NCBI GenBank assembly: GCA_025055455.1
Contig: JANWXD010000003.1
Coordinates: 124,001 to 188,000 of the forward strand
Length of the DNA: 64,000 nt
Direction of reading: 5' to 3'
From: Bryobacteraceae bacterium
Lineage (GTDB): Bacteria; Acidobacteriota; Terriglobia; Bryobacterales; Bryobacteraceae
In this document: piece after piece, positions 1 to 64,000 of the stretch
How the letters are laid out: the number at the start of each line of letters is the position of its first letter
Numbering within the stretch: the first letter of the stretch is position 1
Position numbers and translations under genes: made by a program
The notes under the pieces: generated by a model
What the model was told of the DNA's origin: nothing
Seen by the model: only the letters and a program-made list of their open reading frames with translations
Database searches by the model: none

Positions 1-2
1 AA

Positions 3-1676
3 GGCGGGGTGTGGGAACTTTTCTTGCCTGGGGTGGGCGAGGGGGCGCGCTATAAGTACCACGTCCGCTCCCGCTATCACGGCTACCGCCAGATGAAAGC
101 CGACCCGTACGCCTTCGCTTCGGAAGCGCCGCCCCGTTCCGCTTCAGTGGTGGCCGACCTGAGCCGTTACGCATGGGGCGACGCCGAGTGGATGGAGGCC
201 CGCGGCCGCACGGACTGGCTCCGCGCGCCCTTGGCGATCTACGAGGTGCATCTGGAATCGTGGCTGCGTGGCCCGCAGGGCGAGCTGCTGACCTATCGCG
301 AACTCGCCGAGCGCCTCATCGCGTATGTCAAGCGCATGGGCTATACCCACATCGAGCTGCTGCCGGTGATGGAACATCCCTTTTCCGGCTCCTGGGGCTA
401 CCAAGTGACGGGCTATTTCGCCCCGACCGCGCGCTTCGGCACGCCGCAGGATTTCATGTACTTCGTGGACCGATGCCACCAGGCAGGCATCGGCGTGTTG
501 GTGGACTGGGTGCCGGCCCACTTCCCGCGCGACGCCCATGGCTTGGCCTGGTTCGACGGCACCGCCCTGTACGAGCACGCGGATCCGCGCAAGGGCGAGC
601 ACCGCGACTGGGGCACGCTGATCTTCAACTATGGCCGCAACGAGGTGCGCTGCTTTCTGATTTCCAGCGCCTTGTTCTGGCTCAAGAAGTATCACATCGA
701 CGGGTTGCGCGTGGACGCCGTGGCCTCCATGCTCTATCTGGACTACTCCCGCGGCCCAGGCGAATGGATCCCCAATCCGTATGGCGGCAACGAAAACCTA
801 GAAGCGATCGACTTTCTGCGCAAGTTCAACGAGCTCGCCCACCAAGTCCCCGGCGCCATCACCGTCGCCGAGGAGTCCACCGCCTTCTACGGCGTCTCCC
901 GCCCCGTCTATCTCGGTGGCCTGGGATTCACCATGAAGTGGAACATGGGCTGGATGCACGACATGCTGGAGTATTTCTCCAAAGACCCCATCTACCGCAA
1001 GTATCACCACAACAACATCACCTTCAGCATGCTCTACGCCTTCACGGAAAACTTCGTGCTCCCGGTTTCGCACGATGAAGTGGTTCACGGCAAGCGCTCG
1101 CTGATCAGCAAGATGCCGGGAGACGAGTGGCAGCGGTTCGCCAACGTGCGGGCGTTTCTGGCCTACATGTACACGCACCCGGGCAAGAAGCTACTGTTCA
1201 TGGGGCAGGAGATCGGCCAGTACGAGGAGTGGAACTACGCCTCGTCGGTACGATGGGAGCTGCTCGAGTTCGACTATCACCGCAAACTCCAGGAGTTCGT
1301 GCGGGAGCTGAACCGCTTCTATGTCTCCGAACCCGCCCTCTACGAAGTGGACTACGACTGGACCGGCTTCGAGTGGGTGGATTTTCACGACGTCGATCAT
1401 TCCATCATCGCCTTCCTGCGTCGGGCCCGCGACGCGAGCGATTTCTTGCTGGTGTGCTGCAACTTCACTCCCGTGCCGCATCATGGCTATCGGTTTGGCG
1501 TGCCGGAGCCGGGTTTCTACGAGGAAGTGTTCAACAGCGACTGGGCCCGCTTTGGAGGCAGCGACGTGCACAACCACGGTTGGGCGGGCTCCAGTCCCGT
1601 GCCCTGCCACGGAAGGCCGTACAGCATCACGGTGACGCTGCCGCCGCTGGCCGTGGTGGTGTTCAAGCGAAGATGA
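3..1676 (+). CDS. glgB: 1,4-alpha-glucan branching enzyme, 5'-truncated by window edge
   Basis: GlgB (GH13) cuts alpha-1,4 glucan chains and rejoins them through alpha-1,6 bonds during cytoplasmic glycogen synthesis. The reading frame is open to the window edge, so the N-terminal CBM48 domain is cut; the visible part begins inside it ([19 protein letters not shown]). The GH13 catalytic motifs are present: the nucleophile Asp in [10 protein letters not shown] (codon 714-716), the acid/base Glu in TVAEES (about 870) and the transition-state Asp in [11 protein letters not shown] (about 1075). The C-terminal all-beta domain is complete and the gene ends in TGA. The next gene starts 25 nt downstream. 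No other glg gene is in view; any partners would lie upstream of the window. Confidence 0.96.
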
Positions 1677-1701
1677 GAACCGCCGCAACGCGAGGGGCGC
1701 C

Positions 1702-2916
1702 ATGAAGGACGCCACATTCATCCGCAGGGTTCGGCTTAAAAACTACAAAAGCATCGCCGGCTGTGATGTCGAACTGCGCCCTCTCATTTTCCTGGTGGGG
1801 CCGAACGGCTCGGGCAAGAGCAATTTTCTCGATGCGTTGCGTTTTGTCGCCGACGCGCTTCGCACGTCCCTAGACCACGCCTTGAGAGACCGAGGCGGCA
1901 TACACGAAGTGCGCCGCCGCTCCGGGGGTCATCCCACGCACTTCGGCATCCGGCTGGAGTTCCGGCTCCCCGACGGATCGGAGGGTCACTACGCCTTTCG
2001 CATCGGGGCACGTCCCCAGGGCGGATACGAGGTCCAGGGCGAGGAGTGCGCGATCCGCAAGCCCGAAGCCCTGGGGCCAGAGGCAAGCTTCAGCGTCAGG
2101 AGCGGGAAGGTGGCCGGGACGGCCGACATTTTCCCGCCGGCGACCACCGATCGCCTGTACTTGGTTAATGCCGCCGGCCTGCCGGAGTTTCGTTCCGCCT
2201 ACGAGGCCTTGTCGCGCATGGGATTTTACAATCTGAACCCGGATCGCATTCGGGAGCTCCAGGCGCCGGATCCCGGCGAGTTGTTGGCCCGGGACGGGAG
2301 TAACATTACGAGCGTTCTGGCCCAAATGAAAAAGCGAGCGCCACAGCGCAAAGAACGGATTGAGAAGTACCTGGCCAGCGTGGTGCCGGGTGTTTGCGGA
2401 GTGGACGTGCGGACCATTGGACCGAGAGAGACTCTGGAGTTTCGGCAGCAAGTGCAAGGTGCCTTGGCGCCTTGGCGCTTCCCGGCAGCCAGCATGTCCG
2501 ACGGAACGTTGCGCGCCCTCGGCGTGTTGGTGAGCGTTTTTCAATCGAATGGGGAAAAGGCGCGCGTACCTCTTGTCGGGATCGAGGAACCGGAGGCCGC
2601 GCTGCACCCTGCCGCCGCTCGCTACCTGGTCGATAGTCTCATCGAGGCCAGCCGGGAAACTCAGGTCATTATCACCAGTCACAGCCCCGACCTGCTCGAT
2701 CATGAAGCCGTGGAGACGGAATCCCTTCTCGCCGTCGAGGCGGACCAAGGCAAGACCCTGATTTGCCCGGTTTACGAGGCGGCTCGAACTGCGCTGAAGG
2801 ATCGGCTTTACACCGCTGGGGAACTCCTGCGCATGAACCAACTGCGGCCCGACACCACCCGGCACTCGAGCAAGAGCGAAAAGCAGCTTCGATTGTTCGA
2901 CGGGATTCGGGAGTAA
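1702..2916 (+). CDS. AAA_21/RecF-like ATPase of a two-gene module
   Basis: A 404-residue ATPase of the SMC/RecF/OLD type. Walker A is GPNGSGKSN (about residues 33-41), preceded by the typical first strand RRVRLKNYKSI. An ABC-like signature occurs at MSDGTLRALGVL (about 265), Walker B at VGIEEPEAALHP (about 293) and the switch histidine at ITSHSPDLLD (about 326). There is no long coiled coil and no fused nuclease domain. Its stop overlaps the start of the next gene (TAATG), so the two are translated together. In OLD, Gabija and PARIS systems such an ATPase senses or gates a TOPRIM nuclease; here the partner carries TOPRIM-like residues. A defence role is inferred from this architecture and is not proven. 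Confidence 0.85.
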   Translation: MKDATFIRRVRLKNYKSIAGCDVELRPLIFLVGPNGSGKSNFLDALRFVADALRTSLDHALRDRGGIHEVRRRSGGHPTHFGIRLEFRLPDGSEGHYAFRIGARPQGGYEVQGEECAIRKPEALGPEASFSVRSGKVAGTADIFPPATTDRLYLVNAAGLPEFRSAYEALSRMGFYNLNPDRIRELQAPDPGELLARDGSNITSVLAQMKKRAPQRKERIEKYLASVVPGVCGVDVRTIGPRETLEFRQQVQGALAPWRFPAASMSDGTLRALGVLVSVFQSNGEKARVPLVGIEEPEAALHPAAARYLVDSLIEASRETQVIITSHSPDLLDHEAVETESLLAVEADQGKTLICPVYEAARTALKDRLYTAGELLRMNQLRPDTTRHSSKSEKQLRLFDGIRE

Positions 2917-3515
2917 TGCCCGTCACCATTGCTGCCATTGTCGAGGGCCACGGCGAGGTTACGGCCTTGCCCGCGCTGTTGCACCGCGTGGCCCGCGTCG
3001 TCGCTCCTCGAGTCCGCCTGGATGTCCCGCCTCCCATACGCATACCGCGGCAGAAACTCATCCGGCGTGAGAACGAACTCGAGCGAGCCGTCGAACTCGC
3101 CGGACGGATCGTCGGGGGCCGTGGTGGAATCCTGGTTCTTCTCGATGCCGACGACGACTGCCCGGCGCAATTGGGACCCGCTCTGCTGGAACGAGCCCAA
3201 CGCGTTCGGGGCGACACTCCGATCGCGGTCGTGGTAGCCAAGCGGGAGTTTGAGGCGTGGTTTCTGGCCGCTGCGGACTCACTGCGGGAGCGGGGCCTTC
3301 TCAAAAGCGATGCCCCGCAACCGACCGACCCGGAGTCGGTCCGGGGCGCCAAGGAGTGGCTGGGACGCCATTTAATTGGCGAATGCTATTCGGAGGCGGT
3401 GGACCAACTCCGCCTGGCTCGGGAGTTCGATGTGGACGCGGCCCGCCGCTGCGACTCTTTCGACAAATTCTGGCGGGAGGCGGCGCGTCTGCTGGGCGCT
3501 GTGGCCGATCCGTAA
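2916..3515 (+). CDS. DUF4276-like protein with TOPRIM-like motifs
   Basis: About 199 residues. I chose the ATG inside the TAATG overlap with the ATPase rather than the longer in-frame extension upstream, which would run inside the ATPase gene. Near the N-terminus is IVEGHGE, with a Glu where TOPRIM domains place their first acidic residue. About 60 residues later comes ILVLLDADDDCP, a DxD motif after a hydrophobic strand, again as in TOPRIM folds. KREFEAWFLAAADSLRERG is the stretch I associate with DUF4276. By analogy with AriB of PARIS or the OLD nucleases it could be the effector of the pair, possibly a nuclease. It is likely not secreted. The family name is from memory of motifs, not a search. 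Confidence 0.75.
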   Translation: MPVTIAAIVEGHGEVTALPALLHRVARVVAPRVRLDVPPPIRIPRQKLIRRENELERAVELAGRIVGGRGGILVLLDADDDCPAQLGPALLERAQRVRGDTPIAVVVAKREFEAWFLAAADSLRERGLLKSDAPQPTDPESVRGAKEWLGRHLIGECYSEAVDQLRLAREFDVDAARRCDSFDKFWREAARLLGAVADP

Positions 3516-3588
3516 GTCAGCATCGATCCGGGCGGCCTGCCCTGGGGTCGGCCGGACAGACGCTAGCGCTCCCCCCGGCCGAACTCGG

Positions 3589-4557
3589 TCAGTAGAAGAA
3601 CACCTGCGTGCGGGTCGCCGCAGTCTGGTAGCGCGGCTGGAATTGGAGCGCGAGCTTGGGAAGAACTACCGGATCGTCTTGCCGGTGGTAGGTGCACAAC
3701 ACCATGCGCGGGGCAAAGCGTTCCAGAATCCTGCGGGCCCCAGCCAGGGCGAGCCGCTCGGCCCCTTCGATGTCCATCTTGATGAAATCCACGCGCTCGA
3801 GCCCCCATTCTTCCACCACCCGGTCCAGCGTCTGGGCCGGAACCTGCACGGAGCGCGGTTCGCCGCTCAGTTTCTTCCACGGGCCGAAGACCCAGGTCTC
3901 CCAATCGCGGAGCTTCCGCTCCACCACGCGGCTCATGGAGGAATCCGGGTGTTGAAATAACGTGATCGTGCCGTCGGAATCCGAGGCCGCAGCCTCGATG
4001 AGCCGGAACTTACCCTGGCGGATTTCTTCGCCGAGCGTAAGCTTCAAACAGGCGATGTTTCGAGGATCGGGTTCCACACCAACTACTAAGCTCGCGCCTT
4101 GGTGAAAGGCGTAACGGGCGAAGGCGCCCAAATGGGCCCCCACATCGAGGACCACGTCGCCCGGCTGAACGCGTGCCCGGGGGTGCTCGTAAACCTTCTG
4201 CTCGAGGATCTCGGTCAAAATCCCCTCCAGGAGCTGCACGTCCGGAAAGCGGGCATGCAGCTCGCCCACGGGAGTGTCCAGGCGGTAGGGGCACTCCGGA
4301 ACTCCGCTGCGTCCTTTGAGGCGGACTTCCCCAGTGACGAACTCGCGCCCGAAGTACGGCCACTGAGGCCATCCGGCAAGGTTGCGCAGAATCTCAACCC
4401 AAGTGATCTCCGGTACTGTTCCGCTCAGTTTCAGCGCGGCGAGCTGCCCGGCGATCAGCGGACTGGGGCCATAGGGCTCGGGCAGTATCAGCTTAGCCAG
4501 GCAGGCGCCGAGTGTGAGCACAATCAGTGGGAGTACCGGCTTTTTTCGACTCATCAT
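3589..4557 (-). CDS. FkbM-family SAM-dependent methyltransferase, membrane-anchored
   Basis: A 322-residue protein with a hydrophobic N-terminus after MSRKK (residues about 7-22), which is a signal anchor or uncleaved signal. The SAM-binding motif is VLDVGAHLGAFARYAF (about 135-150), followed by the acidic strand end VVGVEPDPRN. The FkbM hallmark VDFIKMDIEGAERLAL is at about residues 265-280. Family members O-methylate sugars, polyketides or glycolipids; nothing here identifies the substrate. The gene is convergent with the ATPase/DUF4276 pair and lies 116 nt downstream of the amidohydrolase, so it may be a separate unit. The N-terminal anchor is unusual for FkbM enzymes and suggests activity at the membrane. 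Confidence 0.85.
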   Translation of the reverse strand: MMSRKKPVLPLIVLTLGACLAKLILPEPYGPSPLIAGQLAALKLSGTVPEITWVEILRNLAGWPQWPYFGREFVTGEVRLKGRSGVPECPYRLDTPVGELHARFPDVQLLEGILTEILEQKVYEHPRARVQPGDVVLDVGAHLGAFARYAFHQGASLVVGVEPDPRNIACLKLTLGEEIRQGKFRLIEAAASDSDGTITLFQHPDSSMSRVVERKLRDWETWVFGPWKKLSGEPRSVQVPAQTLDRVVEEWGLERVDFIKMDIEGAERLALAGARRILERFAPRMVLCTYHRQDDPVVLPKLALQFQPRYQTAATRTQVFFY

Positions 4558-4673
4558 CCCGGCCAGTTGGAACTAACGCACAGGATACGGAGCTGCGGGT
4601 GCGGGCGTCAAGCGCGGATCTTCCGGACACCGGCGCCTTCTCGCGCCGCAAGCCCCAGCCGTCCCTGGAAGGT

Positions 4674-5852
4674 TTACGCGAGCCGCAGCAGTCGCGCGGC
4701 GTTCTCGTAATAAACCTTGCGCAAGATCGCGTCGGGCAAGCCGAGGCCGTAGATCTTCCAACGGCCTTGGGGCGGAATCGGCGCCGGCGCGTAATCGAAG
4801 TATTCGTCCTCGGTTTCCAGGAAGCGGAAATAGATCTTGTAGAGCTCGTCCCCGAAGACCTGCTGTGGATACTCGTAGCCGCGCGGCACGGCGTCCGTGC
4901 CGAAGAGGATCCGGTCCTGGTACTTGTCGAAAAACCTCCGTGCGGTCCGGGGCTGGCGTCCCAGCTCGCCGATCCGCGCCCCGATTTCCACGTGCATGTT
5001 GGGAAAGCGGTCCATGGACTCGGATACGTGCGCCAGGTTCTCGGCGTAGTTGCCGACGTGGAGCACAATAAACTGCGTTCGCGGGTGACGGGCCAGCACG
5101 CGATTGCGCGCCTCGAGCAGTTCCTCGTTGCTCGGAAAATCCCCGCCGTAGAACGACCACTCCGGATGGTTGTTGAGCTCCTCGAAGCGTTCGTTGAAGC
5201 GGTCGATGGGCAGGAAGAATGCCACCGGATCCGAAACGTGGATCGCCACCGGGATCTGGAGAGCGCCGCAAACCTCCCACATCGGATCGAAGCGCGTGTC
5301 ATCGACCTTGACCAGGGGGCCGCTGGTGATGTTCTCCCGCAGGTACAGGCCGAGCGTTTTGAGCACCTTGAGGCCGCGGGCGCCGTCGCGCACCGCCTGC
5401 TCGATCAAATCCGCTTGCAGCCTGGGATAGCCCGGCTCGTTGGCGCGGCTCCAGCACGGCTCCGTGAAGGTGTAGAAACGGCCCGGATACTTGCGGTCGA
5501 ATTTCGCCACGGCTTCGCGCAAGCCCCTGCCGTAACCTCCGGTGAGGTTCACCATCGCCCGGATGTTGCGGCGGTCCATGATGGGGAGCAATTCCTCCGG
5601 TTCGGCCGGATACCGGCGCTCTTCGGTTAGCGGCACGCCTTTGTCGGACTTGGCAGCCCAGGACAGGTGCGTATGGATATCGATGACGGGGAAGCGCGGC
5701 TTTTCGATGATGTGCTCGGGCACCCGCAGCATGCTGCGCGGCTGGTACTCGCTCAAGTCCAAGGGTCGCCCCTTACGCGGCGCCTGCGCGCCTCGCAGCG
5801 GAGGCAGCAGAAAGGCGCCGCACGCGGCTCCCAGCCAACTTCTCCGGGTCAT
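4674..5852 (-). CDS. Tat-exported amidohydrolase (Amidohydrolase_2 family)
   Basis: A 392-residue protein starting MTRRSWLGAACGAFLLPP, a twin-arginine signal ending near AQA (about residue 25), so export to the periplasm as a folded enzyme is likely. The mature part is a TIM-barrel metal-dependent hydrolase or decarboxylase: VIDIHTHLSW carries the HxH metal ligands, later His residues sit in AIHVSDP and IVLHVGNYAE, and the final Asp is in LFGTDAVP. The family includes gamma-resorcylate and ACMS decarboxylases and lactonases; the substrate cannot be told from the sequence. It is the last of a minus-strand run that starts with the SDR gene, 21 nt after the small TPR gene. Confidence 0.85.
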   Translation of the reverse strand: MTRRSWLGAACGAFLLPPLRGAQAPRKGRPLDLSEYQPRSMLRVPEHIIEKPRFPVIDIHTHLSWAAKSDKGVPLTEERRYPAEPEELLPIMDRRNIRAMVNLTGGYGRGLREAVAKFDRKYPGRFYTFTEPCWSRANEPGYPRLQADLIEQAVRDGARGLKVLKTLGLYLRENITSGPLVKVDDTRFDPMWEVCGALQIPVAIHVSDPVAFFLPIDRFNERFEELNNHPEWSFYGGDFPSNEELLEARNRVLARHPRTQFIVLHVGNYAENLAHVSESMDRFPNMHVEIGARIGELGRQPRTARRFFDKYQDRILFGTDAVPRGYEYPQQVFGDELYKIYFRFLETEDEYFDYAPAPIPPQGRWKIYGLGLPDAILRKVYYENAARLLRLA

Positions 5853-5873
5853 GGTACATCCTCCGTGATCGGA

Positions 5874-6221
5874 CTAGGTTTCCGGCACGTTGTGCCGCAT
5901 CAACAACTCCACGCCTCGCCGGTCGCCGGCGCGTTCGGCCTGGCGGGCATGGCGCCAAGCGGCCGCGGAGTCGCCGGCCACGGCGTAGATTTCCGTGAGG
6001 GCCGTGTGGGCGCGGGCGAAGCCCGGCTCGAGCCGCACCGCATGAAGCAGCAGCCCGAGCGCCTCTTCCTGTCGGCCCTGGGTGCGCCGCCACTGGGCCA
6101 GCTGGTAGTATGGCTGCGCATTGTGCGGCTCCCGCGCGATCCACTCCAGCAGCTCGTCGATCTGGCGGCGCGTCTCGTAGTCCAGCGCGAACTCGATCAC
6201 CTCTTTGCGCCAGAAGCCCAT
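5874..6221 (-). CDS. Small TPR protein
   Basis: A 115-residue protein with no signal peptide. At least two tetratricopeptide repeats are readable: PHNAQPYYQLAQWRRTQGRQEEALGLLLHAV (two helices, about residues 32-62) and ARAHTALTEIYAVAGDSAAAWRHARQA (about 69-95). TPR proteins act as protein-protein adaptors. The gene starts 3 nt after the stop of glycerate kinase and is followed 21 nt later by the amidohydrolase, so it is probably cotranscribed. No specific partner can be named. The codon usage is like that of its neighbours and the composition supports a real gene rather than a shadow. Confidence 0.75.
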   Translation of the reverse strand: MGFWRKEVIEFALDYETRRQIDELLEWIAREPHNAQPYYQLAQWRRTQGRQEEALGLLLHAVRLEPGFARAHTALTEIYAVAGDSAAAWRHARQAERAGDRRGVELLMRHNVPET

Positions 6222-6224
6222 CCC

Positions 6225-7559
6225 TCATCCTCCGACCAACAGCACGCGGATGTCCATCACGTTGGTGTGGGTCGGCCCGGTCTTGAGCAGGTCTCCCAGA
6301 GGTTCGAAAAAGTGGTAGGAGTCATTGTTGGCCAGCATGCGTCCGGCCTCCAAACCGAGCTGCTGCGCGCGCGCCAGCGTGTGTCCGTCCGCGATGGCGC
6401 CGGCGGCATCGGTGGGCCCATCCGTTCCATCGGTGCCCGCGCTCAGCACGACGACACGGTCATGACCGCTCAGCGCCATGGCTGCCGCCAGCACGAACTC
6501 TTGGTTGCGGCCGCCAAGGCCATCGCCGCGGAGCGTGACGGTGGTCTCTCCGCCCGAAATCACGCACGCCGGAGGCCGCAGCGGACGCCCGGACGCCCGG
6601 ATTTCCTTGACCACGGCGGCATGCACGAGCGCTACGTCCCGCGTCTCGCCCTCGACGAAGGTGGACAGCACCAGGGTGCGATAGCCGAGGGTCTTCGCCT
6701 TCCGCGCGGCTTCGTCTACCGCCAGACGATTGCTGCCCACGATCAGGTTCTGGACGCGCCGGAAAAGCGGGTCGCCGGGCTTGGGGGTCTCTTCGATCTC
6801 TCCGCGCACGCCGCGCTCGATGCGGTCGGCCACCGAGCGGGGAACGCGTTCGAGCAAGCCGTACTTTTCGAGCACCCCGCGAGCCGTCGCGAAGGTCGAC
6901 GAATCGGGCGCCGTCGGTCCCGACCCGATCACGTCCAAATTGTCGCCGATCACGTCGGAAAGCAGCAGCGTCAGCACGGTGGCCGGGGCCGCCAGCCGCG
7001 CCAGTTGCCCTCCTTTCAGCTCGGACAGGTGCTTGCGCACGGCATTGATTTCGTGGATCGTCGCGCCGCATCCCAACAGCAGCCGAGTCGTCTCCTGTTT
7101 TTCGGCCAGCGTCACCGGCGGGGCGGGCGCGGGCAGCAGCGCGGACGCGCCACCAGAAATCAAACAGATCACCAAATCCCGCCGCCCGGCCTGGCGGACC
7201 AGTTCGGCGATCCGCCGGGCGCCCTGAACGCCTGCCGCGTCCGGGATCGGGTGGCCACATTCGTGGAGCTCGATGCGCCGCAGCCGGTCGGTGTGGCCGT
7301 ACTTGACGCTGACCAGCCCGCCCGTGATCCGGCGATGCAGCAAACCTTCCACGGCGCGCGCCATCGTGGCGCTCGCTTTCCCCGCGCCGACCACAAAGAT
7401 GCGGTCGAAACGATCCAGTCGGTACCGGCGGCGGCCGGCCTGGAGCACGTTTCCGTGGAGCCGAACGTGGCGTTGGACGGCTTCAGCGGGGTCGGCCGCC
7501 CGAAGCGCAGCCCGAAAGATCTCGAGAGCATGCCGACGTAGGGTGCGCTGCATGGGCAA
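6225..7559 (-). CDS. Glycerate 2-kinase (MOFRL/DUF4147 family)
   Basis: A 444-residue enzyme of the class II glycerate kinase family, which phosphorylates D-glycerate to 2-phosphoglycerate. The N-terminal DUF4147 domain contains FVVGAGKASATMARAVE (about 52-68), the glycine-rich ICLISGGASALLPAP and the SDVIGDNLDVIGSGPT segment. The C-terminal MOFRL domain has ISGGETTVTLRGDGLGGRNQEFVLAAA and LSAGTDGTDGPTDAAGA, typical of the active-site cleft. Length and motif order are normal. It lies 4 nt after shikimate kinase and 3 nt before the TPR gene, in a compact operon. Its role would be glycerate entry into lower glycolysis, for example from glyoxylate or serine breakdown. Confidence 0.93.
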   Translation of the reverse strand: MPMQRTLRRHALEIFRAALRAADPAEAVQRHVRLHGNVLQAGRRRYRLDRFDRIFVVGAGKASATMARAVEGLLHRRITGGLVSVKYGHTDRLRRIELHECGHPIPDAAGVQGARRIAELVRQAGRRDLVICLISGGASALLPAPAPPVTLAEKQETTRLLLGCGATIHEINAVRKHLSELKGGQLARLAAPATVLTLLLSDVIGDNLDVIGSGPTAPDSSTFATARGVLEKYGLLERVPRSVADRIERGVRGEIEETPKPGDPLFRRVQNLIVGSNRLAVDEAARKAKTLGYRTLVLSTFVEGETRDVALVHAAVVKEIRASGRPLRPPACVISGGETTVTLRGDGLGGRNQEFVLAAAMALSGHDRVVVLSAGTDGTDGPTDAAGAIADGHTLARAQQLGLEAGRMLANNDSYHFFEPLGDLLKTGPTHTNVMDIRVLLVGG

Positions 7560-7563
7560 TTCT

Positions 7564-8091
7564 TTAAAATATGGGCAGCTGCAGAATGGCGTCTACCGCC
7601 ACCTCGGGATCGTCGCTGACGATCGGGATGCGGTAGTCGGCCCGCGCGTAGCTTTCTCGCCGGGCGTAGTAGAGCACTTCGAGTTTGTCCGGGTCCCGCG
7701 CCAGCGGCCGACCGGAGGGATCCTGAAGCCGGCGCCGGATGACGGCCAGCGGGCAGTCCAGCCAGATGGTGACGCCGTTGTTTTCGAGCAGCTCGTAATT
7801 TGCTGGCTGGCCGAAAGCGCCCCCGCCGAGGGCCACCACCATCGGCTTGCCTTTCTGAATCATGTGCACACGCTGCCGGATGGCCTCGGCTTCCAGCTTG
7901 CGAAATTCCTCCTCGCCCCGCGTGTCGAAAATTTGCGCGATGGTGAGGCCCGTCGCCGCCTCCACGTCAGCGTCCGTATCGGCAAAGCGCCAGCCCAGCC
8001 GGTCGGCCAAGCGGCGCCCGATGACGGTCTTGCCGCAGGCCATGAATCCCACCAGGTAGATGCCCGGCGTCCGTTTCAGTTTGAGGATCAT
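7564..8091 (-). CDS. aroK: Shikimate kinase
   Basis: A 175-residue P-loop kinase that makes shikimate 3-phosphate in the chorismate pathway, in the cytoplasm. Walker A is GFMACGKTVIGR (about 15-26). The shikimate-binding DTDADVEAATG follows, with Asp and the later Arg in FDTRGEEEFRKLE (about 58-70). VALGGGAFGQPA is the Gly-rich Walker B region, and the lid arginine region follows near RRRLQDPSGRPL. Its start overlaps the stop of the upstream SDR gene by 4 nt (ATGA), indicating translational coupling. The normal N-terminal length supports this start. Confidence 0.95.
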   Translation of the reverse strand: MILKLKRTPGIYLVGFMACGKTVIGRRLADRLGWRFADTDADVEAATGLTIAQIFDTRGEEEFRKLEAEAIRQRVHMIQKGKPMVVALGGGAFGQPANYELLENNGVTIWLDCPLAVIRRRLQDPSGRPLARDPDKLEVLYYARRESYARADYRIPIVSDDPEVAVDAILQLPIF

Positions 8092-8873
8092 TCCTCACGT
8101 TCCAAGGCTTGATGGAAGGCGGCAAGCCGGCGGTCAAGAAAGCCAGGGAACAGGCGGTCCGCGGCCACGAACAATCGGGCCACGGCCGGGGGCACGATGG
8201 TGCGTTTCTCGCGCTCCACGCCGCGCACGATGGCCTCGGCGCACTGCTCGGCCGTGATGGCGAAACGATCCCGGCCCGGGATGCGCCGTGGAGGATCGCC
8301 CCCGAGCGCGTGATCCGCAAAGTCCGTCGCCACATAGCCGGGACACACCGTCAAGACCCGGATTCCGTCGCCGAGCAGCTCGCGCCGCAGGCCGTCGCTC
8401 AACAACACGAGCGCGGCTTTCGAAGCCGAATACAACGTCAACCAGGGCACGCTGACCTTGCCGGCCACCGAGCTGACATTGACGATCACGCCGCTGCGGC
8501 GCTCGCGCATATGGGGCGCCACCAGTTGGATCATCGAGAGGGCGGCGAAAAAATTCAGCTCGAATAGCGCGCGGGCCAGCTCGGGCGGCGTGCGCCAGGC
8601 CGGGCCGTATAGGCCGACGCCGGCGTTGTTCACCAAGATGTCCACCGTGCCGTAGCGCTCGAGAGTTCGCTCGACCACTCGCTGGCGCGTCTCCGCGAGC
8701 GTCAAGTCGCCGGCGGTGATCAGCGCGTCCGCGCCGCCCACTTGGCGCAGCTTTTCCTCCGAGCGCGCTGTCAGCGACAGTCGTGCGCCGCGCTGCCGGA
8801 AGGCCGCCGCGCAGGCTGCGCCGATCCCTTGAGAAGCTCCCGTGATGAGAACGACTTTCCCGGCGATTTCCAT
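8088..8873 (-). CDS. SDR-family NAD(P)-dependent oxidoreductase
   Basis: A 261-residue classical short-chain dehydrogenase. I chose the ATG at 8873 because MEIAGKVVLITGASQGIG is the canonical Rossmann start; the longer open frame upstream overlaps the divergent HAD gene. Cofactor motif TGASQGIG is at about residues 11-18, NNAGVG at about 84, the catalytic Ser in VNVSSVAGK at about 133, and YSASKAALV (YxxxK) at about 147. The C-terminus (FVAADRLFPGFLDRRLAAF) is amphipathic and may touch the membrane. The substrate is unknown. It heads the minus-strand run SDR-aroK-glycerate kinase-TPR-amidohydrolase and is divergent from the HAD gene, 108 nt away. Confidence 0.88.
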   Translation of the reverse strand: MEIAGKVVLITGASQGIGAACAAAFRQRGARLSLTARSEEKLRQVGGADALITAGDLTLAETRQRVVERTLERYGTVDILVNNAGVGLYGPAWRTPPELARALFELNFFAALSMIQLVAPHMRERRSGVIVNVSSVAGKVSVPWLTLYSASKAALVLLSDGLRRELLGDGIRVLTVCPGYVATDFADHALGGDPPRRIPGRDRFAITAEQCAEAIVRGVEREKRTIVPPAVARLFVAADRLFPGFLDRRLAAFHQALEREE

Positions 8874-8981
8874 GCTGCGGCCGCCGCGCCCACCCGACCG
8901 GCGCATTGCCGGGCTCGCCGCGCGGCAGAGATAATAGTAACACGCGGGTTCGGTTTCACCCGCAGCTGCGTCCGCACCGGC

Positions 8982-9665
8982 ATGGGGCAACACCTTCTGA
9001 TCGACGCCGACGACACGCTGTGGGAGAACAACATTTACTTCGAGCGGGCCATCCAGGAATTCGTTCGATTGCTGGACCACCCGCAGCTGCAGCCGGCCGA
9101 GATCCGCGCGGTGCTGGACCAGATCGAGCACGCCAACCGCAAAACCCATGGCTACGGCTCGCGGGGGTTCGTCCGCAATTTGCGGGAGTGCTATCTGCGC
9201 CTGACGCCTCGCGGCGTGCGGCCGGAGGATCTGGAAGCGATCGAGGCCATCGGTGAGCGCCTGACCCACCACCCGATCGACGTCCTCGAAGGCGTGCCCG
9301 AGACGCTGGCGTACTTGGCCGAGCGGCACTGGCTCGTGCTCCTCACTAAGGGGGATCCCGAAGAGCAGCACGGCAAACTCAAGCGCTCGGGCCTGGCGCC
9401 GTACTTCTCGCGCACCATCGTGGCGCGCGAAAAAGACGTGCAGACCTACCGGGAGCTGATCGGAGAACTGCGGCTCGTCCCGGAGCGGACGTGGATGGTG
9501 GGCAACTCGCCTCGCTCGGACATCAACCCCGCGCTACAAGCCGGTTTGCGCGCGGTCTACATTCCCCACCCGCACACCTGGCATCTGGAGCACGAGGAGA
9601 TTCGCGATGGCGACGGGCGCGTGCTGCAACTGGCTCGCTTCGCGCAATTGCGGGAACATTTCTAG
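8982..9665 (+). CDS. HAD-superfamily hydrolase
   Basis: A 227-residue phosphatase-like protein. I placed the start at the ATG before GQHLLIDADDTLW, which brings HAD motif I (DxDxT as DADDT) to residues 8-12; longer in-frame extensions overlap the divergent SDR gene. Motif II is VLLTKGDPEE (the Thr), motif III the Lys in AREKDVQTY, and motif IV MVGNSPRSDINPA. The cap between motifs I and II is helical (C1 type). Substrates of such enzymes are small phosphorylated metabolites; none can be assigned. The divergent intergenic region has an AT-rich GATAATAGTAAC at about 8930-8941 that could hold -10 elements for both directions. Confidence 0.85.
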   Translation: MGQHLLIDADDTLWENNIYFERAIQEFVRLLDHPQLQPAEIRAVLDQIEHANRKTHGYGSRGFVRNLRECYLRLTPRGVRPEDLEAIEAIGERLTHHPIDVLEGVPETLAYLAERHWLVLLTKGDPEEQHGKLKRSGLAPYFSRTIVAREKDVQTYRELIGELRLVPERTWMVGNSPRSDINPALQAGLRAVYIPHPHTWHLEHEEIRDGDGRVLQLARFAQLREHF

Positions 9666-9700
9666 CTCGCCACGGCACCGCCCGCCCATCTCGGTCTTCC

Positions 9701-10957
9701 TTAGGGGCACTCCCCGCGGACCAGATCCGGGTACGTCTCCCGGGCACGGATGATGCGCCACTGGCTCCCGTCGACCAGGATCTCCGGCGGCCGCGGCCGC
9801 GAGTTGTAGTTCGAGGCCAGCACGAAGCCGTAGGCGCCCGCGGTCCACACGGCCAGCAGATCCCCCGGAAGCACATCGTCCAATTCCCGGTCCAGTGCCA
9901 GAAAGTCGCCCGACTCGCAGACCGGCCCGACCACGTCGGCGCGGATGCGTCCCCGAGCGGCGCGGCGCACCGGCAGAATCTCGTGATGCGACCGATACAA
10001 CGAGGGCCGCAGCAGGTCGTTCATAGCCGCGTCTACCACCACGAACTCCCGCGACTGGGTGCGCTTCCGGTACAGAACCCGCGTCAACAATACTCCCGCT
10101 TCCCCCACGATGGAGCGGCCGGGCTCCAGCAGAACCAGCAGACCCTGCCCTTCCATGCGGCGGCGGATTTCGGCGGCGAATTGGCGGATGTCGGGCGCTC
10201 GGTCTTCGGGGCGGTAGCGGACGCCCAGCCCGCCGCCCAGGTCCAGGTGCCGGATGGGAATGCCTTTCTTTCGGAGGCGGTGGGCCAGTTCCAGCATCCG
10301 GTCCGCGGCCTCGAGCAAGGGAGTGGGCTCGAGAATCTGCGAGCCGATGTGACAGCCCACCCCTTCGGTCGCCAGGTGACGGAACGCTTGAGCACGCTCG
10401 TAGACGCCTTCGACTTCCGTGATATCGATGCCGAACTTGTGCTCGCGCAAGCCGGTCGAGATATAGGGGTGCGCTCCCGCGTCAACGTTTGGATTGACAC
10501 GGAGCGAAACGCAGGCCTTCACGCCCCGGCGGGCGGCCAAGTCGTCGACGAGGGCCAGCTCCGCCTCCGACTCGCAGTTGAAGGCAAAGATCCCGGCGTC
10601 GAGCGCGTACTCGACCTCCTCGGCCGTCTTACCCACCCCCGAGAAAACCACCCCGGAGGGATCGCCCCCCGCCTTGAGCACCCGGAACAGTTCCCCACCC
10701 GAGACGATGTCGAAACCCGCGCCGGCGCGCGCCAGCAGCGACAGAACATGGACGTTCGAATTGGCCTTGACCGAGTAACAGATCCGGTGAGGCAGGTCTC
10801 CCAGCCCCTCGTCATAGTCCCGAAAGCGCTCGAGGATCGCCCGTCGGGAGTAGACATAACAGGGCGTGCCCGCACGGGCGGCGATGTCGGCCACGGCCGT
10901 CTCTTCGCAGAACAGAGCGCCGTCACGATAGTGGAAGACTCCGGAGGGTTCCAGCAT
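9701..10957 (-). CDS. lysA: Diaminopimelate decarboxylase
   Basis: A 418-residue PLP enzyme of fold type III that decarboxylates meso-diaminopimelate to lysine. The start at 10957 gives the usual N-terminus MLEPSGVFHYRDG. The PLP lysine is in ICYSVKANSNVHVL (about residue 60). The phosphate-binding HLDLGGGLGVRY, the EPGRSIVGEAG stretch, and the C-terminal GPVCESGDFLA and GAYGFVLASNYNSRPRPPEIL are all present. It overlaps the phosphatase gene upstream by one nucleotide (TGATG), so the two are probably coupled. I see no lysine riboswitch before it, as expected for an internal operon gene. Confidence 0.95.
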   Translation of the reverse strand: MLEPSGVFHYRDGALFCEETAVADIAARAGTPCYVYSRRAILERFRDYDEGLGDLPHRICYSVKANSNVHVLSLLARAGAGFDIVSGGELFRVLKAGGDPSGVVFSGVGKTAEEVEYALDAGIFAFNCESEAELALVDDLAARRGVKACVSLRVNPNVDAGAHPYISTGLREHKFGIDITEVEGVYERAQAFRHLATEGVGCHIGSQILEPTPLLEAADRMLELAHRLRKKGIPIRHLDLGGGLGVRYRPEDRAPDIRQFAAEIRRRMEGQGLLVLLEPGRSIVGEAGVLLTRVLYRKRTQSREFVVVDAAMNDLLRPSLYRSHHEILPVRRAARGRIRADVVGPVCESGDFLALDRELDDVLPGDLLAVWTAGAYGFVLASNYNSRPRPPEILVDGSQWRIIRARETYPDLVRGECP

Positions 10958-12708
10958 CAAGCCACCTTGAGGACCAGCAGCGTCTGATCGTCGGAGATTT
11001 GGTTTCCCCCGGCGAACGCGTCCAAGCTGGCAAAAACCGCTTCCACCACCCGGGCCGGCGGCTCGTGCCAGTTCTGCTGCAGCACTTCGAGGAAACGCCG
11101 CTTGCCGTATTCCTCCCCGGCGGGGTTCTGCTGGTCCAGAACGCCGTCCGAGTAAATCACCACCAGATCGCCAGGCTGGCTGCAAATCGCGATTTCTTCG
11201 TACTCCTGGCCTTCCAGAAGCCCCAGCGGGATGCCCTCGGCCCGAGGCTTCAGAATCTCGCCCTCGCGGCAAATCAGCGGGGGGAAGCTGCCGGCGTTGG
11301 CCATCGTCAGCTCGCGGCGCGAAGGCTCCCACAGCAGCACCAGCAGGGTGACGTAACGGGCGTCCACGCGCCGTTCGATCAGCGCCTGATTGAGGGCTTG
11401 CATCAGGCGGGCCGGCCGGCAAGTCTGTTGCGCTAGGGTTCGCAGCAGCCCGCTGACCAGGGCGCCGTAGAGCGCCGCTGGCGCGCCCTTGCCGCTGACG
11501 TCGCCAGCGGCCACCAGCACGTGTTCGTGGTCGTGGACGAAGAAGTCGTACAGATCCCCGCTGATCTGACGCGCCGGTCGCAAGCCGACGGCCGTTTCCA
11601 GACCCGGGATGTGCGGCGCCTCCTTGGGCAGCAGCACGAGCTGGAGCTCGCGCGCAGCGGCCAGGTCCTGCTCCATACGGCGTTCGCGCTCGGCCAGCTC
11701 TTCGTACAGGCGCGCGTTTTCCACCGAATTGGCCACCTGCGGCGCCAGGAGCGACAGGGTGCGGACGTGATCCTCGGTGAAAAAGCCGATGCGCTCGCTT
11801 TCCAGGTCCATCACGCCGATCACCCGGTCCCGGGCGATCAACGGCACGGCGACCTCCGAGCGGATGTCCGGGTGCGAAGGGATGTAGCGCGGGTCGGCGA
11901 GCGTGTCGTCCACCTTGATGACCTGCCGCGTCGCCACGGCCGCTCCCGTGATTCCTTTGCCCAGGGGGATGTTGTCCAGGCGCGCCCGCTCGTCGTAGCG
12001 GTAGCTGAAGCGGTGCCGCAGCAGCCCCTGCTGCTCGTCCACGAGCAGCACGCTGAAGGAATCATATGGAATCAGCAAGCGCACCGCGTCGGCGATGCGG
12101 CCCAGCAACTCGTCCAAGCTCAGGGTGGAGGAGAACTCCTGCGACAATCGCGCCAGCGTGCGCAGAGTGCGGTTCTGCCGCTCCACGCGCCGGTACAGCC
12201 GGGCGTTGTCGATAGCCGCGGCCACGCGCGAGGCGATCAGGCGCAGCATGGAGCGCTCGTACTCGCCGTAAGCGTTCAGACGGGTCGACTGGATGTCGAT
12301 GACGCCCACCAGCTTGTTGCGAGTCACCATGGGCACGGCCAGCTCCGACCGCACGGCGTCCACCGCATTCAGGTAGCGAGGATCCTTGCGCACGTCCCCC
12401 ACCAACACCGGCTGGCGCAGGGCGGCCGCCGCGCCGGTGAGGCCTTCCCCGAGGGGGATTCGCAAATTCCGCACGACCTCGTCTCGGTGACCGATGGCGT
12501 AGCGGATCCGCAAGTCGTTGCTCTTTTCGCTGTAGAGCAAGATCGCGAACAGTTCGTAGGGGATCACTTTGCGCACGATGCTGGCCACGTTGGCCAGCAG
12601 CCGATCCAGATCCAGCGTCTCGGAGGTGACGTCGGCCACCTCGAGCAGAAAGTCCAGCAGTTCGGAGCGTTGCCGGAAGCGAACCACGGCCTGGACGGAG
12701 TCCGTCAT
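10957..12708 (-). CDS. GAF-GAF-SpoIIE PP2C-type serine phosphatase
   Basis: A 583-residue cytoplasmic regulator. Two GAF domains lie at about 15-165 and 185-340; they are clear duplicates (VRKVIPYELFAILLYSE against VRLLIPYDSFSVLLVDE, and IPLGEGLTGAAA against IPLGKGITGAAV). A short helix (RERRMEQDLAAARELQLVLLP) links to the SpoIIE/PP2C phosphatase domain at about 375-583, where ISGDLYDFF, VAAGDVSGKGAPAAL and VIYSDGVLDQQN supply the metal-binding Asp and Gly residues. Such proteins dephosphorylate anti-sigma-factor antagonists in partner-switching cascades. No anti-anti-sigma gene is nearby. Its overlap with lysA and its spacing of 10 nt from deoC suggest one transcript. Confidence 0.92.
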   Translation of the reverse strand: MTDSVQAVVRFRQRSELLDFLLEVADVTSETLDLDRLLANVASIVRKVIPYELFAILLYSEKSNDLRIRYAIGHRDEVVRNLRIPLGEGLTGAAAALRQPVLVGDVRKDPRYLNAVDAVRSELAVPMVTRNKLVGVIDIQSTRLNAYGEYERSMLRLIASRVAAAIDNARLYRRVERQNRTLRTLARLSQEFSSTLSLDELLGRIADAVRLLIPYDSFSVLLVDEQQGLLRHRFSYRYDERARLDNIPLGKGITGAAVATRQVIKVDDTLADPRYIPSHPDIRSEVAVPLIARDRVIGVMDLESERIGFFTEDHVRTLSLLAPQVANSVENARLYEELAERERRMEQDLAAARELQLVLLPKEAPHIPGLETAVGLRPARQISGDLYDFFVHDHEHVLVAAGDVSGKGAPAALYGALVSGLLRTLAQQTCRPARLMQALNQALIERRVDARYVTLLVLLWEPSRRELTMANAGSFPPLICREGEILKPRAEGIPLGLLEGQEYEEIAICSQPGDLVVIYSDGVLDQQNPAGEEYGKRRFLEVLQQNWHEPPARVVEAVFASLDAFAGGNQISDDQTLLVLKVA

Positions 12709-12718
12709 GCGCGACCGA

Positions 12719-13588
12719 TCAAGCGGCGGCCTCGACGATCCGTACGCTGGCGCTGGCGCCGATCCGCGTGGCGCCTGCTGCCACCATGCGGCGCAAGTCC
12801 TCCAAAGTCCGGATGCCGCCGGCGGCTTTGACGCCGACCTCCGGCCCCACGACTTGGCGCATCAGCGCCACGTCCTGGACCGTGGCCCCTCCAGGGCCGA
12901 AACCGGTGGAGGTCTTGACGAAATCGGCGCCCGCTAGGCGCGCGAGCACGCAGGCGATCACCTTCTGGCGGTCATCGAGTAAAGCAGTCTCCAGAATCAC
13001 TTTCACGAGTGCTCCAGCGCGGTGGCAGATCTCGACCACCGACTGAATGTCGGTTTTGACCGCGTCGTAGTCTCCCGAGCGGAGTGCGCCGATGTTGATC
13101 ACCATGTCCACTTCCGTCGCGCCGGTGCGAACCGCCGCTTCCGCCTCGGCGCGCTTGATCTCGGTCATGGCCGCCCCCAGGGGAAAGCCCGCCACGGTGC
13201 AGACCTTGACCGACGTGCCTCGGAGCGCCTCCGCCGCCAGTGGCACCCAATAGGGGTTCACGCACACGCTGGCGAAGCCGTACTGGCGGGCTTCGGCGCA
13301 CAGGCGCAGGATGTCGCTCCGCGTGGCCTCCGGACGCAGCAGCGTGTGGTCGATCAAGGCGGCGATGGAGGGCTGGGCGCGGGCCACTGCCGGGCAACAG
13401 GAAACGCGCCCGGCGCCCGCGGCCACCACGCGACAGACCTTGTCGGCGCAGACGGCGGCGTCTCCTTCACCGCACTGCTGGCAGCAGGCGCCCGAGTCGG
13501 CTGCGGCCACGGCGGGCGCCTTGCCCAGCCGGGCAAGAATCTCCTCGCCGATGGCGGCTACGAGTCGCTGGAGTTCGGGCTCTTCCAA
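12719..13588 (-). CDS. deoC: Deoxyribose-phosphate aldolase with N-terminal helix and Cys-rich extension
   Basis: About 289 residues, roughly 60 longer than common DeoC. The class I aldolase core starts at [19 protein letters not shown]; the Schiff-base lysine region is [16 protein letters not shown], the second lysine is in [11 protein letters not shown], and [11 protein letters not shown] supplies a core Asp. Ahead of the core come a predicted amphipathic helix ([18 protein letters not shown]), a short linker ([12 protein letters not shown]) and a segment with seven cysteines (ACCQQC, VCADKVC, VSCCP). A helix plus linker is the form of an encapsulation peptide for bacterial microcompartment cargo. 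The start is a likely TTG at 13588 overlapping the rpiB end by 31 nt; it is uncertain, as the ribosome site is weak. Confidence 0.85.
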
Positions 13589-14196
13589 GTTCGATACCGC
13601 TCGTCGAGTTCGGCAATTTTCTGAACCCGGGCGGTGTGACGGCCGCCGGCGAACGGTGTGGCCAGCCAAGTCCGGAGCACTTCTTCCGCCTGACTCACGG
13701 TGAGGCAGCAGCCTCCCAGCGTCAGCACATTGGCGTCGTTGTGCTCCCGGCTGCTGCGGGCTGAAGCCTTATCATAGCACGGCGCCGCGCGGATGCCCGG
13801 AACCTTGTTCGCCGCGATGGCGGAACCGGTGCCCGCTCCGTCTACGATAATGCCTCGGGCCGCGCGGCCGGCCGCCACGAGCTCCGCCACCCGCGCGGCA
13901 ATCTCCGGATAATCCGCCGGCGACTCGTCATAGACCCCCACATCCCGAACCACGTAGCCGCAGTCTTCAACCACCGGTTTCAACGCTTCTTTGAGGCGGA
14001 AACCGGCGTGATCGGCGCCCAGGATGACCGTTCGTTCCGGGGGAGCGAGGCCGGAGAGTTCGTGCGGGTCGACCTCGACGATCGCTACCCCGCGCTGTTG
14101 CGCTAACTCGCGCGCCGCCGGAGTGACGATCGTCCCCGTGGCGATGCGTAGCTCACCGGACGGCGGCACGTCGCGGCTGGTCACCACGGGCGGCAT
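13558..14196 (-). CDS. rpiB: RpiB/LacAB-type sugar-phosphate isomerase, microcompartment-type variant
   Basis: A 212-residue isomerase; standard RpiB has about 150 residues. The core begins at [17 protein letters not shown] (about 53-69) and includes [26 protein letters not shown] and [14 protein letters not shown]. The usual catalytic Cys of the CGTG loop is Asp here ([16 protein letters not shown], about 117-132), as I recall for LacA and microcompartment-linked members. The first 50 residues contain [23 protein letters not shown], a segment resembling ones seen at the ends of microcompartment enzymes. The gene is followed directly by deoC. The substrate may be a sugar phosphate other than ribose 5-phosphate. 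Confidence 0.88.
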
Positions 14197-14479
14197 GGAA
14201 GCACCATTCTAGCCGATCCGCTGCTCCTGACCCTCTCGACCTTGGAGGCGCTGCCAATTCCTTGGCCATCCTTGCCCTCAACTGCGCCGCGGGTCTTGCC
14301 GTGCAGTTGAGCCACGCCTGCCTGCGTACGGGTCTCACGCTCGCTTCGCTCGCGGCCGTGCCGCTAGGGCTCCAGTCTGGGCTGCACCTGCTGTCACGCA
14401 TCCCGCCGACTCCCGCAGGCAGGCCTCGCGGCGGCCCACGCTCGGGTGCCCCAGACGAGCAGAACACGTGCGAGTGTCG
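14197..14479. other. Gene-free stretch with a long inverted repeat
   Basis: This stretch between rpiB and the terminator of the small secreted gene has no convincing coding frame. It contains a perfect 11-bp inverted repeat (14316-14326 and 14414-14424, key bases GCCTGCCTGCG) enclosing about 87 nt, with a second nested pair GTGCAG (from 14301) and CTGCAC (about 14382). It could be an RNA structure, a repeat element, or simply the rpiB promoter region. I recognise no known RNA family. Confidence 0.45.
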
Positions 14480-14528
14480 AAAAACAAAGCGGGCCCGGCA
14501 GTCGGAACCCTGCCGCTCCCGGACCCGC
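14480..14528 (-). terminator. Rho-independent terminator of the small secreted protein gene
   Basis: On the minus strand, arms GCGGGTCCGG (14528-14519) and CCGGGCCCGC (14498-14489) pair over 10 bp with one G-U wobble, and the loop can add an inner CGGCAG/CTGCCG stem. They are followed at once by a T-rich run (TTTGTTTTT, 14488-14480). It lies 30 nt past the stop of the gene at 14558-14746, so it ends that transcript alone. Confidence 0.85.
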
Positions 14529-14557
14529 GCCAAAAACCAGGAGAAAAACAAACCGAA

Positions 14558-14746
14558 TTAAGGAGTCTTCTTTTCCTCTTTCGTTTCTTTCTTCTCCTTT
14601 GTTTCTTTCTTCTCGGCCTTCTTTGCCTCCTTGGCCGGCTTGCCGGTCTGCTGTTGCTCCTGGGCGGTCGTTTGCGTCTGCGAAGTGGCAAACGTCGCCG
14701 GAACCATCAGCCCAGCCAAGGCCAGCAACATCAGCAACTTCTTCAT
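14558..14746 (-). CDS. Small secreted Lys/Glu-rich low-complexity protein
   Basis: A 62-residue protein. Its signal peptide is MKKLLMLLALAGLMVPATFA, with a likely signal peptidase I site after TFA. The mature 40-odd residues are almost only Lys, Glu, Thr, Gln and Ala (repeats such as KKETKEKKETKEEKK), so it is probably disordered or a charged helix. A strong ribosome site AAGGAGGTG sits 7 nt before the ATG, and a strong terminator follows, which marks it as an independently expressed real gene in spite of its size. Function unknown: a polyampholyte in the periplasm or cell envelope is all that can be said. Confidence 0.8.
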   Translation of the reverse strand: MKKLLMLLALAGLMVPATFATSQTQTTAQEQQQTGKPAKEAKKAEKKETKEKKETKEEKKTP

Positions 14747-14969
14747 GAATCACACCTCCTTGCGGCGGACGCCTATGTTTGGCTCCGCCACTTACAATCT
14801 TGCGGCGATCGGGGACGAAAAGCGAATAGCCCGCCGAGGCTAGAAGTCGCGCCGAAATGAGGGTATAGCTTCGGAGGTCCTCCAGAACCCGGCGCTGGGG
14901 GCCTCACTAGCATAGTCAGGCTATAGATTCGCAGCAGCTTCCCGGGGGAAACTAAGAACTAGGGTCCTC

Positions 14970-16355
14970 ATGTTAGATGCCTTGGCGCGGCTAGCCGCCG
15001 GCCTGCGGAGGAGCGCCTTCCGGCCGGCCTCCCAGTTACGCGAGGTTACCCCGCGCACCATCCTGCGCGTGCTGCTGGCGGGGTTCACGCTGGTGATCCT
15101 GTTGCTGCTCGTCGCGGGCTACTTCTCCGTGCGGAGCATCCGTTCTATCCGCGAAAACGCCGCCACGGTGGTGAACGAGCAGGCGGAGACCAGCCGGCTG
15201 ATCGAGGAGGTGCGCCGCGGGCAACTCGCCTTGAACGCCGTGCTGTACAACTTAGCGCGCGGCCCGGAATCGGTGGACCGGGACGAGATCCTCTCGCAGC
15301 TCAAAGCGACCTCGAACAATGTACAGCAGATTCTCGAAGAAACGAAGGGCACGCTGGAAGAGAAGCTCGGCCAGGAGCTGCGTCAGGCCACCGAAGCCTT
15401 CACCGCCGAAGCGACGCGCTTGCTGGCCCAGGAGGCTCCTACCACCCTGCTCTCGCGGGACTTGATCCGAAGGCACCAGCAGGTGCTTCAAATCGTAACC
15501 CGCCTGATGGCGTCGAGTCACGACAAAGCGCAAACGGCTCAGCAGATGATCGATCAGCAGTCCCGGCAACTTTTTGCCCGTTCCTTTACGCTGCTAGGCG
15601 CCTGCCTGGCCCTGGCGGCGATTTTTGCCCTGGCGACGGTCCGCCTGGCCTCGGACCTGTTGCGCAAGATGGAGTGGCAGGCCAGCGAACTGAGTCGCGT
15701 GTCCTGGCATCTGATGCAGCATCAGGAGACCACGGCGCGGCGCTTCTCGCATGAGTTGCACGATGAGCTCGGCCAGGCGCTGACCGCGGTCAAGGCGAAC
15801 TTGGTTCCCCTGGCGGCACAGGGCGCCGGTTCGCCGGCGGTGGAGGATTGTATCCGTCTGGTGGACGAAGCGCTCCGCAACGTGCGGGAGCTGTCCCATC
15901 TTCTGCGTCCCATCATTCTGGACGATTTCGGTCTGGATGCCGGTCTGCGGTGGCTTGCCGAGCGCTTCGCCCAGCGCACGGGCATCGAGGTCGAATATTC
16001 TTCGACGTTTGCCGAGAGGCTCGCCGACGAGACCGAGACGCACCTATTCCGCATTGCCCAGGAGGCTTTGACCAACGTGGCGCGCCACGCCGGAGCCACG
16101 AAGGTCAAAATGGAACTTGCGGCCCAGGGGGGCGAGCTGCGCCTAACGATCCGCGACAACGGCCGCGGCCTGCCCGAGACGACGGCGGCGGAGGCCGGCA
16201 TGGGCATGACCGGCATGCGGGCGCGGGCGCGCAGCGCCGGCGGGGAACTGCGCGTCCTTTCCGCCCCAGGAGCGGGGGTGCAGATCGAGGCTCGCGTGCC
16301 GCTGAAGGCTGTTCGTCATGAGCAACCGGAAGATTCGCATCTTGCTCGCCGATGA
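14970..16355 (+). CDS. NarL-type sensor histidine kinase (HisKA_3)
   Basis: A 461-residue inner-membrane kinase. TM1 is at about residues 31-52 (TILRVLLAGFTLVILLLLVAGY), a largely helical periplasmic domain at about 53-205, and TM2 at about 207-228 (FTLLGACLALAAIFALATV). The dimerisation/phosphoacceptor motif is RRFSHELHDELGQALTAVK with His near 260. The HATPase domain has ALTNVARHAGA (N box), RDNGRGLP (G1) and GMGMTGMRARARSAGGEL (G2). The periplasmic part has a four-helix-bundle look, as in methyl-accepting sensors, but the ligand is unknown. It overlaps the response regulator gene by 38 nt. Confidence 0.93.
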   Translation: MLDALARLAAGLRRSAFRPASQLREVTPRTILRVLLAGFTLVILLLLVAGYFSVRSIRSIRENAATVVNEQAETSRLIEEVRRGQLALNAVLYNLARGPESVDRDEILSQLKATSNNVQQILEETKGTLEEKLGQELRQATEAFTAEATRLLAQEAPTTLLSRDLIRRHQQVLQIVTRLMASSHDKAQTAQQMIDQQSRQLFARSFTLLGACLALAAIFALATVRLASDLLRKMEWQASELSRVSWHLMQHQETTARRFSHELHDELGQALTAVKANLVPLAAQGAGSPAVEDCIRLVDEALRNVRELSHLLRPIILDDFGLDAGLRWLAERFAQRTGIEVEYSSTFAERLADETETHLFRIAQEALTNVARHAGATKVKMELAAQGGELRLTIRDNGRGLPETTAAEAGMGMTGMRARARSAGGELRVLSAPGAGVQIEARVPLKAVRHEQPEDSHLARR

Positions 16356-16959
16356 CCACGCCTTGGTGCGGCAAGGTTTCCGGCTGATGCTGGAGACGCA
16401 GCCGGATATGGAGGTGGTAGGCGAGGCCTCCAACGGCCGCGAGGCGCTCGAGCTGGCGCAGAACTTGCATCCGGACGTAGTGATCATGGACGTGGGCATG
16501 CCGGAAATGGGCGGCATCGAAGCCACCCGCCGCCTGGCGGCCGCGTTGCCGCGGACAGCCGTGCTGGCCTTGAGTATGCACAAGGATTCGGTCTATGTGC
16601 GCGAGATTCTGCGAGTGGGCGCCCGCGGCTATCTGCTCAAGGATGCCTTCGACCGCGACCTGCTCACGGCCGTACGCGCCGTGGCCCGGGGAGAGGGATA
16701 CTTGAGCCCCGCCGTCTCCGAGGCCGTCCTCAGCGACTATCGCCGGAGCGTCTCCGATCCCCTGGACCTGCTCACCAGCCGCGAGCGCGAGGTCTTGCAG
16801 CTCCTGGCGGAGGGCAAGACGAACAAAGAGATCGCGACGCTGCTCAACCTGAGTGTGTATACCGTGGACGCACACCGGGGCCGCCTCATGGAAAAGCTCA
16901 ATCTGCACAGCATCGGCGAGATCGTGCGCTTCGCGCTGCGCCACGGACTGATCGACTGA
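16318..16959 (+). CDS. NarL/FixJ-family response regulator
   Basis: A 213-residue partner of the kinase just upstream, with which it overlaps by 38 nt. The receiver domain (1-125) has the acidic pair in LLADDHALVRQGF, the phosphoacceptor Asp in VVIMDVGMPEMGG (about 58), the Thr/Ser switch position in LALSMHKD and the Lys in YLLKDAF. The C-terminal LuxR-type HTH is LTSREREVLQLLAEGKTNKEI followed by LSVYTVDAHRG (about 150-190). It should bind promoter DNA when phosphorylated. No target gene is evident; the closest downstream genes are on the opposite strand. Confidence 0.95.
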   Translation: MSNRKIRILLADDHALVRQGFRLMLETQPDMEVVGEASNGREALELAQNLHPDVVIMDVGMPEMGGIEATRRLAAALPRTAVLALSMHKDSVYVREILRVGARGYLLKDAFDRDLLTAVRAVARGEGYLSPAVSEAVLSDYRRSVSDPLDLLTSREREVLQLLAEGKTNKEIATLLNLSVYTVDAHRGRLMEKLNLHSIGEIVRFALRHGLID

Positions 16960-16964
16960 AGCCT

Positions 16965-17888
16965 TCAGCGCGCCAGCTTCCGCTTGCGGAGTTCATCCAC
17001 CGTCACGGCCAGGATGATCACGGCGCCGATGATGGCCTGCTGCAAGTAGGGCGAAATCCCCAGCAGGTCGCTGCCGTTGGACAGCAGGCCCATGATGAAG
17101 GCGCCGATCAGCGTCCCGATAACGCTGCCTTCGCCGCCGCGCAGGCTCCCGCCGCCGATGACCACCGCGGCGATGACCTGAAGTTCGTAGCCCTGCCCGG
17201 CGGTGGGCTGGCCCGTCATCAGCCGGGAGGCTTCGATCATTCCCGCCAGACCCGTGAGCAGTCCGCACAGGGCGTAGACGGCGGTCGTGTGGAAGGCCAC
17301 CGGAACGCCCGCATACAGCGCCGCCTCCGGATTGCTTCCTATGGCGAAGGCGTAGCGCCCCAGGCGCGTGTGCTCCAGCAAGAAGTGAACGGCGGCGGCG
17401 CAAAACACCAGAATCCACAGCACGAAGGGAACGCCGAGCAGATTGCCTTCGCCCAGGTAGGAAAACTTTTGGGGGATCCGGTGCACCGGCAAGCCATCGG
17501 AGATGATGAGGGTCAAGCCGCGGACGATGCCGAGCGTGCCGAGCGTGACGATAAACGGCGCGATTTTCAGGCGCGTGATCAGCAGCCCGTTCACGAAGCC
17601 CCAAAACAGACCCGTCAGCACGCCGATCAGCACTCCGACGGGAATCGGATAGCCCTGTTCCATGGCCATGGTGCCGAGCAGGCCGGCCATGGCCAGAATA
17701 GCGCCGACCGACAGATCGATACCCCCCGCGATGATCACCATCGTCATGCCGAGCGCCATGATGTTGATCACCGCGGTCTGGCGCACGACGCTGGACAGGT
17801 TGGTCTGGGTGAGGAAGTAAGGGGAGGCAAGAGAGAGGGCGACGAAAAGAATCACCAGGCTCAGGGAGGGCAGCAGGCGCTGGATCAT
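16965..17888 (-). CDS. Sugar ABC transporter permease (RbsC-like)
   Basis: A 307-residue polytopic inner-membrane protein of the BPD_transp_2 family. The start at 17888 overlaps the stop of the ATPase gene by 4 nt (ATGA) and gives an N-terminal TM (LPSLSLVILFVALSLASPYF). Family segments are present: NIMALGMTMVIIAGGIDLSVG, the coupling-helix region GRYAFAIGSNPEAALYAGV and AAVVIGGGSLRGGEGSVIGT. About eight to ten TM helices are expected. Together with the preceding ATPase it forms the core of a CUT2 importer for a pentose, hexose or autoinducer-type ligand. Confidence 0.92.
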   Translation of the reverse strand: MIQRLLPSLSLVILFVALSLASPYFLTQTNLSSVVRQTAVINIMALGMTMVIIAGGIDLSVGAILAMAGLLGTMAMEQGYPIPVGVLIGVLTGLFWGFVNGLLITRLKIAPFIVTLGTLGIVRGLTLIISDGLPVHRIPQKFSYLGEGNLLGVPFVLWILVFCAAAVHFLLEHTRLGRYAFAIGSNPEAALYAGVPVAFHTTAVYALCGLLTGLAGMIEASRLMTGQPTAGQGYELQVIAAVVIGGGSLRGGEGSVIGTLIGAFIMGLLSNGSDLLGISPYLQQAIIGAVIILAVTVDELRKRKLAR

Positions 17889-19390
17889 GAGCCCAGCTCC
17901 CTCACGCCCGCCTCCCGTTCGAGCATGGCGTGGCGCATCACCTCTTCCTGCGTGGCGCCACGGGGGAGCTCCACCACGAGACGGCCCTGACGCATGACCA
18001 GGATCCGGTCGGCGACCTGGAGTAGCTCCGGCAACTCGGAGCTGACCATGAGGATGGCAGCGCCGGAGCGGGCCAGTTCGTCCATGATGTGAAACACTTC
18101 CGCTTTGGCCGCCACGTCGATGCCTCGGGTCGGCTCGTCGAACAGAAACACGCGGGCTTGCGAGAACAGCCACTTGCCCACGACGACCTTCTGCTGGTTG
18201 CCGCCGCTGAGTTTGCCGGCAAGCTGGCGCCAGGATTCCGCCCGGATGCGCAGCCGCTCGATGAACTCCGTCGCCGTGCGCCGCTCGGCGGCGTGGTCGA
18301 TGATGCCGTGAGGGCTCACGGCCTTCAGCCGTGCGTGGGTCAAGTTGTGACCGATCGGCAGCAACACGGCCAGGCCATTCCGCTGGCGGTCCTCGGGGAT
18401 GAGTGCCAAGCCCGCCGCCACCGCCTGGCGGGGATTCCGGATGTGCACTTCTTTGCCCGCCACGAACACCCGGCCGCCGTCCACCGGGTCGAGGCCGAAC
18501 AACGCCCGGCAAAGCTCCGTGCGGCCGGCGCCGACCAAACCGGCCAGCCCGACAATTTCCCGAGCACGCAGGGTGAAGCGAATGTCGTGGAGCACGCCGC
18601 GGCGGCTGAGCCCTTCCACGCGCAGGAGCTCCTCGCCGGGAGGCAAACACTCGCGATGGTAGATGGCCTCCAGCTCACGCCCCACCATGTGGCGGATGAT
18701 CTCTTCGGTGGAGAGCCCGGCCAACGGGCCGCTGTGCACGGTTTCGCCGTCCCGCAGAATCGTGACCCGGTCGCCGACCGCACGCAGCTCCTCCAGCCGG
18801 TGCGTGATGTAGATCACCCCCATGTGGCGTTCGCGCAGCGTGCGCACGATGCGAAAGACTTCCTGGGTTTCCGCCTCCGACAACGAGGAGGTGGGCTCGT
18901 CGAAGATCAGCAGGCTCGAGCCGTGGTAGATCGCCCGGCAGATCTCCACGAGCTGTTTGCCGGCCGGACTGAGCCGTTCGACCCGCCAGTCCGCTTGCAA
19001 CGGAAAGTGGTGCTCTTCGATGAGGCGCGCCGCCCGCTCCATCATCCGTCGGCGGTTGACCCATCCGAACGGCAGGCGGTCCTCCCGGCCGAGGAAGATG
19101 TTTTCCGCCACGGTCAAGTGCGGGGCGAGCAGCGATTCCTGGTGCACCATGGCGATGCCATGGGCCGCCGCCTCCGCGGGAGCGCGAAAGCTCACCGGCT
19201 GGCCCCGCCAGCGGATCACGCCGCCGTCCGGCTGGACCATCCCCGCCACGATCTTCATCAGGGTGGACTTACCGGCGCCGTTTTCCCCGAGCAGCAAGTG
19301 CACCTCGCCGGCCTCGGCGCGCAGATCGCCGCGACGTAAAGCCACAACGCCGCCGAAGCGTTTCTGGATGCCCTCCAGCTCGAGCAGCAC
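17885..19390 (-). CDS. Sugar ABC transporter ATP-binding protein (RbsA/MglA-like)
   Basis: A 501-residue protein with two ABC domains in tandem, as in CUT2 importers. The N-terminal half has Walker A GENGAGKST (about 36), a signature-like LSPAGKQLVEI and Walker B LLIFDEPTSSL. The C-terminal half has the usual degenerate P-loop GLVGAGRTEL, a canonical LSGGNQQKVVVGKWL and VFLFDEPTRGIDV. It is coupled to the permease by a 4-nt overlap. No periplasmic binding protein gene lies on either side (dnaB is 40 nt upstream), which is unusual, since CUT2 operons normally encode one. Confidence 0.93.
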   Translation of the reverse strand: MLLELEGIQKRFGGVVALRRGDLRAEAGEVHLLLGENGAGKSTLMKIVAGMVQPDGGVIRWRGQPVSFRAPAEAAAHGIAMVHQESLLAPHLTVAENIFLGREDRLPFGWVNRRRMMERAARLIEEHHFPLQADWRVERLSPAGKQLVEICRAIYHGSSLLIFDEPTSSLSEAETQEVFRIVRTLRERHMGVIYITHRLEELRAVGDRVTILRDGETVHSGPLAGLSTEEIIRHMVGRELEAIYHRECLPPGEELLRVEGLSRRGVLHDIRFTLRAREIVGLAGLVGAGRTELCRALFGLDPVDGGRVFVAGKEVHIRNPRQAVAAGLALIPEDRQRNGLAVLLPIGHNLTHARLKAVSPHGIIDHAAERRTATEFIERLRIRAESWRQLAGKLSGGNQQKVVVGKWLFSQARVFLFDEPTRGIDVAAKAEVFHIMDELARSGAAILMVSSELPELLQVADRILVMRQGRLVVELPRGATQEEVMRHAMLEREAGVRELGS

Positions 19391-19430
19391 GGGAAAGTTA
19401 CAGTCTAATGCAGCCGGGCCGCCAAGGTCC

Positions 19431-20798
19431 TCAATCTTGCGGCGGTTCCTCGCCGATGTCCGCCAGCCGGTTCTCGAACTTGGTCAGATGGTGGAGGAAC
19501 ACGAGCTGAATGCGGCCCGTGGGACCGTTACGCTGCTTGGCCAGGATCAGCTCCGCCAGGCCGCGCAAGTCTTCGCGATCCGGCTTGTACACCTCTTCGC
19601 GGTAGATGAAGGCTACAACGTCAGCGTCCTGCTCGATGGAACCGGACTCGCGAAGGTCACTGAGCTGCGGTCGGTGATCCCCCGGGCGCATTTCTGGGCC
19701 GCGGCTCAATTGCGACAGGACCACCATCGGGACGTTCAGCTCCTTGGCCAGCAGTTTCAGCCCGCGCGACAGGGCGCTCACCTCCTGCACGCGACTCTCG
19801 TAGCGCCCCTTGCCACTCATCAGTTGCAGGTAATCCACCACGACCAGGTCCAAGCCCCGTTCGAGCTTCAGCCGCCGCAGCTTGGCATGCATGTCGATCA
19901 ACCCGGTGGCGGAGCCGTCGTCGATGTACAGCGGCGCTTCCACCAGTTCCGCAGCCGCCGCTTGCAGGCGGCGACGCTCGGCCGCGTCGAGAAATCCCAG
20001 CCGAAACCGGTGGCTGTCCACCCGTGCCGCGGCGCACAGCATGCGGGTCAGCAGCGACTCCTGAGACATCTCCAGCGAAAAGATCGCCACCGTCTTGCCC
20101 AATTTCACCGCGGCGTGATGGGCGATATTGAGCGCCAGAGCCGTCTTGCCCATCGACGGCCGACCCGCAAGGATGATCAGCTCGCCCGGGTGCAGGCCGC
20201 CGGTCAGCTCGTCGAAGCGCACGAAGCCCGTGCTCAGCCCGCGCACGCGCTGGCTCGGGTCCAGGAAAGCATTCAGCCCCCCGTGAAACTGCTCGATGAT
20301 CTGCCCCGGAGTGACCAGCCCTTGCTGAGCCGTGGACTCGCCGAGCTTGAGAAACGCCTCTTCGGCGCTGGCCAGAATCGCGGCAGGCTCCTCTTCGCCG
20401 AGCAAACAGCGGTCGATCACCTTCTGCGAGGCGAAAATCATCTGCCGCAGCAAGCTCTTTTCCTTGACGATGCGCACATAGCTGTCGAGGTTGTACAGCT
20501 GCGGCAAGCCGTCGTCGAGGGAGACCAGGTAACTCAAACCATCGCACGATTCCAGCTGGTTGTGCTTCATCAGCTCGTTGGCGACGGTTACGCGGTCGAT
20601 TCTTTCGCCCCGAGCGTGGATCTCGCCCATGCGGCGGAAGATGCGCCGGTGCTTTTCCAAACTGAAGTCGTCGGGTTCGAGCGCCGCGGCAACCTGAACA
20701 TAAACCGAATCGTCCAGCAAGATCGAGCCGAGGACGAACCGCTCGGCGTCAAGATTGGCAGGCAAGCCTTTCGGCAGAGCGACGTCCGGAGATGCCAT
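19431..20798 (-). CDS. dnaB: Replicative DNA helicase
   Basis: A 455-residue hexameric 5'-3' helicase of the replication fork. The start at 20798 gives MASPDVALPKGLPANLDAERFV, and the N-terminal domain follows (VLGSILLDDSVY). The RecA-like domain has Walker A GRPSMGKTALALNIA (about 215), the SLEMSQESLLTRM stretch, Walker B VVVDYLQLMSG and the arginine-finger region SDLRESGSIEQDADVV. It has no intein. The ATG lacks a nearby ribosome site; an AAGGAGG occurs about 40 nt upstream in a palindrome-rich leader (20839-20922) and cannot serve this start. Confidence 0.96.
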   Translation of the reverse strand: MASPDVALPKGLPANLDAERFVLGSILLDDSVYVQVAAALEPDDFSLEKHRRIFRRMGEIHARGERIDRVTVANELMKHNQLESCDGLSYLVSLDDGLPQLYNLDSYVRIVKEKSLLRQMIFASQKVIDRCLLGEEEPAAILASAEEAFLKLGESTAQQGLVTPGQIIEQFHGGLNAFLDPSQRVRGLSTGFVRFDELTGGLHPGELIILAGRPSMGKTALALNIAHHAAVKLGKTVAIFSLEMSQESLLTRMLCAAARVDSHRFRLGFLDAAERRRLQAAAAELVEAPLYIDDGSATGLIDMHAKLRRLKLERGLDLVVVDYLQLMSGKGRYESRVQEVSALSRGLKLLAKELNVPMVVLSQLSRGPEMRPGDHRPQLSDLRESGSIEQDADVVAFIYREEVYKPDREDLRGLAELILAKQRNGPTGRIQLVFLHHLTKFENRLADIGEEPPQD

Positions 20799-20838
20799 GG
20801 TCAGCCGATCCAGATTACGCCCTGCGCTCGGACGGGCC

Positions 20839-20922
20839 TCCTTTTTTCGACAAGAAAAAACCGCACGATTTGAGCGACACTTGCGCAGCGCCGGCCGGTG
20901 AGTAACGCCGCCGGCCGGCGGC
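20839..20922 (-). promoter_or_regulatory. Palindrome-rich leader upstream of dnaB
   Basis: The 263-nt gap between the AcnX small subunit and dnaB contains a perfect 16-bp palindrome GCCGCCGGCCGGCGGC (20907-20922), a second CCGGCCGG copy just beside it (about 20891), and a T6C/GA6 hairpin (arms 20842-20848 and 20854-20860) followed by an AAGGAGG on the minus strand. Operator, attenuator or terminator roles are all possible; the sequence does not decide between them. Confidence 0.4.
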
Positions 20923-21061
20923 CAGCGCGCCGCAATCGAAAACTCGATCTCGTCGAGAGGGATAGATCCGCAAGGACACCGTCTGTCCACAGGCTTTCCG
21001 CAAACAACATCTTCTCCCACCGTTTTTACCACATCGGTTTCGCCAAATGTTCGCCCTGAAA

Positions 21062-21481
21062 CTAGGCGGGGCGAATGACGCGCAGCAGGCCCTCGTCGGC
21101 GTCGACGATGACATAGTCGCCGGTGCGGACCTTCTCGAAGGGGTTTTCCGCAAGCTCGGTGAGCAGAGGAATCCCGTTGACGATGCAGCCGAGCGCCGCC
21201 AGACTGTCCACCTCCAGGTTGACGAGCGCCGCCGGCGCCTTGCCTTCCAGCGCCGCCAAGCGCAGCATCATCGGCGTGGCCGAGGAGCCCTTCGTGGACC
21301 GGATGATGAGCACGCGCCCGGCCAGGCACTGCCCCTCCAACGGGTGCCCCACCCCGATCACCCTGCCCGTGACCGCGTCGAACTCACCCCAAAATGACAG
21401 CGTGGTGTCGGCCACCAAGGCCTCGCCCGCAGCGCGTCCGCCCACCAGACCCTTGCCTCGGATTTCGAAGGTCTCAGTCAT
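21062..21481 (-). CDS. AcnX small (swivel) subunit, DUF126
   Basis: A 139-residue protein of the aconitase-X swivel family. Recognisable are GKGLVGGRAAGEALV at the N-terminus, FWGEFDAVTGRVIGVGHPLEGQ (about 30-51) and the active-site loop RSTKGSSATPMML (about 62-74), whose Ser binds substrate. In split AcnX enzymes this subunit closes over the large Fe-S subunit. Known activities are mevalonate-5-phosphate dehydratase in archaea and cis-3-hydroxy-L-proline dehydratase in bacteria. It overlaps the large-subunit gene by 8 nt. Neighbouring genes do not reveal the substrate. Confidence 0.9.
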   Translation of the reverse strand: MTETFEIRGKGLVGGRAAGEALVADTTLSFWGEFDAVTGRVIGVGHPLEGQCLAGRVLIIRSTKGSSATPMMLRLAALEGKAPAALVNLEVDSLAALGCIVNGIPLLTELAENPFEKVRTGDYVIVDADEGLLRVIRPA

Positions 21482-22724
21482 CTCCGAGCCATCGACCGGC
21501 CAGCGCCGCTCGGATGCACGGTCCGGTTTCCGCCACGATCACTTCCGCGCCCGTCATGCTCCGAGCGTAGTGGGCCTGCTTGAAACCGTGGGTGACGATG
21601 CGCCGAGCGGGAATGCGCATATTGGTCGGACACGTGTCGCAAAGAATGCGCCCGCCGGCGTCTTCGATGACGCCAGTAAAGCCCATGGCGTCCGCGCTCG
21701 CTTTGGTGGCTCGCGCCGCATCGACCCACAGGCGCACCCCCTTCGCTACGCGCTTGCCCCGCAGCAGCGAGGCGATCTCGGCGATCTCTCGGATCGAGGC
21801 ATGGGGACAGCCAAGGATCACCGAGTCGATCTCGTCTCCGGTGTGGTTGCGCAGGGAGGCATACGTCTCGCGCAGCGCCTGGTCGTCGAAGAGGACGAAG
21901 TCCTTCGGGACCGCGCCGTGGAACGCCGCCTCGAGCGTGGGCGCCTCCGGAGTGACCCCCACGATGTGGCACATGCTCACCCCGCCGGAGGTGGCCAGCG
22001 CCGCGCACAGCTGCTTGGCCTCATCCTGAGTCGGGCGGCGGACGCCGTGAAACACGGGAATCCCTAAACCGGCCCGTTTGCCGGCGAAGTAGCCCAGCGC
22101 GCCCCAGTCGGTGGTGCTGTCCAGATGCGCCGTCACCTCCACCCGTAACGTGCCCTTGCGGTTCTCCTCCAGCATCACGCCGAATTCCGGCACCCACCCG
22201 AGGAGCGACGCGGCGATGGCGCTCTCGTTGCCGTGCCGCACCGTGCGCGCCCCGAGAATCGAATTCGCGTAAACCACCGCCGACGACTCCGTCCAGGCGC
22301 AGATTTCGCCTTTGAGCGGCACGTTGCCCACCAAATACGGAGCGCAGGTGAACGTGGGAATGAATCCGGCCTGCGCGGCCAATTCGGCCAGTTCTTTCTG
22401 CAGGCGCACTTGTTCGGGATCGTTCTCCGGAACGTCGAGCGGATCCAGCGTGACGAAAGCCGTGTGCACGGTGCAGTAGCAACCCGGCGCGGTGCGATAC
22501 GAACAGGCTTCGCGCAATTCGGCGACATACTGTTCGACGGTCTCGCGCGAGGCGCCCCGGGCCATGAGGTTCGGCACGGGCAGCAAGGCGTGAGTGTTGT
22601 CCACTCGCACCAGGCGCCGGGCCCCCATCGCTTCGCCCCAGGCCACCAGCCAGCGCATGAGCTTGGCCAGATACGGCCCGCGCGCGCCGTCCAGCACCGC
22701 CTGCTGTTCGGGAGTGAGTTCCAC
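21474..22724 (-). CDS. AcnX large (catalytic) subunit, DUF521
   Basis: About 416 residues. I prefer the GTG at 22724 (VELTPEQQAVLDGARGP, the usual family start, with a G-rich ribosome site) over a TTG 14 codons upstream. Family segments are YRTAPGCYCTVHTAF with Cys, the EICAWTESSAVVYANSILGAR stretch, GALGYFAGKRAG, and ILCDTCPTNM near the C-terminus, where Cys residues should ligate the Fe-S cluster. Together with DUF126 it forms a dehydratase. Both genes lie between lhr and dnaB with no transporter or proline-metabolism gene near, so substrate assignment is open. Confidence 0.9.
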   Translation of the reverse strand: MELTPEQQAVLDGARGPYLAKLMRWLVAWGEAMGARRLVRVDNTHALLPVPNLMARGASRETVEQYVAELREACSYRTAPGCYCTVHTAFVTLDPLDVPENDPEQVRLQKELAELAAQAGFIPTFTCAPYLVGNVPLKGEICAWTESSAVVYANSILGARTVRHGNESAIAASLLGWVPEFGVMLEENRKGTLRVEVTAHLDSTTDWGALGYFAGKRAGLGIPVFHGVRRPTQDEAKQLCAALATSGGVSMCHIVGVTPEAPTLEAAFHGAVPKDFVLFDDQALRETYASLRNHTGDEIDSVILGCPHASIREIAEIASLLRGKRVAKGVRLWVDAARATKASADAMGFTGVIEDAGGRILCDTCPTNMRIPARRIVTHGFKQAHYARSMTGAEVIVAETGPCIRAALAGRWLGDD

Positions 22725-22805
22725 GACGGCCCCCCGTTCGTGATTATGCCCGAAGGGCGTCTGCAAGAGAACCCCAACCCAAAGACGCCTGGACGTCGGG
22801 AACGC

Positions 22806-25800
22806 TCAGTGCGCCGCCAGCGCCAGGCTGGACGGTGTTTCCATCGCTACGGGCACGCCGTCTCGCAGCCGGATCCGTTGGCCAGATAACGGAAGCAGGC
22901 GGGGGCCGGGGAGCACGATGCCGACCAGGTTGAGCGGGTCGGCGGCCGACACGGTGATCACTTCGCCGTTCTTTGCCGTCCGCCGGACCGAGCGCAGGGC
23001 CTCGACGGCCTCCGGCAGCGCAAATTGCTCACCGAGGAACCCTTCGACGAAGCGGCCGCCGCGAATCTCGCCCCGAGCCTCCAGACGCCGGAAGGCGGCC
23101 AGCAGATCGCGCCAGGGCGGCGCCAGCGTCTCCCGCGCCAGCAGCTCGCGCAGCACGACGCCCCAGCGGCGCAACAATTGTCGAGCGAAAAACTCCGCGG
23201 TGGGCTGTGCCCTGTCGGCGTGGAGCAGGGCCCATCTGCCGCCGGCGTGCCGCGGCCGCAACGAGCGCCCCCGTCCCTGGCCGCGCCGCCGCTTAGGATC
23301 GAGCAGCGCCCGGAGATTCTCGAACCCGTCACCAGTGACCAGGCCCGCCGCCACCAACTCCCACAGCGCGTCTTCGACCTCGCTGGCCAGCCGTCCGGTG
23401 GCGCGTTGCAGCTCCACGAAGAAGCTGGCGCCGCGGCGCTCGAGCGACTCCAGCACGTCGCGGGCGGCGTGGGACAACGCCTCCCGCCGGATGGCACGCG
23501 GCCCGAGCAGAAACTCCGCCTCCTCTCGCAAAAACAGCGAAACCGGAGCGGCGCGCGTGGGACGCACTCGACGGCCCGCGGTCGGGTCGGCCTCGAACGC
23601 GGGATGACCGGATAGCCGCCCCCACATCACCTGCCCCGATAAACACAGCTTGTCCAAGAATTCGGGGTTGTACTGCGCCACGCGCGCTGGCAGCACCTGC
23701 GTTTCCCAAAAAGCCGCCGGGATCTCGAAGCCCTGCAGCTGGCGCACGACTTCCAGGACGCCCGCAGCGCGATGCAGTCGCGTATCCGGCGCCACGTGCT
23801 GCCACCGCAGCAGGAAGCGCATGTAGTCGGCTGCGCTGACCGGTTCGATTTCCCGCCGCAGTTTCCCGAGGGTTAGCCGGTGCATGCGCGCCAGGATGCG
23901 GCGGTCGCACCACTCGACTTCCTCCGCGCGCCCCGTAAAACGGCCGCGCAGGATCAACCCCGAGCCTTCCAGGCGCGCCAGCGCCTGCGCCACCAGGTCC
24001 TCCGGCATGGCCAGGCGCGCAGCGATCTCGGAAGCCCGCAGCGGTCCGGAGCATTCGAACCAGCCCCGCAGCACGATCGCCGCGCCTTCCTCACGGCTTT
24101 CCGGCAGTGGGCACAGAATGCGGGGGAGCTCGGGCTCGGCGACCGCGCCGGGCCACACCTGTTGGGCCAGCGACAGCCGCTCGGCCGCGACCCAGAGCGT
24201 GACGCGGCCCGTGTGAAGCCAAGCGGCGCGGCTCTGACGCCGCAATTCCTCGAAAAAGGGGACCCACTCTTCTTGCGGCGGCAGGACCACGAGCGTTAGC
24301 AGCGCGTCGTGCAGCTCTTCGGCGTCGCGCACTGCCGGGCTGGCGTCGGCCGCCACTTGCGCGATGATCTCCGGATCGAGGGCGCCCTCCGCGGCGGCTA
24401 GATCCTCCGGCAGCGTGCGGCGGAGCTGCACCGCGCGCGTGCGGCGTTCCTCGAGCGGCGCGTCGTCGAGAAAGGCGTACGGGTTCGCATTGAGGATCTC
24501 GTGCGAAAACACCGATGGCTCGGCCGTCTCGACCGCACGCGTGCGGATTTCGCCCCGCTCGATGGCGGCCAACACCTCCCGGAACCCGTCCAGATCCATG
24601 GCTTCGTGCAAGCAGTCCTGGATCGTTTCCTTGACCAGAGGATGATCCGGGATGCGAATGTCGCCGGTGAGATTTTCCGCGCAGGCCGCTTGATCCGGAA
24701 ACACGGCCGCCAGCAGGTCGTCGGAACGCATCCGTTGAATCGGCGGCGGCACCTTGCGGCCCCCCGCGAAACGAAGCACCGCCAGGGCCCGCGACGCGTT
24801 CCAGCGCCAGCGCACCGTGAACATCGGGGAGGCCAGCAACGCTTGGGTCAGCACATACTCGGCCGTCTGCGGCTTGACGAAGCCAAAAATCGAGTCCAGT
24901 GGAAAGGAGTGCCGATCGCTCAAAGAGATCACGATGCCGTTGTCGGTTGCCGCGGCTTGTAACTCGAGATTGAAGGAGCGACAGAAGCGTTTGCGCAGGG
25001 CCAGGCCCCAGGCCCGGTTCACCCGGGCGCCGAAGGGAGCGTGCAGGACCAGCTGCATGCCACCCGACTCGTCGAAAAATCGTTCGGCGACAACGGTGCG
25101 GGTCGACGGCACCGCGCCGAGAACCGCCGCTCCGGCGCGTATGTAAGCGACGGCCTGCACCGCGGCGCGAGCATCCAGGCCGCACTGGCGCTCCAGTAGC
25201 TCCCGGGCCTCCTGCGGATCCCGTCGGGCAAGCTCCTCCCGCAGCCAGGCTACCTCCTCGGAAAGCTCTCGCGTGCGGCCGGGCGCCTCGCCGCGCCAGA
25301 AGGGTATCGACGGCGGCGCGCCCTGAGCGTCTTCCACGCGCACTTTGCCCGCCTCGACACGCCGGATGCGCCAGGACGTCGTGCCCAGCAAAAAAATGTC
25401 CCCGGCGAGGCTCTCGACCGCGAAATCCTCGTCCACGTCGCCCACCAATGTCCCGTCCGGTTCGGCGACGACGAGGTAGTTGGCGCGATCGGGAATGGCC
25501 CCGCCCGAAGTGATCGCCGCCAGCCGCGCCCCGCGACGCGCCCGCAGCCGCCCGTGGACTTGGTCGCGGTGAAGGTAGGCGGCCGAGCGGCCCCGGTTCG
25601 TCGCGATGCCTTCGGCGAGCATCGTCACCACCGCATCGAAATCGCGCCGCTCGAGCTCGCGGTACGGCCACGCTCTCCGCACGAGCGAAAACAGCTCGTC
25701 TTCGCTCCAGTCCCGGCAGGTGCACTCGGCCACAATTTGCTGGGCCAACACGTCCAGGGGCGAGCGCGGAATCTCGATCCGATCCAACCGTCCGCAGCGA

Positions 25801-26972
25801 ATCGCGCGTACCAGTGCCGCACACTCGATGAGCTCGTCCCGCGTGGTGGCGAACAGGCGGCCTTTGGGCGTGCCTCCCGTCCAGTGTCCCGATCGGCCGA
25901 TGCGCTGCACCGCGGCCGCGATGGAGCGGGGCGAACCTACTTGGCAGACCAAGTCCACGTAACCGACGTCGATGCCCAGCTCGAGCGAGGACGTGGCCAC
26001 CACGGCCCGCAACTGGCCCCGCTTGAGTCGCTCTTCGGCGGATTGGCGCAGGCGCCGCGACAAGCTGCCGTGATGCGGCAACACCGCCTCGTGGCCCACC
26101 CGCTCGCCCACGTGGTGCGCCACCCGCTCGCACAAGCGCCTCGTGTTGACGAAGATCAGCGTGGCGCGGTGCTCCTGAATGAGCGCCGCGAGCCGGTCGT
26201 AGATCCGCTCCCACATCTCGTTGGTCGCCACCGCGCCGAGCTCATCGTCGGTGACCTCGACCGCCACGTCCAGAATCCGCCGCGGCCCAGCCGTCACGAT
26301 GCGGGCCTCCGGGCTCAAGAAGCGCGCCACCTCCTCCACCGGCGTGACCGTCGCCGACAGCCCGATGCGCTGCGGCCGCGCCTTGCCGGTCGCCCCCACC
26401 AAAGCGTCGAGACGCTCGAGCGACAGGCTCAAGTGCGAGCCTCGCTTGCTGCCGGCCACGGCGTGGATTTCGTCCACGATCACCGTGCGCGTCGAGGCCA
26501 GAAGGCGGCGGCTCGTTTCCGCGGTGAGAAAAATGAACAGCGACTCCGGCGTAGTCACCAGGATGTGCGGCGGCGCCGTCAACATCCGCCGCCGTTCCCA
26601 ACTCGGAGTGTCACCCGTGCGGAGCGCGACGCGCAGCGGGGGCAAGGCCGATCCCCGGATCGCGGCGAGCTCCTGGAGCTCTGAGAGGGGCTCCTCCAGG
26701 TTTCGCCGGATGTCGGTGCTTAGCGCCCGCAGCGGCGAAACGTAGACCGCATGCGTCTCGTCGGCCAGCGATCCGGCGCGCGCTTGGCGGATCAGTGCGT
26801 CCAGGCACACCAAAAACGCGGCCAGCGTCTTGCCGGATCCGGTGGGCGCCGTGATGAGGACGTCGTGGCCAGCGCGGATCTCCGGCCAGCCCAAACGCTG
26901 CGGCTCCGTAGGAGCGCCAAAGCGCCGCTCGAACCACTCAGCGACAAGCGGATCGAACCCAGCTAGGGGCAT
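22806..26972 (-). CDS. lhr: Lhr-type large ATP-dependent helicase
   Basis: A 1388-residue superfamily 2 helicase with the full long bacterial Lhr layout. Motifs: Q-motif region PTEPQRLGWPEI, Walker A TAPTGSGKTLAAF (about 39), DEIHAVAGSKRG (motif II, about 168), LSATVTPVEE (motif III), VATSSLELGIDVG (motif V) and QRIGRSGHW (motif VI). After about residue 400 come the winged-helix and beta-barrel modules of the Lhr core, then a long C-terminal region typical of bacterial Lhr. It translocates 3'-5' on single-stranded DNA and is linked to DNA repair. It is a stand-alone gene, 82 nt upstream of the AcnX genes. Confidence 0.94.
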   Translation of the reverse strand: MPLAGFDPLVAEWFERRFGAPTEPQRLGWPEIRAGHDVLITAPTGSGKTLAAFLVCLDALIRQARAGSLADETHAVYVSPLRALSTDIRRNLEEPLSELQELAAIRGSALPPLRVALRTGDTPSWERRRMLTAPPHILVTTPESLFIFLTAETSRRLLASTRTVIVDEIHAVAGSKRGSHLSLSLERLDALVGATGKARPQRIGLSATVTPVEEVARFLSPEARIVTAGPRRILDVAVEVTDDELGAVATNEMWERIYDRLAALIQEHRATLIFVNTRRLCERVAHHVGERVGHEAVLPHHGSLSRRLRQSAEERLKRGQLRAVVATSSLELGIDVGYVDLVCQVGSPRSIAAAVQRIGRSGHWTGGTPKGRLFATTRDELIECAALVRAIRCGRLDRIEIPRSPLDVLAQQIVAECTCRDWSEDELFSLVRRAWPYRELERRDFDAVVTMLAEGIATNRGRSAAYLHRDQVHGRLRARRGARLAAITSGGAIPDRANYLVVAEPDGTLVGDVDEDFAVESLAGDIFLLGTTSWRIRRVEAGKVRVEDAQGAPPSIPFWRGEAPGRTRELSEEVAWLREELARRDPQEARELLERQCGLDARAAVQAVAYIRAGAAVLGAVPSTRTVVAERFFDESGGMQLVLHAPFGARVNRAWGLALRKRFCRSFNLELQAAATDNGIVISLSDRHSFPLDSIFGFVKPQTAEYVLTQALLASPMFTVRWRWNASRALAVLRFAGGRKVPPPIQRMRSDDLLAAVFPDQAACAENLTGDIRIPDHPLVKETIQDCLHEAMDLDGFREVLAAIERGEIRTRAVETAEPSVFSHEILNANPYAFLDDAPLEERRTRAVQLRRTLPEDLAAAEGALDPEIIAQVAADASPAVRDAEELHDALLTLVVLPPQEEWVPFFEELRRQSRAAWLHTGRVTLWVAAERLSLAQQVWPGAVAEPELPRILCPLPESREEGAAIVLRGWFECSGPLRASEIAARLAMPEDLVAQALARLEGSGLILRGRFTGRAEEVEWCDRRILARMHRLTLGKLRREIEPVSAADYMRFLLRWQHVAPDTRLHRAAGVLEVVRQLQGFEIPAAFWETQVLPARVAQYNPEFLDKLCLSGQVMWGRLSGHPAFEADPTAGRRVRPTRAAPVSLFLREEAEFLLGPRAIRREALSHAARDVLESLERRGASFFVELQRATGRLASEVEDALWELVAAGLVTGDGFENLRALLDPKRRRGQGRGRSLRPRHAGGRWALLHADRAQPTAEFFARQLLRRWGVVLRELLARETLAPPWRDLLAAFRRLEARGEIRGGRFVEGFLGEQFALPEAVEALRSVRRTAKNGEVITVSAADPLNLVGIVLPGPRLLPLSGQRIRLRDGVPVAMETPSSLALAAH

Positions 26973-27014
26973 CCAGGCGATGCCCTCATTCTAGCGCCCT
27001 GTCCGCCGGCCGCT

Positions 27015-28295
27015 TCAGGCCACCAGTGCGCAGGTGCGGAAGCCGGCAAACAGATCCCGGCGTTCCTTGGCCGCCAAGCACCGCATGGTCGTGCGCGCGA
27101 TGCGCGGCCGCGTCGCCCAGCTCCCGCCGCGAAGCACACGGTAGGCTTCTCCAAAGCAGCGCTCCGGGCACTCGACCATCGGGTCTGGCTCGAATCCGGG
27201 ATAGGGCGCGGCCGGCTCCGCCGTCCACTCCCACACGTTGCCGATCATGTGGCGGCAGCGGAAGGCGCTTTCGCCCGCCGGCGCAGCGCTCACCGGCACG
27301 CAGCCCAAGCCCCGAGCATCCAAGTGCGCCCGCTCCGGTGTCGGCGGGGACTCGCCCCACGGGTAGGCGCGCTTGCTCCCCTCCGGCGTTCCCGCGGCCG
27401 CCATCTCCCACTCCGCCTCGGTGGGCAGGCGCCGTCGCGCCCACCGGCAGTAAGCTTCCGCTTCGTACCAGTTGACGTGCACGACAGGCAGTTCCTCCTC
27501 CAGGGGCACGACCAGATCGAAGTGTCGGAAGAACCAGTAGCCGCCTTGGCGGAGCCAGTAGAGCGGATGAGCCGCATGTTCCCGCTCCCGCCAGGCCCAG
27601 CCTTCCTCGCTCCACAGCTCGCGGCGCCGATAGCCGCCATCTTCGACGAATTCCAGAAACTGACCGTTCGTCGTTGGAATCCTCGAAATGGCGAAGGGTT
27701 GGATCTCCCGCCAATGCGCGGGTTTTTCGACGTCGAAAGCATGCGCCTCTTCAGGGGAAGCTCCCAGCAGAAACCGCCCGCCCGGGATCACGATGTCCTC
27801 CGAGCGAACCGGGCGCCCATGGCCCGTCGGCGGATCGGGACCCTCGGGAAGCTTCGGCTCCGGCAAACCCAGCGTTTGCCGTGTTCGGATCGAAGCTTCG
27901 CTGTGCCAGTCTTCGTGGGCGGCTGCCAGCCAACACAGTCGGGAAGCCTGCGCCGGCAGCTCCCCCGCTGGCAGCGCTTGCAGCGCCAAGTCCAGAACCT
28001 GCTGCATGTACCGCAGGGTTTCAGCTCGGGAAAGCGGCAGGTCCCAACGCCGGTGCGCAGGCGCCGCTGCCGCATCCCAGAGCGATTCGGCATCCGGGCA
28101 AACCGGGGGCCTCTGATGCAACTGCCGCAACAGAAGCTTCTCCTGGATCCAAGCGACGTGCCCCATTTCCCACAAAGGCGGGTTCAGGATGGGCAGCGCG
28201 GTAACTTTGAGGCGATTCTCGTCAAGGTCGGCCCAGATTTCTAAGGTTCGCTTGCGTGCGTCCCGCAACATCGCCGCGGCCTGATCGGAGTGCAT
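27015..28295 (-). CDS. EgtB/SenA-like nonheme-iron sulfoxide or selenoxide synthase
   Basis: About 426 residues. The ATG at 28295 has a good ribosome site (AAAGGGGG). The N-terminal DinB-like domain has NPPLWEMGHVAWIQE and the iron-ligand motif HEDWHSE (HxxxHxE, about residue 136). The C-terminal FGE-sulfatase domain begins at VIPGGRFLLGASPEEAHAF and has PTEAEWEMAA, NVWEWTAEP and RVLRGGSWATRPRIART. EgtB joins cysteine derivatives to hercynine in ergothioneine synthesis; SenA does the same with selenosugar. NPPLWEMGHVAW looks more like SenA to me, but neither egtD nor senB/senC is in the window, so the choice is open. Confidence 0.82.
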   Translation of the reverse strand: MHSDQAAAMLRDARKRTLEIWADLDENRLKVTALPILNPPLWEMGHVAWIQEKLLLRQLHQRPPVCPDAESLWDAAAAPAHRRWDLPLSRAETLRYMQQVLDLALQALPAGELPAQASRLCWLAAAHEDWHSEASIRTRQTLGLPEPKLPEGPDPPTGHGRPVRSEDIVIPGGRFLLGASPEEAHAFDVEKPAHWREIQPFAISRIPTTNGQFLEFVEDGGYRRRELWSEEGWAWREREHAAHPLYWLRQGGYWFFRHFDLVVPLEEELPVVHVNWYEAEAYCRWARRRLPTEAEWEMAAAGTPEGSKRAYPWGESPPTPERAHLDARGLGCVPVSAAPAGESAFRCRHMIGNVWEWTAEPAAPYPGFEPDPMVECPERCFGEAYRVLRGGSWATRPRIARTTMRCLAAKERRDLFAGFRTCALVA

Positions 28296-28437
28296 CCCAG
28301 TATCCCCCTTTCGGAGGCACATCTTACCGCAACGGCGAGGTTCTGGGAGGTCCGCAAGGCGCCCGCACTCTCTTGTAACCGGAAAGAGGCGCCGATCATC
28401 TACATCGGAGGGAGTAGAAGCGAGCGGAGGGTAATCC

Positions 28438-28719
28438 TTGAATACGGAATGGACCCAACCCCCCAGCGTCGTCCTGGCGGACGAGGTGCTTATGCCGGTC
28501 GATGTCCGCAACCCGATCCTCGACAAGGAGCCGGAAGAGGTTCCGACGGTGGAGTGCCGGCTCTCGAAGATCGTACGCGCGGCATGCGACGGCTGCGGCC
28601 GCATCGTGGGGCCGGGTCAGCTTCACCTGCCAGAGGAGGACTACGGCTTCTGGTGTGAAGATTGCTGCCCGGTTTGCAGTCCCTTAGCGTTCATCAAGAT
28701 CAATAGCCGCGCCGCCTGA
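28438..28719 (+). CDS. Small zinc-ribbon protein of unknown function
   Basis: A 93-residue protein. The TTG start has a strong GGAGGG ribosome site 6 nt upstream; an ATG at codon 19 is an alternative. The C-terminal half carries two knuckles, CDGCGRIV and CEDCCPVC, separated by GPGQLHLPEEDYGFW, which would bind one or two zinc ions. There is no signal peptide or TM segment. It lies between an EgtB-like gene (divergent) and sfsA (25 nt downstream, same strand), so it may share the sfsA transcript. I do not recognise the family. Confidence 0.7.
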   Translation: MNTEWTQPPSVVLADEVLMPVDVRNPILDKEPEEVPTVECRLSKIVRAACDGCGRIVGPGQLHLPEEDYGFWCEDCCPVCSPLAFIKINSRAA

Positions 28720-28744
28720 ACGGGAGCGGCGACCCGATGTATTC

Positions 28745-29443
28745 GTGGCGCGCAACGCAGGGCGAACCTGGAGTGTACCGGTCGAAGCGCTCTTCCTGGC
28801 CCGCCCCAACCGATTCACCGCCATCGTGCACCTCGAGGGCCGGCGCGTCAAAGCGCATCTTCCCAATCCCGGCCGATTGACAGGGACGCTCGCCCCGGGT
28901 CGCGTTGTCCTGTTGGTGGGCCCCTTTGCTCGGCCCCGGCGGCTGCCCTACACCGTGGTGGCGGTGCGCGAAGGAACAACGCTGGTGGGTACCGTGACCA
29001 CCTATGCGAATGAGCTTTTCCTCAGGGGATGGCAGGCGGGCTTGTTCCCGGAATTGGGCCATGGCCCCCTGTTGCGGGAAGTGCAGCGCGGCCGGAGCCG
29101 GTTCGATTTTCAGGTGGGCCGGACCTTGGTCGAGGTCAAATCCGTCACTCTGGCGCGCAACCGCACGGGCCTGTTTCCCGACGCGGTCACCGCGCGTGGA
29201 GCGCGCCACCTGGACGAGCTGGCGCAACAAGCCCGGCAGGGCGAGCCTGCCGCCGTGGTGTTCGTGGCGCAACGCGGCGACGTGGACCGCGTGGGCCCGG
29301 CTTTTGACATCGACCCTCGGTTTACACGATCGCTGCGCGAGGCTGCGCAAGCGGGCGTCGTGTTGCTCGCCTGCGCCGCCCGCATCACTCCGGCAGGCGC
29401 CCGAGGCCTCCGTCGGGTTCCCGTCGTGCTCAATCCGGACTGA
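28745..29443 (+). CDS. sfsA: SfsA family DNA-binding/nuclease-like protein
   Basis: A 232-residue protein with a GTG start. Family blocks are readable: FLARPNRFTAIVHLEGRRVKAHLPNPGRL (OB-like N-terminus), a PD-(D/E)xK nuclease-like core around SRFDFQVGRTLVEVKSVTL (the Asp and E-x-K, about 118-136), LFPDAVTARGARHL, and the C-terminal GPAFDIDPRFTRSLREAAQAGV. SfsA was named as a sugar fermentation stimulator that binds DNA; the fold suggests nuclease activity. Its end overlaps the convergent outer-membrane barrel gene by 14 nt. Confidence 0.93.
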   Translation: MARNAGRTWSVPVEALFLARPNRFTAIVHLEGRRVKAHLPNPGRLTGTLAPGRVVLLVGPFARPRRLPYTVVAVREGTTLVGTVTTYANELFLRGWQAGLFPELGHGPLLREVQRGRSRFDFQVGRTLVEVKSVTLARNRTGLFPDAVTARGARHLDELAQQARQGEPAAVVFVAQRGDVDRVGPAFDIDPRFTRSLREAAQAGVVLLACAARITPAGARGLRRVPVVLNPD

Positions 29444-30116
29444 AGACGTAACTCAACCCTGCCAGCGGCGTGAACTGGTGAAAGATGCCCCGCGCCGTAG
29501 CTTGCGGTGCCGGCGCGATTAGTCGCTTCGGGAACGGGGTGGCGTAGTCCCGGAACTCCAGACGCAAAAGCAGGCCCCGTCCGAGCCGAATCTTGACTCC
29601 CCCGCCCGCGGTGGCTACGAATGTCACATGGTCGTTGGCCCGCAGCCGGGCCACGGCCTGAAGCGGAGCCTCCGGATTCTCCGGCCCGGTCGCTCCGTAG
29701 AGCTTCGCGCCGAGGCCCGCCGCCACGAACGGCCGCATCCATCGCTGCGGGTCGGCCAGAAACACCACAAAGTCAAAGTGGAAGGCGTGCGACTCGCCCT
29801 GGATGTCGGTGCGAAGCCCGCCGCGCCTCAGAAATGGGTCGCCGTCCTGGTAGGTGTACCGGAACTCCCCGGCGACCCACTCGCGGTTCTCGGCCAGGAA
29901 CGCGCTCACCACGAACCGGTTCCGAACCCCCGCTTCGGCTCGCCCGGCCGGCGCGATCACCGTTCCGCCTCGATAGAGTCCATAACCAGCCGCCACACCG
30001 GCCTCCCAGCCTTGACCCAAGCAGCATTGGGCGGCCAGCGCCCCGATCCTCGCCGCGCGTCCGAGATGAGTCAGCCGCACATTAGTCAGTAGAGACGCTC
30101 CAACGCAGCGTCGCAA
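29430..30116 (-). CDS. Putative outer-membrane beta-barrel protein
   Basis: About 228 residues from a TTG start; a GTG at 30080 is an alternative. The N-terminus (RLTHLGRAARIGALAAQCCLGQG) could be a weak signal peptide. The rest alternates short amphipathic strands with polar turns: WEAGVAAGYGLYRGG, WVAGEFRYTYQDGDP, HAFHFDFVVFLAD, FVAAGLGAKLYG, VTFVATAGGGVKIRLG, and a closing FTPLAGLSYVFSPD. This resembles small eight-stranded barrels. There is no lipobox and no enzyme motif that I can identify. Its 3' end overlaps sfsA by 14 nt. Confidence 0.6.
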   Translation of the reverse strand: MRRCVGASLLTNVRLTHLGRAARIGALAAQCCLGQGWEAGVAAGYGLYRGGTVIAPAGRAEAGVRNRFVVSAFLAENREWVAGEFRYTYQDGDPFLRRGGLRTDIQGESHAFHFDFVVFLADPQRWMRPFVAAGLGAKLYGATGPENPEAPLQAVARLRANDHVTFVATAGGGVKIRLGRGLLLRLEFRDYATPFPKRLIAPAPQATARGIFHQFTPLAGLSYVFSPD

Positions 30117-30164
30117 GCTCCCGTCGTTTGACTTCCGGCGCGGCTGCCCGTTACCCTCGGCTCG

Positions 30165-32273
30165 ATGCTCCCGAAATCGTCTCCAGCATGGATTTTGTGC
30201 CTGCTCGCGACCGTCTTACCCGCGGCTGTGGTGCGCACGGCGCCCGCCTCCGGCTACCGCGATTGGCGCGTGTACGGCGGCGGTCCGGAGAGTATCCGCT
30301 ACTCCGCGCTGCGACAGATTCATCGCGGCAACGTGCACAAGCTGCGCGTGGCCTGGACTTACGATACCGGAGACGCCTTCGAGGGCTCCGAGATGCAGTG
30401 CAATCCCATCGTCGTGGACGGCGTGCTCTACGCCACCACGCCGAAGTTGCGTGTGATTGCCCTCGATGCGGCCACGGGCAAGTTGCTGTGGCGTTTCGAT
30501 CCCCACGGCGGCGCACCGGTCCGGACGCGCTTCCGTAATCGAGGCGTGACCTACGCCAACGGACGCATTTACGTAGCGGTGCGGCAGTGGCTGTACGCGC
30601 TCGACGCCAAGACGGGCAAGCCCGTGCCGAGTTTCGGCCGCAACGGGCGCATCGACCTGCGGGAGGGTCTCGGGCGGGATCCCTACACGCTGAGCGTTTC
30701 CGCCACCACACCAGGCATCGTCTACCGCGACCTGTTGATCCTGGGCAGCATCGTGCCCGAAGATCTGCCGTCGGCGCCTGGCCACATCCGCGCCTATGAC
30801 CTCAAGACGGGCAAGCTCCGCTGGATCTTTCGCACCATCCCACATCCCGGCGAGTTCGGCTACGAGACGTGGCCGCCGGAAGCCTGGAAATATTCCGGCG
30901 GCGCCAATTGCTGGGCCGGCATGAGCTTGGACGAAAAGCGCGGCCTGGTGTTCGCCGGCACCGGCTCGGCGGCCTTCGACTTCTACGGAGGTGATCGCAT
31001 CGGCGACAATTTGTTCGCGAACACGCTGCTGTGCCTGCGCGCCGACACCGGCGAGCGGGTGTGGCACTTTCAGGCTGTCCGCCACGACGTCTGGGACCGG
31101 GACTTTCCCGCACCCCCGAGCCTCGTGACCGTGCTCCGTGATGGTCGGCTGGTGGACGCCGTAGCGCAGATCACCAAATCCGGCCACGTGTTCGTCTTCG
31201 AGCGGGAGACTGGCCGGCCGCTGTTCCCCATCGAATACCGCAAAGTGCCTCCATCGGACATTCCCGGCGAGCGCCTCGCGGAAACGCAGCCCTTGCCGCT
31301 GCGACCCCCGCCGTTCGCGCGTCAGGAGCTGACCGAGGATTTGCTCACAGACCGCACGCCGGAAGCGCGGGCGGCCGTGCTCGAGCGGTTCCGCAAGTTG
31401 CGCAGTGGCGGCCAATTCACCCCGCCCAGCTTCGAGGGCACCATCATCTTTCCCGGCTTGGATGGTGGCGCCGAGTGGGGGGGCGCGGCGTTCGATCCGG
31501 AGACGGGATGGCTCTACGTGAACTCCAACGAGATGGCGTGGATTCTGCGACTCGCTGAGCGTCCGAAGCTTGACTCCACGGCCAGCGGCAAGCAGCTTTA
31601 CCGACAGCACTGCGCCAGCTGCCACCGGATGGATTTGCGCGGCAATCCCCCCGAGTTCCCATCCCTCCTGAACCTCGACCGCAAATACGACCACGACGAA
31701 ATTCTCCGTTGGATCCGTGAAGGTGGCGGGCGCATGCCCGGCTTCGGCCACCTGGGTCGGGGAGCAGTGCGGGCGATCGCCGCCTATGTCGTCACGGGAA
31801 AAGACGTCGCCGCAGAGGCCGCCGCAGGCCCTCGCGTGCCCTACATGCTCGCCGAGGGCTACCTGAAGTTCCTCGATCCCGACGGCTACCCGGCCGTCAA
31901 GCCTCCGTGGGGCACCTTGAACGCCATCGATCTGGACACCGGCGAGATTGTCTGGAGCATCCCCCTCGGCGAGATTCCGGAACTCGCCGCCAAGGGCTAC
32001 CGGAATACGGGCAGCGAGAACTACGGCGGACCGGTCGTGACGGCGGGAGGACTGTTGTTCATCGGGGCCACGAATCACGACCGAAAATTCCGGGCGTTCG
32101 ACAAACACACGGGCGAGCTGTTGTGGGAAACCACGCTGCCCGCGGCCGGCAACGCCACGCCGGCCGTGTACGAAGTCAACGGCAGGCAGTTCGTGGTGAT
32201 CGCGGCCGGCGGCGGCAAGTGGGGGTTGCCTTCGGGCGGCACGTACGTCGCCTTCGCGCTGCCCGAGGAGTGA
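30165..32273 (+). CDS. PQQ-dependent dehydrogenase with embedded cytochrome c domain
   Basis: A 702-residue quinohaemoprotein. A signal peptide (residues about 1-26) sends it to the periplasm. The eight-bladed propeller starts at [22 protein letters not shown], with repeated blade motifs such as [15 protein letters not shown] and [16 protein letters not shown] c-type haem motif CASCH sits at about residue 484, followed by the methionine-containing [12 protein letters not shown], so the cytochrome domain is inserted before the last blades rather than fused at the end. Such enzymes oxidise sugars or alcohols and pass electrons to the respiratory chain. No pqq synthesis genes are in the window. 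Confidence 0.93.
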
Positions 32274-32302
32274 TCCGAGCCATCCCGCCGAATCGCATCG
32301 CA

Positions 32303-32308
32303 TAAGAT
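32303..32308 (+). promoter_or_regulatory. -10-like box directly before the start codon
   Basis: TAAGAT ends 6 nt before the GTG at 32315, and there is no ribosome site. With normal spacing transcription would begin at or next to the start codon, which implies a leaderless mRNA. The same arrangement recurs at 42358 and 54272. Confidence 0.5.
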
Positions 32309-32314
32309 GGGGAC

Positions 32315-32587
32315 GTGGAATTCGCCGGCCTAGCGGGTCACGACCTCATCGAGCAGGGTCTGCGGGATCTGGAGCGCGGCGAGGAAACGATTCCCGCCCT
32401 GCTCGTCTCGATCGGGGCGCCCCGGCTGCGCCGCCTCGGCATCTCCGTGCCGCGCGCCCTTCCCTCAGCCGAACACCGCCTCTACGCGCTGCTGCACCAA
32501 ATTGAGCCGGATGCCGCCCACAGCCGGTACAACGCCCTCCTGCGCCGCCTGGTCAGCTTCGAGCGGGCCCTGGAATGCGCGAGCTAG
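32315..32587 (+). CDS. Small protein of a two-gene module with a nucleotidyltransferase
   Basis: A 90-residue, mainly helical, soluble protein with a GTG start. Readable features are LIEQGLRDLERGEETIPALLVSIGAPRLRR and a C-terminal YNALLRRLVSFERALE. It overlaps the next gene by 13 nt, so the pair is translationally linked. I recall similar 90-residue proteins placed ahead of DUF6036-type nucleotidyltransferases in other genomes; this is memory, not a search. The layout is that of a toxin-antitoxin-like module, but no toxin active site can be seen in this protein. Confidence 0.65.
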   Translation: MEFAGLAGHDLIEQGLRDLERGEETIPALLVSIGAPRLRRLGISVPRALPSAEHRLYALLHQIEPDAAHSRYNALLRRLVSFERALECAS

Positions 32588-32967
32588 CCGACGCGGACCG
32601 AATCCGGGCCTTCATGCGGGCGCTCGGCGAGGACGCCAGCGAGCCAGTGCGCGTTTACTTCACCGGAGGCGCTACCGCAGTGCTCTTCGGATGGCGCCAA
32701 AGCGCCATCGACATCGACCTCAAGATGCTGCCGGAAACGGCCCGTCTCTTCCGCGCCCTTCCCGCCCTCAAAGAGCGGCTCCGCGTGAATGTGGAACTGG
32801 CTTCGCCACTGGATTACATTCCGGTGTCGGACGGCTGGCCGGAGCGAAGCTATTTCATTGCCAGAGAGGGACGCGCCGACTTCTTCCACTTCGACCTCTA
32901 TGCGCAGGCCCTCGCCAAAGTGAAACGGGGCCACTCCTTGAGTCTTTGCTCGAGTAGAGTGTCTTAG
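32575..32967 (+). CDS. DUF6036-like nucleotidyltransferase, apparently 3'-truncated
   Basis: A 130-residue protein. The nucleotidyltransferase core is visible: VYFTGGATAVLFGWRQSAIDIDL, with GG, then DID at about residues 45-47 as the metal-binding pair, then LELASPLDYIPV-like and FFHFDLYAQALAKVKRGH. Relatives I know continue for another 50-70 residues after this KxxRGH motif; here the frame changes to SLSLCSSRVS and stops. The stop overlaps the convergent TPR gene by 4 nt, and no continuation is seen in other frames. It may be a remnant that lost its C-terminal helical domain, or a short functional variant. Confidence 0.65.
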   Translation: MRELADADRIRAFMRALGEDASEPVRVYFTGGATAVLFGWRQSAIDIDLKMLPETARLFRALPALKERLRVNVELASPLDYIPVSDGWPERSYFIAREGRADFFHFDLYAQALAKVKRGHSLSLCSSRVS

Positions 32968-33935
32968 CGGAGCTCGGATGCGTCGACCGTGTAGCTGGAG
33001 AGATTGTCCCGCGCGCTGCGTTCCAGAATGGCCTTGCCGCGCTGTTCGTACTCCCTGGCTTGCCGCTTTTGCTTGCTCTTGCGCAGCACCACGGCGTAGT
33101 TGAGGAGGATTTCGGCAGTGAATGGATGGTCGGGGCCCAATTCGCTCTCGGCCACGCGCAGCGCCTGCTCGAAGTCGGCTTGCGCCCGCTCCTTGCGTCC
33201 CAGCTTCCAATGCGCTGCCGCACGATTCGCCAGCACGCGGGCGACGTACGGATGATCCCAACGCAGCACCCCCTGCCAAGAATCCAAGGCGCGTTCAAAA
33301 CAGGAGACCGCCTCCGTCAGCTGGTCCGTTCGCCCGTAGAGCGTACCCAGATTGTTCCACAGGGCGCCCTGCTCGACCCGGTCTGGAGCGGCGGCGGTGG
33401 ACCAGAACGCCAGCGCTTGACGCAACGCGCTTTCCGCCTGATCGTGCTTTCCGCGAGCCTGATAAGCGACGGCGAGATGGTGCAAGGCCCGCACGGCATC
33501 TTCCGGCGAGCCGGACGCCTGGGCCAGCTCGTAGGCGCGTCGCCGCAACTGTTCCGCACGGCCATAGTTGCGCAGGGCGGCGTAGACGGAAGCGAGGTTG
33601 GCGAGAGGCTGTAGAAGCGCCGGGTGCGCTGGGCCGAACTCGTGTTCCCAGATTTGCAGCGAGCGCCGCAACAGTTTCTCGGCCTCGCGGTACCGCCCCA
33701 ACTCGTAGCTTACCTCTCCCAGGTTGTTCAACGTGATGGCCAAGGCCGGCTGGTTCCGCTCGTGACGTAGCAGCTCGAGCGCGGCGCGATATTCCGACTC
33801 CGCCAGATGGTAGCGCCCGGCGCGCCAGTGCTCGTTCCCTCGCGCCAGCTTCTCCTCCCAGACGGAGGGAGCTTGCGGGGATTCGACAGCGGCGAAAGCG
33901 GCCGCCGCGCACAACAAGGCCAATGGAATTCGCAT
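32964..33935 (-). CDS. Secreted TPR protein (kinesin-light-chain-type repeats)
   Basis: A 323-residue protein with a signal peptide MRIPLALLCAAAAFAAVES. Seven or so TPR units with 40-42-residue spacing follow: LARGNEHWRAGRYHLAESEY, ITLNNLGEVSYELGRYREAE, QPLANLASVYAALRNYGRAE, RALHHLAVAYQARGKHDQAE, GALWNNLGTLYGRTDQLTEA, RVLANRAAAHWKLGRKERAQ and EILLNYAVVLRKSKQKRQAR. The pattern is TPR_12. It is a periplasmic scaffold of unknown partner. It is convergent with the nucleotidyltransferase module (4-nt overlap). Confidence 0.85.
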   Translation of the reverse strand: MRIPLALLCAAAAFAAVESPQAPSVWEEKLARGNEHWRAGRYHLAESEYRAALELLRHERNQPALAITLNNLGEVSYELGRYREAEKLLRRSLQIWEHEFGPAHPALLQPLANLASVYAALRNYGRAEQLRRRAYELAQASGSPEDAVRALHHLAVAYQARGKHDQAESALRQALAFWSTAAAPDRVEQGALWNNLGTLYGRTDQLTEAVSCFERALDSWQGVLRWDHPYVARVLANRAAAHWKLGRKERAQADFEQALRVAESELGPDHPFTAEILLNYAVVLRKSKQKRQAREYEQRGKAILERSARDNLSSYTVDASELR

Positions 33936-34148
33936 CGGGGCGTCCAGTCAAAGGCAGGCCGGAATGAGTCCGTGGAAGCGCCTCTTGTAATAGGCCCGCG
34001 CTCTGCTTTCACCTTACGTGCCTCGACCGCGAATTCCCCCCGCCGCACGAGCGGGAACTTGCTCACAGGCAACAGGTTCGAGGGTTTGCGAAAGCGTGTG
34101 ACTGCGGGTTCGGTGACGCACCCGACATGCGTTCCACCGGTTGATGTG

Positions 34149-34178
34149 CTGGCGGTGGGCGTTCCGGCGCGCCGCCAG
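34149..34178 (-). terminator. Possible hairpin just after rsmI
   Basis: CTGGCGG (34149-34155) pairs with CCGCCAG (34172-34178), beginning directly after the rsmI stop codon on the minus strand. No T-run follows, so it could be a weak or Rho-assisted terminator or an mRNA 3' stabiliser. Nothing else is evident in the 243 nt between rsmI and the TPR gene. Confidence 0.35.
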
Positions 34179-35024
34179 TTAGGCTTCGGACCGCTCGTCG
34201 AGTTCGACCAGCTGATAGACGCTGCGTTTCGGCAATCCGCGTTCGCGCGCCACGGCTTTGATAGCCTCCATGCGGCTCAAGCCCTGCCGCTGCCGTTCTT
34301 CGACCGCCGCGCGCAGATCGGCACTGGCTTCCGCGCGGGTCTTCTCGGGACGGGCCCCCTCGATGACCACAGTGAATTCGCCGCGCACGGCCGGGCGACT
34401 GGCTAAGATTCGACGGATTTCCGCGGCCGTTCCCCGGAGAAATTCCTCGTGGATCTTGGTCAGCTCGCGCGCCACGACGACGCGCCGTGGGCCCAGGGTC
34501 GCTTCGAGGTCCTCGAGGGTTTCGAGGATCCGGTGCGGGGCTTCGTAGAGGACCACCGTAGCCCGTTCCTCGCGCAGCGAGCCCAGCGCCTCCAGGCGCT
34601 CGCTTCGTTTGGCGGGAAGAAAACCGGCGAAATGGAAGGTTTCCGCGGGGAGTCCGGAGCCCGCCAAGGCCGCCAGCAGCGCCGAGGGCCCCGGAATCGG
34701 CACCACGGCGATGCCTGCCGCCACCGCTTGGCACACAAGCCGATGGCCGGGATCGGAGATCAGCGGCGTGCCGGCGTCGCTCACCAAGGCCACGCTTTGG
34801 CCGGCTTGCAAGCGGGCGAGCAATTGCGGCGCGCGCGTGGCCTCGTTGTGCTCGTGGTAGCTCACCAGCGGGCGGGCGATGCCGTAGCGGGCAAGCAATT
34901 TCCGCGTCTGGCGGGTATCCTCGCAAGCGACCACGTCCGCTTCACGAAGAAGGCGCAAAGCCCGCAGGGTGATGTCCTCGAGGTTGCCGATGGGCGTGGC
35001 GATCAGATACAGCACGCCGGCCAT
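34179..35024 (-). CDS. rsmI: 16S rRNA (cytidine1402-2'-O)-methyltransferase
   Basis: A 281-residue tetrapyrrole-methylase-fold enzyme that methylates C1402 in the ribosomal P site. Motifs: LYLIATPIGNLEDITLRAL at the N-terminus, ACEDTRQTRKLL, the SAM-binding VALVSDAGTPLISDPG (about 83-98) and VVPIPGPSALLAALAGSGL. The C-terminal HTH-like domain ends with AVARERGLPKRSVYQLV. Length is normal. It is transcribed away from the Clp-like ATPase gene, 42 nt downstream of it. Confidence 0.95.
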   Translation of the reverse strand: MAGVLYLIATPIGNLEDITLRALRLLREADVVACEDTRQTRKLLARYGIARPLVSYHEHNEATRAPQLLARLQAGQSVALVSDAGTPLISDPGHRLVCQAVAAGIAVVPIPGPSALLAALAGSGLPAETFHFAGFLPAKRSERLEALGSLREERATVVLYEAPHRILETLEDLEATLGPRRVVVARELTKIHEEFLRGTAAEIRRILASRPAVRGEFTVVIEGARPEKTRAEASADLRAAVEERQRQGLSRMEAIKAVARERGLPKRSVYQLVELDERSEA

Positions 35025-35066
35025 GGCGCACCACCAGCATAGCGGATGGCGTGGCCGACGCGCGCC

Positions 35067-36107
35067 TCAGAGGGCCCGCAGGAAGAACCGCTCCTGTTCG
35101 CGGTCGAAGTCCAGGCTGAGACGCGCGCCCGGCTCCACCTTGCCGCCCACGACCAAAGCGGCCAGAGGTTGCGTCAGGCGCCGTTGCAGGGTGCGCTTGA
35201 GCTCCCGCGCCCCATACTCGGGACTGGCCCCCTCGCGCAACAAGCGCCGGCGGCTGTCGGGGGGCACCTCGATCGAAAAGGCCCGCGGGCCGAGCCGCTC
35301 TTCCAGATACCGCTGCAAGTCCGCAATGTGCTGGTCCAGAATCTCGGCCAGCGCTTCCTCATCGAGCGGCCGGTAGGTGATCACGCGGTCGATTCGGTTG
35401 ACGAACTCCGGCGAGAACCGGCGGCGGACCGACGCCATGGCGATGCTTTCCAGTTTGCGGTGGCTGTCTGCCAGGGGTCGTTCCACGGAGGCCTCGAAGC
35501 CGAAATCGGGCCGGAGCTCTTTCATCATCCGCCGAGCCCCGAGGTTGCTGGTCATGAAAACTAGGCTTCGTTCGAAATTCACGGTGGTGTTGTCGCCGAG
35601 GCGCAGAATTCCTTTGTCGAGGATGCCGAGCAAAAGCCGGGTGAACGAGGGCGCCGCTTTTTCGATCTCGTCGAAGAGGACCAGCGCCAAGCTGCAACGG
35701 TCGCTGGTGACCGAGTTCAGCCGTTGCTGGTTGAGCAGCGGCTGGGTCTCCCGATGACCCAAGTAACCGGGCGGCGCGCCGATGAGCTTGGCCACCTCGT
35801 GCTCCATTTGAAACTCGCCGCAGTCCACCTTGAGGACGTTTTTCTCGCTGCCGTGGAGGACTTCCGCCAGCGCTTCGACCGTGCGGGTCTTGCCGGTGCC
35901 GGTCGGGCCGAGCAGCAAGAACACCCCGGCCGGCCGCCCTTCGGGAGCCAAACCGGCCTGGTACATCTGCACGTACGGCACGATGGCTTCTACGGCGGCG
36001 GGCTGCCCAACGATTCGCTCGGAAAGCGCATTGGCCAGATCCGAGGCGGGGATGGCCAGCTCCCCCCGGATTCGCGTGAGCCTGGGTGCGGTGGAACTGT
36101 GACGCAT
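35067..36107 (-). CDS. Single-module Clp/HSP100-like AAA+ ATPase
   Basis: A 346-residue protein equal to the second AAA+ module (D2) of ClpA/ClpB plus the ClpB_D2-small domain, without N-domain, D1 or M-domain. Walker A is LLGPTGTGKTRTVEAL (about 66-81), the pore-loop region is GAPPGYLGHRE, Walker B VLFDEIEKAAPSF, sensor 1 LVFMTSNLGARRM, the arginine finger SPEFVNRIDRVI, and sensor 2 SPEYGARELKRTLQ. It has no zinc finger like ClpX and no IGF/L loop that I can see, so ClpP binding is doubtful. It may act as a small unfoldase or disaggregase. It has its own -10 box. Confidence 0.85.
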   Translation of the reverse strand: MRHSSTAPRLTRIRGELAIPASDLANALSERIVGQPAAVEAIVPYVQMYQAGLAPEGRPAGVFLLLGPTGTGKTRTVEALAEVLHGSEKNVLKVDCGEFQMEHEVAKLIGAPPGYLGHRETQPLLNQQRLNSVTSDRCSLALVLFDEIEKAAPSFTRLLLGILDKGILRLGDNTTVNFERSLVFMTSNLGARRMMKELRPDFGFEASVERPLADSHRKLESIAMASVRRRFSPEFVNRIDRVITYRPLDEEALAEILDQHIADLQRYLEERLGPRAFSIEVPPDSRRRLLREGASPEYGARELKRTLQRRLTQPLAALVVGGKVEPGARLSLDFDREQERFFLRAL

Positions 36108-36124
36108 CGGGAACTCCGGCCACG

Positions 36125-36130
36125 ATTATA
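36125..36130 (-). promoter_or_regulatory. Consensus -10 box of the Clp-like gene
   Basis: Perfect TATAAT on the minus strand, 17 nt before the ATG at 36107. The -35 match is poor. A GGAG ribosome site lies between it and the start codon, so the predicted leader is about 11 nt. Confidence 0.55.
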
Positions 36131-36193
36131 GGAGCGCTTTCTGGGCCGCTCCGTTTGCGGCCGCACGAGGAAACCATCCCGAAGCGTCCAGCT

Positions 36194-37321
36194 TCAGGAC
36201 GAAGATCTCTCGAAAAATGAGCGAATTGCCCGGGCGATGCGCTCGCTGGCGCGGCCGTCACCGTAAGGGTTGTGAACGCGCGACATGCGCCGGTACAACT
36301 TCGGGTCCTCCAGCAGCCTTACCGTTTCTCGGACAATCCGGTTTTCGTCCGTGCCAACGAGTCGCACGGTACCGACTTTGACAGCCTCCGGCCGTTCGGT
36401 CTTCTCGCGCATCACCAGGATCGGCTTGCCCAACGAGGGTCCCTCCTCCTGAATGCCCCCGGAATCGGTGAGCAGAATATGGGCGCGCCGCATCAGATCC
36501 ACGAACGGGACGTAGCTGAGGGGCTCCGTGAGCAGAATGTTTCGCCGGCCGGCCAAATGCCGGTGCACCGGTCTCCGGACGTTCGGGTTCGGATGCACCG
36601 GGTAGACGATCTGAACATCCGACCGGCGAGCCAGCTGCTTCAAAGCTCGGCAAATGCGCTCGAAGCCTCCCCCGAAGCTTTCCCGGCGGTGGGCGGTGAC
36701 CAAGATGAGCTTCTTGCGGCCATCGAGCGCGGGCAGCTCGGCGCCGGGCAGCTCCCCCGTCTCCAGCCGGCGGCGAACGTGCAGGACCGCGTCGATGCCT
36801 GGATTCCCCGTGATGGCAATGCGCCGCCGGGGCACGCCCTCGGCGCGGAGGTTTTGGGCCGCCCTCGCCGTGGCCGCAAAGTGCAACGCGGCCAGCCGCG
36901 AGGTGACGACGCGGTTCATCTCCTCCGGGAAGGGCTGGAACAGATCGTGCGTGCGCAATCCCGCTTCCACGTGTCCCACCGGCACCCGCCGGTAAAACGC
37001 CGCCAGCGCGCCGCAGAGTGTGGTGGTCGTGTCGCCCTGGACGATGACCAGATCCGGGCGCTCCCGGGCGAGAACGGGTTCCAGCGCCGCAAGGATGCGT
37101 GAAGTGGATTCGAACAGCGACTGATCCGGCCGCATCACGCCCAGGTCATAGTCCGGTCGGACACCGAAGATGGGAAGGACCTGATCCAAGAGTTCGCGGT
37201 GCTGCGCGGTGACGCACACCCGAACTAGGAAATCCCGGCAGTGCCTTCGGAGATAATCGATAACCGGGCAAAGCTTGATGGCCTCCGGCCGCGTGCCGAA
37301 GACGAAGAGAATCTTGCGCAT
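36194..37321 (-). CDS. wecB: UDP-N-acetylglucosamine 2-epimerase (non-hydrolysing)
   Basis: A 375-residue GT-B-fold enzyme converting UDP-GlcNAc to UDP-ManNAc for envelope polysaccharide. Family motifs: FVFGTRPEAIKLCPVI at the N-terminus, TAQHRELLDQVL, VQGDTTTTLCGALAAFYR, VGHVEAGLRTHD (about 115) and, in the C-terminal half, VTAHRRESFGGGFERIC, YPVHPNPNVR and LLTDSGGIQEEGPSLGKPILVMRE. All expected residues for substrate and allosteric UDP-GlcNAc binding seem present. It follows infA by 49 nt on the same strand. No other polysaccharide gene is adjacent. Confidence 0.95.
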   Translation of the reverse strand: MRKILFVFGTRPEAIKLCPVIDYLRRHCRDFLVRVCVTAQHRELLDQVLPIFGVRPDYDLGVMRPDQSLFESTSRILAALEPVLARERPDLVIVQGDTTTTLCGALAAFYRRVPVGHVEAGLRTHDLFQPFPEEMNRVVTSRLAALHFAATARAAQNLRAEGVPRRRIAITGNPGIDAVLHVRRRLETGELPGAELPALDGRKKLILVTAHRRESFGGGFERICRALKQLARRSDVQIVYPVHPNPNVRRPVHRHLAGRRNILLTEPLSYVPFVDLMRRAHILLTDSGGIQEEGPSLGKPILVMREKTERPEAVKVGTVRLVGTDENRIVRETVRLLEDPKLYRRMSRVHNPYGDGRASERIARAIRSFFERSSS

Positions 37322-37370
37322 TCGCCTGCCGGGGTCCGAGCGACCGCGAGAGGAACGGGAATCGATGCGG

Positions 37371-37589
37371 CTACTTATGGCGGTAGGTGATCCGGCCCTT
37401 GGTCAGGTCGTACGGCGACAGCTCGAGAGTGACCCGATCGCCGGCAAGCACCCGGATGCGGTTGCGCCGCAGTTTTCCTGCCAAGTGCGCCAGCACCACG
37501 CGATCCTCGTCCAGCTTCACGCTGAACAGACCGCTCGGGAACTTCTCGATGACTGTTCCGGTGACCTCGATGCAATCCTCCTTGCTCAT
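37371..37589 (-). CDS. infA: Translation initiation factor IF-1
   Basis: A 72-residue OB-fold protein that binds the A site of the 30S subunit. The ATG at 37589 has a strong ribosome site (AAAGGAGG) and gives the normal length, starting [20 protein letters not shown] and ending [14 protein letters not shown]. It sits outside a ribosomal protein operon, between wecB and a cold-shock-like ORF. The TATAAT at 37840-37845 may drive it with a leader of about 245 nt. Confidence 0.97.
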
Positions 37590-37652
37590 CCCCCTCCTTT
37601 CCCACGCGTCCGGGCGGCGACGGGCGCCCATCCCGCCCGGAGGCGACCACCG

Positions 37653-37841
37653 TCAAATCACGGTGACATTGATGGCCGCCAGTCCCTTGGGACCTCGCGT
37701 GACTTCGAATTCGACTCTCGAGTCTTCCTCCAACCGGTCGCGATCCGCAGGGACACGTCCGGTGATTCCTTGCTTCGCTGGGATCGTTACCCCCGGAACC
37801 GTTGACAAACCAGGATACCGAATCAAGACGCCGTCCCTCAT
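37653..37841 (-). pseudogene. Degenerate cold-shock-domain-like ORF upstream of infA
   Basis: A 62-codon frame. Its last 30 residues (LEEDSRVEFEVTRGPKGLAAINV) match the C-terminal strands of CspA-type proteins well. The N-terminal part (RDGVLIRYPG...GVTIPAKQG) keeps a loose register, but the RNA-binding motifs KGFGFI and VFVHF are missing and it is about 8 residues short. A consensus TATAAT overlaps the ATG (TATAATG), so if that box is used the ORF start would not be transcribed. It could be a relic, a divergent gene, or an infA leader with coding ancestry. Confidence 0.5.
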
Positions 37842-37845
37842 TATA
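37840..37845 (-). promoter_or_regulatory. Consensus -10 box overlapping the cold-shock-like start
   Basis: Perfect TATAAT on the minus strand, with its last two bases forming part of the ATG of the cold-shock-like ORF. No good -35 is found 16-18 nt upstream. It may be the infA promoter; a coincidental match cannot be excluded. Confidence 0.4.
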
Positions 37846-37951
37846 GCAGCCGCCCCAGCCCCGTTTCGCCGAGAGCGCGCCTAGGCGGTTCACCTGAATG
37901 ACTTTTCGTTCTTGCTTTGCCGATAGGAAAGCCAGGAACGCAACGCAGCGC

Positions 37952-38977
37952 ATGATCTCGTTGAAGAAGACCCTGGATGAGCTCGAACAAGCGGACCTGC
38001 GCTTCCGGACGTGTCTTCATTGCTACGTAGCGGCCCTGCAAAGCATTGACCGTCACGCGGTTCCGTCCCGGGAGGACTTGTTGGGGGAATACCGGGATGT
38101 CTTGCGGCGCCTTCGTCGCAGGCTGCTGGAACAACCCGATATCGAGACGATTCAGCAAAGCGCGATTTCCCTGGATGCAGCACTCGAGGACTATTGCCGC
38201 AAGTCTGCCGCCGTCTGGCGCGACCGGGAGGCGGAGATCAAGAAGATCCTGGCGCTTGTCGCTGAAGCCGCCGACACGCTCGGAACGCGCGCCGAGGCGT
38301 GCTCGGCGGACCTCCGCAATGCCGCCCGACAACTGGAGGAGGCAGCCCGCCTGGACGACCTGCCCGCAATCCGCCGCAAGCTGGCGGATGGGATCCGCCA
38401 GATCAAACGCTGCGCCGAAGAAATGCAACGAGAGCACCAAGCCTCCGCCGCTCAGCTCCGACAAGAGCTGAAGGCGTTCCGGGAGCGTTTGGCGCAGGCG
38501 GAAGTCTTGGCGGTCACGGATCCCCTCACGGGCCTCGCCAACCGTAGGGCCGCGGAGAAGCGGATCGAAGAAAACATCCGGGTCGGGCAACGCTTCTGCC
38601 TGGTGCTGTTTGACTTGGACGATTTCAAGAGCATCAACGACCACTATGGTCATCAGGCGGGCGATCTGGTCCTCAAGTTTTTCGGCCAGCGTCTGGCCGA
38701 GCAATTCCGTCCGGAGGATCTGGTTTGCCGCTGGGGCGGCGATGAATTTCTGGTTGTCTTCTCCTCGACCCAGGAGGATGCTCAGGCGCGGCTCCAGGGT
38801 GTCCAGGCCCGCGCGGCGGGCTGCTACGCCTTCAAGCTCGCCGGGCGCGAAGTGGTCATTCAGGTGCGAGCAACGGCGGGAATCGCGGAGCATATTCCGG
38901 GGGAGTCCATCGAGGAGTTGTTCGCCCGGGCCGACGCCTTCCTCTACGAACGCAAGGTGGCGCGGAACGGGCGGTAG
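37952..38977 (+). CDS. Diguanylate cyclase (GGDEF) with helical N-terminal domain
   Basis: About 341 residues from the ATG at 37952; an ATG 18 codons upstream is also open. The N-terminal 180 residues are soluble and helical with coiled-coil character (EAEIKKILALVAEAADTLG, ADGIRQIKRCAEEMQREHQ). The GGDEF domain starts at VTDPLTGLANRRAAEKRI, with FDLDDFKSINDHYGH and the catalytic CRWGGDEFLVV. RPED, five residues ahead of GGDEF, matches the RxxD inhibitory site, so product feedback is expected. It makes c-di-GMP. It has no TM segment, so its signal must be internal. Confidence 0.92.
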   Translation: MISLKKTLDELEQADLRFRTCLHCYVAALQSIDRHAVPSREDLLGEYRDVLRRLRRRLLEQPDIETIQQSAISLDAALEDYCRKSAAVWRDREAEIKKILALVAEAADTLGTRAEACSADLRNAARQLEEAARLDDLPAIRRKLADGIRQIKRCAEEMQREHQASAAQLRQELKAFRERLAQAEVLAVTDPLTGLANRRAAEKRIEENIRVGQRFCLVLFDLDDFKSINDHYGHQAGDLVLKFFGQRLAEQFRPEDLVCRWGGDEFLVVFSSTQEDAQARLQGVQARAAGCYAFKLAGREVVIQVRATAGIAEHIPGESIEELFARADAFLYERKVARNGR

Positions 38978-39038
38978 CCTGAATCGGGAGTTTCCCAGCG
39001 GGCACGTCCGGGGAGCGCAGGCACAGCCTTCACCCCGC

Positions 39039-40493
39039 TCAGAATCGCCAGGTCAGCTCCACATAACCATACCGGGCGTTGCGCCCTGCGGGGTATGTCG
39101 CCGCGATCACGCGCTTGCCGCGCGCGTGCGCCGCGTAGGCGCTGAGGCTGGCGCGCGACGTCACTTGATAATCCGCACTCACGTCGAACAGGGTGGCCAA
39201 ACCGCGCGCGCCGCGGGACGCACGGCCGGCGTAGCCAAAAGTCCACGGCTGGAACGCGCCACCGCCGCTGTACCAGAGGTCGTTGCCGTGAGCGAGCCGC
39301 AGGGCCCGCGCGTCCGAACGCAGAGTGACGGATTTGTGGGGCCGGAGCGTGAGGGTAAGGAAGGCATCCTGCACGTTCATCAAGTTGTAGAACGGGAAAC
39401 GGGCGTAAAGGCGTGGTGTCAACAGTGGCGGGAAAAACGTGCCGTGGGTTCGGTCATCAGGATCCCTATCCCCGGCCCCGTGGAACACGCCGGTGCGGAG
39501 CCACGGTCGGAGCCGCGGAAGGACCTTGGGCTGCCAGCCTCCCTCCACAGCGAACGCACCCGACCGGTGTCGCAGCGCTCCCCAGCGTCCGGTTTGCAAC
39601 ACACCCCAAAGCAGCAGGTCCAGGGTGCCCGCGCGGCTCTCGGCGGCCAGAAGGTAATGGCCGCCGAAGGTGGCAATGCGGATATTCCCGAGATCGAGCC
39701 GCCGTGCGGCCAGGGGCCGGTTGTCGGTCTTGAGAAGGTGACGCCAATCGTGATAGTACAGCGCCAGCACACGCCACTCGCTCGGGCGTGCGGCGGATCC
39801 CGCCTGGCCGGTGGCCGACGCGTAACCGATCCCTGCGTGCAAGTTGCCCCAGCCGTCGGTCTGGAAGACCCCGCGTGTGGCCAGACCGCTAACTAGGGTG
39901 TACGTCGTCCGCCCCCGATCCAACATCCATTGCAAGCCATCCAAACTCCGGCCGACGTGCGTAAACCCGAAATTCCCAAGAAGCCGTTGCGCCACGCGGT
40001 CGCGCTTCAAGGCGGCCAGCGTGGCGTTTTTCGGCGTGGCTTCCGAGCCGTCCACGAATTCGAAGCGCCCGAGCCGCAATGTTTGCGTCTTGTCCCCCGC
40101 CAAGCTCCGCAGTCGGAGGAAGGCCTGTTTGGGAAATACCATGGCCGTATTGCGCTTACTTCCGCTGGCGACAAAGTAAGCCGGGCCCATGCCGAACTGG
40201 CCCTGAGCGCCGGGGCCGACGGCCGCGTCCGGAAGTCCGAGCAGTACGGGAGCGGCCGCCTCGATTTGCCAGTCAAACCGCTCTGTTTGCCGAGAGAGGG
40301 AAAGCCGCAGCAGGTTTCCCGAGAAAGCGTAGGCGTTGTCCGCTTGGCCCTCGAACCAGTCCCAGAGCTCCACCCGGCTGCGCAAGTTCCCCTGCAGCGA
40401 TAGGCCGCCCGCGCTCGGGGACTGCGCAGGGATCTGGCTCGGCGCCAACAGGAGCAGAGACGACAGCCACGCTGTTGCCTTGGCCGGTTTCAC
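39039..40493 (-). CDS. Alginate-export-type outer-membrane barrel
   Basis: A 484-residue protein with a GTG start and signal peptide (KATAWLSSLLLLAPSQIPAQS). The mature part is a long series of amphipathic strands with short turns: LQGNLRSRVELWDWFEG, FSGNLLRLSLSRQTERFDWQIEA, QAFLRLRSLAGDKTQTLRLGRFEFVDG and others, ending in YGYVELTWRF with the terminal Phe typical of outer-membrane barrels. It matches the Alginate_exp pattern as I know it, where the name does not guarantee alginate as substrate. No polysaccharide synthesis genes are next to it. Confidence 0.82.
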   Translation of the reverse strand: MKPAKATAWLSSLLLLAPSQIPAQSPSAGGLSLQGNLRSRVELWDWFEGQADNAYAFSGNLLRLSLSRQTERFDWQIEAAAPVLLGLPDAAVGPGAQGQFGMGPAYFVASGSKRNTAMVFPKQAFLRLRSLAGDKTQTLRLGRFEFVDGSEATPKNATLAALKRDRVAQRLLGNFGFTHVGRSLDGLQWMLDRGRTTYTLVSGLATRGVFQTDGWGNLHAGIGYASATGQAGSAARPSEWRVLALYYHDWRHLLKTDNRPLAARRLDLGNIRIATFGGHYLLAAESRAGTLDLLLWGVLQTGRWGALRHRSGAFAVEGGWQPKVLPRLRPWLRTGVFHGAGDRDPDDRTHGTFFPPLLTPRLYARFPFYNLMNVQDAFLTLTLRPHKSVTLRSDARALRLAHGNDLWYSGGGAFQPWTFGYAGRASRGARGLATLFDVSADYQVTSRASLSAYAAHARGKRVIAATYPAGRNARYGYVELTWRF

Positions 40494-40564
40494 AGACCCA
40501 GAATATTGGATCTCAGGAACCGAAATGGTGACTGCGGTTATAGACGCCGGCCGCGGGGAACGAC

Positions 40565-41185
40565 TTACGGAGCCGTGATCACCACGTCGGCGGCGACAAA
40601 CTGCCAGTCCGGGATCTCATAGGCCCGAAGGTTGGTGTCAAGGGCAGTCCGGATCTCCCGTGACTCGTACGGTCCCAGCGACGGGAGGCGGAACGCAAAG
40701 CTCCCGAGGGCGCGGCCGGCCGCTTTCCCCTCCCGGACACGGAGCGTCACGGTTCCTTCCAAGCCCGCAATCTCGGCGCCGGAGTGGTTGACGACGAGGC
40801 ATTGCACCTGCACTTTCTGACGGGCATCTTCCATCAGGCGGATCCCCGCGACCTCGATGTATCGGGCCACGGCACTTTGCTTCGGCGCCGGGGTCGCCGC
40901 GGGCGTTTCCCACGGAGGCGCCGGCGGACTTTGGCGGTGGCTTTGAGTGAGATGAACGTAGCCGTAGTAAGCCCCGCTGCCGACGGCCAAGAAACCGATC
41001 GCGAAAAGGAGCGTCAGCAGCCAAGCCGGCAAACCTCTTTTGCGTGGTGCCTCCTTGTGCTGCATCGGAGTCGGGGCAGCGGATGGAGGTGCGGCTTCGG
41101 CCGCCAGCTCGGCGGTGCAGCGAGGGCATTCCGGCTCCGAGGGCGGCACTTCGGAGCCGCATTTCGGGCAGATCCAAGCGAACAT
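40565..41185 (-). CDS. Zinc-ribbon membrane protein of unknown function
   Basis: A 206-residue protein. The N-terminal zinc ribbon is CPKCGSEVPPSEPECPRC (residues 6-23); then come a Pro/Ala linker, one TM helix (LPAWLLTLLFAIGFLAVGSGAYYGYV, about 52-77) and a C-terminal beta domain (about 105-206) with VQVQCLVVNHSGAEIAGLEGTVTLRV, an Ig-like or FxLYD-like pattern. The topology is probably ribbon inside, beta domain outside. Such proteins are common in Acidobacteriota genomes but unassigned. It lies 31 nt upstream of nothing on its strand except the barrel gene (71 nt), so it may be cotranscribed with it. Confidence 0.75.
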   Translation of the reverse strand: MFAWICPKCGSEVPPSEPECPRCTAELAAEAAPPSAAPTPMQHKEAPRKRGLPAWLLTLLFAIGFLAVGSGAYYGYVHLTQSHRQSPPAPPWETPAATPAPKQSAVARYIEVAGIRLMEDARQKVQVQCLVVNHSGAEIAGLEGTVTLRVREGKAAGRALGSFAFRLPSLGPYESREIRTALDTNLRAYEIPDWQFVAADVVITAP

Positions 41186-41216
41186 CGCCCTGCTTTTACT
41201 CTAGCGCGAGCCGTTG

Positions 41217-42323
41217 TTAACCGATGCGGTATTCTCGGAGTTTGTCTTCCCGGAAGACGAGTCCGAAGCCCGGTTCCTGCCGCGGACGGATCCAGCCGTG
41301 GTCAGGATGTAGCGGGTTGGCCAGCACGTCGTCGAAGACCTTCACGCCCGCCTCTCGCACGAAATACTCGATGAACAACCCGTTCGGGACGGTCGCCAGC
41401 AACTGGGTGTGAATGTCCCAGTTGTAATGCGGCGCCACGGGGATGTCGAACGCTGCGGCCATGTGCGCGACTTTGAGCCACTCGCTCACCCCGCCGACGA
41501 CGGTGGCGTCCGGCTGAAGAATGTCGGCCGCGCGGCGCTCGACGAGCTCCGCGAACGCCCATCGTGTGGACTCCAGCTCGCCGGTGGCGACGGGCACCTC
41601 CAGAGCTTCGGCGATCCGAGCCATGGCGCTCAGATTGTCGGCCCGCACCGGTTCTTCGATCCAATAAGGCCGGTACTCCTCCAGCCGGCGCATGGCGGCG
41701 ATCGCCGTGGGCGCGTCCGGCCATCCGCCGTTGGCGTCCAGGAGAATCTCCACATCCTCGCCAAGAGCTCGCCGGACGGCGCGCAGCCGTGCGGCATCCT
41801 CTCGCGGCTCCGCCCGGCCGACCTTCAACTTGACCGCGGTGAAGCCTTGCTCGACGTAACTTTCCATTTCCCGCACGAGCTCTTCGGTGGTCTGGCCCTC
41901 GCGGTAGTAGCCGCCGGTGGCGTAGCAGCGCAGCCGCTCGGAGTGCACGCCGAGCAGTCGCATGACGGGCAGTCCGGCCACCTTGCCGCGCAAATCCCAC
42001 AAGGCGATGTCGATGGCGCTGAGAGCCCGCAGGGCGGCGCCGCGCCGCCCTGCCTGGAGGGACTGCCGGTACATTTCGCTCCACAGCCGCTCGGAATCGA
42101 AGAGGTTGGCGCCTTCGAGCATCGGGCGGAAAATCGAATGGATGAGTGCCACCATAGCGCAACTGGCGTCGTAGCCCAGCGTGAAGCCCCAGCCTTCGAG
42201 ACCCTCGTTCGTGCGCAGTCGGACGAGGAGGTGGTCGCGATGCGTGATGCGCCGCACGGCGTCCGACACGGCGGCTTCGAGCGGGATCGAAATCGCCGTC
42301 GCTTCCACGGTCTGAATTTTCAT
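41217..42323 (-). CDS. Mandelate racemase/muconate lactonizing enzyme family protein
   Basis: A 368-residue enolase-superfamily enzyme; the ATG at 42323 gives MKIQTVEATAISIPLEAAVSD. The capping domain contains DHLLVRLRTNEGLEGWGF. In the barrel, the KxK pair is AVKLKVGRAE (about 164-166), metal ligands are DANGGWPD, WIEEPVRAD and ATGELES, and the His base is in APHYNWDIH. The KxK plus His set is that of the mandelate racemase subgroup, whose members often dehydrate acid sugars. The substrate cannot be chosen. Its start faces the NadD-like gene head to head. Confidence 0.9.
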   Translation of the reverse strand: MKIQTVEATAISIPLEAAVSDAVRRITHRDHLLVRLRTNEGLEGWGFTLGYDASCAMVALIHSIFRPMLEGANLFDSERLWSEMYRQSLQAGRRGAALRALSAIDIALWDLRGKVAGLPVMRLLGVHSERLRCYATGGYYREGQTTEELVREMESYVEQGFTAVKLKVGRAEPREDAARLRAVRRALGEDVEILLDANGGWPDAPTAIAAMRRLEEYRPYWIEEPVRADNLSAMARIAEALEVPVATGELESTRWAFAELVERRAADILQPDATVVGGVSEWLKVAHMAAAFDIPVAPHYNWDIHTQLLATVPNGLFIEYFVREAGVKVFDDVLANPLHPDHGWIRPRQEPGFGLVFREDKLREYRIG

Positions 42324-42357
42324 GCCTTCATTGTCCCCAAAACGTCCCGGGATCGGC

Positions 42358-42363
42358 CAAGAT
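42358..42363 (+). promoter_or_regulatory. -10-like box directly before the nadD-like start
   Basis: CAAGAT ends 6 nt before the GTG at 42370. The surrounding bases (AAGATGGAGGCGTGGA) closely match those before the gene at 32315 (AAGATGGGGACGTGGA). The GGAGG in the gap is too close to the GTG to act as a normal ribosome site, which favours a leaderless start. Confidence 0.4.
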
Positions 42364-42369
42364 GGAGGC

Positions 42370-42981
42370 GTGGAGTTCTTCCGTCGCGCCGTCGGCGCAC
42401 CGCAGCGGCTGGCGATCCTCGCCGGCACCTTCCATCCGCCGACGGTGGCGCACATGGCCTTGGCGCGCGCCGGGCTGAGCCTGGCCGAGGAAGTGCTGCT
42501 CGTGCTTCCGCGGGAGCTGCCCCACAAGAGTTTCTCCGGCGTGGGCTTCCCCGAGCGGCTGGAGATGTTGCTGGCGGCCGCGGCTGAAGAGCCGCGGTTC
42601 TCGGTGGCGGCCAGCCGGCACGGGTTGTTTGTCGACATCGCTCGCGAATGCCGCGCCGCGTACGGCCCGGCCACGAGCCTCGTGTTCTTGTGCGGCCGTG
42701 ATGCCGCCGAGCGCTTCCTGAGCTGGGACTACGGACGGCCGGGCGCGGTCCAGAAAATGCTCGAGGAATTCGAGCTGGCTGTAGCGGATCGTCAGGGCCG
42801 CTACGCGCCGCCGCCGGAATTCGCCGGCCGCATCCGCCGGCTGCCGCTCGACGCCGGTCTGGACGAGGTCTCCGCCACGGAAGTGCGGCGCCGGATCGCG
42901 GCGGGCCAACCGTGGGAACACCTGGTGCCGGAGGCGGTCGCGCCGCTGGTGAAGCGTTACTATGGCGTGGCGGCTCAGTGA
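42370..42981 (+). CDS. nadD: Nicotinate-nucleotide adenylyltransferase-like protein
   Basis: About 203 residues from the GTG at 42370; an ATG at 42322 is open but lacks support. The nucleotidyltransferase HxxH-type loop is ILAGTFHPPTVAHMALA (about 16-32), with Thr-Val-Ala-His in place of the usual His-xx-His pattern. VFLCGRDAAERFLSW and the C-terminal VSATEVRRRIAAGQPWEHLVPEAV (ISSTxIR-like) follow the NadD pattern. It should adenylate NaMN in NAD synthesis, in line with nadA and nadE farther along the window. The altered first His leaves some doubt about NadD versus another adenylyltransferase. It is convergent with the prenyl synthase. Confidence 0.75.
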   Translation: MEFFRRAVGAPQRLAILAGTFHPPTVAHMALARAGLSLAEEVLLVLPRELPHKSFSGVGFPERLEMLLAAAAEEPRFSVAASRHGLFVDIARECRAAYGPATSLVFLCGRDAAERFLSWDYGRPGAVQKMLEEFELAVADRQGRYAPPPEFAGRIRRLPLDAGLDEVSATEVRRRIAAGQPWEHLVPEAVAPLVKRYYGVAAQ

Positions 42982-43982
42982 TCCCGCTCGGTGACCAGTT
43001 CGGTGAGGGTGTAAAGGGCGCGCTGGTACGGCGAGTCGGGAAAGTCGTTGATGAGGCCCCGGGCTGTTTCCGTAAATGCCTCCGCACGCGCCATCGCCCG
43101 TTCGACTCCCCGCCGGCGGCGGATCAAGTCCAGCACCTCGGCGAAGGGCACCCGCTCGTAGCTGTGGTCGCGAAGAATGCACTCCACACGCGCGCGCTCT
43201 TCGCGTGTGGCGCCTTGCAAGGCGTAGATCAGGGGCAAGGTCACCTTGCCCTCGCGCAGGTCGCTTCCCACCGGTTTGCCGAGCACCGTTTCGGCCGCCG
43301 TGAAATCCAGCACATCATCCACGAGCTGGAAGGCCATCCCTAGATTCCAGGCGTATTCGGCGAGCTTCTCCTGGACCGCACACTCTGCGCCCGCCGTCAG
43401 AGCGCCCAAGCGCGCGCAGGCGGAAAACAGGCTCGCCGTCTTGCGATCCACCAGATCCATGTAGTCGGCTTCCGTGACTTCCAGGGAGCCGATGCGTTCC
43501 AATTGCAGGAGCTCGCCTTCGACCATCATCTGCGTGAGGGCGATCAGGATGTCCAGCACCTGGAAATTGCGTTCGCGCAGGGCCACCTGAAAGGCCTGCA
43601 TATAGAGCCAGTCTCCGGCCAGCACGGAGGCGTGATTGCCCCAGATGACATTCGTCGACGGGCGTCCGCGGCGTGTTTGCGCGACGTCGATCACGTCGTC
43701 GTGGACGAGCGTGGCAGTGTGGATCATCTCGACCACCGCCGCCAAGCGGATCGCGCTTGGACTTCCGTTGCCGTCTCCAGCCAGTTTGGCCGCCAGCAAC
43801 AACAGAGTCGGACGTAGACGCTTGCCGCCGCTCGAGTGCAAATACCGGCTAATGGTGGTGATGGCCTTGACCGAAGCGACGGATTCCAAGCCGATTTCCG
43901 CCTCGACCCGCTGCAAGTCCTCGTGAACGAGCTCGAACAGCTCGCGCGCTCTGAGAGACTCTCCGACCCGGCCGGCCTGCAT
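42975..43982 (-). CDS. Trans-polyprenyl diphosphate synthase
   Basis: A 335-residue IspB/HepT-like prenyltransferase making the long isoprenoid diphosphate used for quinone side chains. The first Asp-rich motif is HDDVIDVAQTRRGRPS (about 93-108) and the second QLVDDVLDFTA (about 221), with GGKRLRPTLLLLAA as the IPP-binding region. Residues before the first DDxxD are bulky (MIHTATLVH), with Ala/Thr allowing longer chains; the exact length cannot be predicted. It ends a minus-strand run after tatD, 33 nt downstream of it, and overlaps the convergent nadD-like gene by 7 nt. Confidence 0.93.
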   Translation of the reverse strand: MQAGRVGESLRARELFELVHEDLQRVEAEIGLESVASVKAITTISRYLHSSGGKRLRPTLLLLAAKLAGDGNGSPSAIRLAAVVEMIHTATLVHDDVIDVAQTRRGRPSTNVIWGNHASVLAGDWLYMQAFQVALRERNFQVLDILIALTQMMVEGELLQLERIGSLEVTEADYMDLVDRKTASLFSACARLGALTAGAECAVQEKLAEYAWNLGMAFQLVDDVLDFTAAETVLGKPVGSDLREGKVTLPLIYALQGATREERARVECILRDHSYERVPFAEVLDLIRRRRGVERAMARAEAFTETARGLINDFPDSPYQRALYTLTELVTERDH

Positions 43983-44015
43983 GGAGCGGTGTGTCTGTAC
44001 GGCGACGCCTTTAGT

Positions 44016-44810
44016 TTACTGTGATCGCCCGGCGCCGGGCAAACACAGCCGCTGGAAGTTTCGCGTGGTGGTGGCGGCGAGAGCCTCCACCGGCACCTGC
44101 CGCAGGGCGGCCAGCGCGCAAGCGGTGTGCCGCAGGAAGGCCGGCTCGTTGCGCTTGCCCCGGTGGGGCACGGGCGCCAAGTAGGGAGCATCGGTTTCGA
44201 GCAGGATGCGCTCCAGCGGCGCGCTGCGGGCCGCGGCGCGCACCCGCTCCGCTTTGGGAAAGGTCACGACGCCGCCGAAGCCCAGCAGAAATCCCAGGGC
44301 CAGGGCCTGGGCGGCCTCCTCCGGTCCGCCGGAGAAGCAGTGAAAGACGCCTCCGATTCCCGTGGAGGCCCAATGCGTCTCGAGCAGGCTCACGGTCTCC
44401 TCCCAAGCCTCGCGCGTGTGGATGATGACCGGCTTGCGCGCCTCCGCAGCGAGCTGAAGCTGCTCGACGAAGACGGCGCGCTGGATCGGGCGCGGCGAGT
44501 GGTCGTAGTGATAGTCCAAACCGATTTCGCCCACCGCCACTACCTTCGGATGGGATACTAACTCGCGCATGCGCCGCCACGTTTCGGCGGTGGCTTTGCG
44601 GGCGTCGTGGGGATGAACGCCCACCGTGGCGTAGACCTGAGGGAAAGTCTCGGTCAGGCGGATGGCAGCTTCGAGATCCGGCGGGCCGTCACCGGTTCCG
44701 ATCGCCAGCAGGTGCGTTACGCCCGCTTCGAGCGCGCGGGCGATCACGGCCTCGCGATCTTTGTCGAACTGCGGGTCGTCCAGATGGCAGTGGGAGTCTA
44801 CGAGCGTCAC
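44016..44810 (-). CDS. tatD: TatD-family metal-dependent DNase
   Basis: A 264-residue TIM-barrel hydrolase. The GTG start overlaps the metG stop by 4 nt (GTGA), giving VTLVDSHCHLDDPQFD. Metal ligands: HCHLD (residues 6-8), the Glu in VGEIGLDYHYDHSP, His in VIIHTREA, His in FHCFSGG and the final Asp in LLETDAPYLAPVPHRGKRNEP. TatD proteins are 3'-5' exonucleases with roles in DNA repair and in D-Tyr or TatA turnover in some species. The metG-tatD neighbourhood is a common bacterial arrangement. Confidence 0.95.
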   Translation of the reverse strand: MTLVDSHCHLDDPQFDKDREAVIARALEAGVTHLLAIGTGDGPPDLEAAIRLTETFPQVYATVGVHPHDARKATAETWRRMRELVSHPKVVAVGEIGLDYHYDHSPRPIQRAVFVEQLQLAAEARKPVIIHTREAWEETVSLLETHWASTGIGGVFHCFSGGPEEAAQALALGFLLGFGGVVTFPKAERVRAAARSAPLERILLETDAPYLAPVPHRGKRNEPAFLRHTACALAALRQVPVEALAATTTRNFQRLCLPGAGRSQ

Positions 44811-46735
44811 TTCAGCCGCGACCCTACCGGCACCTCTTCCAAAAAGCCCGCCAGCACCGGCCGGCCGTCCTCCGCCGTGGCCGCCACCACCATGCCTTCC
44901 GAGGTGATGCCGCGCAGCTTGCGTGGTTCCAGGTTCGCCACGACCACTACCTTGCGCCCGACGAGCTCGGCGGGCCCATAGGCTCCCGCGATTCCCGCCA
45001 CGATGCTCCGCGGCTTGCCTTCGCCGACATCGACCGTCAGATGCAGCAGCTTGTCGGTTCCTTGGACCGGCTCGGCGGCGAGCACCTGACCGACCCGCAG
45101 GTCCACCTTGGCGAAATCGTCCAGGCTGATCCGCCGCTCTCCCGAGGCGGTCGGGGCCGGGGAAGGACGCGGTGCGAGCAACGCTGCCTGCCGTTCGAGC
45201 TCGCGCTCTTCCAGCGCCCGCATTTGGCGGACGGCCGCGGCCGCATCGAGGCGGGGGAAAATGGGCTCCACCGCGCCCACGCGCTGTCCAGGCGGAAGCT
45301 GGCCCCAAGCCAGGTCGTGCAGGCGAACGCCGTGCAAAGGATGCGCCATGCCGAGCTGGCTCCACAGCTTGGCCGCCGAAACGGGCAGAACCGGCGCCAA
45401 CAGAGCGGCGGCGATGCGCAGCACCTCCGCCGCGGTGTACAGCGTGTCGGCGAGGAGCGCCCGGGCCCCCGCGTCGTCTTCGCGGGCGAGGCTCCAGGGG
45501 GCGCGCTCCACCAAGTATTTGTCCGTGGCGCTCAGCAACGACCAGACCGTCTCGAGCCCGCGCGAGAAATCGAAGTTGTCGAATGCCGCGGTGGCCGACG
45601 CGATCACCTGACGGGCCAGGCCGGCGATGGCTTCGGAGCTTCCCGAGGGCGCGGGCACGGCGCCGCCCGTATATTGCCGGATCATGGTGAGCGTCCGGCT
45701 GGCGAGGTTGCCCAGACCGTTGGCCAGATCGGCGTTGTAGCGATTCACGAGCGCGTCGTAACTGAAGCTACCGTCCTGGCCGAAGACCACCTCCCGAAGC
45801 AGAAAATAGCGCAGCGCGTCCGTGCCGGCCACTTGCGCAATCGGGGTGGCGCGCACGATGTTGCCCCGCGATTTGCTCATCTTCTCCTGCTCGAACAGCA
45901 GCCAGCCGTGGGCGAAGATCTGCCGGGGCAACGGAAGACCCGCCGCCATGAGGAAAGCGGGCCAGTAAACGGCGTGGAACCGCAGAATCTCTTTCCCGAT
46001 CAGGTGCAAGTCCGCCGGCCACAGGTCTTCCCCCTCCACGGCGCTCATGTACGTCGTCAGGGCGTCGAACCAGACGTAAAAGACGTGGGCCGGTTCGTCC
46101 GGCACGGGGATTCCCCACTGGATCGTGGTCCGGCTGATGGAGAGGTCGCTGAGTCCGCGTTGCACAAAGGCGATCACCTCGTTGCGCCGCGACGCCGGCC
46201 GAATGAAATCCGGCTGTTCCTCGTAGAGTCGGAGGAGCCGGTCCCGGAAAGCCGAGAGCCGGAAAAAGAGGTTTTCTTCGGTCACCGTTTCCGTCGGTCT
46301 TCCGCACTCTGGGCAGGGATCCCCCGGCCCCGCCTCGCTGGCGTAGAGTTCGTCGAAGAAACAGTACTGGCCGGTGTAGGCGCCTTTGTGGATGTAGCCG
46401 TTGTCGCGACAGAGGGTGAACAACTGCTGGACCGCGCGGTGGTGCTGGGGATTCGACGTACGCTGGAAGCGGTCCACGGCCAGTCCCAGCACTTCCCACT
46501 GGCGCCGGAACTCGGCCGAGATCAGGTCGGTGAACTCCTGCGGAGTCTTGCCCGCAGCGCGGGCGGCGCGCTCCACTTTCTGGCCGTGTTCGTCCGTGCC
46601 GGTGGTGAGCACCACCTCGTAGCCCTGCATCTGCTTGTGCCGTTTGATGACGTCCGCCACGATGGTGGTGTAGGCATGGCCGATGTGAGGCGCCGCGTTG
46701 ACATAGTAAATCGGCGTGGTCAGATAGTATTTCAT
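44807..46735 (-). CDS. metG: Methionyl-tRNA synthetase with C-terminal tRNA-binding domain
   Basis: A 642-residue class Ia synthetase. HIGH appears as PHIGHAYTTI (about 16), a single zinc knuckle as CPECGRPTETV (about 145), and KMSKS as EKMSKSRGNIV (about 300). The anticodon-binding helical domain follows, and the last 110 residues are a Trbp111/EMAP-like domain (FAKVDLRVGQVLAAEPV to VPVGSRLK) for tRNA docking and dimerisation. The ATG overlaps the larC stop by 4 nt, and its own stop overlaps tatD by 4 nt, so translation runs through three genes. Confidence 0.97.
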   Translation of the reverse strand: MKYYLTTPIYYVNAAPHIGHAYTTIVADVIKRHKQMQGYEVVLTTGTDEHGQKVERAARAAGKTPQEFTDLISAEFRRQWEVLGLAVDRFQRTSNPQHHRAVQQLFTLCRDNGYIHKGAYTGQYCFFDELYASEAGPGDPCPECGRPTETVTEENLFFRLSAFRDRLLRLYEEQPDFIRPASRRNEVIAFVQRGLSDLSISRTTIQWGIPVPDEPAHVFYVWFDALTTYMSAVEGEDLWPADLHLIGKEILRFHAVYWPAFLMAAGLPLPRQIFAHGWLLFEQEKMSKSRGNIVRATPIAQVAGTDALRYFLLREVVFGQDGSFSYDALVNRYNADLANGLGNLASRTLTMIRQYTGGAVPAPSGSSEAIAGLARQVIASATAAFDNFDFSRGLETVWSLLSATDKYLVERAPWSLAREDDAGARALLADTLYTAAEVLRIAAALLAPVLPVSAAKLWSQLGMAHPLHGVRLHDLAWGQLPPGQRVGAVEPIFPRLDAAAAVRQMRALEERELERQAALLAPRPSPAPTASGERRISLDDFAKVDLRVGQVLAAEPVQGTDKLLHLTVDVGEGKPRSIVAGIAGAYGPAELVGRKVVVVANLEPRKLRGITSEGMVVAATAEDGRPVLAGFLEEVPVGSRLK

Positions 46736-47886
46736 CGTTGCGTTTTCAAGTAGGTGAAACTGGCTTCGGCGAGCACCTCCTTGAGGGGCACGCCGGCTTC
46801 CCGCGCCAGGCGCTGGCAATCGTCGTACTCCGGCGCCCAGCTGCTTTCCCCGACCTTGATTCGGACTCTGCCATACCGTGTCTCCACCTCCACCCAGCGG
46901 CGCTCCTGCACGCGGCGTTCGGCGTGCCACCACCGCAGGCCGAGCGTGGTGGTCTCGGCGAACAGAATGCTCGCCAGCCGCTCCCGGTCCTCCGGCCGGG
47001 CCACCACCTGGATCAAGGTTCCGGGGCGGCCTTTTTTCATCTGCAAGGGCGCGAGCGTCACATCGAGGGCCCCGCCCTCGAAGAGCCGCTCGGTGGCGTA
47101 GGCGAGCACTTGCGGACTAGCGTCGTCGAGGTTGGCTTCGATCACGCACACCGTGGCGGCTTCCGTGGCGCCCGACGCCTCGCCGACAATCACCCGCAGC
47201 ACATTGGCCTGCTGCGGAAAGTCCCGCTCGCCGGCCCCATAGCCTGTCTGCGAGATCCGCAGGGGCGGCATGGGGCCGAACTCGCAGGCCAGCGTCACCG
47301 CCAGCGCCGCCCCGGTGGGCGTCGTGAGCTCTGCCGCCGGGCCCTGGGCATAGACGGGCTTGCCCCGAAGAAGTTCCGCCGTGGCGGGGGCTGGGACAGG
47401 CAGCGTCCCATGCTCGGTTTGGACGGTGCCACTGCCCACATTGACGGCCGAGCAGTGCACGGCTTCCACTCCCAACAGCTCCAAGCCGAGGCAGGCGCCC
47501 ACGATATCCGAGATCGAATCCACGGCGCCCACTTCGTGGAAATGAACTTTTTCGATCGGCAGGCCGTGGATCTTGGCCTCGGCTTGTCCCAAATTCTGAA
47601 ATACGGCTGCGGCGTTGCGGCGAACGCGCTCCGGCAGCCCGGAGCGCTCGATCAGATCCAGGATTTGGTGCAGGTGGCGGTGGTTGGCCGACCGGCCTCC
47701 CCTCACGTGAAACTTGGTGGCGGCGATTCCGGCGCGGCGGGTGCGAGTAAATTCATAGGAAGCCTCGAGTCCGAGGCCCCGGAGCCCTTCGAGCAGAGCC
47801 TCCGGCGGGGCGCCCGCGTCCGCCAGAGCGCCCACCAACATGTCGCCGCTGATTCCCGAAAACGCGTCCAAATAGCAAATCTTCAT
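46732..47886 (-). CDS. larC: Nickel-pincer cofactor biosynthesis protein LarC
   Basis: A 384-residue protein that inserts nickel into the pyridinium dithiocarboxylate cofactor of lactate racemase. It starts MKICYLDAFSGISGDMLVGALADAG and has the His-rich stretch RSANHRHLHQILDLI, then KVHFHEVGAVDSISDIVG, the TTPTGAALAV block and the C-terminal VIEANLDDASPQVLAYA. In several Firmicutes larC needs a programmed frameshift; here the two halves form one continuous frame. It is coupled to sir2 upstream and metG downstream by 4-nt overlaps. No larA, larB or larE is in the window. Confidence 0.92.
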   Translation of the reverse strand: MKICYLDAFSGISGDMLVGALADAGAPPEALLEGLRGLGLEASYEFTRTRRAGIAATKFHVRGGRSANHRHLHQILDLIERSGLPERVRRNAAAVFQNLGQAEAKIHGLPIEKVHFHEVGAVDSISDIVGACLGLELLGVEAVHCSAVNVGSGTVQTEHGTLPVPAPATAELLRGKPVYAQGPAAELTTPTGAALAVTLACEFGPMPPLRISQTGYGAGERDFPQQANVLRVIVGEASGATEAATVCVIEANLDDASPQVLAYATERLFEGGALDVTLAPLQMKKGRPGTLIQVVARPEDRERLASILFAETTTLGLRWWHAERRVQERRWVEVETRYGRVRIKVGESSWAPEYDDCQRLAREAGVPLKEVLAEASFTYLKTQR

Positions 47887-48593
47887 TCGAGCAACCGAGG
47901 CAGCAGTTCCGCCGCCTTGCCGCGAAGCGAGCAGTCCGACAGTGCGGAAAGCGGCGTTTCTTCGAGGTTGACTTCGATAAGGCGGGCGCCGGCGCCTCGC
48001 GCCAGGGGCGCCAGTTCCGCCGCGGGGTACACCAGCGCGGACGTGCCCACCACCAGCATCAACTCGGCCGAACGCGCCGCGGCTTCGGCTTGCCTCCAAG
48101 CGCTGTCGGGCAGCGGCTCTCCGAACCAGACCACGTCGGGGCGCAACAGCCCGCCGCAGCGGCACCGAGGCGGCAGTTGCGGAAGCGGAGCCCGCTCGTC
48201 GCGGTCGGCGGCGCCGCAGGCCGTGCAGCGCACCCTCCAGATGTCGCCGTGGAGTTTGACCACGCGGCGGCTACCAGCCCGCTCGTGCAATCCGTCCACG
48301 TTCTGCGTGACGAGCAAAAACTTCTCCTTCCGGCGTTCCAGTTCCGCCAAGGCTCGATGCCCCTCGTTGGGTTGGGCGCGCCGGATCAAAGCGCGCCGCC
48401 AGTCGTACCACTGCCAGACGAGCTCGGGGTCCCGCGCGAACGCCTCGGGGGTTGCCAGATCCTCCGGTCGGTAATTTCTCCACAAACCGCCCGGACCGCG
48501 AAAGGTGGGCACGCCGCTCTCTGCCGAGATTCCCGCGCCGGTGAGCACCACGACGGAGGCAGCGTCACGCAGCCACTTCCGCGCCTGCTGCAC
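47883..48593 (-). CDS. Sir2-family NAD-dependent protein deacylase
   Basis: A 236-residue class III sirtuin (CobB/SIRT5-like), GTG start. Motifs: VVVLTGAGISAESGVPTFRG (NAD site, about 14-33), the YDWRR Tyr-xx-Arg pair (about 63-67) that in SIRT5 and CobB favours succinyl or malonyl lysine, LVTQNVDGLHERAG, the catalytic His in VVKLHGDIWRV, a zinc site CTAC with CRCGG, and the GTSALVYPAAEL C-terminus. It starts the run sir2-larC-metG-tatD and is divergent from the MOT1-type transporter. Confidence 0.95.
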   Translation of the reverse strand: MQQARKWLRDAASVVVLTGAGISAESGVPTFRGPGGLWRNYRPEDLATPEAFARDPELVWQWYDWRRALIRRAQPNEGHRALAELERRKEKFLLVTQNVDGLHERAGSRRVVKLHGDIWRVRCTACGAADRDERAPLPQLPPRCRCGGLLRPDVVWFGEPLPDSAWRQAEAAARSAELMLVVGTSALVYPAAELAPLARGAGARLIEVNLEETPLSALSDCSLRGKAAELLPRLLE

Positions 48594-48660
48594 AGATTAC
48601 CATGGTACTTGAGTTGCGCCACGCCGCGCCGATCCACGCCGCCTTGTGAGGAGCACCGAC

Positions 48661-49836
48661 TTGGACGCCGCCACGGCCGTCGCCTCGGCCCGAAAACCCC
48701 CCCTGCGCTTCGGCCGCAACGAGTGGTCGGGCGCCTTCGGCGACCTGGGCACCGACCTGCCGCTGCTCGTAGGGATCATTCTCGCGGCTCGCCTGGACGC
48801 GGCCAGTGCGCTCATCCTGTTCGGCCTGATGCAGGTCCTCACCGGTGTGCTCTACCGGATGCCGATGCCGGTGCAGCCGCTCAAGGCCATGGCCGCCTTG
48901 GTGATCGCGCAAAAGCTGCCGGGGAATTTGTTGCTCGGGGGCGGACTGGCGATCGGCTCGGCGATGCTCGTGCTATCAGCGACGGGTTGGATCGAGTGGT
49001 TGGCCCGCGTGGTGCCCAAATCGGTCGTGCGCGGCATCCAACTCGGACTGGGTTTACAGCTGGCGGGGATCGCGCTGCGGGAATACATGCGCGCGGACGG
49101 TCCGGCCGGCCTGATCTTGGCGGCGGCAGGTTTTGCGTTGACCGTGGCTTTGATCGGTCGGCGGCGGGTCCCGGCGGCGGTGATTCTGATTGTCATCGGC
49201 GCGGCGTACGCACTGACGTTCAAGCTCGGAGCGGGCATCTTCGGGCAAGCCTTCGGCTTCCGGCTCCCGGTGCTCCACCTGCCGGCGCTCTCCGATATCT
49301 GGACCGGCTTTCTCCGGCTGGCCCTGCCGCAACTGCCGCTTTCGATCGCCAACTCGGTGCTGGCCACCCGCCAGCTTGTCGAAGACTTCTTCCCGGAGCG
49401 AGCTCTCAGCGCGCGGCGCATCGGTTTGACGTACTCTGCCATGAATCTGATCAACCCCTGGTTCGGCGGCGTACCCACCTGTCATGGGTCAGGGGGCTTG
49501 GCGGGCCACTACGCCTTTGGGGGACGTACGGGCGGGTCCGTGGTGATCTACGGTGGTCTCTACTTGGTGCTCGGTTTGTTCTTCAGCCGTGGCTTCGATC
49601 GAGTGATCCAAGTTTTCCCACTGCCCGTGTTGGGCGTTCTGTTGCTGTTCGAGGGACTCACCATGGCGGCTCTGGTGCGGGATCTTGGCCCGGACCGTCC
49701 CTCGTTCACGATCGCCGTGCTGGTGGGCTTGGTGAGCGTTTACCTGCCTTACGGTTACGTGATGGGCTTGTTGGGCGGGACGGCGTTGGCGGCCTTGTCC
49801 CGGCGTGGTTGGATCCGGCTGGGTGTGGATGCCTAA
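48661..49836 (+). CDS. MOT1-type molybdate/sulfate transporter
   Basis: About 391 residues with 10-12 TM segments. I favour the TTG at 48661, which has GAGGAG 8 nt upstream; a GTG at 48646 is an in-frame alternative. Hallmarks of the MOT1 family are GAFGDLGTDLPLLVG (TM1), MPMPVQPLKAMAAL (about 70) and GVPTCHGSGGLAGHYAFGGRTGG (about 280). In plants and algae this family imports molybdate with high affinity; bacterial members are less studied. moaA, for molybdopterin, is farther down the window, so a molybdenum role would fit. Confidence 0.88.
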   Translation: MDAATAVASARKPPLRFGRNEWSGAFGDLGTDLPLLVGIILAARLDAASALILFGLMQVLTGVLYRMPMPVQPLKAMAALVIAQKLPGNLLLGGGLAIGSAMLVLSATGWIEWLARVVPKSVVRGIQLGLGLQLAGIALREYMRADGPAGLILAAAGFALTVALIGRRRVPAAVILIVIGAAYALTFKLGAGIFGQAFGFRLPVLHLPALSDIWTGFLRLALPQLPLSIANSVLATRQLVEDFFPERALSARRIGLTYSAMNLINPWFGGVPTCHGSGGLAGHYAFGGRTGGSVVIYGGLYLVLGLFFSRGFDRVIQVFPLPVLGVLLLFEGLTMAALVRDLGPDRPSFTIAVLVGLVSVYLPYGYVMGLLGGTALAALSRRGWIRLGVDA

Positions 49837-49927
49837 GCCGCTCTGGCTCTGTCCCGGCCGCGCTGCCAACGACTCGTCGCTTCGCCGGTTCTAAAGGTAG
49901 CGCCTCCAGGCCGCGCGGGCGCAGCAT

Positions 49928-49956
49928 TTGACGCCTTCTCGACCCCTCTGTTAGAT
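49928..49956 (+). promoter_or_regulatory. Sigma-70-type promoter of the gcv operon
   Basis: TTGACG (49928-49933) and TTAGAT (49951-49956) are separated by 17 nt. The -10 box ends 10 nt before the gcvT ATG and there is no ribosome site, so the mRNA would be leaderless or carry only a few leader bases. No glycine riboswitch is seen in the 130 nt before gcvT. Confidence 0.6.
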
Positions 49957-49966
49957 TGGCGGTTTC

Positions 49967-51070
49967 ATGACTCGGCCCGCCGCGTGGAAGCGCTCGCCGC
50001 TCGATGCTGTTCATCGCCGCTTGGGCGCCCGCATGACCACTTTCGGTGGCTGGGAAATGCCCCTCTATTACTCGAGCATCGTCGAGGAACACCATGCGGT
50101 GCGCCGAAGTGTGGGTTTGTTCGACGTCAGCCACATGGGTGAAATCGAGATCCGCGGGCCGGAGGCCCTGGCCTTGGTCAGCTTCGTCACCACCAACGCG
50201 CCGGAGCGCCTCTCCGACGGGCAAGCGCAGTATTCCGCCCTGCTCTACCCCCACGGCGGTTTCGTGGATGACATCCTAGTGCATCGGGTGAAACGCGATC
50301 ATTTCTTCCTCTGCGTCAATGCAGCGAATCAAGAGAAAGACTATGAACACATCCGGGCCGCCAACCGGTGGAACGCCTCGGTAGAGTTTGCTTCCGAACG
50401 ATACGCCCAACTGGCGTTGCAGGGCCCCAATGCGCCGGCGGTGCTCCAGAAGCTTACCGCGACCGACTTGTCCACGGTCCGTTATTACCGTTTCGTGGAC
50501 GGTGAAGTCTGTGGGATCGCAGCCCGCATCGCGCGCACGGGTTATACGGGCGAGGATGGCTTCGAGCTGTACCTGGCGCCGGACCACGCAACGACAGTCT
50601 GGGACCGGCTGATGGATGCCGGCCAGGCGTTTCAGATCCGTCCCTGCGGCCTGGGAGCCCGCAACACCTTGCGGCTGGAGGCGAAAATGGCTCTTTACGG
50701 TCACGAAATTGACGCCTCCACCACGCCGTGGGAGGCGGATCTGGCCTGGATCGTGAAGATGGAAAAACCCGAGTTTCTCGGCCGGCAAGCTTTGGAGCGC
50801 CAGCAGCGCCAAGGTCTCCGGCGCAAACTGGCCGGTTTCGAAATGCGTGGACGGGGCATCGGGCGCGACGGGTATCTGGTTCGCGCCGGCGGGCGTCCCT
50901 GCGGCTGGGTGACCAGCGGCGGACCGTCGCCGACCCTTGGCAAGAACATCGGCCTGTGCTATCTGCCGCCTGATCTGGCGTCGCCCGGGCGCGACATCGA
51001 AGTCATGATTCGCGGCGAGCCGGTGCCCGCGATCACGGTTCCTACCCCATTTTATAAGAGAATACAATGA
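49967..51070 (+). CDS. gcvT: Aminomethyltransferase (glycine cleavage T protein)
   Basis: A 367-residue tetrahydrofolate enzyme that takes the aminomethyl group from GcvH and releases ammonia and methylene-THF. Blocks: LGARMTTFGGWEMPLYYSS (about 17-35), FDVSHMGEIEIRG with the catalytic Asp region, QLALQGPNAPAVLQKL, RTGYTGEDGFELYLAP and LGARNTLRLEAKMALYGHE. The C-terminal barrel ends with YKRIQ. The first gene of the complete four-gene gcv operon; its end overlaps gcvH by 4 nt. Its last bases belong to an AT-rich patch. Confidence 0.97.
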   Translation: MTRPAAWKRSPLDAVHRRLGARMTTFGGWEMPLYYSSIVEEHHAVRRSVGLFDVSHMGEIEIRGPEALALVSFVTTNAPERLSDGQAQYSALLYPHGGFVDDILVHRVKRDHFFLCVNAANQEKDYEHIRAANRWNASVEFASERYAQLALQGPNAPAVLQKLTATDLSTVRYYRFVDGEVCGIAARIARTGYTGEDGFELYLAPDHATTVWDRLMDAGQAFQIRPCGLGARNTLRLEAKMALYGHEIDASTTPWEADLAWIVKMEKPEFLGRQALERQQRQGLRRKLAGFEMRGRGIGRDGYLVRAGGRPCGWVTSGGPSPTLGKNIGLCYLPPDLASPGRDIEVMIRGEPVPAITVPTPFYKRIQ

Positions 51071-51150
51071 GCATATATCCAGAGAATTACTTATATACAA
51101 AAGACCACGAATGGGTTCTTATTCAAAACGACACAGGAACTGTCGGCATT
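51045..51150 (+). other. AT-rich patch over the gcvT-gcvH junction
   Basis: In 51061-51150 I counted 32 G+C of 90 (36%), and 19 of 60 (32%) in 51061-51120, against 35 of 60 (58%) in 51181-51240 and still higher in most neighbours. The codons used (ATA, TTA, TAT, ACA, AAA) are rare elsewhere in the window. The patch covers the start codon and first 28 or so codons of gcvH. Confidence 0.85.
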
Positions 51151-51456
51151 ACTTACCACGCTCAGAGAGAGCTCGGTGACATCGTCTTTGTAGATCTGCC
51201 CAAACTTGGCACGGTAGTGGAGCAGGGCAAGCCCCTCGGCTCGGTGGAATCCGTCAAGGCGGTCTCGGATATTTACGCTCCGGTCTCGGGCGAGGTGATT
51301 GCTGTCAACGAGGCGCTGAGCGCCGCGCCGGAAAAACTGAATCAGGATCCCCACGGGGCGGCCTGGCTGGTCAAGCTGCGGTTGAACAACCCGGAAGAGG
51401 CCAAGAGCCTGCTGAGTGCGGCGGATTATCGGGCCTACGTAGGAGCGGAAGGCTAG
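51067..51456 (+). CDS. gcvH: Glycine cleavage system H protein
   Basis: A 129-residue lipoyl carrier that shuttles the methylamine group between GcvP and GcvT. The lipoyl lysine is in [20 protein letters not shown] (about residue 64). The N-terminus [19 protein letters not shown] is conserved for the family, and the C-terminal helix [11 protein letters not shown] closes the fold. The start overlaps gcvT by 4 nt. The first 28 codons are strikingly AT-rich while the protein sequence stays canonical, so the bias is at the nucleotide level. Confidence 0.97.
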
Positions 51457-51457
51457 C

Positions 51458-52771
51458 TTGCGGTACCTGCCGAAGTCGGATTCGGAGCGGGCCGAAATGC
51501 TGGCCGCGCTCGGCTTGAGTTGCCTCGAGGACCTGGTCGCACACTTGCCGCCGGAGGTGCTGCTCCGCCGTCCGCTCCAGTTGCCCCCGGGCAAGTCCGA
51601 GTACGAAATCGCCGCCTGGTTTCGGGCCCAGGCGGAGAAAAACGCGTCCGGCTACGCATGTTTTCTCGGAGCCGGGGCTTACCGGCACTACCGGCCGGTC
51701 CTGGTGGACGTGATTGCCTCCCGGGGCGAGTTCCTGACGTCGTACACGCCCTACCAAGCCGAGATCTCGCAAGGCACGCTGACGGCCATCTTCGAGTTCC
51801 AGAGCATGATCTGCCAGCTCACCGGCATGGAGGTGGCCAACGCCTCGATGTACGACGGCTCGACAGCGGCGGCCGAAGCAGCGCTGATGGCGGCGCGCAT
51901 TACCGGGCGCCGGGGGCTCGTCACGGCGCGGACGCTACACCCCGAGTACCGGCAGGTGCTGCGTACTTACGCGCGCTTCGCCCAGCTGCCGGTGGCCGAA
52001 ATCGCCTATGAGCCGGACTCCGGGGGCTTGGATCTGGCGGATCTGGAAACCCACGTCAACGAAGAGACGGCCGCCGTCCTCGTGCAATCGCCCAATTTCT
52101 TCGGCATCGTCGAGGACGTGCCCGCCGCGGCGGAGATCGCCCATCGGCGCGGCGCGTTGCTGATCGTGGTGTTCACTGAAGCCGTGGCCCTCGGCTTGCT
52201 GGCGCCGCCCGTGGAGGCCGACATCGTTGCGGGGGAGCTCCAGTCCTTCGCTATCCCTCCGAACTACGGCGGGCCGTACGTGGGCGTCATCGCCACCCGG
52301 GAGCAGCATATCCGGCAAATCCCGGGCCGGCTGGTGGGGGAAACCCGGGACACGCAAGGCCGCCGAGCCTATTGCCTCACGCTCGCCACGCGCGAGCAAC
52401 ATATCCGTCGCGAAAAAGCCACGTCGAACATCTGCACCAACCAGGCGCTGGTGGCGCTCATGGCGACCGTCTTCATGACCGTCTACGGCAAGCAGGGGTT
52501 GCGGGAGCTGGCCGAGCAGAATCTGGCCAAGGCGCACTATCTGGCCAACCGCGTCCAGCGGCGTTTTTCCGGCCCCTTTTTTAACGAATTCGTGGTGGTT
52601 TGCCAGAGTCGGCCGGAAGCGGTCAACGAGGCGTTGCTCGCGAAACGCATCATCGGCGGCCTGCCGCTCGGCCGCTTCTACCGCGAACTGGACGGCTGCA
52701 TGCTCTTGTGCGTCACCGAGATGAACCGGCGCGAGGAGATGGATGTGGTGGCTGAGGCGCTGAGCTCATGA
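51458..52771 (+). CDS. gcvPA: Glycine dehydrogenase (decarboxylating) subunit 1
   Basis: A 437-residue alpha-like half of the split P protein. The TTG start lies one base after the gcvH stop, with AGGAGCGGAAGG just upstream as ribosome site. It starts [18 protein letters not shown] and has [39 protein letters not shown] and the C-terminal substrate tunnel region. This half has the fold of a PLP enzyme but carries no PLP lysine; it pairs with subunit 2. The separated PA/PB form is the one usual in many Gram-positive and acidobacterial lineages. Confidence 0.96.
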
Positions 52772-54255
52772 ACGGGAAGGCACGAACCCACATCTCGCAG
52801 AACGAGCCCCTGCTGTTCGAACTGAGCTCTCCGGGCAAACGGGCCTATCAATTGCCCCCACTCGATGTGCCCGCCGCCGACCCCCAGGCGGTGTTGGGGC
52901 GCGAGCGCGTGCGTCCGGAGATCGAGAATTTTCCTGAAGTCAGCGAAGTGGAGGTCCTGCGGCACTTCACGCGCCTGGCCAGCTGGAACTACGCCATCGA
53001 CTTGGGCATGTACCCGCTCGGCTCCTGCACGATGAAGTACAACCCCCGCATCAACGAGGCCGTCGCCAACCTGGAAGGTCTGCTGTGGGCCCACCCCTAC
53101 CAACCGGAATCCCTGTCTCAAGGATGCCTGGAGATCATGGCGGCGCTCGAGGCCGCCTTGGCCGAGATCACTGGCATGGACGCCGTCACGCTCCAGCCGG
53201 CGGCGGGCGCTCACGGGGAGCTGACAGGGCTGTTCTTGATTCGCGCGCTGCTCGCATCCCGGGGCAACCCGCGCAAGAAGATCCTGGTTCCGGATTCGGC
53301 GCACGGCACCAATCCCGCCTCCGTCACCATGGCCGGCTACGTGGTGGAAAACGTTCCCTCCTGCGAGCGCGGCATGATGGAGCTGGCCACGCTCGAGCGC
53401 ATGGTGAACGAGGATGTGGCCGCCCTGATGGTCACCAACCCGAACACGCTGGGCGTCTTCGAGCAGGAGATCACGCGCATCGCGGCGCTCCTCCACGAGC
53501 GCGGCGCCTTGCTCTACATGGACGGCGCCAACATGAACGCTCTGGCCGGCATCGCGCGTCCTGGGGATTTCGGGGTGGACGTGCTGCACCTGAACCTGCA
53601 CAAGACGTTTTCGACGCCGCACGGCGGGGGCGGCCCGGGCAGCGGCCCCGTGGCGGTCAAACGCCTCCTGGAGCCGTTTCTGCCCGTGCCACGTCTGGTG
53701 CGCCGGCAAGACGGCTGGGCCCTGGACTACGACCGGCCTCAATCCATCGGCCGGATGCGGTCCTTCTACGGCAACTTCGGCGTGATGGTGCGGGCTTTGG
53801 CCTACATCATGGCCCACGGCGGTGACGGCCTCCGGAAAGCCACACTGGACGCGCTGCTCAACGCCGCCTATGTGCGCAAACGCTTGGAGTCGTATTACGA
53901 GCCCGCAACGCCCGCGCCTACCTTGCATGAGTGCGTCTTCAGCGACGCCCGCCAGGCGCGCCACGGCGTCCGCACCGGAGACATCGCCAAGCGCCTCATG
54001 GACTACGGCTTTCATCCGTACACCGTCAGCTTCCCGCTCATCGTGCGCGGCGCGCTCATGATCGAGCCCACCGAGACGGAAAGCAAGCTCGAGCTGGACC
54101 GATTCGTCGAGGCCATGGTCTGCATCGCGCGAGAGGTCGAAGAAGATCCGGAGTTAGTGCGCACCGCGCCCCACCACACCCGCGTGAGCCGCGTGGACGA
54201 AGCGCTGGCGGCGCGGCGGCCGGTCGTGCGTTGGCGACCGCCCTGCGGGAAATGA
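52768..54255 (+). CDS. gcvPB: Glycine dehydrogenase (decarboxylating) subunit 2
   Basis: A 495-residue catalytic half of the split P protein. PLP is bound by the Lys in [22 protein letters not shown] (about 276). Other blocks: [15 protein letters not shown] (about 91), [30 protein letters not shown] and [16 protein letters not shown]. It overlaps gcvPA by 4 nt and completes the operon T-H-PA-PB. The lipoamide dehydrogenase (L protein) is not in the window, as is common, since it is shared with other complexes. Confidence 0.97.
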
Positions 54256-54271
54256 TGCGCCGTCCGTATGC

Positions 54272-54277
54272 TATGCT
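54272..54277 (+). promoter_or_regulatory. -10-like box directly before the HTH-like gene
   Basis: TATGCT (54272-54277, one of two overlapping copies) ends 6 nt before the GTG at 54284 and there is no ribosome site, the same spacing as at 32303 and 42358. A leaderless transcript starting here is likely. Confidence 0.5.
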
Positions 54278-54283
54278 GGCGAC

Positions 54284-54502
54284 GTGCCAAAGCCGGTGGT
54301 CGTCACGACGCCGTTCCCCGACCCGCGTGAAACCGCGCGGGTGCTCGGCATTTCCGCGGCACGTCGAAAGCGTCTCGAACAGATGCTCGAGAATTTGTGG
54401 GCGGCCGAAGAGGAGATCGAGGCCGGGGAAACTCGGCCCTCGGTGCGGGCGCTTGTCTCCCGCCGCCCCGGCTCTCGGCAGGGATCCGGGAAGCCCCGGT
54501 GA
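54284..54502 (+). CDS. Small HTH-like protein, first gene of a two-gene module
   Basis: A 72-residue protein, GTG start. After VVVTTPFPDPRETARVLGIS comes a helix-turn-helix-like pair (PRETARVLGISAARRKRLEQ), then an acidic helix and a basic Arg-rich tail (RALVSRRPGSRQGSGKP). It could be a DNA-binding regulator or antitoxin-like partner. The stop overlaps the next gene's GTG by 4 nt, so the two are translated together. I have seen similar short proteins next to relatives of the downstream gene, but that is recollection only. Confidence 0.65.
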   Translation: MPKPVVVTTPFPDPRETARVLGISAARRKRLEQMLENLWAAEEEIEAGETRPSVRALVSRRPGSRQGSGKPR

Positions 54503-54921
54503 CGCGCGTGCGGTGGCTCACAGACGGAGGAGCCCCAGGGCCCAACGGTCGCTCTACCGGGGCCTTCCTCAACACTCCACGCGATCAGAAGTACGAGCCG
54601 CTGTATTTGGCTTTTTCGGCGGGGTCATCCAGCTTCCGATTGATTCCCGTAGCGTCGATTCAGCTCCCTGGAAGCGAGCCGAGGCTGAAACGTATTCTAA
54701 CGCTGATTCGCAGCTGCCGATTTTCCTTTCACGATCTGAGTCGTGTAGAGCCCGACCCAAACCCGCCCCACACGCCCCGTTTTAACATGCCCTTCGAACT
54801 TGGCCTCGCTGTGGCCTGGGGTGCCACGACGCTTTCCCGCCATCAGTGGTTCGTCTTCGCGGCCCAGTCCATCGCGCAGCGCCGGTTCTTCGGGGCCCGC
54901 ACCACCCCACGGACGACCTGA
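54499..54921 (+). CDS. Nucleoside-deoxyribosyltransferase/TIR-like domain protein, apparently 3'-truncated
   Basis: A 140-residue protein starting at a GTG in the GTGA overlap. After a Gly-rich head comes FLNTPRDQKYEPLYLAFSAG, an open sheet-helix start, then LKRILTLIRSCRFSFHDLSRVE and RFNMPFELGLAVAW, matching the pattern C..s.hDlS....R.N.pfELGlA of nucleoside 2-deoxyribosyltransferase/TIR-like folds. Relatives I recall continue 50-60 residues after HQWFVFEA with a KSLSDLNGTD motif; here the frame goes to AAQSIAQRRFFGARTTPRTT and stops, 10 nt before the next gene. It may be truncated by a rearrangement that placed the GT39 gene here. Confidence 0.65.
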   Translation: MTRVRWLTDGGAPGPNGRSTGAFLNTPRDQKYEPLYLAFSAGSSSFRLIPVASIQLPGSEPRLKRILTLIRSCRFSFHDLSRVEPDPNPPHTPRFNMPFELGLAVAWGATTLSRHQWFVFAAQSIAQRRFFGARTTPRTT

Positions 54922-54931
54922 ATCCCTGCCT

Positions 54932-56857
54932 ATGAGCGGCACGCGAGACCTGCTCGTCGTTGTAGGAGCCGTGCTGCTGCTCCGACTCCCCTTCCTCGAT
55001 CACCCGATTCAGGGCGACGACATTTACTATTTGGCCGGCGCCCAGCACGCGCAAATCGAGCCGCTGCATCCCAACCACGCGCGGTACGTGTTCCAGGGCG
55101 AAGTGGTGGCGATGCAGGGCCACCCGCACCCGCCGTTGAATGCATGGTTTTTGGGCGCATTGCTGGCCCTGCTCGGCGACATTCGCGAAGTGCCGTTCCA
55201 TGCGGCGTACATCTCTTTCTCGCTGATTGCGGCGCTGGCGACGCTGTCTCTGGCCCGGCGGTTCACCCGCCGTCCCATCCTGGCGACCTTACTGTTTCTG
55301 GCCACGCCCGCCTTCGTCGTCAATGGCACTTCGCTCGAAGCCGACGTCCCGTTCGTTTCTTTATGGCTGGCCTCGACCGCCCTGTTCGTGTCTGCCGTGG
55401 AAGAGTCCTCGCGCGGCAAGCTCGTGGCTGCCGGCGGCGCCCTGTTTCTGGCCGCCCTGACGGCGTATCAGTCGGCCTTGTTGGTTCCGGTTCTGGCCAC
55501 ATACGTCTGGCTCCGAAGACGTACCTACTGGGCTGCTTGGGGCACGCTGGCTGTGATTCCGGCCACTCTCGTCGGCTGGCAGCTTTGGGAGCGGTTCAGC
55601 ACCGGAGAGATGCCGCTGGCGGTGCTGGGAGGCTATTTCCAGACGTACGGATTGCAGCGCCTGCACAATAAGCTCCACAATGCCCTGGCCCTTGCGGTCC
55701 ATGCGGCCTGGCTGGTGTTTCCTGGTCTTGCGCGGGCCGCTTTCCGTGGTCCGCGCTGGTGGATCGCGGCGGGACTCGGCGCGGGGGCCGCTTGGTTCGA
55801 CCCGCATCCTCTGTTTTGGGGGTCGTTTGCTCTCGGCGCGCTCGTGCTCGCTTGGTGCGCTGGAGCGGTCCGCAGTCCAGACTGGCAAACGCGGTTCCTG
55901 TGCGCTTGGGTGCTGCTGTTTTTCGCCGGAGCGCTCGTGCTGTTCTTTGCCGGAGCGGCGCGCTACTTGTTGCCGATCGCGGCGCCGGTGGCGCTGCTCG
56001 CCGTGCGGCGTCTGGAGAACCGTCCCGGCTGGCTCGCGGCGGGGTTCTCCGCACAGATGGGGTTGAGCCTGGCGCTGGCGTGGGTGAACTACCAGCACTG
56101 GGACGGCTACCGTCGCTTCGCTCAATCGCTGCGCAAGGAGACGGAGACGCACCGGGTCTGGATCAACGGCGAGTGGGGACTTCGGTTCTACTTCGAGGCC
56201 GACGGCGGGCTTCCCTTGTTGCGCGGTCAGGCCGTGCGGCCGGGCGAGTTCGTTGTCACCAGCGACTTGGCCTACCCGATCGAGTTCACGACCGGTGGAG
56301 GCGTTCTGGCCCCCGTCCTCGAGAAAGAGATCCGCCCCAGACTCCCCTTGCGACTGATCGGACTCGGCGCGCGGTCCGGTTATTCGTCGGCTTCCCTCGG
56401 CCTGCGTCCCTTCGACCTGTCTACGGCGCCCGTGGACCGCGTGCGTTGGCTCGCCGTGCGCGAGCGCAAGCCGGAGCTGTCCTGGTTGCCCATGAATGCG
56501 CCGGAGGCGCCCCAGCAGATTGTCAGCGGCATCTACCAGCTCGAGGACAACCGCTTCCGGTGGATGGGAGAGAGGGCTGTAGTGCTGCTGAAAAATCCCG
56601 GCCGGGCCGCCCCGTTGCACGTCTCGCTGTACGTGCCGGAGCAAGCTCCGGGACGCCGCGTCTCGTTGAGCGTCGATGGGGTTACGGTCGCCGAGGAGAC
56701 CTATCCAGCTCCCGGTTCCTACACCCTCGTTTCGCGGCCCGTGTCTGCGGCCTCCGAACAGCTCACGGTGGTCATTGCCGTGGACCGGACCTTCTCGGTT
56801 CCGGGCGACCAGCGCCGTCTCGGCCTGGTGTTAGTGGCGGTGGGCTTCCCGCCCTAG
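54932..56857 (+). CDS. GT39/ArnT-like membrane glycosyltransferase
   Basis: About 641 residues. The ATG at 54932 starts before TM1 (TRDLLVVVGAVLLLRLPFLD). HPIQGDDIYYLAGAQ holds the acidic pair of GT-C enzymes just after TM1 (about 26-27), and ten or more TM segments follow to about residue 380. The C-terminal 260 residues are a soluble periplasmic domain (VSLYVPEQAPGRRVSLSVDGV). Such enzymes move sugars from polyprenyl phosphate onto lipids or proteins in the periplasm. The acceptor is unknown. Its end overlaps the convergent M2 peptidase gene by 4 nt. Confidence 0.85.
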   Translation: MSGTRDLLVVVGAVLLLRLPFLDHPIQGDDIYYLAGAQHAQIEPLHPNHARYVFQGEVVAMQGHPHPPLNAWFLGALLALLGDIREVPFHAAYISFSLIAALATLSLARRFTRRPILATLLFLATPAFVVNGTSLEADVPFVSLWLASTALFVSAVEESSRGKLVAAGGALFLAALTAYQSALLVPVLATYVWLRRRTYWAAWGTLAVIPATLVGWQLWERFSTGEMPLAVLGGYFQTYGLQRLHNKLHNALALAVHAAWLVFPGLARAAFRGPRWWIAAGLGAGAAWFDPHPLFWGSFALGALVLAWCAGAVRSPDWQTRFLCAWVLLFFAGALVLFFAGAARYLLPIAAPVALLAVRRLENRPGWLAAGFSAQMGLSLALAWVNYQHWDGYRRFAQSLRKETETHRVWINGEWGLRFYFEADGGLPLLRGQAVRPGEFVVTSDLAYPIEFTTGGGVLAPVLEKEIRPRLPLRLIGLGARSGYSSASLGLRPFDLSTAPVDRVRWLAVRERKPELSWLPMNAPEAPQQIVSGIYQLEDNRFRWMGERAVVLLKNPGRAAPLHVSLYVPEQAPGRRVSLSVDGVTVAEETYPAPGSYTLVSRPVSAASEQLTVVIAVDRTFSVPGDQRRLGLVLVAVGFPP

Positions 56858-58641
56858 CGCACGGCGGCCCTTTCCTGTTGTTCCAGGTACTGCTCCAGCG
56901 GGCGGAAGTACTCGAGCAGCGCCCGCGAACTGAGATCTTCCCCGGTCTTTTCGCGGAGCAGCTGGCGCCAGTCGCGCGTAGCCCCCAAGCGGAGCAAGTC
57001 CCAGAGCCACTGGCCCACTTCTTTATTGCCGTAGTAGTTGCAGGAGCGCGGATCTTGCTTCAGGATGCTCCGCGCGATGTAGTCGTGCAACTGGTATTTG
57101 ATCAGGCTGGCCAAGGCGTAGTCGTAGTACTGGGCGGGATCGTCGATGACGTGCGTCTTGGTGCAGCCATCGCAGTACTCCTCCCCGCGCGGCGCCGGCG
57201 GCTCGATTCCCTGGTAGCGTTCGACCAGCTCCCACCAGCGGCGATTGAACTGCTCGGCCGGGAGTTTGCGCTCGTAAAGCTCGTGCTCGAAATGGGTCAT
57301 CACGCCCGCCGACCAGGGCAAGAAGACCACGGCGCTGTCGAGCGCCTCGTCGAGCAGCCACTCCATCCGGTTGATCTTGCGGTCGGCGGGCAGGATGCCG
57401 ATCTGGCGCAAATAGGGTTCCTGGCGGGCGGCCATGCCGATGAGGTCTCCGATGGCTTCATGGAAGGCGCGATTGGCGCCCTCACGCAGAACCGGCGGGA
57501 CGTTGGGATGGGAATACGCAAGGAAGTAGTAGACATGGCCCAGCTCGTGGTGCGCGGTCTCGAACCAGCGGAAATTCGGCACCACGCTCATCAGCGAGCG
57601 CACATCGCGGTCGCGATCCACGTGCCAGGCCGAGGCATGAGTGTTCTTCTTGCGGGTGGCGCCTGGCGGGAGCTGGTAGAGGTCGGATCGCTCCCAAAAG
57701 CTGCGAGGCAACGGCGGCCATCCCAGCGACGTGTAGAACCGCTCGGCTTGCTGCACGATCCATTCCGGAGACCGGCCCCGGAACAAATCGTCCAAGTTTG
57801 GCGTCTCTGCCAAGCCGGGCCACTCCTGACCCCAACGGTTCGGCAGCCAGTGGGCCGGGATGCGCTCCGGAACCGGCTGCCCGTAGCGGACCGCCAGCTT
57901 GCGCCGAGCGTACCGGTGCAGGCGGCGATACAGCGGCTCGACTTCGCGGAGCGTCCTCTGCATGAGCTGCATCATCTCGGCCACGGTCAGGCCGTAGTCG
58001 GCCACCTGCAGGTGAAAGTAGGAGGAGTAGCCGAGCTCTGTCGCCACACGGTTGCGCAGGTCGCGCACCTCGGCCAAACCCCCCTTCAGAGCCGGACCGA
58101 TCTGTTTGGACGTTTCCCAAACCCGGCGCCGTTCGGCGAGGTCGCGCGACCGCACGAGCACGTCGTCGATTTGGTTCGGCGTTACCGGCTTCAGACATTT
58201 GCCCCCTCGCTCGTCGAGGCAAAACGTGAAGCCATCCAGCACCGCGCTCAGCCGCGCCTCCAGTTCGATGCGCTTGGCCACGACTTCCGGGATGGTTCCC
58301 GGGGATTCGGCGGCGTTCAACAGGATCTTGTCGAGCTGGCGAAACTCCAATTCTTCCAGCGTGCCGCGTAGTTGGAGAAACCGGCGGCTGTGTTCGATGA
58401 CGTAGCGGCTGCCGCGAAACGCGGCGTGGGCCCGCTCGGCGCCGATCCGCCGTCCCGTATGTTCCTCGGTGACATCGGTCGAGGCCAGCCAGGCGGCTTC
58501 GGTGGCGACCGTGCCGAGGCGCTGATCGATCTCGTTGTACATCTGGAGAAACTCTTGAACTTGCCGCCGAGCGGAGGGTTCCTCGGCGGCGCAGCCGGCC
58601 ATTAGGCAGCACGCCGCCGCCACAAGGGATTGCGTCCGCAC
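56854..58641 (-). CDS. M2-family metallopeptidase lipoprotein (ACE-like)
   Basis: A 595-residue protein, GTG start. The signal ends in a lipobox LMAGC at about residue 18, so it is a lipoprotein. The gluzincin active site is ETAHHELGHVYYFLAY (HExxH, about 375) and the third zinc ligand is in AFHEAIGDLIGMAA (about 405). The surrounding blocks (MSVVPNFRWF, LPWSAGVMTHFEHELY) are like angiotensin-converting enzyme, a dipeptidyl carboxypeptidase. It is likely involved in peptide scavenging in the envelope. Confidence 0.94.
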   Translation of the reverse strand: MRTQSLVAAACCLMAGCAAEEPSARRQVQEFLQMYNEIDQRLGTVATEAAWLASTDVTEEHTGRRIGAERAHAAFRGSRYVIEHSRRFLQLRGTLEELEFRQLDKILLNAAESPGTIPEVVAKRIELEARLSAVLDGFTFCLDERGGKCLKPVTPNQIDDVLVRSRDLAERRRVWETSKQIGPALKGGLAEVRDLRNRVATELGYSSYFHLQVADYGLTVAEMMQLMQRTLREVEPLYRRLHRYARRKLAVRYGQPVPERIPAHWLPNRWGQEWPGLAETPNLDDLFRGRSPEWIVQQAERFYTSLGWPPLPRSFWERSDLYQLPPGATRKKNTHASAWHVDRDRDVRSLMSVVPNFRWFETAHHELGHVYYFLAYSHPNVPPVLREGANRAFHEAIGDLIGMAARQEPYLRQIGILPADRKINRMEWLLDEALDSAVVFLPWSAGVMTHFEHELYERKLPAEQFNRRWWELVERYQGIEPPAPRGEEYCDGCTKTHVIDDPAQYYDYALASLIKYQLHDYIARSILKQDPRSCNYYGNKEVGQWLWDLLRLGATRDWRQLLREKTGEDLSSRALLEYFRPLEQYLEQQERAAVR

Positions 58642-58732
58642 AGGGCGATTGTAGACTACAGCTTGCCGCCGGGCAAACGGGGCCCCTGTTGTCAGGCCCT
58701 GTTAGAATAGTGTTACAGCCTCGGGTCCCGCC

Positions 58733-59662
58733 ATGCTCGCCACCAAGACCATCACCGAGGAGATCCTGGAGTGGAAGAAAGAACGGCGGGCGATCCTGCT
58801 GGCGCACCACTACCAGGAGCCCGAGATTCAGGATCTGGCCGACTGGGTCGGGGACAGTCTCGAACTGGCCCGCAAGGCGCGCGAGTTCGACGGGGAGGTC
58901 ATCGCCTTTTGCGGCGTCTGGTTCATGGCGGAAACCGCCAAGGTGCTCAACCCGAAGCGGATCGTGGTCGTGCCGGACCGCGAGGCGGGCTGTAGTCTCG
59001 TGGACAGCTGTCCTGTGGAGCAGCTCCGCGCCTGGAAGCGGCGGCACCCGGACCATGTCGTGGTCAGCTACATCAACACGTCCATCGAGGTGAAGGCCGA
59101 AAGCGACATCTTGTGCACGTCGCGTAACGCGGTCCAGATCGTGAATTCCATTCCCCCGGAGAAACCGATCCTGTTCGTGCCGGACGCCAACCTCGGCCAG
59201 TGGGTCAAGCGCCAGACCGGGCGCGAGAATATGAAAGTCTGGCAGGGGGCGTGCCTCGTCCATGCGACATTCCCCGCGCGGCGCTTGGCGGCGGCCCGCG
59301 CCGAGCATCCGGGCGCGTTGGTGGCGGCCCATCCCGAGTGCCCCCCGCAGGTGCTGGATCAGGCGGACTTCGTCGGCTCCACCTCCGCCATCATCCAATG
59401 GTGCGTCGAGACGCCGGGCGAGGAGTTCATCGTCATGACGGAAAGCGGTGTCTCGCATTCGCTCCACCGGCTGGCGCCGCACAAGCGCTTCTACTTCATT
59501 CCCAACGAAAACTGCAATTGCAGCGAGTGCCCGTACATGAAGCGCAACACCCTCGAAAAGCTCCGCGACTGTCTCCGCGACTTGGAGCCGCGGGTGGAGA
59601 TTCCACACGACATTCTCCGGCGCGCGCTGATTCCGCTCGAGCGCATGTTCGCGGTGCAGTGA
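58733..59662 (+). CDS. nadA: Quinolinate synthase
   Basis: A 309-residue [4Fe-4S] enzyme that condenses iminoaspartate with DHAP to quinolinate. It has RAILLAHHYQEPEIQDLADWVGDS (about 16-39), the first Cys in FCGVWFMAETAKVL (about 60), the second in AHPECPPQVLD (about 200) and the third in NCNCSECPYMKRNTLEK (near 263). All three ligand Cys positions appear intact. Neither nadB nor nadC is in the window, so iminoaspartate may come from elsewhere. It is followed by moaA after 8 nt. Confidence 0.96.
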   Translation: MLATKTITEEILEWKKERRAILLAHHYQEPEIQDLADWVGDSLELARKAREFDGEVIAFCGVWFMAETAKVLNPKRIVVVPDREAGCSLVDSCPVEQLRAWKRRHPDHVVVSYINTSIEVKAESDILCTSRNAVQIVNSIPPEKPILFVPDANLGQWVKRQTGRENMKVWQGACLVHATFPARRLAAARAEHPGALVAAHPECPPQVLDQADFVGSTSAIIQWCVETPGEEFIVMTESGVSHSLHRLAPHKRFYFIPNENCNCSECPYMKRNTLEKLRDCLRDLEPRVEIPHDILRRALIPLERMFAVQ

Positions 59663-59670
59663 GGGAGTCG

Positions 59671-60669
59671 ATGGACGCGCCGGGCCAGCTGCGGGACCGC
59701 TTTGGACGCCTCCACGACAACCTCCGCATCAGTGTCACCGACCGCTGCAATATCCGCTGCTTTTATTGCATGCCCGAAGAGGTCGAGTTCGTTCCGCGCC
59801 CGGAGATTCTGACCTTCGAAGAGATCGAGCACTTCGTGCGCCTGGCGGTACGCTGCGGCATCCGCAAGCTGCGGATCACCGGCGGCGAGCCCCTGCTGCG
59901 TCGCGACCTGCCCGTATTAGTGCGCAAGCTCAGCGCCATCGAAGGGATTACGGACCTGGGGCTGACGACCAACGGCATCCTGCTGCGGGAGCAGGCCGCC
60001 GCCCTCTACGAGGCCGGACTCCGGCGCATCAACATCCATCTGGACACGCTGGATGCGGAGCGTTTCCGTCACATCACGCGGCGCGACCACCTGGATCGGG
60101 TGCTCGAGGGCATCGAGTTGTGTCGGTGTTTGGGGTTCCGTCCCATCAAAATCAACGCCGTGGCGGTGAAGGGATTGACCGAGCCCGACATCGTGCCCCT
60201 GGCGCGCTTCGGCCGGGAGCACGATCTGGAAATCCGTTTCATCGAGTTCATGCCGCTCGACGGGCAAGGGCTGTGGCTTCGGGACCGCGTCTTGTTCGCC
60301 CGTGACATCCTGCGGACGCTGTCGCGCGAGATCGCGCCGCTCGTGCCCGTGTCCGACGGCGATCCCCGCGCTCCGGCGGCGGAGTACCGTTATGCGGACG
60401 GGCGCGGTGTGGTGGGCTTCATCGCCTCGGTCAGTCAGCCCTTCTGCGACCGGTGCAACCGCATCCGGCTCACCGCCGATGGCAAGCTGCGGTATTGCCT
60501 GTTCGCCCTCGAGGAGACCGACATCAAGAAATTGCTGCGGGGCGGCGCCGCCGACGAAGAGATTCTGGAGGCCATCGGCTCGACCGTGCGCGCCAAGTGG
60601 GAGGGGCATCAGGTCAACACGGCGCGCTTCGTGGCGCCACCGCGTCCCATGTACGCCATCGGCGGATAG
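59671..60669 (+). CDS. moaA: GTP 3',8-cyclase (molybdopterin synthesis)
   Basis: A 332-residue radical SAM enzyme. I take the ATG at 59671 with AGGGAG upstream; a GTG at 59659 overlapping the nadA stop is also open. The N-terminal cluster is CNIRCFYCMP (Cx3Cx2C, about 23-30). The C-terminal cluster is FCDRCNRIRLTADGKLRYC (Cx2Cx13C, about 255). The gene ends with the catalytic Gly-Gly tail (AIGG). It makes the pyranopterin precursor of molybdenum cofactor. It lies between nadA and nadE; its link to molybdenum also fits the MOT1-type transporter. Confidence 0.97.
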   Translation: MDAPGQLRDRFGRLHDNLRISVTDRCNIRCFYCMPEEVEFVPRPEILTFEEIEHFVRLAVRCGIRKLRITGGEPLLRRDLPVLVRKLSAIEGITDLGLTTNGILLREQAAALYEAGLRRINIHLDTLDAERFRHITRRDHLDRVLEGIELCRCLGFRPIKINAVAVKGLTEPDIVPLARFGREHDLEIRFIEFMPLDGQGLWLRDRVLFARDILRTLSREIAPLVPVSDGDPRAPAAEYRYADGRGVVGFIASVSQPFCDRCNRIRLTADGKLRYCLFALEETDIKKLLRGGAADEEILEAIGSTVRAKWEGHQVNTARFVAPPRPMYAIGG

Positions 60670-60740
60670 AGACGGACCTTCTGCCCGGCGCGGCAGCGCC
60701 ACCGTGCCGCAACTCCGCCGGGCCGCCCCCGTCGAGCCAG

Positions 60741-60746
60741 TAGAAT
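60741..60746 (+). promoter_or_regulatory. -10-like box before nadE
   Basis: TAGAAT ends 10 nt before the ATG at 60757, the same 10-nt spacing as in gcvT. No ribosome site and no clear -35 are seen. It implies a very short leader or none, or a coincidental match within the moaA-nadE gap. Confidence 0.4.
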
Positions 60747-60756
60747 GGGATCTTCG

Positions 60757-62406
60757 ATGCGAATCGCCCTGGCGCAGATCAACACCACGGTCGGCGATCT
60801 TGAAGGCAACGTGGATATGATCCTGCGCTGGGCCCGGGAGGCGGCCCGGCGGGGCGCCGAGCTGGCGGTGTTTCCCGAGCTGACCATCACGGGTTACCCG
60901 CCCCGGGATTTGGTAGAGAAGCCGAGCTTTCTCGAACGCACCGAACAGCAGCTGGAACGGCTGGCCCGCGAAAGCGCCGCCCTGGACTTGGCGCTGATTT
61001 GCGGCTACGTGGGCCGGTCGGAAGCCAACGAGGGCAAGCGCGCCACCAACAGCGCCGCCGTGATCCAAGGCGGCCGCATCGTCTTCCGCCAGCGCAAGAT
61101 GCTGCTGCCTACCTACGACGTCTTCGACGAGGCGCGCTACTTTCAACCCGCCGCGCAGCAGGAGCTGGTGACGGTCCGGGGCCGCCGCTTGGCCTTGACC
61201 ATCTGCGAAGATGCCTGGAACGACAAGCAATACTGGGAGCGGCGGCTGTACGACCGCGATCCGGTCGAGGAGCTGGTTTCCCGCGGAGGCGAAATCATCG
61301 TCAGCATCAACGCCTCACCCTACCACATGGGCAAACGCGCGCTGCGCCGCGAAATCTTCTCGCGCACGGCGGCGCGCCACCGCCGCCCTCTGATCTACGT
61401 CAACCAGGTGGGAGGCAACGATCAGTTGATCTTCGACGGCAGCAGCTTTGCTCTCGATCCGGAGGGGCGCGTGATCGCCTCGGCCTGCTCCTTCGCCGAG
61501 GATTTGGTCCTCGTCGACCTCGCCACCGGGCAGGGCGACCGGCGCGAGAATCTGGCGGATGAATGCGAAGCGGTCTACGAGGCTCTGGTGCTCGGCACGC
61601 GAGACTATCTGAACAAGTGCGGCTTCCGGCAAGTCCTCATCGGACTGAGTGGCGGAATCGACTCCTCCCTGACGGCCGTCATCGCCGCCGACGCCGTGGG
61701 ACGAGAAAATGTCGTGGGCGTGGCGATGCCGGGACCGTATTCCTCCGATCACAGCCTCCGCGACGCCCGGGCCCTGGCCGAAAATCTCGGCATCCGATTC
61801 GAAGTGATTTCCATCACCCCGGTGTACGAATGCTTCCTCCGGATCCTCGACCGGCTGTTCGCTGGCGCGCCGCCCGATGTGACCGAAGAAAACCTCCAAT
61901 CGCGCCTGCGGGGCGTCACCTTGATGGCGCTCTCCAACAAATGGGGCGCCCTCGTGCTCACCACGGGCAACAAAAGCGAGCTCGCGGTGGGCTACTGCAC
62001 TCTCTACGGAGACATGATCGGCGGACTGGCCGTCATCAGCGACGTGCCCAAGACGCTCGTCTACAAACTCGCTCGTGTCGCCAACCGGCGCCATCCGCAT
62101 GCCATTCCCGAAAGCGTCTTCACAAAACCCCCCTCGGCGGAATTGCGGCCCAATCAGAAGGACACGGATTCGCTGCCGGACTACGAGATTCTCGACGCGA
62201 TCTTGCGCGACTACGTGGAAGAGTACAAGACGCCTTGCGAGATCGCCGCAGCTCACGGCTTTCCTCTGGAGCTCGTGCGGGACGTGGTCAACAAGGTGGA
62301 CCGGAACGAATACAAGCGTCAGCAGGCTCCGCCGGGGCTGAAAGTGACCACGAAAGCCTTCGGCATGGGCCGTCGCTTCCCCATCGCCCAGCGGTTTTTG
62401 GAATGA
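60757..62406 (+). CDS. nadE: Glutamine-dependent NAD+ synthetase
   Basis: About 549 residues. I choose the ATG at 60757 (MRIALAQINTTVGDLEGN); an ATG 12 nt upstream is possible. The N-terminal amidase (nitrilase fold) has Glu in VFPELTITGYPPRDL, Lys in QRKMLLPTYDVFDE and Cys in LTICEDAWND. The synthetase domain has the P-loop LIGLSGGIDSSLTAVIAADA (about 286-305) and the C-terminal KPPSAELRPNQKDTDSLPDYE. It makes NAD+ from NaAD, ATP and glutamine. It overlaps the next gene by 4 nt. Confidence 0.97.
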   Translation: MRIALAQINTTVGDLEGNVDMILRWAREAARRGAELAVFPELTITGYPPRDLVEKPSFLERTEQQLERLARESAALDLALICGYVGRSEANEGKRATNSAAVIQGGRIVFRQRKMLLPTYDVFDEARYFQPAAQQELVTVRGRRLALTICEDAWNDKQYWERRLYDRDPVEELVSRGGEIIVSINASPYHMGKRALRREIFSRTAARHRRPLIYVNQVGGNDQLIFDGSSFALDPEGRVIASACSFAEDLVLVDLATGQGDRRENLADECEAVYEALVLGTRDYLNKCGFRQVLIGLSGGIDSSLTAVIAADAVGRENVVGVAMPGPYSSDHSLRDARALAENLGIRFEVISITPVYECFLRILDRLFAGAPPDVTEENLQSRLRGVTLMALSNKWGALVLTTGNKSELAVGYCTLYGDMIGGLAVISDVPKTLVYKLARVANRRHPHAIPESVFTKPPSAELRPNQKDTDSLPDYEILDAILRDYVEEYKTPCEIAAAHGFPLELVRDVVNKVDRNEYKRQQAPPGLKVTTKAFGMGRRFPIAQRFLE

Positions 62407-64000
62407 GGCCGTTCACGGGCCTGCTGCTCGCCGGACTTCTGCTGGGCCAGCCGGAGCCAGGCACGCTGCTGCCCGATGGCTGGCGCCTCCGGCCGGCAGG
62501 ACGCGAGACTCCCCTCGACACCTTGCCCATGGCCGCGACGGCCACGCCGGATGGCCGCTACCTGCTCGTTTTGCACTCCGGCACGAATCCGGCCTCGGTC
62601 GCGGCGCTGGCCACCTCGGACGGAAGCGAGCTGAGCCGCATCACGCTGCCGGACGCCTGGCTCGGCCTGGCTCTCGACCCCAAGGGAACCCATGTCTATG
62701 CGGGCGGCGGCGCCGAGGCGGCGGTCTTCGAGCTGTCTCTCACGGCCGGGCGCTTAGCCTGGTCCCGAACGTTTCCCTTGGTTCCCAGAGATCGGCGCAC
62801 GGCTCGCGATTTTGCCGGTGACGTGGCGGTCTCCCCCGACGGCCGCTTGTTGTACGTCGCTGAGTTGTTTCAAAACACCATCGCCGTCCTCAATCCGCAG
62901 ACCGGCATGGTCGTCGAGCGCTTCCGTACGGGACGGCGGCCGTTCCGAATCTTGTTTCATCCCGACGGTAAGTCGCTGTTCGTCACCAGTTGGGCGGACG
63001 GTTCCCTCTTTCACCACGAGGCCGAATCGGGCCGGCTCATCGAGCGCCTGCGTTTGGCGGCGCATCCCACGGATATGATTTGGGCGCCGCCGGCGCCTTC
63101 CGAAGCGGGCGGTGAGGCCTCGCTGGCGCGCATCTTCGTTGCGGCGAGCAATACCAACAGCATCCAAGTGGTAGGCGTCACGGATTCCAAAGAGCTGCGA
63201 CTGCTCGAATCGGTGAACCTCGCCTTCGGCGCCCGTCAGCCCGCGGGCATGACCGCGAGCGCGCTGGCGCTCGATGCAAACCGCCGGCGCGTGTTCGTCG
63301 CCTGTTCCGGCGCGAACGCCCTGGCAGTGGTGGACATCAGGGAATCGCTGAGTCGCGTGGTGGGTTACATCGCTGCGGGATGGTATCCGGTGGCGCTGCG
63401 CGTGCTGCCGCAGGGCACGCTCGTCGTGCTCAATGCGCGCCGGACCGACCGCGGCGGTGGGTCCGCATCCTGGATCGCGCCGTTGGAAGAGGAACAGCTG
63501 TTCGAACACAGCGTCACGGTTCTGGACAACACGCCCTACCGCGACAGCCTGCTCGAAGAGGAGGAGGCACCGGAAGCCTCGCCCGTCGCCCACGTCGTTT
63601 ACGTGCTCCGCCAGACGGGCCGCGGGCCCAACTGCGAGAAGCTAGCCCGGGAGTTCGCGCTGCTCGAGAGGGTGTACGCCAGCGGCCCGGGGAGGCTTGG
63701 GGGACTGTACCGGGCTCTTGCCGGGATCGCGCCGCATTTTCTCGAGCTGTATCTGCCCGGCTGTGAAGCCGGGCGCCGGGCCTATGCCTGCGACGGAGAC
63801 GACCCGGCCGCCGTGCCCCCGGCGGGCTACCTGTGGACGAATGCCGCCGCAGCCGGAATCTCCCTTAGGAATTACGGCTTCTTCGTGGTGAACCGCACTC
63901 GCTCAGCCCCCGATGGCACGCGAATCGAAACCGTACGGGATGCCATCCTGAAACCGGTGACGGACCTGCGCTACCCAGGATTGGGCCCCGACTCTAGCGA
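62403..64000 (+). CDS. Secreted YVTN-propeller protein with degenerate phosphoesterase domain, 3'-truncated by window edge
   Basis: More than 532 residues, running off the window. The ATG overlaps the nadE stop (ATGA) and is followed by a signal peptide (RPFTGLLLAGLLLGQPEPG). YVTN/YncE-type blades follow (ATPDGRYLLVLHSGT, VSPDGRLLYVAELFQNTIAVL, FHPDGKSLFVTSWADG). From about residue 395 it resembles the phosphoesterase half of bifunctional YncE/alkaline-phosphatase-like proteins (HVVYVLRQTG, LAREFALLERVYASG, YLWTNAAAAGISLRNYG), but the catalytic segment ENRTYDQV is replaced by RQTGRGPN. The enzyme half is therefore likely inactive. Confidence 0.8.
   Translation, partial: MRPFTGLLLAGLLLGQPEPGTLLPDGWRLRPAGRETPLDTLPMAATATPDGRYLLVLHSGTNPASVAALATSDGSELSRITLPDAWLGLALDPKGTHVYAGGGAEAAVFELSLTAGRLAWSRTFPLVPRDRRTARDFAGDVAVSPDGRLLYVAELFQNTIAVLNPQTGMVVERFRTGRRPFRILFHPDGKSLFVTSWADGSLFHHEAESGRLIERLRLAAHPTDMIWAPPAPSEAGGEASLARIFVAASNTNSIQVVGVTDSKELRLLESVNLAFGARQPAGMTASALALDANRRRVFVACSGANALAVVDIRESLSRVVGYIAAGWYPVALRVLPQGTLVVLNARRTDRGGGSASWIAPLEEEQLFEHSVTVLDNTPYRDSLLEEEEAPEASPVAHVVYVLRQTGRGPNCEKLAREFALLERVYASGPGRLGGLYRALAGIAPHFLELYLPGCEAGRRAYACDGDDPAAVPPAGYLWTNAAAAGISLRNYGFFVVNRTRSAPDGTRIETVRDAILKPVTDLRYPGLGPDSS

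Follow-up and report, generated by a model that had tools for sequence, protein, structure and literature searches.

A deoC-rpiB pair of a Bryobacteraceae bacterium as a probable satellite cargo locus of a bacterial microcompartment encoded elsewhere in the genome

The rpiB-deoC pair of a Bryobacteraceae bacterium (assembly GCA_025055455.1) is very probably a cargo-only satellite locus of a metabolosome-type bacterial microcompartment (BMC), the shell and core genes of which are found at three separate sites elsewhere in the genome. We infer that both enzymes are encapsulated: DeoC would be loaded through an N-terminal encapsulation peptide (EP)-like helix on a flexible linker, and RpiB through a folded module of the EutQ H1/H2 type. 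The compartment is best read as a scattered metabolosome like the sugar-phosphate-utilising (SPU), ACI and HO types. Gene content, module homology, co-presence of tags and shell genes, synteny and predicted folds were all determined by computation.

The window, the whole stretch of 64,000 nucleotides that was analysed, corresponds to positions 124001-188000 of contig C79 (JANWXD010000003.1) of this genome (G000). The two genes proposed for the pair in the first-pass annotation are real, and both lie on the reverse strand. rpiB (13558-14196) encodes an RpiB/LacAB-type isomerase of 212 aa with an N-terminal module (PF02502, E=4.3e-48, residues 57-194), and deoC (12719-13588) encodes a deoxyribose-phosphate aldolase of 289 aa (TIGR00126, E=1.4e-84). 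The deoC start was set at TTG 13588 because in relatives deoC begins at the corresponding codon, beside the rpiB stop or overlapping it; this start is likelier than TTG 13669, from which the first 27 codons fall inside rpiB in a different frame. The adjacent gene (10957-12708, reverse strand) encodes a GAF-GAF-SpoIIE phosphatase of the PP2C type, assigned from Pfam and synteny as a neighbour and not cargo, and is retained next to deoC whether or not the genome has shell genes. Untagged second copies are present in the genome, one further DeoC on contig C11 and one further RpiB on C68, both without extension. Upstream of rpiB lie a histidine kinase/response regulator pair (14970-16959) and an ABC transporter (16965-19390; PF02653, PF00005); among the compared loci, many of them too short to show such genes, strong matches were obtained only in L012.

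A search of the full genome found PF00936 at four places and PF03319 at three, all above cut-off, on contigs C101, C57 and C11. The pair had been described as shell-less, which is correct for the window and for contig C79, where neither PF00936 nor PF03319 had a match, but not for the genome. C101 carries a class II aldolase (PF00596), a BMC-H and three BMC-P genes; the C-terminus of this aldolase is EP-like by eye, with a hydrophobic moment of only 0.24. C57 carries a BMC-H gene and an adjoining gene for a 617-aa aldehyde dehydrogenase (AldDH, PF00171), the best NCBIfam match of which is TIGR02518 (acetylating acetaldehyde dehydrogenase) at 531 bits, under the cut-off of 620. An RnfC/PduS-like protein and a tandem BMC-T are encoded on C11, the latter with a PduT-type model as its best NCBIfam match, under cut-off. 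PduL (PF06130), a core enzyme in the canonical model, had no match in the genome and, judging by the search, is missing or replaced here. The scatter of BMC genes is not merely a matter of contig breaks, since it recurs in a relative assembled as a single contig of 4.86 Mb (G049), where PF00936 is matched at 0.17, 1.12, 2.51 and 3.42 Mb and the cassette lies at 3.80 Mb, so that four or more shell loci are separated by hundreds of kb. There is a small chance that a shell contig is foreign to the genome, given the listed contamination of 3.5%; single-contig relatives have the same parts. The earlier suggestion that the pair serves a compartment encoded elsewhere thus agrees with the shell genes on three other contigs, and with extensions and shell genes being present or absent together, as described below.

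The isomerase core of RpiB spans residues 57-194, and the extension that had been reported stands ahead of it, at the N-terminus. The AlphaFold2 model of RpiB has a mean pLDDT of 89.4, with residues 1-40 at 88-96, and the extension is thus confidently folded. Its module, delimited with a profile (A2) and the pLDDT values, is a mini-domain of residues 1-42 (14071-14196, reverse strand) of the EutQ/EutT N-terminal type, with a putative role in shell docking. The closest PDB fold for the RpiB model is 3he8, and in all of the top 34 Foldseek rows the matched chain is of the RpiB/LacAB type, aligned over 127-158 columns; the query range is not given in these rows, which say nothing on the module.

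Profile A2, built from 19 RpiB modules only, matched E. coli EutT with E=1.5e-6 and E. coli EutQ with E=0.0045 (search size set to 5000), the relationship to the EutQ N-terminus being weaker than that to the EutT N-terminus. The RpiB module aligns with the H1/H2 region of EutQ. A passage of PMC12487888 reports that Salmonella EutQ interacts with the shell through residues 9-41 (H1/H2) and with the encapsulation peptides of cargo through H3/H4, and that deletion of either H1/H2 or H3/H4 separates shell from cargo. Shell docking is the most likely role of the RpiB module because the module aligns with this shell-interacting region, and by analogy with Salmonella EutQ (PMC12487888, in the same passage) the module would bind the shell. 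RpiB shares the module with EutQ and is not itself a EutQ: cupin PF06249 is absent and PF02502 is the only domain found, whereas EutQ is a cupin that also has the cargo-binding helices H3/H4. Here the first module stands alone, on an isomerase.

The N-terminus of RpiB varies between groups. An EP-like helix alone is found in four shell-linked loci, three of Anaerolineae and one of an Acidimicrobiia SPU (L024, L025, L044 and L046), a helix together with the module in nine Pyrinomonadaceae/Blastocatellia-type loci and one of Chloroflexi (L239), the module alone in Bryobacterales, and neither helix nor module in the two Bacillaceae examined. This distribution bears on the main rival to shell docking, a scaffold role, in which the module would make cargo-cargo or scaffold contacts, or form a small ligand- or redox-binding domain, and RpiB would owe its entry to DeoC or AldDH. 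Such a role is a tentative possibility, compatible with a satellite locus, and would suit a folded mini-domain unlike a classical encapsulation peptide; where RpiB carries both helix and module, the latter may act otherwise than by docking, and the module-bearing class II aldolases have, by eye, an EP-like C-terminus as well. It accords less well with EutQ, in which the counterpart of the module is the shell-interacting pair of helices and the cargo peptides are met by the other pair, and with the Bryobacterales RpiB, in which the module sits where the three Anaerolineae and one Acidimicrobiia SPU proteins have their EP-like helix.

The module occurs well beyond RpiB. Profile A2 was searched against 79 of 100 genomes of the order, comprising all 36 without PF00936 and 43 of the 64 with it. 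At E<=0.01 it matched 38 of the 43 shell-bearing genomes and 0 of the 36 others among the matches listed, the best scores in the latter falling just above the line (0.0103 in G032, then 0.046 in G045, again among the matches listed). Across the 79 genomes it also matched 33 frames of 587-662 aa at their ends, with E up to 0.054, and every one of these frames belongs to a shell-bearing genome (among the matches listed). These frames were found although none had contributed to the profile, and 31 of the 33 lie no more than 2.5 kb from a PF00936 place among the matches listed. Six are AldDH (in G000, G005, G008, G039, G049 and G090), and the BMC aldehyde dehydrogenase of the present genome accordingly carries the RpiB-type module in its tail. 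Four other carriers are class II aldolases in which the module is N-terminal (L129 4519-5640, L130 3902-5029, L131 3050-4216 and L132 7435-8562); these belong to another BMC cluster, and by eye they end in an EP-like stretch.

A wider module profile (A5), which includes rows from five of the genomes then searched, gave matches at E<=5e-5 in 20 of 27 further genomes with shell genes. At E<=0.01 it had no match (best 0.031) in 45 genome handles without shell matches, at least three of which look like duplicates. Besides more RpiB, the further carriers found with it were a PduL, a cupin of the EutQ type and a 238-aa protein. The PduL (L236 829-1626; PF06130, E=1e-70) has the module at its C-terminus, as does the 238-aa protein (L241 928-1641), which matched no Pfam or NCBIfam model and adjoins a module-bearing RpiB. 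A second copy of the module was observed in a 70-aa open frame upstream of rpiB in G097 (L133 5750-5959).

When bare module segments were compared with 18,950 NCBIfam models at E<=0.1, only microcompartment families were matched, far under their cut-offs: EutQ (0.015), TIGR02536 (8.5e-5) and PduM (0.079). Residues 6-92 of E. coli EutQ in addition matched a EutA model of NCBIfam (E=1.6e-9), a match to which no weight is given here. No Pfam model matched the module above cut-off in the proteins scanned. A PDB sequence search with the module profile returned 19 matches up to E=1, no BMC protein among them; the best (E=0.0019) consisted of repeated short matches in designed TIM barrels, and the set was discarded as chance. 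The first-pass annotation had seen the RpiB extension without recognising it as a module common to other BMC proteins. A literature search judged by titles and abstract starts, and therefore weak evidence of novelty, found no description of the module on RpiB, AldDH, aldolase or PduL.

The active site of these isomerases is also changed. Asp replaces the Cys of the C-G-x-G motif in 23 of 23 aligned BMC-type RpiB, that of the window included, and in four Bacillaceae SPU RpiB, a count that covers RpiB of BMC settings only. The Cys is kept in 3he8/3ph3 and in the RpiB copy on C68 (CGSG). The BMC-type motif reads DGAGxGS; the comparison concerns positions 13558-14196 of the window and L097 7666-8142. 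Since the residue replaced by Asp is the one we take to be the catalytic base, the reaction and substrate of BMC-type RpiB are unsure, and the change calls into question the reaction assigned to 'RpiB' in SPU compartments.

The chances seem evenly balanced for a broader proposal, in which a portable folded module of about 45 residues (ITxxDhR...g.h.h...hhTPxARDhA...) would be a second class of BMC targeting tag beside the encapsulation peptide. It would be carried N-terminally by RpiB, class II aldolases and EutQ/EutT, and C-terminally by BMC AldDH, PduL (one case) and perhaps PduM (weak matches). The tag would dock cargo on the shell, replace or add to an encapsulation peptide, and let cargo genes sit far from shell genes, in a compartment that would take acetaldehyde-yielding deoxysugar phosphates through two aldolases and an isomerase whose Cys-to-Asp change would suit it to a substrate different from ribose-5-phosphate. 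BMC cargo far from shell genes could then be found by tag instead of by neighbourhood, and the shell-binding H1/H2 module of EutQ can be tested as a general loading device on several enzyme families. That the loading module is general is a possibility, and it is the part worth following.

The DeoC extension is of the kind expected of encapsulation-peptide cargo, a terminal helix and a flexible linker being present in the predicted structure. AlphaFold2 places a helix at residues 3-22, with pLDDT 85 for residues 1-10 and 80 for 11-20, then a linker with pLDDT below 50 at residues 23-38 and 40-45, then the barrel. The EP-like helix is assigned to residues 1-22 (13523-13588, reverse strand) on this model and on a pattern common to DeoC of shell-linked loci; the mostly low-confidence linker comprises residues 23-72 (13373-13522, reverse strand). 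The seven cysteines noted previously ahead of the aldolase core were counted in the alignment and fall within this linker.

The helix had been called amphipathic; the helix itself is predicted, but its amphipathicity is weak and borderline. The hydrophobic moment of the single sequence (0.29) was equalled or exceeded in 38% of 5079 background windows, and as this is not significant it was rejected as proof of an encapsulation peptide. In the alignment, column permutation gave p=0.061 and 0.076 with the first choice of columns; with helix columns picked afterwards, p was 0.052 over 27 rows and 0.027 over 12 diverse rows. A pattern LxxLVxxI..xx[IV]LxxL recurs in DeoC helices, and alignment showed it to be common to this DeoC and those of loci with adjoining shell genes (L024, L025, L044, L046 and L062), which come from Anaerolineae, an Acidimicrobiia bin and Bacillaceae. 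The linker reads CX2CX3CX3C in 8 of 10 Bryobacterales-type rows of the alignment (A4); among other groups, several rows have four Cys and L062 has none. The Cys cluster may possibly bind a metal or an Fe-S centre.

To compare extensions with shell genes, 100 genomes of the order were sampled, with PF00936 matched in 64 and not in 36 (among the matches listed). DeoC was scored as extended when the match began at query residue 31 or before, and RpiB when it began at residue 10 or before. Extended DeoC was found in 34 of the 64 genomes with PF00936 and in 0 of the 36 without (among the matches listed; Fisher p=4.8e-9, not corrected for kinship). Extended RpiB was found in 35 of 64 and 0 of 36, with a fragment in addition in G043 (among the matches listed). 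All 36 genomes without PF00936 have a core DeoC, the best match of which starts at residue 65 or later (among the matches listed), and PF03319 was not found in any of them. The extensions are thus not common in DeoC and RpiB of genomes without shell genes, which would have told against a link to compartments. Among 46 genomes reached via related DeoC loci, 35 have PF00936; two have an extended DeoC without it (L020 and L024), and both of these have PF03319.

By the threshold, 30 of the 64 PF00936-bearing genomes lack an extended DeoC (among the matches listed), and DeoC was fetched for 16 of these. Eight of the 16 have by eye an EP-like DeoC start (G002, G010, G019, G021, G026, G063, G066 and G071), five have only a DeoC away from the phosphatase (G053, G056, G068, G078 and G090), and one has a DeoC fragment (G043). 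In the remaining two, G038 and G065, deoC carries no tag and the BMC cluster is of another kind, with a class II aldolase.

The locus itself is syntenic. In each of the 36 genomes that lack PF00936, a gap of 3-114 bp separates the end of the deoC match from the GAF-SpoIIE phosphatase match, and neither a tag nor rpiB was seen in the stretch fetched beside deoC, which in G062 includes only 290 bases upstream. In shell-bearing relatives with the cassette, a module-bearing rpiB precedes a tagged deoC at this phosphatase locus. Tag, rpiB and shell being present or absent together at one syntenic locus provides a natural experiment on BMC enzymes without the organelle.

A tree of the DeoC core and the phosphatase was built from 84 rows, 73 from the 100 order genomes (the 36 without PF00936 and 37 of the 64 with it) and 11 from further genomes; 27 PF00936-bearing order genomes are not in it, and G010, G019, G021, G026, G063, G066 and G071 were labelled as extended by eye. 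On the best tree the extension changed at least seven times, and four of these changes are forced by supported (starred) branches. When pairs were drawn at random on these branches, shell presence changed in the same direction as the extension in 3.7 of 4 of them and against it in 0; with four supported pairs the sign test, at a median p of 0.125, cannot reach significance. A tree of the DeoC core only, which left out G053, G056, G068, G078 and G090 (DeoC not beside the phosphatase), the G043 fragment and five suspected duplicate genomes, was poorly resolved, with one supported independent pair, and was replaced by the combined tree. Loss of extension and shell in the order genomes that have neither is suggested by the sister families (four rows), which have both, in a tree that is unrooted.

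That the pair is a relic, formerly cargo and now working in the cytosol, is very improbable in this genome, which retains shell, AldDH and PduS-like genes, and tags were seen only alongside shell genes in the genomes searched (among the matches listed). The earlier idea of cargo that left its compartment is therefore unsupported here, although a relic-like state may exist in the relative L021, where PF00936 and PF03319 had no match; its DeoC leader (L021 1-311) is tag-like by eye with prolines at helix positions, and looks like a decayed encapsulation peptide. It is scarcely credible that the extensions are ordinary lineage-specific tails with no tie to compartments, even though common descent gives kin genomes the same tails, there are few supported independent pairs and the moment of the single DeoC helix falls within background, since extensions occur in 0 of 36 genomes without PF00936 (among the matches listed), none of the four changes forced by supported branches goes against shell presence, and the bare module matches only microcompartment families in NCBIfam at E<=0.1.

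The satellite locus and its compartment resemble several known systems. Passages of PMC4207490 and PMC8217296 describe SPU loci with DeoC, RpiB, AldDH and shell proteins, proposed for DNA-derived deoxyribose, in agreement with the pairing of DeoC and RpiB-type isomerases that had been noted for sugar-phosphate-utilising loci. The present genome shares with them a PF01791 DeoC-type aldolase, a PF02502 RpiB-type isomerase and a BMC-type AldDH (PF00171, adjoining BMC-H on C57). It differs in that DeoC-RpiB lies apart from all shell genes (C79, against C101, C57 and C11), a class II aldolase accompanies the BMC-P triplet, and RpiB has a EutQ-type module, whereas four shell-linked SPU RpiB (L024, L025, L044 and L046) have an EP-like helix. 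A passage of PMC7736352 mentions an isolate of Atribacteria in which a BMC gene cluster includes an N-terminally extended deoxyribose-phosphate aldolase.

The ACI type of Acidobacteria is described in a passage of PMC8217296 as having a class II aldolase with a C-terminal EP, a BMC-P triplet and a satellite AldDH, and as placed mainly in Subdivisions 4 and 6. The PF00596 aldolase, BMC-H and BMC-P triplet on C101 and the AldDH on satellite C57 correspond to it. Here, however, the best-matching named relatives are Bryobacterales, a hydroxyacid dehydrogenase (PF00389/PF02826) is not among the four neighbouring ORFs scanned, and DeoC-RpiB is added. The HO (Haliangium) type likewise has the BMC-P triplet, and the passage of PMC8217296 notes that a PF01791 enzyme is encoded elsewhere in some genomes of this type and in part of them has an EP-like extension at its N-terminus; that passage mentions no RpiB and no EutQ-like module. 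The present gene set combines SPU, ACI and HO features, and the pathway and electron route of the compartment are putative. A class II aldolase could also yield acetaldehyde from 5-deoxyribulose-1-phosphate.

One further feature of the aldolase concerns its other end. The C-terminal Tyr, which presumably has a catalytic role as in E. coli DeoC, is absent from the DeoC of the window and from nine Bryobacterales-type rows of alignment A4, and is the terminal residue in 16 of the 17 other rows.
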